DNA from: Akkermansia muciniphila
Lineage (GTDB): Bacteria > Verrucomicrobiota > Verrucomicrobiia > Chthoniobacterales > Chthoniobacteraceae
Direction: 5' to 3'
Length of the DNA: 44,251 nt
NCBI GenBank assembly: GCA_945906945.1
Contig: CAMDSZ010000002.1
Span: 1 to 44,251 of the forward strand
The notes beneath the pieces are model-generated. The model was not told the origin of the DNA. It searched no databases and saw nothing but the letters and a program-made list of their open reading frames with translations. The first letter of the stretch is position 1. The number at the start of each line of letters is the position of its first letter. Below are positions 1 through 44,251 of this stretch, piece by piece. Made by a program: the position numbers and the translations under genes.

Positions 1-185
1 GATATAGATGCTTTTTTCGCCCAAAAACCATCCGCGCCCGAGTCACCAGGGCTGGCTCATCGGAGACCGGATCGCTGAAATCAAAAACTCGAACGTTCGA
101 AAGCCGAGCGAGCGCGGAATCGCGTCTTCAACTTCGGAGTTCAGGTTAAAGCGCACACCCACCATCCCGGAGAGGGTTTGAAGAT

Positions 186-217
186 ACAAAAACGAAGGCC
201 ACGCACTTGGCGTGGCC
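186..217 (-). terminator. Rho-independent terminator after the XRE-type regulator
   Basis: On the minus strand, GGCCACGC and GCGTGGCC (positions 217 to 197) form a perfect 8-bp stem around a 5-base loop and are followed by a T-rich run (TTCGTTTTT). It lies about 33 bases downstream of the stop codon of the 250-693 gene, so it would end that transcript. Confidence 0.75.
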
Positions 218-249
218 TCGTATTCGATCTCAACCTCGGAGAAGCCGAC

Positions 250-693
250 TTATAATCCCTTCAATAGTTTAGCGCCCTTCTTGGTCAGCAGCCCGTGAAG
301 TAACGAGATGAGTCGGCGAACCTCATGCGAGCCGGAAGCCAGCTTCGCGAAGTACACCAGCTGTTTTTTCAAGTTTGGCTCGATATGAGATGGGAACTCC
401 GGCCCGCCTGCATCCGTACCGGCGTGCTTAGAAGCTCCGTTGTGCGAAACCGATACAGTGTTTTCACAGCCATCCGGAACGAGATCCATCAAGTACGCCG
501 CAAGCAATGGCCCACGCGTGGTTTGGGGGAGAACTCTGATAAGCGCACCGAGACTCTTTCGATCGGGAACAGATCTTCCAGAGATCCAACGCGAAACACT
601 TGCCTGATCCGTATCTAACAGGCCAGCAAGGTGTTGCTGCGTCCAGTCATTTTTGGAAAGCACATCTGATAAGTAGGTCCTAAATCGACTCAT
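250..693 (-). CDS. Small Cro/CI (XRE)-type helix-turn-helix regulator
   Basis: A 147-residue protein. Residues about 5-55 look like an XRE/Cro-CI DNA-binding fold: the helix-turn-helix segment reads TQQHLAGLLDTDQASVSRW and is followed by SGRSVPDRKSLGAL, a usual continuation of this fold. The C-terminal half has no recognised domain; it has a low-complexity Gly/His/Ser stretch (about 80-100) and a helical tail rich in Leu and Lys. It probably acts as a cytoplasmic transcription regulator, but its target cannot be read from the sequence. It is a single-gene unit with its own promoter and terminator. The start codon ATG at 693 has no Shine-Dalgarno sequence, and the putative -10 box ends only 6 bases before it, so the transcript may be leaderless. 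Confidence 0.75.
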   Translation of the reverse strand: MSRFRTYLSDVLSKNDWTQQHLAGLLDTDQASVSRWISGRSVPDRKSLGALIRVLPQTTRGPLLAAYLMDLVPDGCENTVSVSHNGASKHAGTDAGGPEFPSHIEPNLKKQLVYFAKLASGSHEVRRLISLLHGLLTKKGAKLLKGL

Positions 694-699
694 AGTTGG

Positions 700-727
700 A
701 ATATAATGGGTTTTTTCGTGCTAGCAA
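700..727 (-). promoter_or_regulatory. Putative sigma70-type promoter for the XRE-type regulator
   Basis: On the minus strand, TTGCTA (727-722) and TATATT (705-700) are separated by 16 bases, close to the sigma70 consensus spacing. The -10 box ends 6 bases before the ATG at 693, so transcription would begin at or next to the start codon. Confidence 0.5.
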
Positions 728-1025
728 TAGTTGTTAAATGCTGAAAATGTTGCTTTTATGTATGCGCATCAAACATTAACTGCCGTCTTTTTTTTTGTCT
801 GTTTTCGTTAATCCTTGCTTGTAGGCCCTTAAAACCAACCTCCGCTTAATTCCTCTATTCCATTACCTAGGGTTTTTTAGAGAAGTTTTACTAATAAAAT
901 CTTTTTACGCCCTTGTTTTGTCAACGTTTTGTAAACGCTTGCCTGCTTCCTACCCCGCTGCCGCCTGCTTTTTCCAGCTTTGCTCAATCGCACCGAGCGG
1001 TTTCGAAGGTGTCATGCCTTCTCCC

Positions 1026-1039
1026 AAGTGAATTCACTT
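1026..1039. promoter_or_regulatory. Perfect 14-bp palindrome, possible operator
   Basis: AAGTGAATTCACTT is its own reverse complement. It sits 230 bp upstream of ligA and 333 bp upstream of the divergent XRE-type gene. A palindrome of this size could bind a dimeric regulator such as the neighbouring HTH protein; that link is inference only. Confidence 0.35.
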
Positions 1040-1144
1040 TCAATTAGATTTCTTCGCCGCCCAAAATCACCACTCTTTACTATGGAGCTAGAATCGAGAA
1101 ACGCAAAAAAAATTTGTCTTTTCTCCCGTTTTTGATTCTCGCCT

Positions 1145-1168
1145 CCTCTTGCGCTGCCTCTTGCGCTG
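1145..1168. repeat. Two tandem copies of a 12-bp unit
   Basis: The unit CCTCTTGCGCTG occurs twice back to back (1145-1156 and 1157-1168) about 100 bp upstream of ligA. It is probably a simple duplication with no known role. Confidence 0.6.
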
Positions 1169-1223
1169 CCTTTACGAACTCCATCCGACTGGAGCCTTGT
1201 GAAGTCTCGTACTCGGCTTCTAA

Positions 1224-3629
<2,406 letters not shown>

Positions 3630-3709
3630 TCATTCAGATAGAATATCAGGAAGAACATTCGGCGTCTTCCGTCCTTCCTTTGTGCGTGTTCAGCCCGTAA
3701 CCTTTTCGA

Positions 3710-4513
3710 ATGGTTTTTAAGCCTGAAAGCGCTCTCATCCTAGTTGGCCACGGCTCCACCGTTAATCCGGACTCCAGCGCTCCGACTCTGGATCACGCTG
3801 AGGAACTCATTCGGCGGAAAGTATTCGGAGAAGTTCACTGTGCATTTTGGAAAGAGGAACCCAGCCTGCGCCAAGTGCTGCACATGCTGGATAAGGACGA
3901 CGTCTACATCGTGCCAAATTTCATTAGCGAAGGTTATTTTACCCGGACCGTGATTCCTCGTGAATTGAATCTGGATGGGCCGCTTACATCCTTGAACGGG
4001 CGAACGTTGAAATACTGCGATCCTGTGGGCAACCATGACAGGATGACGGAGCTCCTATCCAAGCGCGCCTCCGAGGTTTCACAGGGTGTTCCGCTGAAGC
4101 AGAGTAGTTTGCTGATCGTGGGACATGGGACTAATTTGAACGATAACTCAGCTTTTGCCGCGAAACGCGAAGTCGAAAAGCTCCGCGAATTAGATATGTT
4201 CGGCGAAGTGTTCAATGTTTACATGGAGGAGCCTCCGCTGGTGAGCGAATGGGCTGATTTCACGAAGTTTCCAAACGTGATTGTGGTGCCCTTTTTCATC
4301 GCAGACGGTCTCCATTCGTATCAGGACATCCCAGTTTTACTCGGGATTGAAGAAGACACAGGGCTGGCGGCAAGTCAGCGTGATGTGTTTCGCAAGAATC
4401 CGTACCGCCTGCGCGACCGAACCCTTTTTTACGCGAGCGCCATCGGCACAGAACCCTCTTTTGTTGACGTCATCATTGATCAAGTAGCGGCTTTCGACTC
4501 CGTCGCTCGATAA
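3710..4513 (+). CDS. CbiX/SirB-type sirohydrochlorin chelatase, two-repeat form
   Basis: A 267-residue protein built from two CbiX-like repeats. Each begins with a hydrophobic strand and the metal-site motif VGHG (His14 and His139). The family inserts Co2+ or Fe2+ into sirohydrochlorin, a step to cobalamin or siroheme. In the second repeat the segment FFIADGLHSYQDIP keeps a second His (His202), a likely second metal ligand; the matching place of the first repeat (FISEGYFTRTVIP) has Phe instead. The C-terminal repeat may therefore be the active half, as an inference from internal comparison. The gene is 16 bp upstream of the Fe-S protein at 4530 and surely co-transcribed. This gene and the next resemble the single Deinococcus protein DR2241, in which a chelatase-like part and extra domains are fused. 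The metal cannot be told from sequence. Confidence 0.85.
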   Translation: MVFKPESALILVGHGSTVNPDSSAPTLDHAEELIRRKVFGEVHCAFWKEEPSLRQVLHMLDKDDVYIVPNFISEGYFTRTVIPRELNLDGPLTSLNGRTLKYCDPVGNHDRMTELLSKRASEVSQGVPLKQSSLLIVGHGTNLNDNSAFAAKREVEKLRELDMFGEVFNVYMEEPPLVSEWADFTKFPNVIVVPFFIADGLHSYQDIPVLLGIEEDTGLAASQRDVFRKNPYRLRDRTLFYASAIGTEPSFVDVIIDQVAAFDSVAR

Positions 4514-4529
4514 TTCCCGAATCTTAAAC

Positions 4530-5189
4530 ATGCGTTCATTGCCCGAAACAATAGCTGGTTGGGTTCACGACGGTTTTTCACTGCTCGGTCAGATCCGCAT
4601 CACCTCAAGGCCCGGAGGGTCCTTCGAACTGAGGCATCGCGAGGATGTAGCCGTGCACGGTTTGGAGGAATTCCATGGTCCTAGTGCTGCACGTGATTTG
4701 TCGTTCTTTGACGAGGCGCGGAATTACCGTCCTTTGAAAACTGCACCGAACTTGCGTCGAGGGTGGTCATTAATTGTGGAGACTCCGGAGGATTTGAGGC
4801 TCGCGCTTGATCACTTTTATCCTGCGATGACTGCCCTTTGGCGCAGTCAGCTTGAAGCCTCCCTCTCCAGCGTCCCCCTCAGGGACACGCTGGACCGGCA
4901 AACAGGCATGTATGCCGCCAGCAAGCGCCTGCAAGATGAGGAAGGACTTCAACTTGTGGCTAGTGCCTGTAACTCTAAGACCGGTTGTATGAAACGGATG
5001 CTTTGGCCGTTCACAAAAACCGTGGAGCTCACGGGGTTCAGCCGCTTAGAGCGTTCGGCTGACGTTTTGACACTGGACTCAGGCGAAAAGGAAATTCCGC
5101 TCCTCTGTCACGAAGCCTGCAACATCCTGGTGGCCGCATGTCGTGAGACGGTCAAAAAACGGGAAAGGGCTGCTGCTGCGACGGTCTGA
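4530..5189 (+). CDS. DR2241-type 4Fe-4S protein, partner of the chelatase
   Basis: A 219-residue cytoplasmic protein with four Cys in the pattern C147-x5-C153-x39-C193-x3-C197. This fits a [4Fe-4S] cluster, and the spacing closely matches the cluster motif of siroheme-dependent sulfite and nitrite reductases (CX5C...CX3C). The overall sequence resembles the extra domains that follow the chelatase part in Deinococcus DR2241: an N-terminal stabilising-type domain (about 1-120) and a C-terminal cluster domain (about 125-215). This assignment is from memory of the family. It follows the CbiX gene by 16 bp, so the two probably act as a complex on a tetrapyrrole; the cluster could donate electrons or sense redox state. 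ATG at 4530 is the first start. The C-terminus is Lys/Arg/Ala-rich. Confidence 0.75.
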   Translation: MRSLPETIAGWVHDGFSLLGQIRITSRPGGSFELRHREDVAVHGLEEFHGPSAARDLSFFDEARNYRPLKTAPNLRRGWSLIVETPEDLRLALDHFYPAMTALWRSQLEASLSSVPLRDTLDRQTGMYAASKRLQDEEGLQLVASACNSKTGCMKRMLWPFTKTVELTGFSRLERSADVLTLDSGEKEIPLLCHEACNILVAACRETVKKRERAAAATV

Positions 5190-5528
5190 TTGTCCCGCCT
5201 GTGCCAAAGTGGGTTTGTGGGAAGGCGGTGGTTAGAGGGCTTAGGTCCCCAAGTGCTCTCTGAAGGGAACGCTGTGTCCGAGTTTTGGGAACAACCCCGC
5301 GAATAACTTCAGTTTTTACACCAATAACTTCTCGTCTTGTTTTCTCTGTCGCCTTTTTCGCACGCTGCTTCACACCCTCGATCAGGTTGTGCTCAAACAC
5401 CGGATCCTGTGGAACAGGCTTAGGGAGCGGTTCTCCAGCTGTGGAACTAAGTTGTTCACACCTTTAATAAGATTAAATTAAAAAGGTTTTTCTTATCTCT
5501 CTCTTCAGAGCGTGAACAACCTGAGAAT
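5190..5528. other. Intergenic region between two convergent genes
   Basis: This 339-bp stretch separates the ends of the Fe-S gene (plus) and glgE (minus). On the minus strand a frame is open from a TAA near 5463 down to 5152, with only a GTG at 5400 as a start (82 codons, Lys/Arg-rich). It overlaps the Fe-S gene antisense and has no recognised relatives or ribosome site, so I do not call it. Also present are two TGTGGAAC words (near 5409 and 5440), an AT-rich patch (5461-5500) and the 9-bp inverted repeat listed separately. No convincing intrinsic terminator was found for either gene. Confidence 0.5.
5451..5520. repeat. Perfect 9-bp inverted repeat flanking an AT-rich segment
   Basis: GTTGTTCAC (5451-5459) is repeated in inverted form as GTGAACAAC (5512-5520), with 52 bases between them that include an AT-rich core. 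It lies directly after the glgE stop codon. It could form a long hairpin in the glgE 3' UTR or mark the ends of a small element. Confidence 0.45.
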
Positions 5529-7601
5529 CTAAAAGTCGGGAAACTCCGTTTCAGAGACATGTTTCTTGGTAACAGTGAAAATATGCGCCTGTTTACCGTG
5601 AGGACTCAGGGAAACGTAGTTCCGAGACCCGTGCCAAAGATATTGGTCATTAGAAAGGAGGTCTCGTACCGTGTAAGAGTCCCCCTCGTGCAGGTTCAGA
5701 AGAGCTAGGGGAACATGGATGAAAGTCTCCTGAGCATTAACGTAGTCTAGCGAGATAACGATCAGAAGCAGGTCATTGTCAGCGGGAGAGGACTTGGAAT
5801 AAAAAAGAACAGAGTCGTTCTCCGCATAATGGAAAGTCAAATTGTCAAAGATACGGAGGCTACGGTGTGCTTTGCGAACCTCGTTGACCCGAGTTATCAA
5901 CGGTTTGATGTTGCCGGGAGCGGTCCAATCGCGGGCTTTAAATTGATACTTTTCACTGTCCAAATATTCTTCTTTGTCAGGCAGAGCCAGATTTTCGCAA
6001 AGTTCGAAGCCTGAGTAGATTCCATAGGTTGGGGAAAGGGTTGCCGATAGAATGAACCGGATCACGAACGCAGGGAGTCCGCCGAACTGAAGAAAAAAAG
6101 GAAGAATGTCAGGGGTATTGGGCCAGAGATTCGGTCTGAAAAAATCGCTTTGAGGGGTCTCGGTGAGAGAGGTGAAATAGTCGATGAGTTCCTGCTTAGT
6201 GTTTCTCCAGGTGAAGTAGGTGTAACTTTGAGTAAAGCCGACCTTAGCCAAGGCGAGCATCATTTTAGGACGCGTAAAGGCCTCGGAGAGAAAAATTGTG
6301 TCGGGGAAGGAGTGCTGGACTTTAGTGATTAAAAACTCCCAAAACGCGACAGGCTTGGTGTGCGGATTGTCCACGCGGAAGATGCGCACTTTCCGCTGAG
6401 CCCAAAATAATACGACTGCAGTCAGCTCCTCCCAGAGCGCTCGCCAGTCGTCATTATGAAAATTCAGAGGGAAAACATCCTGATATTTTTTCGGGGGATT
6501 TTCTGCGTACTTGATAGACCCGTCTGGACGTTGGTAGAACCAATCCGGATGTTCACTGACGTAAGGGTGATCAGGAGAGCAATTAATGGCGAAATCAAGT
6601 GCGAGCTCCATGCCCCGCTCATGGATTTGATCAACCAACCAGTCGAAATCAGAGAGGGAGCCTAATTCAGGAGCAACATCACAATGGCCTCCGCCATTCG
6701 GGCAATTTTGGTGTCGATTGCCAATCGCGTAGGGAACACCGGGTTCGCCCGAGACGCATGTGACCGAGTTGTTCTTGCCTTTTCTGGCAGTGATTCCGAT
6801 GGGATGGATGGGAGGGAAATAAATAACATCGAAGCCCATGCGTTTAGCGTCATCAATACGCGGCAAACAATCGCGGAAAGACGAGCCTTTTGATCCGTTA
6901 CCTTCAGCAGAACGTGGAAAAAATTCGTACCATGCTGAGAACAGTGCAGCTTCGCGATCAACAATAACACGCGGATAAAGAGGCACAGAGGTAGACAACG
7001 GGGGCGTTTCAACCAAAGCGCGTACGGAAGCGGAGGAAAGATAAAATTCACTAGATTCCGCGCGCTCAGAATAACATTCTAACAAACCATTTAGAGCAGA
7101 ATCGTCAAGAAGGTCCAAAATAGACGAGGATTGGGCATCACGAATGGCAGAGGCGTATGAAAGAAGGCTGGTAGCATCTTCATGGTGTTGCGCTTCGCGT
7201 GCATTAAACGCGGCTTTTTCGCAAATCAACGCGCCCTCCATCAGTTCCAAGCGGATGTCTGTAATCCCAGCTTTGACCTTCACCTCAATTTCATGAAGCC
7301 ATGTATGAAAAGCGTCTTTCCATGCTTCGATGGTGAGTTCGAAAACGGCATTTTCCAAAAAAACACAGGAGGCGGTCCAACGATCGTTTCCCTCTGGGAT
7401 TTGGGTCATGAACACGCTGTGCCAAGAGGGGGTCCCGCAGCGCCGCCATTTCAGACACGCGGCGATAATATCATGTCCGTCTTTAAATATATCAGCCTCA
7501 ACTGTTAATGATTGGCCAACAACCCGTTTCACCGGATGCCGGCCACGGTCGTGAAACGGCGAGACATTTTCGATAACCACCGTCGAGGGACGCAAAGCCA
7601 T
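5529..7601 (-). CDS. glgE: GlgE-type maltosyltransferase (alpha-1,4-glucan: maltose-1-phosphate)
   Basis: A GH13 family enzyme of 690 residues that extends alpha-1,4-glucan using alpha-maltose 1-phosphate, in the trehalose-to-glycogen route. The N-terminal part has the GlgE-specific pattern (IENVSPFHDRGRHPVKR) and DGHD before a beta-sandwich domain. The TIM barrel follows, with IYFPPIHPIG, the nucleophile in RVDNPHTKP (Asp411) and the acid/base in LSEAFTRP (Glu440), 29 residues apart as in characterised GlgE enzymes. The third acid is probably Asp498 in NTPDIL. No TreS, Mak or GlgB gene is nearby, so maltose 1-phosphate must come from genes elsewhere. The DNA is lower in GC than most of the window: three hand-counted 60-base lines gave 42, 47 and 50%, against 55-58% in two lines elsewhere. 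ATG at 7601 gives the usual N-terminus; no Shine-Dalgarno sequence is evident. Confidence 0.92.
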   Translation of the reverse strand: MALRPSTVVIENVSPFHDRGRHPVKRVVGQSLTVEADIFKDGHDIIAACLKWRRCGTPSWHSVFMTQIPEGNDRWTASCVFLENAVFELTIEAWKDAFHTWLHEIEVKVKAGITDIRLELMEGALICEKAAFNAREAQHHEDATSLLSYASAIRDAQSSSILDLLDDSALNGLLECYSERAESSEFYLSSASVRALVETPPLSTSVPLYPRVIVDREAALFSAWYEFFPRSAEGNGSKGSSFRDCLPRIDDAKRMGFDVIYFPPIHPIGITARKGKNNSVTCVSGEPGVPYAIGNRHQNCPNGGGHCDVAPELGSLSDFDWLVDQIHERGMELALDFAINCSPDHPYVSEHPDWFYQRPDGSIKYAENPPKKYQDVFPLNFHNDDWRALWEELTAVVLFWAQRKVRIFRVDNPHTKPVAFWEFLITKVQHSFPDTIFLSEAFTRPKMMLALAKVGFTQSYTYFTWRNTKQELIDYFTSLTETPQSDFFRPNLWPNTPDILPFFLQFGGLPAFVIRFILSATLSPTYGIYSGFELCENLALPDKEEYLDSEKYQFKARDWTAPGNIKPLITRVNEVRKAHRSLRIFDNLTFHYAENDSVLFYSKSSPADNDLLLIVISLDYVNAQETFIHVPLALLNLHEGDSYTVRDLLSNDQYLWHGSRNYVSLSPHGKQAHIFTVTKKHVSETEFPDF

Positions 7602-7711
7602 AGATGGCCATTTTGCCTGAGAGACAACCGTGGACCAGCGGTTTTTGGAAAAAAGCGATGAAGTCCCAAGTAAAGAGCCTCAAAAAGACGTCAACGTCTC
7701 GGAGCGGGATT

Positions 7712-8380
7712 TTATTTGCGAAAAGGATGCAAAATACGGTTCCACCAGGGACGCACCACACCAGTTTTGAGGCGGCCCATGGCAGATGTAATCTTTTCTG
7801 ATGGAACAATTTCAGCAGAGATTACACGCACTGGATCAAGCGGTTTGTCATTTGGATCCACGGAAACGGACTCTAGAGCATCCAACACCTCGATACCGCG
7901 AGTGACCCGCGCAAATACCGAGTATTTGTGGTCCAATTCAGGAAGCGGACGAAGAGCGATGTAAAACTGACTGCCGTTGGAAAGGCGTTTGGGATTAACC
8001 GCGTCACCAAGGCGTCCCATCGCAACAGCACCGCGCTGGTGTTTAGCAGAAAGCTCTGGATTTAATGTATAACCTGGCCCGCCGGTTCCTAAATCCCCGG
8101 CGTCTTTCTTTTTGCTGAGCGGATCGCCAAGCTGAACCATGGTACCCGGCAAGAGACGATGGATGAGCATGCCGTTGTAAAACCCATCCTTGACCAGTTT
8201 TTTAAAATTCGCGACGTGAGCAGGTGCCGATGAACCTTCAAATTCAATCACAATCCCAGGAAGCCTTTCTTTAGCCTTTTCAAGCTGTATCAAGACCATG
8301 TCCGCGGCGCGGCAAGGTGAAGAAGACACGACTAGAGCTAGAAGAAGGAGCGAAAGGAAAAAGCGGATGAGTGAACGCAT
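7712..8380 (-). CDS. Exported cyclophilin-type peptidyl-prolyl isomerase
   Basis: A 222-residue protein that should speed cis-trans isomerisation of Xaa-Pro bonds during folding of exported proteins. Residues 1-25 form a Sec signal peptide (Arg near the start, a Leu-rich core, then SSSPCRA-AD). A signal peptidase I site after CRA seems likelier than a lipoprotein site, because the residues before Cys do not fit a lipobox. The cyclophilin core begins with IVIEFEGSSAPAHVANF. It keeps the active-site Arg in IHRLLPGTMVQLGDP, and contains NGSQFYIAL and LDHKYSVFARVTRGIEVLD. A basic tail of about 25 residues follows. It ends 110 bp upstream of glgE on the same strand and may share a transcript; it lies in the same lower-GC segment. 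Confidence 0.9.
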   Translation of the reverse strand: MRSLIRFFLSLLLLALVVSSSPCRAADMVLIQLEKAKERLPGIVIEFEGSSAPAHVANFKKLVKDGFYNGMLIHRLLPGTMVQLGDPLSKKKDAGDLGTGGPGYTLNPELSAKHQRGAVAMGRLGDAVNPKRLSNGSQFYIALRPLPELDHKYSVFARVTRGIEVLDALESVSVDPNDKPLDPVRVISAEIVPSEKITSAMGRLKTGVVRPWWNRILHPFRK

Positions 8381-8495
8381 AAAGCAACGATATTAAAAAC
8401 CGATAAACCAACTACGGGCAATCAAAGACACTAATCAAGAGAGCGATGCAAAGAAAGAAAGGCTTTAAAAAGGAAACACAAAGCGAAAGTAGCAA

Positions 8496-9365
8496 TTAAA
8501 GTTCACTGACTTTAAACAACGTTTCATTCTGACTCAAAACAGTGGCGGGCTCAGACCCCCTTTTTAGATAAGCGAGAGCCAAGGACGTTTGATTCGAATG
8601 GGTGATACTGGTGATGACTCCTATGGAATGTGCGGAATCCCTGATTGGAGCTGTAGGGTCAAACAGTTGGCTGCCTGCTGAATCAGTAGCAGAGAGGCTG
8701 TTTAAGAGTACGAGGCGGCGGTTGACGTGCCCGATGCTTTTAATTCGAGAGAGCACCTCCTGTCCTATATAGCAGCCTTTGTGGTAGTCGATGTGTGTGC
8801 GGTCCAACAAAGCCTCAGGTGGAAGTGAGTCCTCTGAAAGTTCGAAGCCCCAGGCGGCGACACCATTTGAGATGCGGAGCAACTCCCAATCTGGACACAA
8901 GTCATCGCCGCTTTCGAGCATTTGGCTGACAGCAGCCCTGTCGGAGGCGTGGACTCGCAGGTCCCAGCCAGCAACACCCAAACGCGAAGATTGGATGGGC
9001 GCTGAGTGGACGATTGACGATGGCAATGAAGTTTTGTCCAAACAATGAAACAACGTGTGGGTGAGGGTCTGGTCCTCAACGGAAACATCGTCAGCCACAA
9101 TATATCGTTCAAGCCGAGCCAGCAGAGTCTCGGCTACACCGGGGTGAGCATCCACAAGGAGCGAGGTTCCCAAATCCGAAATCCAAACGTCCGCTTGAAG
9201 GCGACCCTTGGCGCTGGTGACGCAGGCCGGAAGAGCGCGCGCGGTCGAAAGTTTCCTGAGATCCTGCGTGACCTGACCGTTTAAATAGCGGAGGCGGTCC
9301 GGTCCGGAGAACAGCAACTGGGAGCGATTTTTGAGCTCGAAAGAACGGGGATGAGGTGTGGACAT
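8496..9365 (-). CDS. ygfZ: YgfZ/GcvT-like folate-binding protein
   Basis: A 289-residue member of the YgfZ family. In well-studied bacteria YgfZ uses tetrahydrofolate to support assembly or repair of certain Fe-S enzymes, including tRNA-modifying MiaB. The N-terminal half has the family opening (LLFSGPDRLRYLNGQVTQDL) and SAKGRLQADVWI. The diagnostic motif KGCYIGQEVLSRIKSIG lies around residues 195-211, with its invariant Cys. The C-terminal part has the usual beta-barrel pattern (RRLVLL...SIGVITS...ALAYLKRG). It is downstream of mnmG on the same strand, separated by 183 bp with no obvious terminator. The ATG at 9365 fits the expected N-terminus. Confidence 0.92.
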   Translation of the reverse strand: MSTPHPRSFELKNRSQLLFSGPDRLRYLNGQVTQDLRKLSTARALPACVTSAKGRLQADVWISDLGTSLLVDAHPGVAETLLARLERYIVADDVSVEDQTLTHTLFHCLDKTSLPSSIVHSAPIQSSRLGVAGWDLRVHASDRAAVSQMLESGDDLCPDWELLRISNGVAAWGFELSEDSLPPEALLDRTHIDYHKGCYIGQEVLSRIKSIGHVNRRLVLLNSLSATDSAGSQLFDPTAPIRDSAHSIGVITSITHSNQTSLALAYLKRGSEPATVLSQNETLFKVSEL

Positions 9366-9548
9366 AGCAAAAAAGGAGTGTTGGTAGACAGAAACAGGCG
9401 GAAAAGGGCATTTGATCCGCTGTGGCCACCCTGGTGGTGAGGGTCGGGTGTGCTAGCGGGGCGTTTAAAGCGTTTTCGGGGTAAACAAGGGTTCAGCGAC
9501 GGCCGACAAAGCAGGTGAAGGGACTGTGAACCGAGATTTTATGGGATC

Positions 9549-11423
9549 TCACTGCTCATGCCATTGGGCGCGGGGTTTTTCGATCAAAAGCGAAAGCAGC
9601 GCAATATCCGATGGGGTGATCCCGCTGACCCGGCCGGCTTGTCCGAGCGTAGCGGGTCGGACTTTGGAAAGTTTCTGTCGTGTTTCAGCGCGAAGTCCGC
9701 GGACGCGGGAGAAGTCGAGGTCAGCGGGAAAGGGTTTGGCATCCTGCGACCGGAGTTTCTCGACCGCGGCATTTTGACGGGTGATATATCCTGCGTATCG
9801 GAGTTCAATTTCCAGCTCCTCCCAGGCTTCCGAGGGAAACGCCGAGTGGATCTCAGCGGGCAGATCCGTCCAGGAAGTTTCGGGTCGGCGTAACCACTGG
9901 GAGAGGCGCCCGTCGTTAAAGCGAGTGTCCTGCGCGAAAAGGCGGAGCTTGGCTAGCTGACCAAGCCGGGTTTCGAAGCGGTCCCAGCGCGGGCCTGAAA
10001 CAAGTCCGAGGTCATGGGCAAGGGGAGTCAGTCGCAGGTCGGCATTATCGTTGCGAAGCAGAAGGCGGTGTTCGGCACGGCTAGTAAACATCCGGTAGGG
10101 CTCCTCCGTGCCGCGGGTAATGAGGTCATCCACCAGGACGCCAAGGTACGCGTCTGCCCGGCTTAAAATGAGGGGAGGTTTGCCCAGGACTTTGAGTGCG
10201 GCGTTGGCCCCGGCGAGCAGGCCCTGTCCGGCGGCTTCTTCGTATCCGGAGGTGCCGTTGATTTGGCCCGCGAAATAAAGGTGAGGCACGAGACGGGTTT
10301 CGAGAGTGGGGTGGAGCTGGGTGGGCGGGCAATAATCGTACTCGACGGCGTACCCCGGGCGGAGGATCTCGGCCCTTTCAAGTCCGGGAATCGTGGCTAT
10401 AAAGGCGGCCTGAACCTCAAGGGGCAGCGAGGTGGAGACGCCGTTGATATAAATCTCTTGGGTGTGCCTGCCTTCCGGTTCAAGGAAGACCTGATGCCGG
10501 TCCTTCTCTTCAAACTTCACAACCTTATCTTCAATGGAAGGGCAGTAACGGGGTCCGACCCCCTGGATGCGGCCCGCGTAAAGGGGTGATAGATGAAGGT
10601 TCTCCCTGATGAGCTCGTGGGTGCGCGGGTTGGTGTAGCTGCTCCAACAGGACATTTGTTCCACGTGGAACACGCCATCCCGCCATTCATTCAAGGTGAA
10701 GATCTCATCACGGCCCCGTCGGATTTCTTCGGGCAGATGGGTGAAGGGGCGAGGCGGAAGGTCGCCGTCCTGGCGTTCACACTTTGTAAAGTCAATGGTG
10801 CGGCCGTTGAGCCGGCAGGGGGTCCCGGTCTTAAAGCGGCCCACCTCGAACCCGAGTTCCTTCAGGCTGTCGCTTAACGTGGAGAAGCCATCCCCAAGGC
10901 GACCGCCGGCGATATTCTGTAGTCCCACGTGCAGAAGTCCGCGCATGAAGGTGCCGGTGGTGATCACCACGGACTTCCCGTGGATGCGCATACCTAGATT
11001 GGTCTCGATCCCGCAGATGCCCTCCTCGCCCTTGATCAGTGTGGTGGCGTTCCCCTGCCTCAGGGTGATGCCTGGGGTTTGTTCAAGCACCGCCTTGGCG
11101 CGGAACTGGTACGCCTTCTTATCGCATTGCGCCCTAGGAGAGCGGACGCTGGGGCCCTTTTTGGCATTCAGCATCCGGAACTGGATCCCGGTGGCGTCGG
11201 TATTCAACCCCATAAACCCGCCGAGGGCGTCGATCTCGCGGACGATCTGTCCCTTGGCCTGTCCGCCGATGGCGGGGTTGCAGGACATTTGCCCGATGGA
11301 GTCGAGGTTTTGAGTGAGCATCAGAGTGGACGCTCCAAGCCGCGCGGCAGCTAGGGAGGCCTCGATTCCGGCATGGCCGGCGCCGAGAACAATCACATCA
11401 TAAACAATCGGGTCGGTGTACAT
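9549..11423 (-). CDS. mnmG: tRNA uridine-5-carboxymethylaminomethyl modification enzyme MnmG (GidA)
   Basis: An FAD- and NADH-dependent enzyme that, with MnmE, builds the cmnm5/nm5 group at wobble uridine of several tRNAs. The N-terminus [15 protein letters not shown] is the FAD-binding loop; [28 protein letters not shown] and [13 protein letters not shown] are family signatures. Further on are [19 protein letters not shown] and the C-terminal helical domain ([18 protein letters not shown] onward). The frame is open up to a GTG at 11504, but family members begin just before the FAD loop, so I place the start at the ATG at 11423 (624 residues). No Shine-Dalgarno sequence supports either. A perfect parS palindrome lies within the gene and encodes FHVEQ. 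MnmG genes are often near the replication origin, in keeping with the parS sites. Confidence 0.95.
10657..10672. promoter_or_regulatory. parS site (ParB binding) inside mnmG
   Basis: TGTTCCACGTGGAACA is a perfect 16-bp palindrome and fits the conserved chromosomal parS pattern (TGTTNCACGTGNAACA). It lies in the coding region of mnmG, where its bases encode FHVEQ. ParB-CTP clamps load at such sites to start chromosome segregation. No parA or parB gene is in the window. Confidence 0.85.
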
Positions 11424-11543
11424 TGGGGTGAAAGTGTACCAGTTCCTAGCCGGAAGGCGTAAGCAAAATTGGGCCCGAGTTGCAGGAGGCATTGCTCGCA
11501 CCACCTGAGGCGGGCGCCTGGTTGGGCCCCCTGGCTGCCTCCA

Positions 11544-11559
11544 AGTTCCACGTGGAACA
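11544..11559. promoter_or_regulatory. Second parS site, between mnmG and the kinase-like pair
   Basis: AGTTCCACGTGGAACA holds the same perfect 14-bp palindrome GTTCCACGTGGAAC as the site at 10657, with one outer base differing from the 16-bp form. It is 887 bp from the first site, upstream of both divergent genes. Two parS sites this close support a ParB loading region here. Confidence 0.85.
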
Positions 11560-11600
11560 TTCGGGTTGCCTCTTGTCCCGTTTCCTGCAAGGTTTCAAGG

Positions 11601-12320
11601 GTGGCCTCCTCCCCCCCAGAACCCAGACGCCTTCCCTCCGGCGCTCCCGACTACGCCGGAAGGCTCATCGCCGTCGAGGGGCTGGATGGCTCCGGAAAAT
11701 CCACCCAAATCCGCCTGGTCAAGAGCTGGCTGGAGCAGGAGGGGTATCGGGTTTTTTTCACCGAGTGGAACTCCTCCACGCTGGTCAAGCAGGCCACCAC
11801 CAAAGGCAAGCAGAGGCAGCTGCTCACCCCGACCACTTTTTCCCTCATCCACGCCACAGATTTCGCCGACCGCTACCAGCGCCAGATCCTGCCCCTGCTC
11901 CGAGCGGGCTTCATCGTTCTGGCGGACCGGTACGTTTATACGGCCTACGCCCGGGACGCCGTCCGAGGCGTGGATCAGTCCTGGGTGGAGAAGGTCTACG
12001 AGTTCGCCCGCAAGCCCGACATCACCTTCTACTTCCGGGTGGAATTGGAGGTGTCGCTCAGGCGGATCCTTGAAACCCGGGCGGTGCTCAAATACCACGA
12101 GGCGGGCATGGATATGCGCTGGAGCGCGGATCTCGTGGAAAGCTTCCGGATGTTCCAAAGCAAAATCTCGATGGAGTACGAGCGCATGCGGGAGAAGTTC
12201 GATTTCCTCGTGATTGAGGCCGGGCGCCCCATCCCCGAGCAGCAGGAGGAGGTCCGCCGGATCATCCGCCAGAATATCGATCTGCGCCCCTTCAAGCATC
12301 AGCAAGGGCCCCAGTCATGA
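11601..12320 (+). CDS. Thymidylate kinase-like P-loop protein, first of a tandem pair
   Basis: A nucleoside-monophosphate-kinase fold related to dTMP kinase. The Walker A loop is intact (EGLDGSGKST, Lys33 in the form starting at 11601). Other family traits are ADRYVYTAYARD, matching the DRY region of dTMP kinases but without the usual AYQ, and EAGMDM where the lid and base-contact region should be. True dTMP kinase activity is therefore not certain. The frame runs upstream to a TTG at 11469, overlapping the mnmG promoter and a parS site with an unlikely Cys/His/Arg-rich peptide. I prefer GTG at 11601, which has weak AAGG upstream and places the P-loop near the N-terminus as in the paralogue. 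The last four bases (ATGA) overlap the start of the next gene, indicating translational coupling. Confidence 0.8.
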   Translation: MASSPPEPRRLPSGAPDYAGRLIAVEGLDGSGKSTQIRLVKSWLEQEGYRVFFTEWNSSTLVKQATTKGKQRQLLTPTTFSLIHATDFADRYQRQILPLLRAGFIVLADRYVYTAYARDAVRGVDQSWVEKVYEFARKPDITFYFRVELEVSLRRILETRAVLKYHEAGMDMRWSADLVESFRMFQSKISMEYERMREKFDFLVIEAGRPIPEQQEEVRRIIRQNIDLRPFKHQQGPQS

Positions 12321-13009
12321 AAATCCGCTGGTTCAAACAAGCGCTTCCCGAGGTCAAGGACGAGAGGCTACCCGGCCGCCTGTTTGTGCTCGAGGGACCA
12401 GATGGCTCGGGGCGCACCACCCAGATTAATCAACTGGTGCAGTGGCTGGAACGCCGGGGTTTAGCGGTCCGCACCTGCGGCCTTGGCCGCTCGGAGCTCG
12501 TGGGGGAGGAACTGGAGCAGGCGACGCACGGCACCATTCTGACGCCCCTGACCCGGAGCCTTTTTTATGCAACCGACTTTTACGACCAGCTTTTGCACAC
12601 CATCCTCCCGGCCTTAAGGGCGGGCTTCATTGTGCTGACGGACCGCTATATTTACACCCTTATCGCCCGCGATCTGGTCAGGAACGCCGACCCAGAGTGG
12701 GCGCGGAATCTTTATGGTAGCGCCCTGGTGCCAGACGTGGTCTTTCATCTGCGGGTGAGCGCGCGGACGCTGGTGCAGCGGAATTTCGAAAAAAACTCCA
12801 CCCTAGACTACTGGGAGGCAGGTATGGACCTCTGCCTCTCGGACAACATGTTTGACAGCTTCGTCAAGTATCAGCGGCTGATGAACGCCCAGTTCATGGA
12901 GCTCTCGAAGGAACATCATTTCGAGGTGGTGGACGCAAATCGCCGCGTCGGCTTGATTCAGGCTGACCTCCGTAAAAAGCTCGCCTCGCACCTGGGGATA
13001 GCCCCTTAA
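12317..13009 (+). CDS. Thymidylate kinase-like paralogue with altered Walker A (Lys to Arg)
   Basis: A 230-residue paralogue of the preceding protein, aligned almost end to end: SLFYATDFYDQ against SLIHATDFADR, LRAGFIVLTDRYIYT against LRAGFIVLADRYVYT, EAGMDLCLSDNMFDSF against EAGMDMRWSADLVESF. The P-loop reads GPDGSGRTT, so the catalytic Walker A Lys is replaced by Arg33 at exactly the place of Lys33 in the partner. Arg at this place usually weakens or abolishes phosphate transfer in P-loop kinases, so this copy may be a regulatory or structural partner in a heterodimer; this is inference. It starts with ATG in a 4-bp ATGA overlap with the first gene, so the two are made together. Confidence 0.82.
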   Translation: MKIRWFKQALPEVKDERLPGRLFVLEGPDGSGRTTQINQLVQWLERRGLAVRTCGLGRSELVGEELEQATHGTILTPLTRSLFYATDFYDQLLHTILPALRAGFIVLTDRYIYTLIARDLVRNADPEWARNLYGSALVPDVVFHLRVSARTLVQRNFEKNSTLDYWEAGMDLCLSDNMFDSFVKYQRLMNAQFMELSKEHHFEVVDANRRVGLIQADLRKKLASHLGIAP

Positions 13010-13023
13010 GCACCCTGGTTGGC

Positions 13024-13253
13024 GGTGAGGCGAACATCTCGGCCGCGTTGAACGCGCGTGGAATGGTTGGATGTGAAATACCCTTAGGCTCCCTTAGGGC
13101 TGCCTTTGGGCTCCCCTTGCTGTTGCGCCACCTCTTTGGTGCAATCCGCGTCTGGGCGCAGCTGGGGCTACGCGCTCCCAGGGGGCTGCCGACGGATCGA
13201 TCTCCGCAAATGATAAATCTCATCCGTTGCAAAGCCTGGCTGCGAGCGAGGCG
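13024..13253 (+). repeat. Dispersed intergenic repeat, copy 1
   Basis: This gap of about 300 bp after the kinase-like pair has no convincing gene. It shares four collinear blocks with 19671-19864 in the same orientation: GGTGAGGCGAACAT (13024), a 27-bp block at 13053-13079 (24 of 27 identical), a block at 13173-13203 including ACGGATCGATC, and a 25-bp block at 13229-13253 (23 of 25 identical). The sequences between blocks differ in length and content. It is probably an old non-coding repeat family, mobile or structural in origin. Confidence 0.75.
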
Positions 13254-13307
13254 GTTTTCAGGCCGCGCGACCTTGAGCTTGGCTGAGGGTTAGGGTTAGC
13301 TCAACGC

Positions 13308-14471
13308 ATGGACCTGCAAAGAGCCCGTGACTGGTTTGAAGAGAATTTCCGGCTGCGCGGAGAGCGCGGCGCCGCGATGAGTTTGTGGGATGCGAATGGC
13401 GAAGTCCTTTCGCTGGCTGGCGGCTACGAGGATATGACGGATACTAAGCCGTGGACCGCCCAAACCCCGGTTTTGATCTGGTCGGCAACCAAGGGGCCCG
13501 CCGCAGCCTGCTGCCTGCATGCGCTTGAAAAAGCGGGGCTCGAACCGGACGACAAGGTCTGCTCGCTATGGCCTGAATTTGCCGCTGCTGGCAAGGCGGA
13601 GGTCACCTATCGGATGCTGTTACAGCATCAGGCGGGGCTGAGCGCTCTGGATAATCCGCCACCGGTGGAAGACCGGGAAGCGGTGGTGCGAGCGCTGGCT
13701 AAGCAGGCGCCCGCTTGGATTCCGGCAACTGCTCATGGGTATCATCCCCGGACCTTCGGGTTTTTGGTGGACGAAGTGGTACGGCGAGTTTCGGGAGTAG
13801 AGAGCTTGCAGGAATACTGGAGGCAGGTTTTCGCCGAGCCAATGGATTTGGAAATGTGGATTGGGGTTCCAGAGGAGGTGCTGCCGAGGGTCGCTCCGGT
13901 GTATTCGTCAAAAAGCGTCCTGCCAAAGGACGACCCTTTCCTAACGGCTTTTATGACTCCTGGATCCCTTACATCCCGTTCGTTCGCCTCGCCCAAGGGC
14001 CTGCATTCCGCAGCGGCAATGAATGCGGACGCCCCGCGAAAAGCGTGTTATCCGGGCTTTGGGGGAATCGCCACGGCGGCGGCGCTTGCGAAGTTTTACG
14101 CGATGCTCGCCCAGGGGGGAACATGGCAGGGCGAGGTGCTGCTATCGGGCAAGGTGCTGTTGGAGATCACAAGCTCCGGAGTCCAGGGTATGGATGCGGT
14201 TCTGCAAATGCAGACGGCTTTTTCCCTCGGGTTCATGCGGGATCCAGTTGCCGCGGGAGGCAATAAAATCCGCCGGCTGTTTGGCTCCTCAGGAGGCGCG
14301 TTCGGACATCCGGGCGCGGGGGGAAGCCTCGCATTCGCGGATCCCGAAAGGGGCGTGGGATTCGCCTATGTGATGAACCAGATGGAGCTCGGCGTGCTAC
14401 CGAAAGAGCGCGCGCAAGGGTTGGTGGACGCGCTATTCTCGGAACCAACGCTGCCAAGCCCAGCTTATTAG
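13308..14471 (+). CDS. Serine beta-lactamase-like hydrolase (EstB / class C type)
   Basis: A 387-residue protein of the beta-lactamase-related (PF00144) superfamily. The SxxK nucleophile motif is SATK (Ser59, Lys62), and Tyr145 in HGYHPRTFG is in the place of the YxN-type catalytic Tyr, with Pro in place of Asn. The sequence near the C-terminus, FGHPGAGGSLAFADPERGVGFAYVMNQM, is typical of this family, with HPGAGG standing where class C enzymes have KTG. No signal peptide is visible, so it is probably cytoplasmic and more likely an esterase or amide hydrolase than an antibiotic-resistance enzyme. It stands as a single gene after the repeat copy and is convergent with the MscS-type gene. Confidence 0.85.
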   Translation: MDLQRARDWFEENFRLRGERGAAMSLWDANGEVLSLAGGYEDMTDTKPWTAQTPVLIWSATKGPAAACCLHALEKAGLEPDDKVCSLWPEFAAAGKAEVTYRMLLQHQAGLSALDNPPPVEDREAVVRALAKQAPAWIPATAHGYHPRTFGFLVDEVVRRVSGVESLQEYWRQVFAEPMDLEMWIGVPEEVLPRVAPVYSSKSVLPKDDPFLTAFMTPGSLTSRSFASPKGLHSAAAMNADAPRKACYPGFGGIATAAALAKFYAMLAQGGTWQGEVLLSGKVLLEITSSGVQGMDAVLQMQTAFSLGFMRDPVAAGGNKIRRLFGSSGGAFGHPGAGGSLAFADPERGVGFAYVMNQMELGVLPKERAQGLVDALFSEPTLPSPAY

Positions 14472-14536
14472 CGCATCGGCCAAATCAACCGCGTGGAGAA
14501 GAACGGCAAAGCCTTGCGGATCTTACCGCCTGACCC

Positions 14537-15658
14537 TCAAGCCGACACGGGGGGCGGAGGGTGTTGCTGGACGTGGACGGTGCGGATGGGGAAAGGCATC
14601 CGAAGTCCGCGTTCCTTGGCCGTGTACCAAATCTGGGTGCGAACGGCATCCGTGGCATCGGAGAGGTGCTCCTCGCAATCCACCCAGAAGATGACTTCAT
14701 ACTGCACGCCAGATTCGCAAAAATCGCGCAGGTGGACCTTGGGGGCGGGTGCGGGGAGAACTCCGGGGGCACACTGCGCAGCATGGAGCAGCGCGTCTTT
14801 TACGGCGATCGGAGCGGCATCCAACTCAAACATCACGTTGATGGTGGAGGCGCGTTCAGCGGTCGGGGCCGAGAGGTTGGTGATGGTGCCGCCGGCGATG
14901 GTCTTGTTCGGAACATCCACCAGGACGTTGTCAGCGGAGCGCATGCGCGTGGAGCGCCAGTTAACCTCCAGCACCTGCAATCGCTTGCCCTCAAGTAGGA
15001 GCCAGTCGCCCTTTCGAAAAGGACTTCCGATTTGAAGGGCGATACCTGAGAGAAGGTTGCCGAGAAGGTCCTGGCTCGCAAAACCGATCACCGCCACGGA
15101 CACCGTCGAGCCCAGCTCCAGTCCGCTCAGATCCCTGTGGTAAACTCCTTTGGCGATCGCGATCAGCGAGAAGCCGATGATCGCAGCGCTGCAAATATCG
15201 CTCAGAAATTTAGGAGCCTCGGTCTCCTGGGTCCGTTCAAACCAATCGTCCCAAACGCATTTCCGAATGATCCGGACGGCCAGCAACGCGCCGAAAAAGA
15301 TGCTTATGGCAAGCAACGCCTGCAGCAAGTCCTCAGGGATAAGCAGCGGCTGCAGTGGCGCCTTGGCCCCCTCGACCGTAATCTCCATGCTGCCTTTGGT
15401 CTTCGTTATTGAGGCAACGGCAATGGACTGATAAAGCCGCAGGGGCAGGTAGGAGGAGAAACAGTAGGCGGCGACTTTGAACCGCAGCTCAAAGCTCACG
15501 CGCAGCTTTCGTGAAAACGCCCGTCCAGCCCACAACACCAGCAGGAGCAGCAGGGGAATCGCTAAAAGGCTAGCTATCAAAAGCAGCGTGTAGGGGCGGG
15601 CAAAATCCATGGCGAATCCAGTCTTCTTAACATCGCCCAGCCATTTAGGCCAGCCCAC
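14537..15658 (-). CDS. MscS-family small-conductance mechanosensitive channel
   Basis: A 373-residue membrane protein. Hydrophobic segments occur at about 25-45, 60-80, 110-130 and 155-175. The pore-lining helix and beta domain of the MscS family follow: AVIGFASQDLLGNLLSGIALQIGS, PFRKGDWLLLEGKRLQVLEV, NVLVDVPNKTIAGGTITN. The C-terminal alpha/beta part ends in a Pro-rich tail. Such channels open under membrane tension and release solutes at osmotic downshift. It is the third gene of a minus-strand run, serS-tilS-mscS, 18 bp after tilS. The ATG at 15658 is used; an in-frame ATG 16 codons later (15610), right before the first membrane helix, is an alternative. Confidence 0.9.
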   Translation of the reverse strand: MGWPKWLGDVKKTGFAMDFARPYTLLLIASLLAIPLLLLLVLWAGRAFSRKLRVSFELRFKVAAYCFSSYLPLRLYQSIAVASITKTKGSMEITVEGAKAPLQPLLIPEDLLQALLAISIFFGALLAVRIIRKCVWDDWFERTQETEAPKFLSDICSAAIIGFSLIAIAKGVYHRDLSGLELGSTVSVAVIGFASQDLLGNLLSGIALQIGSPFRKGDWLLLEGKRLQVLEVNWRSTRMRSADNVLVDVPNKTIAGGTITNLSAPTAERASTINVMFELDAAPIAVKDALLHAAQCAPGVLPAPAPKVHLRDFCESGVQYEVIFWVDCEEHLSDATDAVRTQIWYTAKERGLRMPFPIRTVHVQQHPPPPVSA

Positions 15659-15676
15659 AGCAGCTTAGAGGCAAGG

Positions 15677-16672
15677 TTAGGACCCGGAGTCTTCTGCTGC
15701 CTCAATGAAGATACTGCCAGCGCGGCGCCGTGCATGGGCGCCCCCGGGCAGGTTGATCTTCGCGGGCGAGTCGTAGAGTGCGAGTCCGAGCACAGCTTCG
15801 ACAACATCGAACCCGACGTTTGACACGTCCCTATGCCGCAGCCATCGAACAACCAGACGCCGCTGAATTGACGCGGGAACCGAGCGCAGCACCGCCACGT
15901 CCAGAGTTTGTTCTTCGCGGCCGAGCACCGTTGTCAGCTCGTTCAAATGGGCGTCATCGGCACGCAAAACCTCCGCAGCCCGCCAAATTGCAGCTCTCAC
16001 GGGCTTGCTCATGATGTCTTCAAGCGCGGGAATGAGAGCGTGACGAATCCGGTTTCGCGTCCAGCGCGGATCCTGGTTGGAGGAATCCTCACGAAAATCC
16101 AGGCGCTTTTCCTTAATCCACGTATCAATTTCAGTCCGCCAAACTTCAAGCATCGGACGCAGCAAATCGAAGGAGACACCGTCAACAGTGCGAGGACTAT
16201 AAGCGGACATGCCGCAAAGACCGGCTGCTCCCGAGCCGCGTAATAGGCGGAAGAGAAAGGTCTCCACTTGATCGTCCGCGTGATGGGCAACGAGGACTTT
16301 GCGCACATGGAGCGCTTTAGCAGCCGCCGCAAAAAAAGCGTACCGAACATTGCGGCCAGCTTCCTCGATCCCGATTTTATGGGTCTTCGCGGCTGAAGCA
16401 ACATCCGTTCGCTGCACCCAATGTGCCAGTCCGCGGGAGTCGGCGAACCGCGCAACCCAGGCGGCGTCCTCGCCGCTTTCGCTCCGCAACCCGTGGTCAA
16501 GGTGGAGCAAAGTGAGGCGTGAAAACCCCGCTTCGAGCAGCATCGTCGCTAGGGCCACCGAATCGCAGCCCCCGGAGAAGCCCATTAGGAGAGTATCGGA
16601 TGTCCGGACACCCGCGGCATCCAATGCCCTGATGACGCGGTCCAAGGGTGAGCGGCAGGTATTCACGGGCAC
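15677..16672 (-). CDS. tilS: tRNA(Ile)-lysidine synthase TilS
   Basis: An N-type ATP pyrophosphatase that attaches lysine to C34 of the CAU-anticodon tRNA-Ile so that it reads AUA. The PP-loop is FSGGCDSVALA (about residues 32-42). The motifs LLHLDHGLR, VAHHADDQVETFLFRLLRGSG and REDSSNQDPRWTRNRIRHALIP are all characteristic of TilS. At 331 residues it resembles the shorter forms lacking much of the C-terminal domain found in the E. coli enzyme. It lies 20 bp downstream of serS and 18 bp upstream of the MscS-type gene, so the three probably form an operon. Confidence 0.95.
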   Translation of the reverse strand: MPVNTCRSPLDRVIRALDAAGVRTSDTLLMGFSGGCDSVALATMLLEAGFSRLTLLHLDHGLRSESGEDAAWVARFADSRGLAHWVQRTDVASAAKTHKIGIEEAGRNVRYAFFAAAAKALHVRKVLVAHHADDQVETFLFRLLRGSGAAGLCGMSAYSPRTVDGVSFDLLRPMLEVWRTEIDTWIKEKRLDFREDSSNQDPRWTRNRIRHALIPALEDIMSKPVRAAIWRAAEVLRADDAHLNELTTVLGREEQTLDVAVLRSVPASIQRRLVVRWLRHRDVSNVGFDVVEAVLGLALYDSPAKINLPGGAHARRRAGSIFIEAAEDSGS

Positions 16673-16692
16673 GTTGACGGTGCCGCACGGGT

Positions 16693-17964
16693 CTAGCCGA
16701 TGCGGCTGCTCCCAAAATACGGACGGAGCGCCTCCGGGACCTCAACAGAGCCATCAGCCTGCTGGTAGGTTTCGAGCAGTGCGACAAAGAGCCGTGGCAA
16801 CGCCGTGCCGGAGCCGTTGAGCGTGTGACAGAAGCGGTTCTTGCCCTCGCCATCCTTGAAGCGCAGGTTCATACGCCGCGCTTGGAAATCGCCGAAATTC
16901 GAGCAACTGGACACTTCCAGATAACTGTTTTGGCCGGGTGCCCACACCTCGATATCGTATGTTTTTGTAGCGCCAAATCCAACGTCACCCGTGCACAGTT
17001 CAATCACCCGGTAGTGCAAGCCAAGGATTTGCAGCACTTTCTCTGCGTTGGCCGTGAGCAGTTCGAGCTCCTCGAAGGCGCTCTCCGGGGTCGTGATTTT
17101 TACGAGCTCCACCTTGTCAAACTGGTGCATGCGGATCAGGCCGCGCGTTCCAAGCCCCGCGGAGCCCGCCTCGCGCCGGAAACAGGGCGTGTAGGCGGCG
17201 TAGCGGATGGGCAACTGTTCCAAGCTCAGGATCTCTTCCCGATGCAAATTGGTGACAGGCACTTCTGCAGTGGGGGCGAGGTAAAGTTCGTCGCGGTCGC
17301 AGCGGTACAGTTGCTCCTCGAACTTCGGCAACTGCGAGGTCCCCACTAGCGCCTCCGGGCGCACGATGAAGGGCGTGCTGACTTCGCGGTATCCGTGTTG
17401 GGTGGTGTGCAGATCCAGCAGGAAGTTGAGCAAAGCCCGCTCCATGCGCGCCCCCGCGCCGGTAAAGCAGACAAACGCGCTTCCGGAGATCTTCGCTGCG
17501 CGGTCAAAGTCGAACAGACTCAGCTTTTCGCCGAGTTCCACATGGCTTTTCGGGGTGAAAGAGAAGGAGGCCTTCTCGCCCCAGACTCGCACCTCGGGAT
17601 TCGCCTCGGCGTCTGCACCGATAGGACAACCTTCGTGCGGCAGGTTCGGCAGCGTCAGCAAAAGCTCGCGTTGCCTAGTGTCGAGGGCAGCCGAGAGTTC
17701 GTTGAGTTTCGCAACCTCGTCGCCAAGCCCGCGCACTTGCGCCTCGATGCTCGAGGTGTCTTCCCCCTTGGCCTTGAGGGCGCCGATCTCCTTGCTGATG
17801 CGCTTTCTATCCGACTGCAGGAGTTGGAGTTGAGTTTCAGCAGCCCGGCGGTCCTTGTCGCACGCAAGGATGGCGTCTATTTGGAGGTGGGCGTCGCCCC
17901 CACGCGTGGCGAGGCGAGCTTTAATCGAGTCGGGCTGTTCCCGGATGAGGCGGATATCGAGCAT
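16693..17964 (-). CDS. serS: Seryl-tRNA synthetase
   Basis: A class II aminoacyl-tRNA synthetase, 423 residues, the usual length. It charges tRNA-Ser and tRNA-Sec with serine in the cytoplasm. The N-terminus MLDIRLIREQPDSIKARLATRG opens the long coiled-coil arm that grips the tRNA variable arm (about 30-100). Motif 2 is CFRREAGSAGLGTRGLIRMHQFDKVE, motif 3 includes NGSGTALPRLFVALLE, and the serine-site region EVSSCSNFGDFQARR is intact. First gene of the run with tilS and mscS. No Shine-Dalgarno sequence is obvious before the ATG at 17964, but the N-terminus is canonical. Confidence 0.97.
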   Translation of the reverse strand: MLDIRLIREQPDSIKARLATRGGDAHLQIDAILACDKDRRAAETQLQLLQSDRKRISKEIGALKAKGEDTSSIEAQVRGLGDEVAKLNELSAALDTRQRELLLTLPNLPHEGCPIGADAEANPEVRVWGEKASFSFTPKSHVELGEKLSLFDFDRAAKISGSAFVCFTGAGARMERALLNFLLDLHTTQHGYREVSTPFIVRPEALVGTSQLPKFEEQLYRCDRDELYLAPTAEVPVTNLHREEILSLEQLPIRYAAYTPCFRREAGSAGLGTRGLIRMHQFDKVELVKITTPESAFEELELLTANAEKVLQILGLHYRVIELCTGDVGFGATKTYDIEVWAPGQNSYLEVSSCSNFGDFQARRMNLRFKDGEGKNRFCHTLNGSGTALPRLFVALLETYQQADGSVEVPEALRPYFGSSRIG

Positions 17965-18063
17965 AAAAGGTAAATGTGTCGCGTAAATTGTTTTCCGCCA
18001 GAGCGTTAAGCTGAAGCCTTTGCGGGCCGCCCAGAAAGGCGCGCGGGTGCGTGTTTTTGCGGG

Positions 18064-19326
18064 CTATTCTTGCGTAAAGATAAAGACCCCGCGTTTGTTC
18101 GAAACGAGCACGTCGACTTTGCCGTCCTTGTTGATATCGCCGGTAGTGACCTGCGTGCCGACGCCGCTATCTTCATCAATGAGGTGTGCAATGAATTCAG
18201 CACCGCCCTTGCCGTCCCGCTTCAATTCAAACCAATACAGCACGGGTGCCGCATCCGGCTCCTCGTCCTTAAACGGACCGTGCGCCCAGCGGCGTTTTCC
18301 CGTCACCAAATCCTGCAGGCCGTCGCCATTGATGTCGGCAAGCTGCATGGAGTGCAGTTGGGAGAACTTCACGCGCTGCGGGTTTTCCTCGGGAGTCGAG
18401 CCCATGATTTTGTGTTCGGTGAAGGAGCCGTCCTTGTTGTTTTCGAACCAGCCAAGTCCGTAGCCGTGTCCGTCGTAGGCCGTGATGACATCGTTGCGGC
18501 CGTCACCGTTCACGTCGTAAACAAGCATGTGCGAGCCTCCGCGTGCGCCCGGCGGTGAAAACGCCACGGGATGAAAAATCCAGTTGGAATCCTCTTTGGT
18601 GTCCTTTGGCTGCTCCCTCCAACCCTCCCGGTCCAAGATATCCGCCAGACCGTCGCCGTTGACGTCACCCGCACCGTACCCGTGTGTGTAGCGGAAATAC
18701 TTTTCGTCGTTCTGGGGGGATTTCGGAGTGATGGGGCGGAACCTTGCTTTGCCAAGCGGGTTGCTCCAATCCACCTCTGCGTAGCCAAGTTGCCCGCCGC
18801 CTTTGCCCTTTGCCGAGGCGGGCTTGTTGGGATCGCTTGAGTGGACCAACAGCTCGGGTTTGCCGTCGCCATTAACGTCCTTGAGATCGGGCGACTCGCC
18901 GTCGGCGACATCAAAGATATTGTGTTTCTGCCAGTCCCCGCCTTTGCCCTTGGGGTTCACGTACAAAAGGGCGGGCTCACCGGGCAGGCCGTACACAAGA
19001 ATGTCCGCCCACGAGTCGTTATTGAAATCGTAGGCGTAGCATAGGAAATAGTCCGAGTAGCCTTTTGCAGGGTCGTAGGGGGTTTTCGTCGGCCCGCTCG
19101 CGTTTTCGCTAGGAGGAGTGAAGGTGGTTTTTCGGGTGAAATCTGGTCCGTGCCAAATGTAGCAGCCAGCCGTCATATCGATGTGCCCGTCGTGATCGAA
19201 ATCCGCGAAATTGCAGCCCTCGGCGACGAACTCCTCGGTGAGCACATGCTTTTTAAATTTCACTTCAGCAGCGTGGCCAGGAGCGGCACAGAAGAGAGAC
19301 AGCGTGATGAGCAGGGGGCGGTTCAT
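18064..19326 (-). CDS. Secreted FG-GAP/VCBS repeat protein
   Basis: A 420-residue exported protein. The start is MNRPLLITLSLFCAAPGHAAEV, a Sec signal peptide with cleavage after GHA. The rest is at least seven repeats with Ca2+-binding-like DxNxDGxxD loops, for example FADFDHDGHIDM, DVNGDGKPELL, DVNGDGLADIL, DVNGDGRNDVI, DINGDGLQDLV and DINKDGKVDVL. These form a beta-propeller like that of integrin alpha chains. Such proteins are abundant in Verrucomicrobiota and Planctomycetota; their function is mostly unknown, and surface adhesion or glycan binding is a guess. The frame is open upstream to 19608, but that extension is the antisense of the tRNA gene, so the ATG at 19326 is right. It is not tightly linked to the genes around it. 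Confidence 0.9.
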   Translation of the reverse strand: MNRPLLITLSLFCAAPGHAAEVKFKKHVLTEEFVAEGCNFADFDHDGHIDMTAGCYIWHGPDFTRKTTFTPPSENASGPTKTPYDPAKGYSDYFLCYAYDFNNDSWADILVYGLPGEPALLYVNPKGKGGDWQKHNIFDVADGESPDLKDVNGDGKPELLVHSSDPNKPASAKGKGGGQLGYAEVDWSNPLGKARFRPITPKSPQNDEKYFRYTHGYGAGDVNGDGLADILDREGWREQPKDTKEDSNWIFHPVAFSPPGARGGSHMLVYDVNGDGRNDVITAYDGHGYGLGWFENNKDGSFTEHKIMGSTPEENPQRVKFSQLHSMQLADINGDGLQDLVTGKRRWAHGPFKDEEPDAAPVLYWFELKRDGKGGAEFIAHLIDEDSGVGTQVTTGDINKDGKVDVLVSNKRGVFIFTQE

Positions 19327-19485
19327 AAACTTGTGATGGGTCTTGTGATCTACAAACGGAAGCGGTGATTGGGAGCGGATGAAAATCATACCCCTCCGCA
19401 TCAAAGCCGCAAAAGCCTGATGGATGCGAGCGTTTTTGGGTTTGCCTACCCTCTCAGTCAGGCTATGCTGCACACCCCGCGCGAG

Positions 19486-19559
19486 TGCCTTATGGTGTAA
19501 CGGTAGCACAGCAGATTCTGAATCTGCTTGTCTAGGTTCAAATCCTAGTGAGGCAGCCA
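19486..19559 (+). tRNA. tRNA-Gln (anticodon CUG)
   Basis: A full cloverleaf can be drawn: acceptor stem TGCCTTA/TGAGGCA (one G-T pair), D arm GTG-TAACGGTAG-CAC, anticodon stem GCAGA/TCTGC with loop TTCTGAA (anticodon CTG), four-base variable loop TTGT, T arm CTAGG-TTCAAAT-CCTAG, discriminator G, and an encoded CCA (19557-19559). It stands alone, antisense to the spurious upstream extension of the FG-GAP gene. Confidence 0.97.
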
Positions 19560-19949
19560 TGCTCGCAGCGGAAGCCTTCAGAGAAGGCACTGCGCACACG
19601 CGGGACATTCTGTGGCGCTTGTGTACGGAACCCCACTGCGGACCACTCCCAGAGAAGGCGCTTTTTAGTCAGTGAGGTGAACATTACCGGCTTCGCAGGA
19701 CGCGCATGGAATGGTTGGACTTGAAATGCCGCAGGTTTCAGCAGGAGGGAAGGTGCGGTTGAACCGGACCAATGAAACAAATCACGCTCCCAGGGGATGC
19801 CCACGGATCGATCCGCTCAAAATGTAAACACCTTGCGTCGCAAAGCCTGGCTCCGAGCGAAGCGATCATCAGCTCGTACCTCTGGCGCTTTGGAGCCGGC
19901 AACTGAAGTTGCCAACTACTAACCCCGAATCATTAGACCTCACTACTCA
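19560..19949. other. Intergenic region between tRNA-Gln and ruvB
   Basis: No gene is supported here. It holds the second copy of the dispersed repeat (19671-19864) and the short inverted repeat GGCAACT-GA-AGTTGCC (19898-19913) beyond it. No T-run follows the inverted repeat on either strand, so it is not a clear terminator. Confidence 0.6.
19671..19864 (+). repeat. Dispersed intergenic repeat, copy 2
   Basis: Shares four collinear blocks with 13024-13253 in the same orientation: AGTGAGGTGAACAT (19671-19684), CGCGCATGGAATGGTTGGAC and following bases (19701-19727), a block around CGCTCCCAGGGG and CACGGATCGATCC (19785-19813), and GCAAAGCCTGGCT and following bases (19840-19864). It lies between tRNA-Gln and ruvB. 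The shorter total length reflects missing bases between blocks. Confidence 0.75.
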
Positions 19950-20966
19950 CTAGAACAGCTCCCCGCTTCGCTTCGGCTCGGCCATACCCAGTTTTCGGTA
20001 CGTTGGCGCCAGAGCGACGCGCCCCTGGGGAGTCCGTTTGAGATAGCCCTGCATGATCAGGTACGGCTCGTTCACATCCTCAAGGGTCCCAGCGTCTTCG
20101 CCGATCGCAACGGCAAGCGAGTTCAACCCCACCGGCCCGCCCTCGAACCTGTGCACCATCGCTTCCAAGATGCGCTTGTCCATTTCATCCAATCCGTCCG
20201 CGTCGATATCAAGCATGGTGAGCGCGGCGTCGGCCACGTCCCTCGACACTTTGTTGTCGGCGCGCACCTGCGCATAGTCCCGCACCCAGCGCAGTAGGTT
20301 GTTGGCGATACGGGGAGTCCCGCGTGCGCGCGCCGCGACCTCGAAAGCGCCCGCGTCGTCAATATCCACGTCGATAAGGCCAGCGCTGCGCAGGATGATG
20401 CGTTGGAGTTCGTCAGCGGTGTAGTAGTCGAGCCGGCAGTTCATCCCGAATCGCGAGCGCAAGGGCGAGGAAAGCATGCCAGCGCGCGTGGTAGCCCCCA
20501 CCAGCGTGAACTTGGGAAGATTCAAACGCACGGAGCGCGCGTTTGGCCCCTGGTCGATGATGATGTCCAGCTTGAAGTCTTCCATCGCCGGATACAGGTA
20601 TTCCTCGATCGCAGGCTGGAGTCGGTGAATTTCGTCGATGAAAAGCAGGTCGCCGCGTTCGAGCGTGGTGAGAAGCCCCGCGAGATCGCCTGCCTTCTCG
20701 ATCATCGGCCCGCTCGTGTTCTTGATATTGCCGCCCATCGCGGTGGCGAGAATGTGCGCTAGCGTCGTCTTTCCAAGCCCAGGAGGGCCGCTCAAGAGAA
20801 TATGATCCAGCACGTCCTCGCGCTGCTTGGCCGCCTCAACCATCAGCTCCAGACGCTGACAAACTTTTTCCTGTCCCGCAAACTCGCTGAACAGCGGCGG
20901 CCGCAGGGAAACGTCAAAAGGCGTGCTGGGAGCCTCTGCGCTGGTTTTAAAGAAGTTCTCGCTCAC
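19950..20966 (-). CDS. ruvB: Holliday junction branch migration ATPase RuvB
   Basis: The AAA+ motor that drives branch migration of Holliday junctions with RuvA in recombinational repair. The 338-residue length is standard. Walker A is GPPGLGKTT (about residues 60-68), Walker [11 protein letters not shown], sensor 1 [10 protein letters not shown], and the arginine finger is in LRSRFG. The C-terminal winged helix includes [16 protein letters not shown] and LMIQGYLKRT-like sequence ([14 protein letters not shown]). Neither ruvA nor ruvC is adjacent, so they must be elsewhere. The ATG at 20966 starts the usual N-terminus. It is 80 bp downstream of the response regulator-cyclase gene on the same strand, but its role is unrelated. 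Confidence 0.97.
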
Positions 20967-21046
20967 AAAATCACATTAGCACGAGCTTGGCGCGCTGCCT
21001 CGCCGAATGCGCCCTCCAATCCACCTGAGACGTTCCGCGCCGTGGG

Positions 21047-22237
21047 TTACAGACTCCATTCGGCAATTTTTCGACTGTTGATGAAATACGTATGCGTTTC
21101 GCCGATGCTTTTGACTTCCACCGGCCCGCGGTCCTCGAGCTCGAATTCGTCTCTCAAGAGGTCCGCGGTTGCCTGGGAGCAGTGGACCCGCCCCGGCAGC
21201 CCCGAAGATTCCATGCGACTGGCGATGTTCACCGTATCGCCCCAAAGATCGTATGTGAATTTGCGTATGCCGATCACGCCAGCGACCACCGGGCCTGAAT
21301 TTAGGCCGATGCGCGCGGAGAGTTCCGTTTGGTTCACCGCGTTGATCTTCGCGAGATTCTCGATCATGGACAAAGCGAGGTCCGCAGCCGCCTGGGCATG
21401 CCCTTCCTTCAACTCCGGGGCGCCGCCGACCAGCATGTAACAGTCCCCGATCGTCTTTATTTTTTCGAGGCCGCTCCGCTCCACCAGAAGGTCGAACGTG
21501 GAAAAAATGGCGTTGAGCATCTTCACCAGCTTGTCGGGAGTTGTTGTGCGAGAGAGCTTTGTGAAACCAACTAGATCCATGAATAAAACTGTCACGGAGG
21601 CATGGGCATCTGCGATGAGCTTTTCGCCTCCCTTCAACCGGCCCGCGATGGACCGGGGCAGGATGTTCAGAAGCAGCTTCTCCGTTTTCTCCTGCTCTGC
21701 AACGACGCGGGCATGTTCGGATTCGATTTGGGCGAGCCGGAGTTTTTCCAGGTTGCGCAGCTTCTTCTTCTCGATGGACGTCGTCACTCGAGCACGTAGC
21801 AGAACCGGATTGAACGGCTTTGGAAGATAGTCTTCCGCTCCCATTTCGATGCAGCTCACGGCCGAGCTCACGTCCTCCCCGCCGGAGATCACAATCGTTG
21901 GCAGGCTAAGCGAAGCGTCGTTCCGCATTTCTGCCAGGACCTCTAACCCGGTCATCTCAGGCATTTCAACGTCCAGCAGCATCAGGTCGAAAGACTCGGA
22001 ACGCAGTTTTTCCAGTGCCTCCCGCCCGTTGCTCGCCTCGGCCACGTTGGTGAAGCCGAGTTTTTTCAGATCTCGGGTGATGCCCATGCGCATCATTTTG
22101 CTGTCGTCGACTACAAGGATTCGAGCGGACTGCAAGGACTGGGCCGCAGCCTGTTCGGCGCGCGCCGCCTCCTCCGAGGTTTCGTGCATCGAACTGTTGA
22201 AGTCGAATAGGTCTGAGGGATCTGGGTCTTCGGACAT
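21047..22237 (-). CDS. Response regulator fused to a class III adenylate/guanylate cyclase
   Basis: A 396-residue cytoplasmic protein. A receiver domain (about 38-155) has the acidic pair Asp44/Asp45, phospho-acceptor Asp89 in LMLLDVEMPEM, and Lys in YLPKPFNP. A coiled-coil linker (about 158-195) leads to a class III cyclase domain (about 210-385). The two metal-binding Asp are in LFMDLVGFT and KTIGDCYM, and the Asn/Arg pair in VNIASRME is intact. The base-selecting residues look like Lys (EKIKTIGD) and Asp (YDLWGDTVN), which favours ATP as substrate; this is inference. All catalytic residues are present, so it should make cAMP when the receiver is phosphorylated. It is the last gene of the che operon, 70 bp after cheB, in the place where a CheY output protein would be expected. 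Confidence 0.93.
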   Translation of the reverse strand: MSEDPDPSDLFDFNSSMHETSEEAARAEQAAAQSLQSARILVVDDSKMMRMGITRDLKKLGFTNVAEASNGREALEKLRSESFDLMLLDVEMPEMTGLEVLAEMRNDASLSLPTIVISGGEDVSSAVSCIEMGAEDYLPKPFNPVLLRARVTTSIEKKKLRNLEKLRLAQIESEHARVVAEQEKTEKLLLNILPRSIAGRLKGGEKLIADAHASVTVLFMDLVGFTKLSRTTTPDKLVKMLNAIFSTFDLLVERSGLEKIKTIGDCYMLVGGAPELKEGHAQAAADLALSMIENLAKINAVNQTELSARIGLNSGPVVAGVIGIRKFTYDLWGDTVNIASRMESSGLPGRVHCSQATADLLRDEFELEDRGPVEVKSIGETHTYFINSRKIAEWSL

Positions 22238-22307
22238 AGGGTGGTCAGTAACGTTGGGGTTGCGGGCGAGACTCTGTCAACTGCGTGTGCAGCGGAGCGG
22301 GTGTTCT

Positions 22308-23462
22308 TCAGGCAGGAACCCCGCCGATGGCGCGGATGATTGCCGCGGGCATCTGCTCCAGAGGCACGACCTGGTCCACGACCCCCATCTGGACCGCAGC
22401 CCGCGGCATTCCGTAAACCACGCACGAGCTTTCGTGCTCTGCAAGCGTGCGCCCGCCCGCCGCCTTGATCGCCTTCATGCCGACGGCGCCGTCGCTGCCC
22501 ATGCCGGTGAGGAGCACGGCCGTCACACGCGCCCCAGCGGCCTCGGCAGCCGAGCGAAACAGGACGTCAACCGCTGGTCGGCAGTAGTGAACGGGAGGGG
22601 TTTGCGTAAGCCGCGTCCGATAACCTGTCGCAGATCGCATAATTGTCAGGTGATAGTCGCCGGGCGCGATGACGCAGACGCCTGGCTTTAACTCCTCGTT
22701 ATCAACCGCTTCGTGCACTTCGTATCCGCACATCTCGTTGATGCGCATAGCGACGGCTTTCGAGAAGAAGGGCGGGATGTGCTGGGTGACAGCGATGGGC
22801 GGCATCGTCGGGGGCAGGCTTGGAAGCAGAAAGCGGAGAGCCTCGACCCCGCCTGTGGACGAGCCGATCACGATCAGGCGCTTGTCGCTGGGGGTCGCAG
22901 CCGCGGCCGGGGAACTCAGATTTCCGGGTGTGCTGGGTGTTTGAGTTGCGGGTCTGGACCAGTTCGAGGAAGGGGTTGGGTTGCCGCCGCCAGTGAGGAG
23001 CGGGGCCATTTGTTTGGGAGGAAGCAACGGCTGGAGGGGGGCCGCAGTGGAGCGGCGGGCGCGTGCCGCGGCCTTGACATGGAAGGCGAGTTTGTTGGCC
23101 AGACCGCCGATGGACATGCTGCCGTCGGGCTTGGCGAGCACGTCTCGAGCGCCGGCATCCATTGCGGCGAGCGCCATCGCGGACCCCTGCTGCGTGAGCG
23201 AGCTTACCACCACGACCGGGATCATGGGCTGCTGCTTTTGGAGGATTTTGAGGAACGTGAGCCCGTCCATGCGGGGCATTTCCATGTCGAGCGTCAGGAC
23301 ATCGGGCTGGAGTTTCGGAATCTTTTCCTGCGCGACCAAGGGGTCGTTGGCCGACCCGACCACCTCGATTTCGGGGTCGAGGGAAAGCGCGTCCGTGATC
23401 GCTTTGCGCACAAGCGCGGAGTCATCGATGATCAATACTTTTATTTTTCCGCTGGTGCTCAT
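22308..23462 (-). CDS. cheB: Chemoreceptor methylesterase/glutamine deamidase CheB
   Basis: Removes methyl groups from receptor glutamates and deamidates glutamines; CheA phosphorylation activates it. 384 residues: receiver domain (about 7-125) with Asp13/Asp14 and phospho-acceptor Asp59 (LTLDMEMPRMDG), a Pro-rich linker (about 140-190), and the methylesterase domain with the catalytic triad Ser in GSSTGGVEAL, His in VTQHIPPFF and Asp in TGMGSDGAVGM. It lies between cheR and the response regulator-cyclase gene in the che operon. Together with cheR it provides adaptation to the membrane receptor of the same operon. Confidence 0.96.
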   Translation of the reverse strand: MSTSGKIKVLIIDDSALVRKAITDALSLDPEIEVVGSANDPLVAQEKIPKLQPDVLTLDMEMPRMDGLTFLKILQKQQPMIPVVVVSSLTQQGSAMALAAMDAGARDVLAKPDGSMSIGGLANKLAFHVKAAARARRSTAAPLQPLLPPKQMAPLLTGGGNPTPSSNWSRPATQTPSTPGNLSSPAAAATPSDKRLIVIGSSTGGVEALRFLLPSLPPTMPPIAVTQHIPPFFSKAVAMRINEMCGYEVHEAVDNEELKPGVCVIAPGDYHLTIMRSATGYRTRLTQTPPVHYCRPAVDVLFRSAAEAAGARVTAVLLTGMGSDGAVGMKAIKAAGGRTLAEHESSCVVYGMPRAAVQMGVVDQVVPLEQMPAAIIRAIGGVPA

Positions 23463-23509
23463 GGGAAAGGGAATCGGGTGAGGAGGGTTATGAAAGCTGG
23501 GTGTGAAAG

Positions 23510-24349
23510 CTATTTGGTTCGCATGAATATCCCGTGGCCCAGGGGCCTGAGCCGGTGCTCGATCCCCATTAGGCTCTCAGAATGGCCGATAAAGAGGTAG
23601 CCGCCCGGTGCGAGCTGGAGGCTGAGCTTGCGGATGAGCTCGGACTGCGAGGGTTTGTCAAAATAAATCAGCACGTTGCGGCAGAAGATAAGGTGCTGCT
23701 CCGCAGAGATTGGGTATGACGGTTCGAATAGATTCACCCGCTTTATAGTGACTTTCTTGCGGAGCATTTCTTTCACGCGGCAGGAGCCCTCGAATTTTCC
23801 CGAGCCCTTTTGAAAGTAACGTTTCAGCAGCTCCGGTGACGGCAGTTCCAGCCGGCTTTGCTCGTACACCGCGGCCTGCGCCTTATCGAGCATTCGATAA
23901 GAAATGTCTGATCCAAGGATCTCCCATTTTAGCGGCTTGTGAAGTTGTTCGTATTCGGCGAAGCAGATCGCGATGGTGTACACTTCCTCCCCTGACGAGG
24001 AAGCTGCGGACCAGCAGCGGATGGGTTCCTTGGAGGCCGCAACCCGGCGGTTGAGCTCCGGCAGAGCATGCTGCATGAGGAAGTCGAAGTGGGCGCGCTC
24101 GCGGAAAAAATGGGTGTGGTTGGTGGAGATGGCGTCGACGATAAACGCGATTTCGTCATCGTTTTTCCGGGCTCGGAGCAGCTCGCAGTAGGCATCGAAA
24201 TCCTTGAGGCGCAGCTCCACGCGCCTCTTGCGCAGGCGACTGGTAAGAAGCTGCTGCTTGTGTTCTCCGAGATGAATCCGGCTATAGCGGTAGATCAGCT
24301 CTGCGAGAAAGGCGTACGCCTGTTTAGAAATGCCGGCGTCAGAGGACAT
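23510..24349 (-). CDS. cheR: Chemoreceptor glutamate methyltransferase CheR
   Basis: Methylates receptor glutamates with S-adenosylmethionine. 279 residues, the usual size. The N-terminal helical domain (about 1-80) contains the basic stretch SRLRKRRVELRLKDF. The methyltransferase domain has STNHTHFFRERAHF, the SAM loop CWSAASSSGEEVYTIAI, EILGSDISYRMLDKA and LIFCRNVLIYFD, ending in GGYLFIGHSESL. It sits 22 bp downstream of the receptor gene and 47 bp upstream of cheB. The receptor's C-terminal aromatic pentapeptide could tether this enzyme. Confidence 0.96.
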   Translation of the reverse strand: MSSDAGISKQAYAFLAELIYRYSRIHLGEHKQQLLTSRLRKRRVELRLKDFDAYCELLRARKNDDEIAFIVDAISTNHTHFFRERAHFDFLMQHALPELNRRVAASKEPIRCWSAASSSGEEVYTIAICFAEYEQLHKPLKWEILGSDISYRMLDKAQAAVYEQSRLELPSPELLKRYFQKGSGKFEGSCRVKEMLRKKVTIKRVNLFEPSYPISAEQHLIFCRNVLIYFDKPSQSELIRKLSLQLAPGGYLFIGHSESLMGIEHRLRPLGHGIFMRTK

Positions 24350-24371
24350 CCATGGAGTCTATTTTCATGGA

Positions 24372-25955
24372 CTAAAAATCCTTGAACTCGTCGGCCTCCG
24401 CAGACTTCTCGCCAGGCGCTTGGGGCTTATTGGGAGCGCCGCTGGCGGATGTTTCGAAGCTGCCCGCAGGCGCCGCTGGGGAGCCGAAGGTTGAGCTAGA
24501 ATGCGTCGCGGGACCGGAGGCGTCGCTGATCCCAACGATTTCACCCAAACGATCGGTGAGCCCCTTGTGAACGCTCGACTGGGCACTGAGCTCCTCGGCC
24601 GCGCTGGCGCATTGTTCCGAGTTGGACGCATTGCTTTGCGTGACCTTGCTCATCTGGCCGATGGCGGCGGAAATCTGTTCGATGCCGAGAGACTGTTCCT
24701 TGGCCGCAAGCGCGATTTCAGCAACGAAGGCGTCGGTCTGCCGGACTTTTTCGCCAATCTTTGTGAACGCATCGCCCACTTTGATGAGGCTTTTGGAACC
24801 ATTTCGGCTGTTGAGAATTGCCGCCTCGATCTTTTCGGCCGTCTCGTTCGCCGCAGCCGCGCTGCGCTGGGCAAGCGAGCGAACTTCGTCGGCGACCACT
24901 GCGAACCCGGCACCGGCTTCCCCGGCCCGTGCAGCTTCAACGGCTGCGTTAAGAGCGAGGATGTTGGTTTGGAACGCGATTTCGTCGATGCTCTTGACGA
25001 TCTTCGCGACTTCCGCGCTTGAGGATTCGATGGACTTCATTGCCGCGGTCATCTCCACCATGGTGGAGGATCCGCTCTGCGCGGCGTTCTGGGCCTCATT
25101 GGCCATGTTTTTAGCCTGCAATGCGTTGTTGGCTGTTGAATGAATCATGCTCGACATCTCCTCGAGCGACGCGCCGGTTTCCTCGACGGCAGCGGCCTGT
25201 TCGCTGGCGCCCTCCGCCAGACGCTGGCTTGCGCGCGCCACCTGTTCGGCGGCAAGCAGCGATTGCTCGGCGCCGAGAGCGAGCTCCTCGGTGATGGATC
25301 GCAGAGACGGGATCGTGGACCGGTACAGCAGGTAGATGGCCAGATACACGCCGAGCAGGATGGCGAGCTCGCCTCCAAGCACGACTTGCAGGGACTTGGC
25401 CTGGCTTTGGGTTGCGAAATTTTCATCCGCCTTCGCCTGTGATTCGACCAATGTCACGACTTCATCGATGATCGCGCGATGCGCCTCGTACGTCTTTGAA
25501 AGCGCAGTGTACGCCTCATGAGCCGCAGTCTTGTCACCCGAGGTGATGGCCGGCAGAAAGCGGGTCTGGGCGATGTTGAAAAAGCTGTTGGCGTGCTGGT
25601 GCGAGTCGGTGGTCAGCTTGGCCTTGATGGCGTTGGTGATCATCTTGCTCTCTGACCAGAACGCGCGTCGCTTTTCGTAATCCTCTTTGAGCGCCGGAAT
25701 CCTTTCTGCGAGCTTTCGAATCTCTGCCGGCTTCTCCTCTAGCAGGCAGCGGCTCAGGACCAGGTAACTTTCGATCACGTAAGCGGGAGGCGGCAGGATG
25801 TCCGCGAGCAGGTCCTTGTCGGCGGTGATGCGCTGATACACCGGCCCGTTGATCTTTGTGTCCTCGAGCAGGAAGTTGACGACCACACCTTCGACGAGAA
25901 CCGCAACGGTCACGATGAGGGCCAGAAGGCGGATGAAGTTTTTGAGGTTTACCAT
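24372..25955 (-). CDS. Methyl-accepting chemotaxis protein (membrane receptor)
   Basis: A 527-residue transmembrane receptor. Membrane helix 1 is at about 7-29, followed by a periplasmic helical-bundle sensor (about 30-190, Lys/Glu-rich, with [14 protein letters not shown]) and membrane helix 2 at about 191-212. No typical HAMP domain is seen; the signalling coiled coil begins almost directly. The hairpin tip, [34 protein letters not shown] (split here from one stretch, about 320-355), is canonical and contacts CheA and CheW. After the coiled coil a Ser/Pro/Ala-rich flexible tail of about 40 residues ends in EFKDF, which fits the aromatic x-[FWHY]-x-x-[FWHY] tether pattern for CheR/CheB. It lies between cheW and cheR, so it is the operon's own receptor. 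Ligand unknown. Confidence 0.93.
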
Positions 25956-26004
25956 AGGTCAGTGGATTGGTTGAGTGTCTCTAAAAGTAGCTTGGGATAA
26001 ACAA

Positions 26005-26535
26005 TTAATGGCTCTGCATAGCAGGCGTTTCGGCGGCGATAGCCCGTTCGATTAGCGGAAGAGAAAGTTCACCCTCCGCCAGCAGTACTTGGTCAATGTC
26101 GAGGATCGCCTTCACCGTGCCCTTGCTCTTGGCCATTCCTAGAATGAACTGGGTGTCGAGCATGGGACCGAAGTCCGGCGTCGGTTCGATGTCCGCTGCG
26201 CTGAACGGGGACACATCCTCCACCGCATCGACGATCACACCCATTACGCTCTTGGAGCCACCTGCGAGCTGCACGACAATAATGCAGGCGCGCTCGGCGT
26301 CTTCTTGAGGCGGCAGCTGGAAACGGGAGCGGAGGTCGACCACAGCGACAATTTTGCCGCGCAGATTGATCACGCCGCGCAGGTATGACGGCATGCGCGG
26401 TACCGCCGTGATTGGGCACAGGCGCATGATCTCTCGCACCTTTAAAACAGGCAGGCTGTAGTACTCCTGCCCAAGCCGGAATGTCAGGTATTTGCCCGGC
26501 ATTGCTGCTGTGTTGGATATGGGTTCGGTGCTCAT
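26005..26535 (-). CDS. cheW: CheW coupling protein
   Basis: A 176-residue adaptor that links receptors to CheA. Family signatures: KYLTFRLGQEYYSLPVLKVREIM, MPSYLRGVINLRGKIVAVVDLRSRF, and GVIVDAVEDVSPFSAADIEPTP. The last 30 residues form a short tail. The start is well supported: GAGGAG lies 8 bases before the ATG at 26535, one of the few clear Shine-Dalgarno sequences here. It lies between cheA (96 bp upstream) and the receptor gene (49 bp downstream). Confidence 0.96.
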   Translation of the reverse strand: MSTEPISNTAAMPGKYLTFRLGQEYYSLPVLKVREIMRLCPITAVPRMPSYLRGVINLRGKIVAVVDLRSRFQLPPQEDAERACIIVVQLAGGSKSVMGVIVDAVEDVSPFSAADIEPTPDFGPMLDTQFILGMAKSKGTVKAILDIDQVLLAEGELSLPLIERAIAAETPAMQSH

Positions 26536-26631
26536 GAATCGATCTCCTCTATGAACTAGTTAACGCGCGGCAGGAGCGGGATTTGTTTGAATGGTTGCGA
26601 AGCTGATGTGGGCGTGTAGGTAAAAGCAGGT

Positions 26632-29007
26632 CTATGCCACGGCCGCTCGCGGCAGCAGCTTTAAGTTTGCAAGCGCATCCAAGTCGACGATCAGCGCCAC
26701 TCGGCCATCGCCCAGGATTGCGGCGCCCGACATGAGCGCTTGGGACTTGAACGCGTCGCCGAGCGATTTGATGACGACTTCCTTTTTGCCCAGCAATTCA
26801 TCCACCAGCAGGCAGCGCTGTGTGGTTCCGGATTCCGCCACGACAATGATGCCCTTGGTCGGGTCGTTAATCGCGCCGGGAATGCCCAGCATCGATCCAA
26901 GGCGAGTCAGCGGCATGAGCTTGCCTCGGACACTCACCAGCTCGCCCGTGCCTTGGACGGTGGAAATCATGTTCTCCGTGATGCGCAGACACTCGCGAAC
27001 CGATAGTGTTGGCAGGATAAACTTTTCGTCGCCGATGGAGACCAGCAGCCCGTCGATGATCGCGAGCGTCAGCGGCAGAAAAATCGTAAACGAGGAACCC
27101 TGCCCGAACGTGGATTCCACCTCGATGCGGCCGCGCAATCGCGAGATGTTTCCGCGGACAACGTCCATCCCAACGCCGCGCCCGGAGAGGTCTGTGACTT
27201 TCTCCGCCGTTGAAAAACCGGGTGCAAAGATAAGTTCGAAGATTTCCTTTTCCGAGAGCGACGCGTTGGGCTCGATGATGCCTTTTTGAATCGCCTTGGC
27301 GACGATCCGGTCTTTATCCAGTCCTTTGCCGTCGTCCGCGATGCATATCACGATGCCCCCTCCCTGATGGTAAGCTTGGAGGCGGATCGTCCCCAGCGCC
27401 GGCTTGCCCTTTGCGACGCGCTCCTCGGGCATTTCGACCCCGTGGTCGGCAGAGTTGCGGATCATGTGGATGAGCGGGTCCGCGAGTTCCTCCACAATGT
27501 TGCGGTCCAGTTCCGTGTCCTCGCCGGAAAGGAGCAGCTGGATTTGTTTGCCCTGTGAGCCTGCCAGATCGCGGACGAGGCGGGTCATTTTCTGAAAAGC
27601 AGCGCGAATGGGCACCATGCGCAGAGACATCGCGTTGTGTTGCAGATCCGTGGTGATGCGCGCGAGCTGACGCATGCAGCGGGCCAGTTGGCGGTCGGTG
27701 AGCTCCATTACCTCTGGGTGTTGGATCACCATGGATTGCGCAATCACGAGCTCGCCAACCAGGTCAACGAGTGAGTCGAGCTTCAGGGTATCGATCTTAA
27801 CAAAGTTCGCGGGCCCCTCGCCCGATGCGGGGTTCGCTGGTTTGGGCTTGGCGGGTTTCGCAGCGCTTTGTGGCACGGCAGCCGGCGTCGACGGAGACGG
27901 AGTAGCCGTGCTTGGCGCCGGGGCGGCAGCAACCGGAGCGGGAGCAGGCGGAGCGGGAGCAGGCGGCGGCGCGGCCGCTGGTGTTGGCGGGGCGGTCGGT
28001 GCGGGTGCCTGAGTCGGTGCGGGCCCAGGCGCTGGAGCTGGAGCTGAGGCGGCGGGCGCAGGGCTTGCTGCCGCGGGTTTCGCTGGTGCGGCTTTCGGTG
28101 GAGGCGGAGCCGGCGCGGCCTCCGGTTCTGGTTCGCCGTGGAGGCAAGCGTGGCTCCGGGCGATGATGCTCAGGGTCGGAATGCAGATCGGCTCGGCAGC
28201 ATTGGTGCCGGCGAGGCGTTCGCTGATTTTCTCGATGAATTGCCGGAGAGCGTCCCCGCCCGCAAGGATGATGTCGATCACGGGCGTGGTGATCGCTAGT
28301 TCCCCGCGGCGGGCCGCATCGAGGACGCTTTCTAGCTCGTGCGCCAGGTTTTTGATGGCCTCCAAGCCAAGGTAGCCGGCACCCCCTTTGAAAGTGTGGA
28401 AAGCCCGGAACACCCGGTTGAGCGTGTCTTTGTGGGAGGGGTTTTCCTCGAGCACGAGTACACCCTGTTCGATGTCCTGTAAAAGATCCCGGCCCTCGTT
28501 GCAAAACTCGTTGAGCAGATCGCCATCGTCCCCGATTTCGATCATCAGTACGGGTTCTTCGACAGGTTCCCCTTCGCCGGACTCCGCGTCGGGGGCGTTG
28601 CTGGGATCGTTGCCGGCCGCGGTTGTTATGGGTGCGGAGGGTGCGGAGGCAGGAGCCGCAGCGTTTGGCGGACCCGCTGGGGAGGAGGGCGTGGGTTCCT
28701 CGGGCGCATGAATCCAGTGGTGGAGGGCCGTTTCCATCCGCGGGTACCAAGCGTTGAGATCCAGTAAAATCTCATCCGAAAAAGCTCCGGCGTCAGCCGC
28801 AGAGTTCACTAGGGCGGCGCCGGTGTTCAGTTCCTGGGTGAAGCCGGAGGAGGCGTTGGAGCCGGCGGCGTTCCCGAGTGCCTGTAGCGCAGACTGCAGA
28901 GCTTCGATGCCTGTAGCGCCGCCCGGTTCTAAAAAAGCGAATTCGGTCGCGACACCCTGTAAGAGCGCAGTGATTTCCGCGATATTAGCTTCCGTTAGCT
29001 TACTCAT
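26632..29007 (-). CDS. cheA: Chemotaxis histidine kinase CheA
   Basis: The central kinase of the chemosensory pathway. With the start at 29007 it has 791 residues: an extra N-terminal helical region (about 1-105) with no recognised domain; an acidic/Pro linker; the P1 Hpt domain with phospho-acceptor His204 in FRAFHTFKGGAGYLG; a long Ala/Pro-rich linker (about 294-396) in the place where a P2 response-regulator docking domain would be; then dimerisation, ATPase (MIRNSADHGVE, ADDGKGLD, GRGVGMDVV, GQGSSFTIFLP) and a CheW-like P5 domain. The frame is open up to 29145, but that extension is Cys/Asn-rich and unlike the family; MSKLTEANIAEI is a more natural start. First gene of the operon. It should phosphorylate CheB and the response regulator-cyclase. 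Confidence 0.94.
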   Translation of the reverse strand: MSKLTEANIAEITALLQGVATEFAFLEPGGATGIEALQSALQALGNAAGSNASSGFTQELNTGAALVNSAADAGAFSDEILLDLNAWYPRMETALHHWIHAPEEPTPSSPAGPPNAAAPASAPSAPITTAAGNDPSNAPDAESGEGEPVEEPVLMIEIGDDGDLLNEFCNEGRDLLQDIEQGVLVLEENPSHKDTLNRVFRAFHTFKGGAGYLGLEAIKNLAHELESVLDAARRGELAITTPVIDIILAGGDALRQFIEKISERLAGTNAAEPICIPTLSIIARSHACLHGEPEPEAAPAPPPPKAAPAKPAAASPAPAASAPAPAPGPAPTQAPAPTAPPTPAAAPPPAPAPPAPAPVAAAPAPSTATPSPSTPAAVPQSAAKPAKPKPANPASGEGPANFVKIDTLKLDSLVDLVGELVIAQSMVIQHPEVMELTDRQLARCMRQLARITTDLQHNAMSLRMVPIRAAFQKMTRLVRDLAGSQGKQIQLLLSGEDTELDRNIVEELADPLIHMIRNSADHGVEMPEERVAKGKPALGTIRLQAYHQGGGIVICIADDGKGLDKDRIVAKAIQKGIIEPNASLSEKEIFELIFAPGFSTAEKVTDLSGRGVGMDVVRGNISRLRGRIEVESTFGQGSSFTIFLPLTLAIIDGLLVSIGDEKFILPTLSVRECLRITENMISTVQGTGELVSVRGKLMPLTRLGSMLGIPGAINDPTKGIIVVAESGTTQRCLLVDELLGKKEVVIKSLGDAFKSQALMSGAAILGDGRVALIVDLDALANLKLLPRAAVA

Positions 29008-29442
29008 GACTAAACAGGGGATGGCGTTTGCGCTGAAAAGCGGGGGGTCGTTAAGCAAACGTGAACCTAAACAGTTTGACAAGCATTCTCTACCACGCGT
29101 ATCAAACATTGAGGTGGCCAGATCGCCTTCAAAACCGCACTCCAAAAGCGCTTTTTAAGCTGTTTTCGGCATTGGCGCGTTATCAATTGGCCGGAAAACC
29201 GAATAACTTCAAATAGCGAAAAGCAAACCCCGCGAAGCAGCGTTAGTTAAATTCTGGAGCAAATATATCTAGCTCCAAATCGCCGCGATCTCGCTGGACC
29301 CAAGCAGCCAGCGGGCCTTTTATTAAATCAACGAACCCGAGAACGAGACAGATCTGTTACGACTGATACGCACCCACCGAGCGCAATCCAAACAGAACTC
29401 GGCCTCCACCCAGGCAACCTTTTCCAAAAGGCAACAGATCTC
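29008..29442. other. Divergent promoter region between cheA and the Cache-type receptor gene
   Basis: This 435-bp gap is more AT-rich than its surroundings and should hold promoters for both divergent genes. Seen in it: TTGACA (29076-29081) with TATCAA 18 bases downstream on the plus strand, a weak candidate promoter; GGAGC/GCTCC inverted repeat near 29254-29275 around an AT-rich loop; and the word ACAGATCT twice (near 29348 and 29434). No additional gene is supported. Confidence 0.5.
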
Positions 29443-30519
29443 ATGAGCCAGCCGACCACGCCTACTCCACCTGAAGCGCAAGGATTGCCCGAGCAAATCT
29501 TAAATTTGGCGGATGCTCTCGGAGAGAAAGTCCGGACATCTCTTAAGCAAATCGACGAGATCAACACGCAGTCGAGCTTGCTTTCGCTCAACGCAAAGAT
29601 CGAGGCGGCACGCGCCGGAGCAGCAGGGCGCTCGTTTGCGGTGGTTGCGACGGAGATGGGCGAGTTGTCGGAGACTACTAAGAGGGTGGCAATCCAGCTG
29701 TCGTCGAAGTTGGGCGGCGATATCGCGGAATTGCAGAACATCTCGCAGCGCCTGGCGTCGGATGTTCTCGGCACACGGCTTGCGGACCTGGCGCTCACCA
29801 ATATCGACTTGATCGACCGCAATCTGTACGAGCGTTCCTGCGATGTGCGCTGGTGGGCGACGGATTCGAGCGTGGTGGATTTGCTTACCGAGCCGACGCC
29901 GGAGCGCGTCGAGTACGCCTGCAAGCGCCTTGGGGTGATATTGAACGCTTACACGGTGTATTTTGATTTGGTGGTGTGCGGCCTCAACGGTGAGGTGCTA
30001 GCCAATGGGCGGCCGCAGACTTACAAGTCGATTGGAATGAATGCCGGCAAACAGCGCTGGTTTCAGAGCGCGTTGCAAACCCGATCCGGAGACGAGTTCG
30101 GGTTTGAGATCGTGCACGCATCTCCCCTGGTCGACGGGGCCTACATTTTGGGCTACTCGTGCGCGGTGCGGCGCGGCGGCGAAGTTGACGGCGAGCCGAT
30201 TGGTGTGCTGGGTATTTTGTTCAACTGGCGTGGACTGGCGCAGACTGTGGTGGATCGAACGCCTCTTACGGACGAGGAGAAGACACGTTCGCGCGTCTGC
30301 ATTTTGTCCGAAGAAGGCGCAATCCTAGCCGACACACAAGGAGCGCCTTTGTCCGGGGAGCTTCACTTCCCAGAGCGGGAAAGCGTATGGAGCTCATCGA
30401 AGTGTTTCACAGAGGTGGAGGAGGAGGCCGGCCAACTGCTGGTTGCGCACGCGAAAGCGCCGGGATTCGAGACGTACAGCACGCACTGGCATTCAGTGAT
30501 TCTTCAACGGTTGTCGTAG
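29443..30519 (+). CDS. Soluble methyl-accepting-type protein with C-terminal Cache-like sensor
   Basis: A 358-residue protein with no membrane segment or signal peptide. Residues about 15-100 are a shortened receptor signalling hairpin: the tip SSLLSLNAKIEAARAGAAG and following FAVVATEMGELSETTKR match the CheA/CheW-binding region, so it can probably join receptor arrays. A linker with LYERSCDVRWWATDSSVVD leads to a Cache/PAS-like sensor (about 150-270; DLVVCGLNGEVLANGRP, KQRWFQSAL, ASPLVDGAYILGYSCAVR, GVLGILFNWRG). The order, signalling part first and sensor last, is reversed from usual receptors but is seen in a family of such proteins. It is divergent from cheA and probably feeds a cytoplasmic signal to the same pathway. 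Confidence 0.85.
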   Translation: MSQPTTPTPPEAQGLPEQILNLADALGEKVRTSLKQIDEINTQSSLLSLNAKIEAARAGAAGRSFAVVATEMGELSETTKRVAIQLSSKLGGDIAELQNISQRLASDVLGTRLADLALTNIDLIDRNLYERSCDVRWWATDSSVVDLLTEPTPERVEYACKRLGVILNAYTVYFDLVVCGLNGEVLANGRPQTYKSIGMNAGKQRWFQSALQTRSGDEFGFEIVHASPLVDGAYILGYSCAVRRGGEVDGEPIGVLGILFNWRGLAQTVVDRTPLTDEEKTRSRVCILSEEGAILADTQGAPLSGELHFPERESVWSSSKCFTEVEEEAGQLLVAHAKAPGFETYSTHWHSVILQRLS

Positions 30520-30563
30520 AAGCAGAGCAGTCGACGATACCCAAACATTCGGTTGGGAGATTG

Positions 30564-30583
30564 GTGTGACGTAAAATTCACAC
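30564..30583. promoter_or_regulatory. Palindrome upstream of the RND efflux operon
   Basis: GTGTGA-CGTAAAAT-TCACAC has two perfect 6-bp half sites 8 bases apart, 56 bp upstream of the RND pump start. It may be an operator; alternatively the hairpin followed by TATTTAACTT may end the preceding transcript. The half sites TGTGA/TCACA resemble those of CRP, but the spacing is 8 rather than the 6 of the E. coli consensus. Confidence 0.4.
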
Positions 30584-30638
30584 TATTTAACTTAACTTTG
30601 ACTAGTTGGTGGGGTTGTCTGACCAGCCGCCATTCTCC

Positions 30639-33600
30639 ATGTCAGACTTTTCCATAGCCAGAACAGCTTTGCGTCGTCCCTGGACGGTTGTGGTCGCTGT
30701 GCTTGCGATTCTCATGGCGGCATGGATGGCCACCAAACAGATGGCCCGGGATGTTTTCCCCTCGCTGGGCGTGCCGACTATCTACGTGGCACAGCCTTAT
30801 GGAGGCATGGATCCCCTGCAGATGGAGGGGTATCTGACGTACTATTACGAGTATCATTTCCTCTACATCACCGGAATCGAACACGTGGAGTCCAAGTCCA
30901 TTCAGGGCGCCTCCATCATGAAGCTTCAGTTTCACCCGGGTACTGACATGAGCAACGCCATGGCGGAGACGGTCGCGTACGTGAACCGAGCCAGGGCGTT
31001 CATGCCGCCTGGCACGCCCGGTTCGTTTGTGACCCGCTTTGACTCGGGAAGCGTGCCCGTGGGCAATTTGGTTTTCTCCACGGAAAATCCGGCTCGCACC
31101 GTCGGGCAAATGCAGGACGCAGCGCTAAACATGGTGCGGCCGCTTTTTGCTACGCTGCCTGGCGTGTCGGCGCCTCCGCCGTTTGGCGGCAGCGCCAGAA
31201 CAATCCTGGTTTCGCTGAAGCCCGATCGCCTGCGGGCGTACGGCATTTCGCCGGACGAAATCGTCGCCGCGATGACCGCGGCCAACACCATCAGCCCGAG
31301 CGGCAATTTGTCTACCGCCTCGAGTTATCCCATCGTTCCAACAAACGCGGTGGTGAAAAACATTCAGGATCTTGCGGCCGTTCCCGTGCGCGTGGGAACC
31401 GAGGGCGCAGTGTTTTTGCGTGACGTGGGAGAGGTCAGTGACGGCAGTGATTTGGTAACGAGTATTGCGTTGGTGAACGGCAGGCGGACGGTTTACATGC
31501 CGGTCACCAAACGAAGCGATGCGTCGACGCTGACGGTGGTGGAGTTGGTCAAGGCGAACCTACCCAAGTTCAAGGCGGCGTGTCCGGACGATATCAACGT
31601 GACGTTCGAGTTTGATCAGAGTCCGTGGATCCAGCGTGCCATCATGGACTTGGCAAAGGAGGGTTTGCTTGGCGCAGCTTTGACCGGGTTGATGGTTCTG
31701 TTGTTTTTACGCGATATCCGCAGCGCGGTGATCGTGGTGCTCAATATCCCCATCAGCATCGCGGCGGCGGTGGTCGGCCTTTGGGTTTCGGGCCAGACCA
31801 TCAATCTGATGACCCTCGGCGGGCTCGCCCTCGCGGTTGGTATCCTTGTGGATGAAGCCACGGTCGCGATGGAAAATCTGCACGTGCACCGGCACCGGGG
31901 ATCCGGCACGGCGCGCGCGGCTTTGGACGCGATCAGTGAAACCGCGCTGCCGCGTTTGTTGGCGATGTTGTGCGTGCTGGCGGTGTTTGTGCCTGCGTTC
32001 TTCATGACGGGCGCTGCGCGGGCGCTGTTCATGCCGCTCGCGCTTGCCGTGGGGATCAGCATGGCGGCATCCTACGCGCTCTCGAGCACGCTGCTGCCAG
32101 TGTTGAGTGTGTGGTGGGCGGGCCGCAAGGAACATGGAAGCACGGGCCCCACTGCTCAGAAGCAGAGTTTTCTTGCACTGCTGGTCAGCCCGTTTGTACG
32201 CCTCACGGTGGCGATGCGTTTCCTTGTGGTGCCTGGATATTTCGCCCTCGCGTTTGTGTTTGTGAGCGTTTTCGGAGCGCGGCTCGGTTCGGAGATTTTC
32301 CCGCAGGTCGATGCCGGCCAGATCCAGTTGCGATTCCGCGCGCAGACTGGAACGCGCTTGGAACTCACCGAGCAGATTGCGCAGCGGATTTTGGCGGTGA
32401 TTGCCGAGGAGGCGGGGCCGGATCAGGTTGGTATCACCATGGGGCTAATCGGCGTGCACGCGTCAAATTATCCGGTGAACCTCATTCACCAGTGGAACAG
32501 CGGGCCTGAGGAGGGAATGTTGCAGGTGCAGCTCAAACAGGGCACGCCGGTGCGCGTGGCCAAATTGCGTGAAACGTTGCGCGCCCGTCTGGCGAGGGAA
32601 TTGCCCGAAGTCCGGCTGTCTTTCGAGCCCGCGGACATCGTCAGCCGCGTGATGTCGCTCGGCTCCAGCACGCCGCTTGAAATCGCGGTGAGCGGGAAAG
32701 ATTTTGCGGCGACCCGGGCGCATGCGGAGAAAATCCGGACGGCGCTCGCGCCGATGCCCGAGCTAAGGGATGTTCATATCGCGCAGGCGCTGGATTATCC
32801 GAGTGTGAACGTGCAAATCGATCGCGAGCGTGCGGGCCTGCTTGGGGTGAGAATGTCCGACGCCACGCGGAGTCTCGTTACCGCGACGGCCAGCAGTCGT
32901 TTTACTGTTCCGAATTATTGGGCTGATACGAAGACGGGCGTGAGTTACAGCCTGCAGGTGCAGGTGCCGCAGGGGCAGATGAAGACGGCCGAGGATTTGT
33001 TGAATCTGCCGGTATCCGCGGGTTCGGGGCGTTCAGCGTTGATGCGTAATTTTTCGCAAATCTCCGAAGGAACCGTGGTGGGCCAGTATGATCGCTATAA
33101 CATGGCGCGCACGGTATCGGTGACCGCAAACCTGCACGGAGCAAGTCTGGGTGAAGTGGCTAAAAAAGTGGATGGGGCGCTCAAACAAATTGAAACGCCA
33201 GTTGGAGTGAGTGTCGCGGTGCGCGGTCAGGTGCAGCCGTTGCGGGAGTTGGAGGTCGGGCTTAAGAACGGGTTGGGTGTGGCGGTTCTGGTGATCATGC
33301 TGGTGCTCATGGCGAATTTTCAAAGTGTCCGCTTGCCACTTGTAGTGTTGAGCGCTGTGCCTGCCGTGCTGGCTGGTGTGGTGGGAGCGTTGTGGGTGAC
33401 TGGAGAAACATTGAATTTGCAGAGCTTCATGGGTGCGGTCATGGCGATCGGGGTGTCTGTTTCAAATGCGATTTTGTTCGTCACGTTTGCGGAGCGTGCG
33501 CAACGCGCGGGCCTTGACCGAAAGCAGGCGGCGTTGGAAGGCCTCTCTGGCCGCGTACGCCCAATCCTGATGACGAGTGTTGCCATGATGGCAGGGATGG

Positions 33601-33821
33601 TGCCGATGGCGTTCGGGGGCACCGCGTCGGGGCCCCTCGGCAAGGCGGTCTTGGGCGGCCTCGCGGTTGCGACGCTGTCGACGTTGTTTATTTTGCCCGC
33701 AGTCTACGCGCTCCTCGCGCGTTCCAGCGCAGCTTCCGCGTCACTGGATCCAGACGACGCGGAGTGCACCCTTCCGGCGCACGCCGGACGGCGTGTGGAA
33801 CCGGCACTGGCTGTTACCTAG
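30639..33821 (+). CDS. RND-family efflux pump, inner-membrane transporter
   Basis: A 1,060-residue proton-driven transporter of the AcrB/HAE1 type. Membrane helix 1 is at about 12-31 (RRPWTVVVAVLAILMAAWMA). Two large periplasmic loops each follow a first helix, and each half has a six-helix bundle (about 330-530 and 850-1030). In the helix 4 proton-relay site the family has adjacent Asp residues; here it reads VGILVDEATVAMEN (Asp405-Glu406), with Glu in the second place. The frame opens upstream at a TTG (30606), but ATG at 30639 (MSDFSIARTALRRP) is the family start. It is followed by the adaptor gene (35 bp) and a TolC-like gene, forming a complete tripartite pump. The order pump-adaptor-channel is less common than adaptor first. 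Substrate unknown. Confidence 0.94.
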   Translation: MSDFSIARTALRRPWTVVVAVLAILMAAWMATKQMARDVFPSLGVPTIYVAQPYGGMDPLQMEGYLTYYYEYHFLYITGIEHVESKSIQGASIMKLQFHPGTDMSNAMAETVAYVNRARAFMPPGTPGSFVTRFDSGSVPVGNLVFSTENPARTVGQMQDAALNMVRPLFATLPGVSAPPPFGGSARTILVSLKPDRLRAYGISPDEIVAAMTAANTISPSGNLSTASSYPIVPTNAVVKNIQDLAAVPVRVGTEGAVFLRDVGEVSDGSDLVTSIALVNGRRTVYMPVTKRSDASTLTVVELVKANLPKFKAACPDDINVTFEFDQSPWIQRAIMDLAKEGLLGAALTGLMVLLFLRDIRSAVIVVLNIPISIAAAVVGLWVSGQTINLMTLGGLALAVGILVDEATVAMENLHVHRHRGSGTARAALDAISETALPRLLAMLCVLAVFVPAFFMTGAARALFMPLALAVGISMAASYALSSTLLPVLSVWWAGRKEHGSTGPTAQKQSFLALLVSPFVRLTVAMRFLVVPGYFALAFVFVSVFGARLGSEIFPQVDAGQIQLRFRAQTGTRLELTEQIAQRILAVIAEEAGPDQVGITMGLIGVHASNYPVNLIHQWNSGPEEGMLQVQLKQGTPVRVAKLRETLRARLARELPEVRLSFEPADIVSRVMSLGSSTPLEIAVSGKDFAATRAHAEKIRTALAPMPELRDVHIAQALDYPSVNVQIDRERAGLLGVRMSDATRSLVTATASSRFTVPNYWADTKTGVSYSLQVQVPQGQMKTAEDLLNLPVSAGSGRSALMRNFSQISEGTVVGQYDRYNMARTVSVTANLHGASLGEVAKKVDGALKQIETPVGVSVAVRGQVQPLRELEVGLKNGLGVAVLVIMLVLMANFQSVRLPLVVLSAVPAVLAGVVGALWVTGETLNLQSFMGAVMAIGVSVSNAILFVTFAERAQRAGLDRKQAALEGLSGRVRPILMTSVAMMAGMVPMAFGGTASGPLGKAVLGGLAVATLSTLFILPAVYALLARSSAASASLDPDDAECTLPAHAGRRVEPALAVT

Positions 33822-33855
33822 AAATCTGAAACGCATCCGAAAGCCTTTTCTCTCC

Positions 33856-34875
33856 ATGATGTTCAAACGAGATACTATTTTGGCGGTCGTACTCGCCCTG
33901 CCGCTGGGGTCCGCATTCGGGGCCGCGGAGTTTGCAACGGTGAATCCGGCGCCCGGGACTATCTATCGCTGGGTCGCGCTGCCCGGGGCGCTCGCGCCCT
34001 TCCAGCAGGTCAGCTTGCAAGCCCGTGTGGCTGGGTACGTGAAGACGATCAAAGTCGACAAGGGCGACAAGGTTGCCGCGGGTGATTTGCTGGCGACGGT
34101 CGAGGTGCCTGAATTGGAAGCGGACTTGCTGAAGGCCAAGGCTGAAATGGAGGCCGCAGAAATTGACGTGAAGCGGCTGCGTGAAGCGCGCCAGAAATCT
34201 CCCGACCTTGTGCTACCGCAAAGCGTCGATAATGCGGAGGCGCGGTTTGCATCAGCCAAAGCATCCGTGACACGAGGAAGCGTGCTTTTGGATTTCGCGC
34301 AAATTCGTGCGCCCTTCGCGGGTGTGATCGCGAGTCGGGCTGTGGATCCCGGCGCTTACGTTTCACCCGGAGCGGGGCCGTTGCTCCGCTTGGTGGATGA
34401 CAAAAAACTGAGGTGCCAGATTCCTGTGACGGAGCTGGAAACGCCTTTAGTGCAAAAGGGTAAGCCGGTACGGGTGAGCGTGGACGCTTATCCGGGACAA
34501 ACTTTTGAAACCACGGTCTCGCGTTTGGGCGGGGTGCTCGATCCAGGTTCGCGCACCATGCTGGCGGAGGCGGATCTGGATAATGCGCAGAGCAAATTGA
34601 TGCCCGGATTGAGCGTGACCGCTCGCATCGGCGTAGACCGGCATGAGAACGCGATGCTCGTGCCTGTCGCGGCGATTGTGATGGAGAAGACAAACGCCTT
34701 TGTTTTCAAGCACGCTGGAGGCAAAGCCGTGAAAACCGCTGTCAAACTCGGATTCAACGATGGCGTGAACGCCGAGGTTCCGGAATTAAAGCCTGAAGAC
34801 GTGCTGTTGTTAGTTGGAACAACGGCGGTTAACGATGGACAGCCCGTGACGCTCAAGGCGGCCGCAGCAAAATAG
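33856..34875 (+). CDS. RND efflux periplasmic adaptor (membrane fusion protein)
   Basis: A 340-residue HlyD/AcrA-type adaptor that joins the pump to the outer-membrane channel. Sec signal peptide: MMFKRDTILAVVLALPLGSAFG, with cleavage near AFG-AAE. The lipoyl half-motifs flank a short alpha-helical hairpin (about 85-135): VSLQARVAGYVKTIKVDKGDKVAAGD and then DFAQIRAPFAGVIASRAVDPGAYV. Beta-barrel and membrane-proximal domains follow, with RLGGVLDPGSRTMLAEADLDN and MLVPVAAIV. The frame opens far upstream inside the pump gene, but an Arg/Cys-rich peptide with no signal there rules it out. A double ATG (33856 and 33859) starts the protein 35 bp after the pump stop. Confidence 0.92.
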   Translation: MMFKRDTILAVVLALPLGSAFGAAEFATVNPAPGTIYRWVALPGALAPFQQVSLQARVAGYVKTIKVDKGDKVAAGDLLATVEVPELEADLLKAKAEMEAAEIDVKRLREARQKSPDLVLPQSVDNAEARFASAKASVTRGSVLLDFAQIRAPFAGVIASRAVDPGAYVSPGAGPLLRLVDDKKLRCQIPVTELETPLVQKGKPVRVSVDAYPGQTFETTVSRLGGVLDPGSRTMLAEADLDNAQSKLMPGLSVTARIGVDRHENAMLVPVAAIVMEKTNAFVFKHAGGKAVKTAVKLGFNDGVNAEVPELKPEDVLLLVGTTAVNDGQPVTLKAAAAK

Positions 34876-34947
34876 TGAATCATTGCGTTGATCGTCGCTG
34901 ATCGTATCACTGCACCCATTAGTGTCCTCACCTCCTACCCCCGCCTC

Positions 34948-36246
34948 ATGCGACAACTCCTGATTTTTCTTCTATTAGTGGTATCGGCAAATGCGGAGCC
35001 TTTCTTTGTCGATCACCGGGCCGTGTTGCGGCTTGCCGGAGCGCGGCACGAGGAAATCGAGTTTGCGCGTTTGCAGCATGTGGTGGCGGTTCAGGAGTCC
35101 AAACAGGCGTGGCAGCGTTTCTGGCCCACGCTCAGCATTGGCGCGAACTACCGCGGGCATGAGGGGCGACTGCAGGACATCGATGGATACGTCCGCGACG
35201 CTAGCAAACTTAATTACGGCGTGGGCGGAGCGCTCGCTCTCGACTGGGCTCCGGGCGACATCTACTACGGGGCGCTCGCTGCAAAACAGCGTGCGATCGC
35301 TGCGGATCATTTAGTGGAAAAAGTACGGCTCGATACCATCCGCATTGCCACCGAGCGTTACTACGCGTTGTTGAAGGCAGAGGCGTCTCTCGCAGTGATG
35401 GCGGAGGACATTGCTATTTCAGAGCGTTATTACCAGCAGTTAGACAATGCGGTGAAAGTCGGGACGGCGTTTCGGGCGGATCTTCTTCGGGTCGCCACGC
35501 AGCTCGCGCGTCTGCGTCTGTTGGTTCGTTTGGGTGAAGAGGAGCTGCAAGTGTGCGCCGCGCGGTTGGCGGAAATCCTGCGGCTCGCTCCGGAAACCGA
35601 GCTGCGCGCGGCTAAGGTGGATTTGACGCCGGTGCGGCTCATGAAGGACGAACAGCTCACGGATTTGGTGGCGCGCGCGCAGGCGAACCGGGCGGAAATC
35701 AAGGCGGTCGACGCGGCGGCGGTCGGTCTGGCTCGGGAGGAAGACCGTTTGCGAGTCGGGCCGCTTTTTCCCACGCTTCAAGGGGGCTATGCCGCGGGTG
35801 GTTTTGGTGGCGGTCGGACCGGTCGGACCGGCAACTTTGGCGATCAGCAGGATTTCTTTGTCGGTTTGGGTTGGAAGGTCGGGCCGGGCGGCATGTTTGA
35901 CACGACGCGAAACAAGATCGCGGAAACGAGGCGCGAGTCGGTGGCCTTGCAAAAAAGCCGCACGAAGGCGTCTGTCGGCCGGGAGGTGGTGGAAGCCGTG
36001 GCACGCTCACAGTCTGCGCATGCGCAGATCCAGATCACGGATGACGCGGTTGCGGCAGCTGAGGAGATGACCAAGCTTGCGGGTGAGCGGCAGGCAAGTC
36101 AGGTGGGGGTCGTGCTTGAATACGTGATGGCGCGCGATGAATTGCGCCAGTCGCGGTTGGCGCGGGTCCGTTCGGTAGTTGACTTCAACTGCGCGCAGCA
36201 GGAGCTGCAGATCGCGGTCGGCGATGCGCCGACGTTGGAAAAGTGA
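34948..36246 (+). CDS. TolC-family outer-membrane efflux channel
   Basis: A 432-residue outer-membrane factor. Signal peptide MRQLLIFLLLVVSANA, cleaved before EPFF. The body has the paired long-helix pattern of TolC proteins: residues about 20-180 and 240-420 each include a coiled-coil helical hairpin, joined by beta strands such as FWPTLSIGANYRG and LFPTLQGGYAAGGFGGG. The predicted tunnel helices are rich in Ala, Glu and Arg. The frame extends upstream to 34888; ATG at 34948 gives a proper signal peptide. It is 72 bp after the adaptor gene and completes the tripartite pump. Confidence 0.88.
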   Translation: MRQLLIFLLLVVSANAEPFFVDHRAVLRLAGARHEEIEFARLQHVVAVQESKQAWQRFWPTLSIGANYRGHEGRLQDIDGYVRDASKLNYGVGGALALDWAPGDIYYGALAAKQRAIAADHLVEKVRLDTIRIATERYYALLKAEASLAVMAEDIAISERYYQQLDNAVKVGTAFRADLLRVATQLARLRLLVRLGEEELQVCAARLAEILRLAPETELRAAKVDLTPVRLMKDEQLTDLVARAQANRAEIKAVDAAAVGLAREEDRLRVGPLFPTLQGGYAAGGFGGGRTGRTGNFGDQQDFFVGLGWKVGPGGMFDTTRNKIAETRRESVALQKSRTKASVGREVVEAVARSQSAHAQIQITDDAVAAAEEMTKLAGERQASQVGVVLEYVMARDELRQSRLARVRSVVDFNCAQQELQIAVGDAPTLEK

Positions 36247-36296
36247 GTTAGCCATTGCCCTACGGGCATTCGCTGTGAGACTGGGCTTGTGGCGTT

Positions 36297-37877
36297 ATGA
36301 ATGCAGCCCCAGTTGATTTTGAGCATAAGGAAGGCGTCGAAACGCCCGCGGAACCGCGCGGCGGCGACGTGCAGATTCTCCTGGCGACTATCAACGCCCG
36401 TTACATTCACGCCGCAGTTGGATTGCGTTACCTCATGGCCAACCTCGGCGAAATGCAGAGCGTCGCGCGGATTCTCGAGTTTGAAATCAAGCAGCGCGCG
36501 CTGGATATCGCGGGTGAAATTCTAGCAGTGGGAGCCCGGATCGTCGGGTTGGGAGTCTACATCTGGAACGCCGCGCTGACGGCCGAGGTGGTCGCGATTC
36601 TCAAAAAGGTTCAGCCGGACCTCGTGGTGATCCTTGGCGGACCGGAGGTCAGCTATGAAACGCTTGGACAACCCATCGTTGAATGCGCGGATTACGTCAT
36701 CACGGGCGAGGCTGATTTGAAGTTTGCGGAAGTCTGTCGCATGCTGCTCGCGGGTGAGCGGCCTGTGCACAAGGTCATCCACGCTGAATTGCCGCAGTTG
36801 GCTGGTGTGCGCATGCCGTACGGATTGTACTCGCGTGAGGACCTTCAAAATCGGGTGCTTTACGTTGAGGCTTCGCGGGGATGTCCGTTCACGTGCGAGT
36901 TTTGCTTGTCGTCGCTGGATGTGCCGGTTCGCGGATTCGATCTGGCGTTGTTTCTCGCCGAACTTGAAAACCTTTTTGCACGCGGTGCTCGTATTTTTAA
37001 ATTCGTCGACCGGACGTTTAATCTGAGTCTTAAGACGAGCCGGGCGATCCTTGAGTTCTTTTTGGATCGATGGGAGGACGGGATGTTCGTGCATTTTGAA
37101 ATGGTGCCGGATCGCATGCCTGAGGCGCTGCTTGAGTTGCTCGCGCGTTTTCCTGCGGGAGGCGTCCAGTTGGAAGTGGGCATCCAGACCTTCGACGAGG
37201 CCACGGCTAAAAACATCAGCCGCAGGCAGAACTACGAGAAGCTCGAGCACAACTTGCGTTTTCTCCGCGCGCACACAGGAGTTCATATTCACGCGGATCT
37301 GATCGCGGGGCTGCCGGGTGAAACGATGGAAAGTTTTGGGCGCGGCTTCGACCGGCTCGTCGCCTTGGCGCCCCAAGAAATACAGCTTGGGATCCTCAAG
37401 CGTCTGCGGGGCACGCCGATTGTGCGGCACGACGCGGAGTGGCAGATGCAGTACAGCCCCCACCCGCCTTATGAAATTTTGCAGAACAAATCACTGAGCT
37501 TTGCACAACTTCAAAGCCTGAGGCGGTTCGCGAAGTTCTGGGATCTTATCGCCAACAGCGGCAGGTTCACTGATACGCTTCCATGGGTGTGGCGGGGGTT
37601 GGAGTCTCCGTTTGCGGGGTTCATGGAGTTTAGCGATTGGCTTGCGCTGCGGCTGGGTCGGACGCACTCCATCGCGCTGGTGGCGCTCGCGGAGCAGCTT
37701 TACCGGTTTGTGCGGGAGGTGCGTGGATGCGACATCGCCGAGGTTTTGAAGGGCGACTGGTTCAGGGGCGGAATCAAGAGGGAAAGGCTGGCGTTCCTTG
37801 AGGAAGCGGCTGCGCCCGTGCGGGCGTCGGTGGGTAGTGCCGGGGGGCCTAAGCGTCAGCGGCGGCATCTGGCGTGA
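36297..37877 (+). CDS. B12-binding-domain radical SAM protein (DUF4080 type)
   Basis: A 526-residue cytoplasmic enzyme. A cobalamin-binding-like domain (about 20-150) starts with the segment ATINARYIHAAVGLRYLMANL and has VILGGPEVSYE. The radical SAM core follows, with the cluster motif Cys196-x3-Cys200-x2-Cys203 (ASRGCPFTCEFCLSS), and then FKFVDRTFNLS and ADLIAGLPGE. The C-terminal ~170 residues are rich in Arg, Leu and Phe and fit the DUF4080 tail. It should cleave S-adenosylmethionine with a [4Fe-4S] cluster; the substrate is unknown. It is 50 bp after the TolC-like gene and may be in the same transcript, though no functional link is clear. The last residues (GSAGGPKRQRRHLA) are basic. Confidence 0.88.
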   Translation: MNAAPVDFEHKEGVETPAEPRGGDVQILLATINARYIHAAVGLRYLMANLGEMQSVARILEFEIKQRALDIAGEILAVGARIVGLGVYIWNAALTAEVVAILKKVQPDLVVILGGPEVSYETLGQPIVECADYVITGEADLKFAEVCRMLLAGERPVHKVIHAELPQLAGVRMPYGLYSREDLQNRVLYVEASRGCPFTCEFCLSSLDVPVRGFDLALFLAELENLFARGARIFKFVDRTFNLSLKTSRAILEFFLDRWEDGMFVHFEMVPDRMPEALLELLARFPAGGVQLEVGIQTFDEATAKNISRRQNYEKLEHNLRFLRAHTGVHIHADLIAGLPGETMESFGRGFDRLVALAPQEIQLGILKRLRGTPIVRHDAEWQMQYSPHPPYEILQNKSLSFAQLQSLRRFAKFWDLIANSGRFTDTLPWVWRGLESPFAGFMEFSDWLALRLGRTHSIALVALAEQLYRFVREVRGCDIAEVLKGDWFRGGIKRERLAFLEEAAAPVRASVGSAGGPKRQRRHLA

Positions 37878-38095
37878 TTTAAGGTTAGCTGGGCTTTATG
37901 AAGGTCGTTTTCGATTGTGTGGCAGGCTGTTGGGCGCGGGAGGGGTGGTTGACTTCGCCCAGGTGGTTTGGGACTTGCTTGCGGGCCTGGAGGATGGAAT
38001 TTAAAGACTCGAAAAAAGAAGTGCTCCTTTCGCACTCTAGTGACAACCCTGCTCAACACCCCTCAACCCCCAATCGCTAGTTATTCCCCGGTTCT

Positions 38096-40453
38096 ATGAA
38101 GCTCCGTTCACTACCTGCTCTCGTTTTCACCTCCGCATGTTTGTTTGCGGCAAATTCCATAGTTCATGCCGCACAAACGGTGTTTGTGGAGGCCGAGTCG
38201 TTTGAAAGCCACGGCGGCTGGTCGTTGGATACGTCTTTCACCCATGTGGTGGGCTCGCCATACCTGCTTGCACACGGCCTCGGCAAAGCCGTCAAGGACG
38301 CGACGGGTAAGGTGCAGATTACGGAGGCGGGAGAATACCGGGTTTGGGTGCGGACCAAAGACTGGGTTGGCCCCTGGAAGGTACCCGGCACGCCAGGTCG
38401 CTTTCGATTGGTTGTAAATGGCAAGCCGCTAGCCACCGAGTTCGGTACCGAGGGCGCCGAGTGGCACTGGCAGCCAGGCGGCACCGTAAAACTCAAGGCG
38501 GGAGCACACAGCCTCGCTTTGCACGATCTCACTGGTTTTGATGGACGCTGCGACGCTATTTTACTCAGCAGCGACCCCTCCTATTCCCCGCCCCAGGGAC
38601 AGGCACTTGTCGACGCACGCAACAAATGGCTCAATCCCGGCGGCGTGCCGGAGGACGTGGGCGAGTTTGACTTGGTGGTCTGCGGCGGCGGTTATGCCGG
38701 GGTGGCTGCGGCCGTTTCCGCGGCGCGTCAGTCGCTGAAAGTCGCGTTGATTCAAGACCGGTTTGTCTTGGGTGGTAATGGCAGTAGCGAGATCGGCGTC
38801 TGGGCGCAGGGCGGCACCATGCGCGGAAAATATCCGCATATCGGGGAAATTGTTGAGGAGTTCGCGGACCGCGCACCCGACAGTCCCGGGAAGCCGGAGG
38901 ATTTTGTCGATGACAAGAAGGAGAAGGTTTGCCGCAGTGAAAAAACGCTGAGCCTTTACCTGGGACATTTCGTGCACAGCGCGAAGATGGATGCATCGGG
39001 CAAGATCGCTTCAGTGCGCGCGCTGGACGTGAAGACCGGCCGTGAACGCGAGTTCCGCGGAAAGCTGTTTGTGGACTGCACCGGCCATGGAACGGTGGGT
39101 GCGGCCGCAGGCGCGCAATTCACGATGGAAGAAACGGGCCACATGGGCATGTCAAACATGTGGTACTACCAGCTGGACGAACAGCCATCCGCATGGCCCG
39201 AAACGCCTTGGGCACTGCCTCTTACCATGGAGGATTTTCCGAAGGTGAAGGAGAGTAAGTCCAAGATCAACGACAAGCCTTTCCTCAAGGCAGAATGGTT
39301 CTGGGAGTCTGGGTTCAACAAACATCCCATCAATGATCTCGAGTTGATTCGCGATTGGAATTTCCGCGCGGCGTTTGGAGCGTTTTCCGCGATCAAGCAT
39401 GGAAGCAGCGATGATGAGAAGGCGAAGGCGGCATTGAAGTGGGTCTCACACGTTGGCGGGCCCCGTGAATCGCGTTTGCTGCAGGGCGACCTGGTGCTCA
39501 CGCAGGACGACATTGTCGCGCAGAAGGATTTTCCGGATGGAATGGTTGCGACCACCTGGGACATTGATTTGCATTATCCACGCGAGCAGTACGCAGCGAA
39601 GTTTCCGGACAACCCCTTCATTTCTCGCGCTGAGTTCGGCAAGCATGTGGATCGCAAAAACGGCTATCCGGTGCCGTACCGCTGTTTTTATTCCAAGAAC
39701 GTGCCGAATCTTTTTATGGCAGGCCGGAATATCAGCGTCACACACCAGGCGCTGGGAACGATCCGCGTGATGCGGACCTGCGGAATGATGGGTGAAGTGG
39801 TCGGAAAAGCCGCCTACATCGCAGTGCTGCACAAATCAGATCCTCGCGGGGTGTACGAGAGTCATTTGAAGGAGCTCATCCAACTAGTCAGCCAGCCAGG
39901 TGCCATGCGCCGCGACGGGCTTAATGGCGAGCTGCGCTTGGACCCGAGCATACCAGATCCCTCGACACTCGCCGGTGGTTGGATGAACCGGGATTTGCCA
40001 CAGTTCGCCACGCATCTTCACAAGGGGATCGGCGAGGCTCCCCAGCCATTGACCGGCATAGTGATCGACGACAGCAAAGCGAAGATGGTCGGCAAATGGT
40101 CTTCAAGTCACGGCCTGCTCCCGAATGTGGGCGGCGCCTACCAGTTCACCTCCGCCGGCACCGACGCCGAGGCACGCTTCGAGTTCAAAGTCCCAAACAC
40201 TGGAAAATACGAGGTTCGCGTGTATTGGGCCGGACACGAGAATCGCGCTTCCAAGGCCCCGTGTAGCATCGAACGCCCCGGCCAGTCGCCGGTCACTTTG
40301 CGCCTTAACCAGAAGGAGAACACGCCTGATGGCGCGCATTCGCTCGGCACCTTTGATTTCGCGGCAGACGTCATGAACTCCGTCGTGTTGCGTGCCGCCG
40401 GATCCGATGGCACGATTCACGCTGATGCCGTGCAAATTATCCCTGCAAAATAG
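38096..40453 (+). CDS. Secreted FAD-dependent oxidoreductase with carbohydrate-binding-like end domains
   Basis: A 785-residue exported flavoprotein. A Sec signal peptide (residues 1-26, ending VHAA-Q) is followed by a beta-sandwich domain (about 28-160; FVEAESFESHGGW, ITEAGEYRVWVRT) like carbohydrate-binding or golvesin-type modules. The FAD-binding core (about 180-600) begins DLVVCGGGYAGVAAAVSAA, then GGNGSSEIGVWAQGG, LFVDCTGHGTVGAAAGA and NLFMAGRNISVTHQALG, as in the PF12831 group. The C-terminal part (about 650-785) looks like a golvesin C-terminal-like module (FEFKVPNTGKYEVRVYWAGHENRA). Its substrate may be a sugar or glycan, by analogy only. It precedes the flavinylated electron-transfer protein gene by 62 bp, with a strong hairpin between them. 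Confidence 0.88.
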   Translation: MKLRSLPALVFTSACLFAANSIVHAAQTVFVEAESFESHGGWSLDTSFTHVVGSPYLLAHGLGKAVKDATGKVQITEAGEYRVWVRTKDWVGPWKVPGTPGRFRLVVNGKPLATEFGTEGAEWHWQPGGTVKLKAGAHSLALHDLTGFDGRCDAILLSSDPSYSPPQGQALVDARNKWLNPGGVPEDVGEFDLVVCGGGYAGVAAAVSAARQSLKVALIQDRFVLGGNGSSEIGVWAQGGTMRGKYPHIGEIVEEFADRAPDSPGKPEDFVDDKKEKVCRSEKTLSLYLGHFVHSAKMDASGKIASVRALDVKTGREREFRGKLFVDCTGHGTVGAAAGAQFTMEETGHMGMSNMWYYQLDEQPSAWPETPWALPLTMEDFPKVKESKSKINDKPFLKAEWFWESGFNKHPINDLELIRDWNFRAAFGAFSAIKHGSSDDEKAKAALKWVSHVGGPRESRLLQGDLVLTQDDIVAQKDFPDGMVATTWDIDLHYPREQYAAKFPDNPFISRAEFGKHVDRKNGYPVPYRCFYSKNVPNLFMAGRNISVTHQALGTIRVMRTCGMMGEVVGKAAYIAVLHKSDPRGVYESHLKELIQLVSQPGAMRRDGLNGELRLDPSIPDPSTLAGGWMNRDLPQFATHLHKGIGEAPQPLTGIVIDDSKAKMVGKWSSSHGLLPNVGGAYQFTSAGTDAEARFEFKVPNTGKYEVRVYWAGHENRASKAPCSIERPGQSPVTLRLNQKENTPDGAHSLGTFDFAADVMNSVVLRAAGSDGTIHADAVQIIPAK

Positions 40454-40456
40454 ACA

Positions 40457-40478
40457 CCGTTTCGGATCGCCGAAACGG
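40457..40478. terminator. Strong hairpin between the FAD oxidoreductase and the FMN/ApbE fusion
   Basis: CCGTTTCGG-ATCG-CCGAAACGG is a perfect 9-bp stem with a 4-base loop, starting 4 bases after the oxidoreductase stop codon. No T-run follows, so it may be a weak or factor-dependent terminator, or an mRNA-processing hairpin that sets unequal levels of the two genes. Confidence 0.55.
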
Positions 40479-40515
40479 CGGGTGGCAGTCCGGAAGCCTA
40501 TCGCTTGCACGCTCC

Positions 40516-43206
40516 ATGCAACGTAGGCTTCTGATTGGACGTTTGGTGCAGGTTTGGCGGCTGCTGGCTCTCGTTCTGGCCGCCTGCCTGCTGCGGCTTG
40601 CCGCGCCGCCCGCAGGGCAAAACGCGGGCGTTTTTTCGGATGCGGTGAAGCTCTCCGATGCACGGGCTTATTTTGCAAAAGCAACCCAACTGCGGGCCGC
40701 GGGCGATGGGCGGCTGGACGTTTTAGATGATTCCGGCACGCCTCTCGGGCTGCTGGTTTTAACTTCACCGCAAAGTGATTCCATCATCGGCTATGCGGGG
40801 CCTAGCAACCTACTCTTGGCAGTGGGAAATGACGGCCGCATTCGCGGGGTCCGTCTTTTGCACAGCGAAGACACACCGTCGCACGTTGCGGCGCTCAAAA
40901 ACTCGGGCAAGTTCTGGGACGCGTTGTCGGGATGGCATCCCGAGAAAGAGCCTCCGCCAGCGGTCGACGGAGTTGCAGGGTCGACGTTGACGGCGTTTGC
41001 GTGGGTTGAGGCGATAGCGCACCGATTTACCGGCGGTCGCGTTTCGCTGCGTTTTCCTGATGCCGTCACCATTGAGGAGGCGGACTCGATGTTTAAGGGA
41101 GCCGCCGAAATCTTTGTGGACGACAAGCGGGATGGATGGAGCAAGGTCAAATCGGCCGATGGCGCGCTCATGGGGTACCTGGTCCGCACCTCTCCGGCCT
41201 CGGACGATTTGATCGGGTATCAGGGACCCACGGAATGTCTGTTGGCTGTGGCGGCTGATGAGCGGACGCTTCTCGGGGTGCGGATGCGCAAAACGTACGA
41301 CACTCCCGACTACGCCGACAGGGTTCGAGGGGACGCTGATTATATGAAGCTCCTCACCAAGTGGACCACGGATCAATGGCAGACTTTGGATTTCCAAAAG
41401 GAAGGCATCGAGGGTGTCGCTGGCGCCACGATGACGAGTTATGCAGTTGCGGAAGGCATTCGGCAGACTTTTGCGCGGCAGGCGCATGCAAGCAAGGAGT
41501 CGCCGAAACAAGGCTTCTGGCAACGGCTCGGCCTTTGGGATGCAGCGATCGCTGCGATTCTCGCTGGCGCCCTCGTGCTGGCGTTTTCGCCGCTGCGCGG
41601 CAGCCGCGTGCTGCGGCTGATTTGGCGCGGGGTGTTGATCGGCGGGCTGGGAGTTTGCCTCGGGCAAATGCTGTCGCTTTCGCCGTTGTTGGGCTGGGCG
41701 CAGCACGGGATGCCCACATTGCAGGCGGGTGGGTTTCTATTGTTGGTGGCAGTGGCACTGCTCGTGCCGTGGGGAACTCGGCGCCAGATTTACTGCCACC
41801 ATGTCTGCCCGCACGGCGCGGCTCAGGAGGTGCTGGGTGGTTTTACGCGGCTGCATGTGAAGGTTCCACAAGCCGTGCATCAATCGTTACGCGTGATTCC
41901 TGCGGTGACGTTGATAGGCTTGTTTCTAGGGGCGCTGGCAGTGGGTGAGTTTGAGGCGAGTAAGTTCGAGCCGTTTGACGCATGGACTCTCGGGCGTGCG
42001 GCCGTTGTTCCTGCGGTGTTGGCGGTGCTCGGCCTTGGCGCGAGTTTTTTTGTACCGCAGGCGTATTGTCATTACGGATGTCCCACGGGCGCGCTCCTGA
42101 ATTTCATGCGGATGACTTCCACGACCCAGGGTGTTGGACGCAAGGATTACTGGGCGTTTGCGAGCTTGCTTGTGGGTGCGGGGATTGTGGTGTTGCGTCC
42201 GGTGTCCGCTCCGGGCGGGTTAGATACGAAAACTGCAGCGGCTGCGGAGTCGGCTGTGAGGCGATTCGAGCCGTCGAGCGACTCCGCTGCGACCGAGATG
42301 CGCGGAGCTGCCTTTGGCACGACATGGTGCGTCAAAGTGCGCGATGCCGGATGGAAGCCAGATGGGCTTGATGGGCGGATCGCGGCGGAGATCGACAGGA
42401 TTGAAGCGAGGCTTTCGCACTGGAAGCCGGATTCGGCAACGAGCCAGTTCAACACAAGCGCGACGGTGCTGGAGATGGACGTTGAGCCTGAGTTGGCGAA
42501 GCTTGTGTCGCTGGCGGCGCGAGTGAGCGATCGCACGGGGGGCATGTTTGATATCACCGTTGCGCCGCTGGTGTCGCTCTGGGGGCACGGGCCAATGCAC
42601 TCTTCGGCGGCGCAGTCCGGATCGATCCCGTCCGATGAAGCTTTGAAGACCGCGATGGAGGCCGTTGGCTATTCCAAGCTGGAGGTGGATGTAAGTCTGA
42701 ATACGCTCAGGAAGAAGCACCCCGCACTGACATTGGACCTTGGAGCGATGCTGCAGGGGTACGCGGTGGACCGGGTATGCGAAGTTCTGGAGACGGCCGG
42801 TGTACGGGAGTTTTTGGTGGAGATAGGCGGCGAGTTGCGCGCGCGCGGGGCGTGGCTGATCGGAATCGAAAATCCCGCGCAGCCAGGGAAGCTTCTCGGC
42901 ACGATGAGCCTCAAGGACCGTGCGCTTGCCACGTCGGGGCATTATTGTGCGCGGAAGATGCTCGAAGGGCGTCCGGCAACGCATTTGATTTCACCGCTTA
43001 ACGGACAACCGATTGAGGCGGGCATCGAGATGAGCGCGGTGCTTGGCGAAACTTGTGTCGAAGCCGACGCATGGTCGACCGCGATGATTCTATTGAGCCC
43101 GCTGCTCGCTGCAGAAACCGCGCATAAGGAAAAACTCGAGGTGTTGCTGCTCGATCGCGCGGGCCGTGAGCTGCCTGGCTCAACGATCGTTGTGGATCAG
43201 CGGTGA
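40516..43206 (+). CDS. Self-flavinylating-type fusion: two FMN-binding domains, NosR/NapH-like membrane region, ApbE
   Basis: An 896-residue membrane protein. Residues about 8-30 are a signal anchor. Two FMN-binding domains follow (about 45-175 and 185-315) with attachment motifs DGVAGSTLT (acceptor Thr159) and EGVAGATMT (acceptor Thr307), where ApbE links FMN to Thr. Next come several membrane helices (about 340-565) with CHHVCP (Cys427, Cys431) and CHYGCP (Cys518, Cys522), like the NosR/NapH Fe-S membrane region. The C-terminal part (about 590-896) is an ApbE flavinyltransferase: GGMFDITVAPLVSLWG, LDLGAMLQGYAVD, EIGGELRARG, TSGHYCARK, CVEADAWSTAM. In ApbE the usual KGY is QGY here, and HI(I/L)DP is HLISP. 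The protein thus carries both the enzyme and its substrates. Role: transmembrane electron transfer to or from the extracytoplasmic side; partner unknown. Confidence 0.92.
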   Translation: MQRRLLIGRLVQVWRLLALVLAACLLRLAAPPAGQNAGVFSDAVKLSDARAYFAKATQLRAAGDGRLDVLDDSGTPLGLLVLTSPQSDSIIGYAGPSNLLLAVGNDGRIRGVRLLHSEDTPSHVAALKNSGKFWDALSGWHPEKEPPPAVDGVAGSTLTAFAWVEAIAHRFTGGRVSLRFPDAVTIEEADSMFKGAAEIFVDDKRDGWSKVKSADGALMGYLVRTSPASDDLIGYQGPTECLLAVAADERTLLGVRMRKTYDTPDYADRVRGDADYMKLLTKWTTDQWQTLDFQKEGIEGVAGATMTSYAVAEGIRQTFARQAHASKESPKQGFWQRLGLWDAAIAAILAGALVLAFSPLRGSRVLRLIWRGVLIGGLGVCLGQMLSLSPLLGWAQHGMPTLQAGGFLLLVAVALLVPWGTRRQIYCHHVCPHGAAQEVLGGFTRLHVKVPQAVHQSLRVIPAVTLIGLFLGALAVGEFEASKFEPFDAWTLGRAAVVPAVLAVLGLGASFFVPQAYCHYGCPTGALLNFMRMTSTTQGVGRKDYWAFASLLVGAGIVVLRPVSAPGGLDTKTAAAAESAVRRFEPSSDSAATEMRGAAFGTTWCVKVRDAGWKPDGLDGRIAAEIDRIEARLSHWKPDSATSQFNTSATVLEMDVEPELAKLVSLAARVSDRTGGMFDITVAPLVSLWGHGPMHSSAAQSGSIPSDEALKTAMEAVGYSKLEVDVSLNTLRKKHPALTLDLGAMLQGYAVDRVCEVLETAGVREFLVEIGGELRARGAWLIGIENPAQPGKLLGTMSLKDRALATSGHYCARKMLEGRPATHLISPLNGQPIEAGIEMSAVLGETCVEADAWSTAMILLSPLLAAETAHKEKLEVLLLDRAGRELPGSTIVVDQR

Positions 43207-43257
43207 GCCGTTTTTCTGATCGAATAAAATAGAGCGCAAAGGTCGGGACTGTTGAAT

Positions 43258-43557
43258 TCAGTTGATCCGATGCTTCCAATAATCGGGGTCTTGGCTTGCA
43301 TGTCCAACGGCGGCAACAAGGACTCTATCTGCGCGAATAAAAAAGGCCACGTAATAGGGAAACCCTAGAAAATTAACCCTTCGAAAACCACCTGTACGTT
43401 CTCTCCATAAAAACGGATTTTGAGGGATAGTTGAACAGATCGCTTCGAGCTCAATCCAAAATTTCGTCCCCAAACCTTGCATATGTCCCTCGTAGTACGT
43501 CACTGCGGCTTCGGCATCCAAGAATGCTTCAGGAAGAAATTCCAGAAACGAACTCAT
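43258..43557 (-). CDS. RelE/ParE-family toxin
   Basis: A 99-residue protein of the RelE/ParE toxin superfamily, with the family pattern FLPEAFLDAEAAVTYYE, FWIELEAICSTIPQNP, and GGFRRVNFLGFPYYVAFFIRADRVLVAAVGHASQDPDYW. Such toxins inhibit translation or DNA gyrase; which cannot be told. The gene overlaps the antitoxin gene by 4 bp (43554-43557), with antitoxin first, so the two form a type II module. Confidence 0.88.
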   Translation of the reverse strand: MSSFLEFLPEAFLDAEAAVTYYEGHMQGLGTKFWIELEAICSTIPQNPFLWRERTGGFRRVNFLGFPYYVAFFIRADRVLVAAVGHASQDPDYWKHRIN

Positions 43558-43790
43558 CGTCTGGGAGCGATCTGGCAGAGCCGAGCAAAAACGTCTATTG
43601 CGTTCACTGGTTTAGTTTTGCCCGAATTAAACCGAGCAATGCGCTCTGCGATCTCCGTATCCCAAGCAGTCTCCGTATTTGATTCTGTAACGGGTTCTAC
43701 GCTTTCAAGGAGGCGGTAAGCCAGAGCGACACGCTGCTCTGCAGGGAGAACGAGAGCATCATGAGCTAGGGCTTCAAAGTTCGCGTTCAT
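43554..43790 (-). CDS. Antitoxin of a ParE/RelE-type module (addiction module component family)
   Basis: A 78-residue protein. Its N-terminus (FEALAHDALVLPAEQRVALAYRLLESVE) matches the small putative addiction-module component family (PF09720) that accompanies RelE/ParE toxins. The C-terminus (WDTEIAERIARFNSGKTKPVNAIDVFARL) should wrap the toxin. It starts 233 bp away from the beginning of nearest minus-strand coding sequence upstream (the Rpn-type gene ends at 43969), so it probably has its own promoter, repressed by the module itself as is usual. Confidence 0.85.
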   Translation of the reverse strand: MNANFEALAHDALVLPAEQRVALAYRLLESVEPVTESNTETAWDTEIAERIARFNSGKTKPVNAIDVFARLCQIAPRR

Positions 43791-43968
43791 AAATCAGTGT
43801 TAGCTGGGATGGGTTTACTTGTCGAAGCGCAAGATGACATCCGAAAACCACTTCCTTGCCTGACAAAACGCGGCTAATGCAGTGCCTTGCTCGTATCGAG
43901 GGTTCTGATGTTCTAGGTCGCCTTTTTAAAGTTACTTCCACCTCGAAGAGCGAGCCAGCGGCTACTCC

Positions 43969-44251
43969 TTAGAGCTCCTGCGCAAAAGCCTCAACCGAGT
44001 CGGAGCGGATCGCGTTTTCGAGGAGTTGCTCCAGTCGCTTCGGATCCTCGATTGCCCCAAGCGCCTCGCGGATTCCTTCTGGGCAAGACCCGTGACGGAT
44101 TTCTAAAGCGCGTAAAACGGCAGTCCGGAAGGCGAGCAACTGACCTTCGGAGAGACCTTCCTTGCGGCCCTCCTGTTTGCCCCTGAGCAATCCTTCTTGC
44201 TTACCTTCCTGTCTGCCTTCCTGTCTGCCTTCCTGTCTGCCTTCCTGTCTG
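43969..44251 (-). CDS. C-terminal part of a Rpn-type (PD-(D/E)XK) nuclease/transposase-like protein, partial
   Basis: The gene reads in from the right edge of the window without a break, so only its 3' end is seen (about 93 codons to the stop at 43969). The visible part is a run of RQEG repeats, then KQEGLLRGKQEGRKEGLSEGQ and a helical tail (LENAIRSDSVEAFAQEL). This Gly/Glu/Lys/Arg-rich repeat followed by a short helical end is typical of Rpn/YhgA-like recombination-promoting nucleases, whose catalytic domain would lie upstream, outside the window. A TTG inside it is not the true start, because the frame stays open to the edge. Confidence 0.75.
   Translation of the reverse strand, partial: RQEGRQEGRQEGRQEGKQEGLLRGKQEGRKEGLSEGQLLAFRTAVLRALEIRHGSCPEGIREALGAIEDPKRLEQLLENAIRSDSVEAFAQEL
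44204..44251 (-). repeat. Four tandem 12-bp repeats in the Rpn-type gene, continuing past the edge
   Basis: The unit CCTTCCTGTCTG (plus strand) occurs four times exactly, at 44204, 44216, 44228 and 44240, running up to the last base. On the minus strand each encodes RQEG in frame. Copy-number change would alter protein length without a frameshift. The full array length is not visible. Confidence 0.9.

Follow-up and report, generated by a model that had tools for sequence, protein, structure and literature searches.

A chemosensory operon that ends in a receiver-class III cyclase fusion, with cAMP as its predicted output

The window analyzed here is a stretch of DNA of 44,251 nucleotides, and between positions 21047 and 29007 its minus strand carries six open reading frames, all co-directional and arranged head to tail. 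The ORF list and a domain search give their order as cheA-cheW-mcp-cheR-cheB, followed by a receiver (REC) domain fused to a class III cyclase. We propose, with a probability of roughly 0.7, that these six genes constitute one operon and that its products build a chemosensory array capable of adaptation, with cAMP as the local output. The sequence itself shows the order of the genes, their domains, the residues for catalysis and phospho-acceptance, and the linkage of this cyclase clade to che genes; from these we infer phosphotransfer, the direction of regulation, specificity for ATP, adaptation of cAMP and the effectors.

Results

The source genome is a MAG, 88.8% complete and divided among 416 contigs. 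A preliminary description had placed the minus-strand cluster correctly, as the ORFs and domain matches confirm. The first gene, cheA (26632..29007), encodes 791 aa from the ATG at 29007, which is the better choice of start, and matches Hpt, H-kinase_dim, HATPase_c and CheW. It is followed on the same strand by cheW (26005..26535; 176 aa; PF01584, 1e-35), the one cheW found in the operon by domain search, by mcp (24372..25955; 527 aa), which encodes a transmembrane protein with an MCP signalling domain, and by cheR (23510..24349; 279 aa; CheR, 1.1e-54), which by the same search is not a TPR fusion. Next come cheB (22308..23462; 384 aa), with REC and methylesterase domains and a PRK00742 match above the cut-off, and the gene for the fusion protein, a predicted REC-class III adenylyl cyclase (21047..22237; 396 aa; Response_reg, 4.7e-30; Guanylate_cyc, 1.1e-60). 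The spacing between these ORFs is 22-96 nt. Scans for promoters and terminators gave no signal above chance. The domain E-values, and the fact that the gene row is conserved in other genomes, rule out a chance assembly. No cheY was found within 21047-29007 or elsewhere in the window, and a local profile detected no cNMP-binding gene inside the window.

In the fusion protein, the REC domain (21785-22120, minus strand) and the catalytic domain (21077-21610, minus strand) are joined by a long helix comprising residues 144-192. The REC domain contains D44/D45, D89, S118 and K140. In the catalytic domain the class III adenylyl cyclase set is complete, with metal-binding D221 and D265, the adenine-specifying pair K261 and D330, as in adenylyl cyclases, the transition-state residues N337 and R341, and in addition K376. 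These seven cyclase residues are invariant in an eight-member alignment and align with both halves of mammalian AC5/AC8. The alignments thus bear out the preliminary assignment of a class III cyclase with its metal and transition-state residues intact, and the product is, on these residues, probably cAMP.

CheA consists of a helical bundle (residues 1-105), an Hpt domain with His204, a Pro/Ala linker, and dimerisation, ATPase and CheW domains. The core of CheA has been defined as P1, P3, P4 and P5 (PMC10782961), and the domain search found all four. P1 (28225..28521, minus strand) carries the phospho-acceptor His204 in the motif AFHTFKGG; this is the only Hpt match in the protein, and no receiver domain (Response_reg) was matched in CheA. 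There is likewise no Pfam match to P2, whose place is occupied by the linker (residues 291-398; 27814..28137, minus strand), 36% Pro and 35% Ala, or 71% for the two together. The preliminary description had rightly noted an Ala/Pro linker in place of P2. The absence of P2 was considered as a sign of an output other than CheY and was rejected, because 52% of CheAs are without P2 (PMC10782961) and because the CheAs of relatives that retain cheY likewise do not have it. The N-terminal extension (28693..29007, minus strand) is predicted to form a four-helix, P1-like bundle with a pLDDT of 86, and its helix 2 is without a histidine. Compared with P1 of Salmonella CheA it gave a TM score of 0.72 and a Z of 12.3 over 111 residues at 16% identity. 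The extension is possibly a pseudo-Hpt; since helical bundles match broadly, the resemblance in fold is no more than suggestive.

The signalling domain of the MCP aligns with Tar/Tsr and is unchanged in length. The C-terminal tail of the protein, EFKDF, agrees with the pentapeptide bound by CheR/CheB, which has aromatic residues at positions 2 and 5 (motif rule in PMC7390727), and in most relatives the corresponding tail is xFRNF, xFRDF or xFRRF.

The order and the phylum were searched with the N-terminal 290 residues of CheA as the query. The preliminary description had proposed testing the operon order in relatives, and the order is conserved: with the cyclase last, it is kept in the order-mates L072, L073 and L075, partly kept in L071, L074 and L088, and found again in a Comamonadaceae MAG (L089). 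In five related operons cheX-cheY lies between cheB and the cyclase. The REC-cyclases adjacent to che genes fall into one clade (support 100/99), in which 15 of 18 members, counted among the loci fetched, are che-linked, and the che-linkage label changes 4 times on the tree, as against 14.7 in shuffles. This clade occurs in Verrucomicrobiota, in beta-proteobacterial genomes and on one Planctomycetaceae-labelled contig, and some of its beta-proteobacterial members accompany another CheA lineage, a divergent one with 32-35% identity. Three members (L076-L078) have no che genes nearby, and REC-cyclases in general mostly have no che neighbours. The link of the REC-cyclase to the che operon is well supported by the sequence comparisons. 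The number of che-linked members among the loci fetched, together with the listing of such regulators in 2012 (PMC3447774), leaves the earlier claim that an arrangement of this kind is unusual without support. The operon most closely related to that of the window is the one in the Comamonadaceae MAG, which suggests transfer between phyla. On a related backbone, the relatives provide a natural series: CheX-CheY only, CheX-CheY with the cyclase, and the cyclase only. The relatives thus show the cyclase output added to a CheX-CheY output and, apparently, replacing it.

Genes for cyclic-nucleotide proteins lie beside several of the related operons. Ahead of cheA in L089 are two cNMP_binding ORFs, one of them just below the cut-off, and a PDEase_I-like ORF with a sub-threshold score of 21.2 bits and the motifs YHNRLH and HDFGH. 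L072 has a cNMP_binding gene ahead of cheA, L093 has one directly after the cyclase, and L071 has a channel with Ion_trans and cNMP_binding domains. cNMP genes were found near che-linked cyclases at 4 of 16 loci, compared with 6 of 83, a modest enrichment obtained with a profile that was partly seeded from the same loci.

The genome was also searched for CheY, flagellar and pilus genes, as the preliminary description had proposed. Contig C146 encodes a CheX-type/CheY pair, the latter a stand-alone CheY-type regulator, 38-51% identical to the operon CheYs of relatives; in the present assembly the CheX-type ORF is interrupted by an in-frame stop. The idea that there is no CheY in the genome is therefore refuted. 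The preliminary description had noted that cheY is absent from the operon and could be encoded elsewhere, and both points stand, but its view that the cyclase is the only response regulator output falls genome-wide, given this pair and the five relatives with in-operon cheX-cheY. A second CheA, cut by the contig end, is present on contig C17, and it could be the kinase for either the REC-cyclase or the C146 CheY. No match to FHIPEP (the FlhA family) was found in the 88.8% complete MAG, a judgement on flagella by one marker family for which control genomes were positive. Type IV pilus ATPases of the PilT/PilU family are present, and pili are thus the only motility machine detected. Matches to cNMP_binding in the same genome comprise one transporter and one channel-like C-terminus.

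Discussion

In the mechanism that we favor, the transmembrane MCP, CheW and CheA would form an array in which CheA autophosphorylates on His204. The phosphate would then be handed on to CheB and to the REC-cyclase, at its Asp89. The phosphorylated receiver, acting through the long helix, would bring the homodimeric class III domain into its active form and ATP would be converted to cAMP. CheR, tethered to the EFKDF tail, and CheB-P would reset the receptor, so that cAMP should adapt to a constant stimulus. The receivers of cAMP are probably cNMP-binding proteins, in this genome the channel C-terminus and the transporter, and the stand-alone CheY encoded elsewhere may share the kinase. The preliminary picture of an array with adaptation that drives a nucleotide cyclase is thus retained, with cAMP as the predicted product, on the strength of the clade-specific che linkage, the catalytic residues and the cNMP neighbours of relatives; the cyclase's role as sole output is not.

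This proposal overlaps with a branched output, in which CheA serves both the REC-cyclase and the CheX-regulated C146 CheY, and in which type IV pili, or some other target, would be controlled by the CheY. We regard branching as a serious possibility, somewhat short of even. In five relatives a single operon contains both cheX-cheY and the cyclase, the C146 CheY belongs to the same family as their operon CheYs, and PilT/PilU-family ATPases are at hand; however, the C146 pair lies outside the operon, its CheX-type ORF is interrupted, and the C17 CheA may be the kinase of this CheY. It is unlikely that the fusion is phosphorylated by some other kinase, or is mainly a phosphate sink or scaffold, with its place in the operon being incidental. 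The clade members without che genes nearby and the many REC-cyclases that are not beside such genes would fit this notion, but incidental neighbours would not be expected to persist, and the che-linked proteins form one clade retained beside two CheA lineages in several phyla. That the product is cGMP, or cAMP and cGMP both, we consider very unlikely: class III domains of this family do include guanylyl cyclases, yet the specificity positions Lys261 and Asp330 are of the adenylyl type, are invariant in the family and disfavor a guanylyl cyclase. An ordinary flagellar chemotaxis operon with an accessory cyclase can hardly be entertained, since the 88.8% complete MAG yielded no gene of the FlhA family, the one flagellar marker used, and the operon is without cheY, even though the composition of CheA, CheW, MCP, CheR and CheB is normal and the receptor signalling domain aligns with Tar/Tsr.

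By analogy, the system with its predicted cAMP output would work like Wsp with cAMP instead of c-di-GMP, while being neither Wsp nor Pil-Chp. The Wsp system of Pseudomonas (WspA-WspE-WspC-WspF-WspR) likewise has homologues of MCP, CheW, CheA, CheR and CheB, uses a REC-nucleotide cyclase as its output regulator and produces a second messenger in place of motor control (PMC5812489). However, WspR makes c-di-GMP by means of GGDEF, whereas the domain here is a class III Guanylate_cyc with no GGDEF, and Wsp has two CheW homologues, WspB and WspD (PMC5812489), as against one cheW. Pil-Chp (Tfp) of Pseudomonas aeruginosa is also a chemosensory pathway that raises cAMP (PMC5812489, PMC12632253), which here is the predicted product, but it does so through a separate cyclase, CyaB, activated via the stand-alone PilG, whereas here response regulator and cyclase are one protein. 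ChpA, moreover, contains a receiver as well as numerous Hpt/Xpt domains, in contrast to the one Hpt match, the bundle without a helix 2 histidine and the absence of a receiver in the present CheA. Order-mate operons L205, L212 and L207 have a related cheA-cheW-(mcp)-cheR-cheB backbone and receptor tail but end in cheX-cheY with no cyclase. A CheD-like gene is also present in L205 and L212.

Multidomain output regulators with enzymatic domains are common in ACF clusters (PMC3447774), and one is present here. REC-mononucleotidyl cyclase regulators, which are receiver-class III cyclase fusions encoded inside a che cluster, were listed in 2012 for the cheR-TPR (ACF) clusters, where they were catalogued only (PMC3447774). 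Those clusters differ in having a CheR-TPR fusion. REC-cyclases in che clusters were already on record, and what is added here is a whole conserved operon lineage with its cNMP neighbours. In the literature searched we found no characterised che operon with a REC-adenylyl cyclase output.

We offer tentatively, and as an idea that may well fail, that these operons constitute a portable, self-contained "adaptive cAMP" cassette. It would unite an MCP/CheA/CheW array, adaptation by CheR/CheB and a REC-adenylyl cyclase. The fullest version would add, in the same row of genes, cNMP-binding effectors and a phosphodiesterase of class I type; the cyclase would have been added to a CheX-CheY operon, CheX-CheY lost in some lineages, and the whole moved between Verrucomicrobiota and beta-proteobacteria. 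The natural series among relatives makes such a change of output in a chemosensory system directly testable. In the usual view, cAMP conveys a level, such as carbon state or surface contact. If the cassette is real, cAMP would instead report the temporal change of a stimulus, and an array with methylation-based adaptation and a cyclase as its response regulator would make of cAMP a high-gain, adapting signal.

The operon and its array proteins

The window belongs to a draft genome (4.06 Mb in 416 contigs, 88.8% complete) that, judging by its make-up, was assembled from a metagenome. Six genes spaced by 22-96 nt lie on the minus strand, namely cheA (26632-29007), cheW, mcp, cheR, cheB and a gene for a 396-residue receiver-cyclase (REC-cyclase) fusion (21047-22237), and ruvB follows. 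All the domains of the six products exceed their Pfam cut-offs. CheA carries His204 within its Hpt domain, and its N-, G- and F-box motifs are as expected; neither a P2 nor a receiver domain was found in it with Pfam. The C-terminal tail of the MCP reads EFKDF, and in most relatives it is xFRNF, xFRDF or xFRRF; these tails match the CheR/CheB-binding pentapeptide, which is aromatic at residues 2 and 5 (PMC7390727). Since CheR and CheB accompany an MCP with such a tail, the methylation-adaptation branch looks complete.

Residues 1-105 of CheA form a conserved extension outside any Pfam family, modeled by AlphaFold2 as a four-helix bundle (pLDDT 86). CheA P1 domains are among its best natural structural matches, and histidine is absent from helix 2. 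Pseudo-Hpt domains have been described in ChpA (PMC10782961), and the modeled bundle is possibly of this kind. The CheA of a genus-mate (L205 10894-13920, about 1000 residues) seemingly repeats a GLLPINSF-type N-terminal bundle at least twice, and its first 290 residues have no Pfam match. Adjoining cheA in the window is a divergent plus-strand gene (29443-30519). The MCP part of its product is limited to the hairpin tip (residues 28-88), with a dCache-like domain after it; an N-terminal MCP tip is an unusual domain order, and no counterpart was seen in the related operons.

The receiver-cyclase fusion

The receiver residues are D44, D45, D89, S118 and K140. In the cyclase domain D221 and D265 would bind metal, K261 and D330 adenine, and N337 and R341 the transition state, with K376 as the seventh catalytic residue. 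All seven are invariant across an alignment of eight relatives and align with both halves of mammalian AC5 and AC8, and these residues, with the Pfam domains, bear out the preliminary description of a six-gene cluster whose fusion keeps its metal and transition-state residues. The residues at the specificity positions, K261 and D330, are of the adenylyl rather than the guanylyl type among class III enzymes. One chain contains both half-sites, so the protein should form a homodimer that has two active sites. The AlphaFold2 model places a helix (144-192) between receiver and cyclase, which we infer to be the usual layout of a receiver-switched dimer.

Output genes within the order

When 197 genomes of the order were scanned, the fusion was found at E < 1e-60 in 20 others, including only one of the window's genus-mates, whose protein falls on another branch of the tree. 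The operon ends in the cyclase in L072, L073 and L075 and is partial, at contig ends, in L071, L074 and L088. In five relatives (L071, L072, L074, L075 and L088) cheB is separated from the cyclase by a cheX and a single-domain cheY; both are missing from this position in the window, L073 and the Comamonadaceae MAG locus L089. In L205, L212 and L207, genus- or family-mates with the same CheA type, cheX-cheY is present and the cyclase absent. A related backbone is thus joined to a series of output states. P2 is missing between P1 and P3 in the window CheA and in three relatives compared at full length, as it is from 52% of CheAs (PMC10782961), and its loss, offered earlier as a clue, is therefore uninformative about output. 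A metallo-beta-lactamase-fold gene, 58% identical between L072 (10672-11601) and L071 (5509-6384), lies directly behind or near the REC-cyclase; it could conceivably encode a nucleotide phosphodiesterase.

Distribution beyond the phylum

In a wider survey, one genome per species was scanned and gene neighborhoods were then checked. The fusion was found to adjoin che genes in L089 (Comamonadaceae, beside an rpoD of proteobacterial appearance), L090 (labeled Planctomycetaceae), L091-L095 (Polynucleobacter nymphae, Ferrovum and further beta-proteobacterial contigs) and L121. The CheAs of L092-L094 are about 32-35% identical to that of the window, and the one in L092 has two CheW stretches. A tree built from 68 REC-cyclases places 15 of the 16 che-linked proteins in a single clade with 18 members (support 100/99), and the che-linkage label changes 4 times, versus 14.7 in shuffles. 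The window cyclase pairs with that of L089 (99/94), as do the CheBs (100/99); the CheA and CheR trees neither confirm nor contradict this pairing. The simplest reading is that the cassette moved between phyla, the main caveat being mis-binned MAG contigs, chiefly L090, whose cyclase nests within the verrucomicrobial clade, and L121, on a contig named Akkermansia muciniphila, isolate AH-24oct19; both labels look doubtful. In Polynucleobacter nymphae (L091 7941-11071) cheB-cheR-REC-cyclase adjoins nuo-like genes and lacks cheA, possibly as a remnant or split system.

Cyclic-nucleotide genes

At L089 two cNMP-binding ORFs (one slightly under cut-off) and a PDE-like ORF precede cheA; the latter carries YHNRLH and HDFGH, motifs of class I phosphodiesterases, and scores 21.2 bits for PDEase_I, below the cut-off of 24.8. 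At L072 a cNMP-binding ORF precedes cheA, and a gene for an ABC transporter that includes a cNMP domain lies behind. At L093 a cNMP-binding protein is encoded immediately downstream of the cyclase, and at L071 there is an ion channel bearing a cNMP domain in the vicinity. A home-made profile detected such genes at 4 of the 16 che-linked loci, compared with 6 of the 83 remaining REC-cyclase loci and 0 of the 13 cyclase-free che loci. This enrichment is suggestive, and partly circular because the che-linked loci served to seed the profile. In the window's genome cNMP domains occur in a transporter and a channel-like C-terminus, both unlinked to the operon.

Alternative outputs and the proposed pathway

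It had been proposed that the fusion is the only response regulator output, with the reservation that CheY might be encoded elsewhere. The reservation was justified and the exclusivity fails genome-wide: among 28 receiver matches is a 126-residue CheY on contig C146, 38-51% identical to the CheYs of related che operons and 26-36% to cyclase REC domains. This CheY is intact; the HDOD/CheX-type ORF immediately upstream (L035 2356-3087) has one in-frame stop, which may reflect true decay or an assembly error. The C146 CheY may share the window's kinase with the fusion, a branched arrangement to which we give somewhat less than an even chance and which overlaps with, and does not exclude, an array whose local output is cAMP. 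The genome encodes four MCP-signal proteins in all and, on contig C17 (L034 13894-17875), a second chemosensory cluster. It comprises a CheW, a triple-PAS MCP and a CheA with two CheW domains whose gene runs off the contig. A PilB/GspE-like and two PilT/PilU-family ATPases are present, and FlhA-family genes, the single flagellar marker sought, were not found in this 88.8% complete assembly. At L078 (genome G084) about 7 kb separate a flagellin-like ORF (16947-18401) from a REC-cyclase (8858-10018) that belongs to the che-linked clade and stands alone, so flagella may be present in some relatives within the order.

By analogy with well-studied families, receptor state would control CheA autophosphorylation, and phosphate would be handed to D89 in the fusion as well as to CheB; the activated cyclase dimer would make cAMP while CheR and CheB adapt the array. 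The genes, domains, residues and linkage of this scheme can be read directly from the sequence. In Wsp, likewise, an array acts through a REC-cyclase to make a second messenger (PMC5812489), but the window operon lacks the GGDEF domain of that system and has one CheW where Wsp has two. As in Pil-Chp, cAMP is predicted to rise; there, however, the cyclase is separate rather than fused, and the window CheA lacks ChpA's architecture. REC-mononucleotidyl cyclase fusions appeared in a 2012 list of cheR-TPR cluster regulators (PMC3447774); the literature searched yielded no follow-up. An array wired to a cyclase is less rare and less exclusive than first claimed, and the comparative support for it is stronger. 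As a whole, these comparisons indicate that the operon is real and conserved, and that it is probably a cAMP-producing adaptive array.
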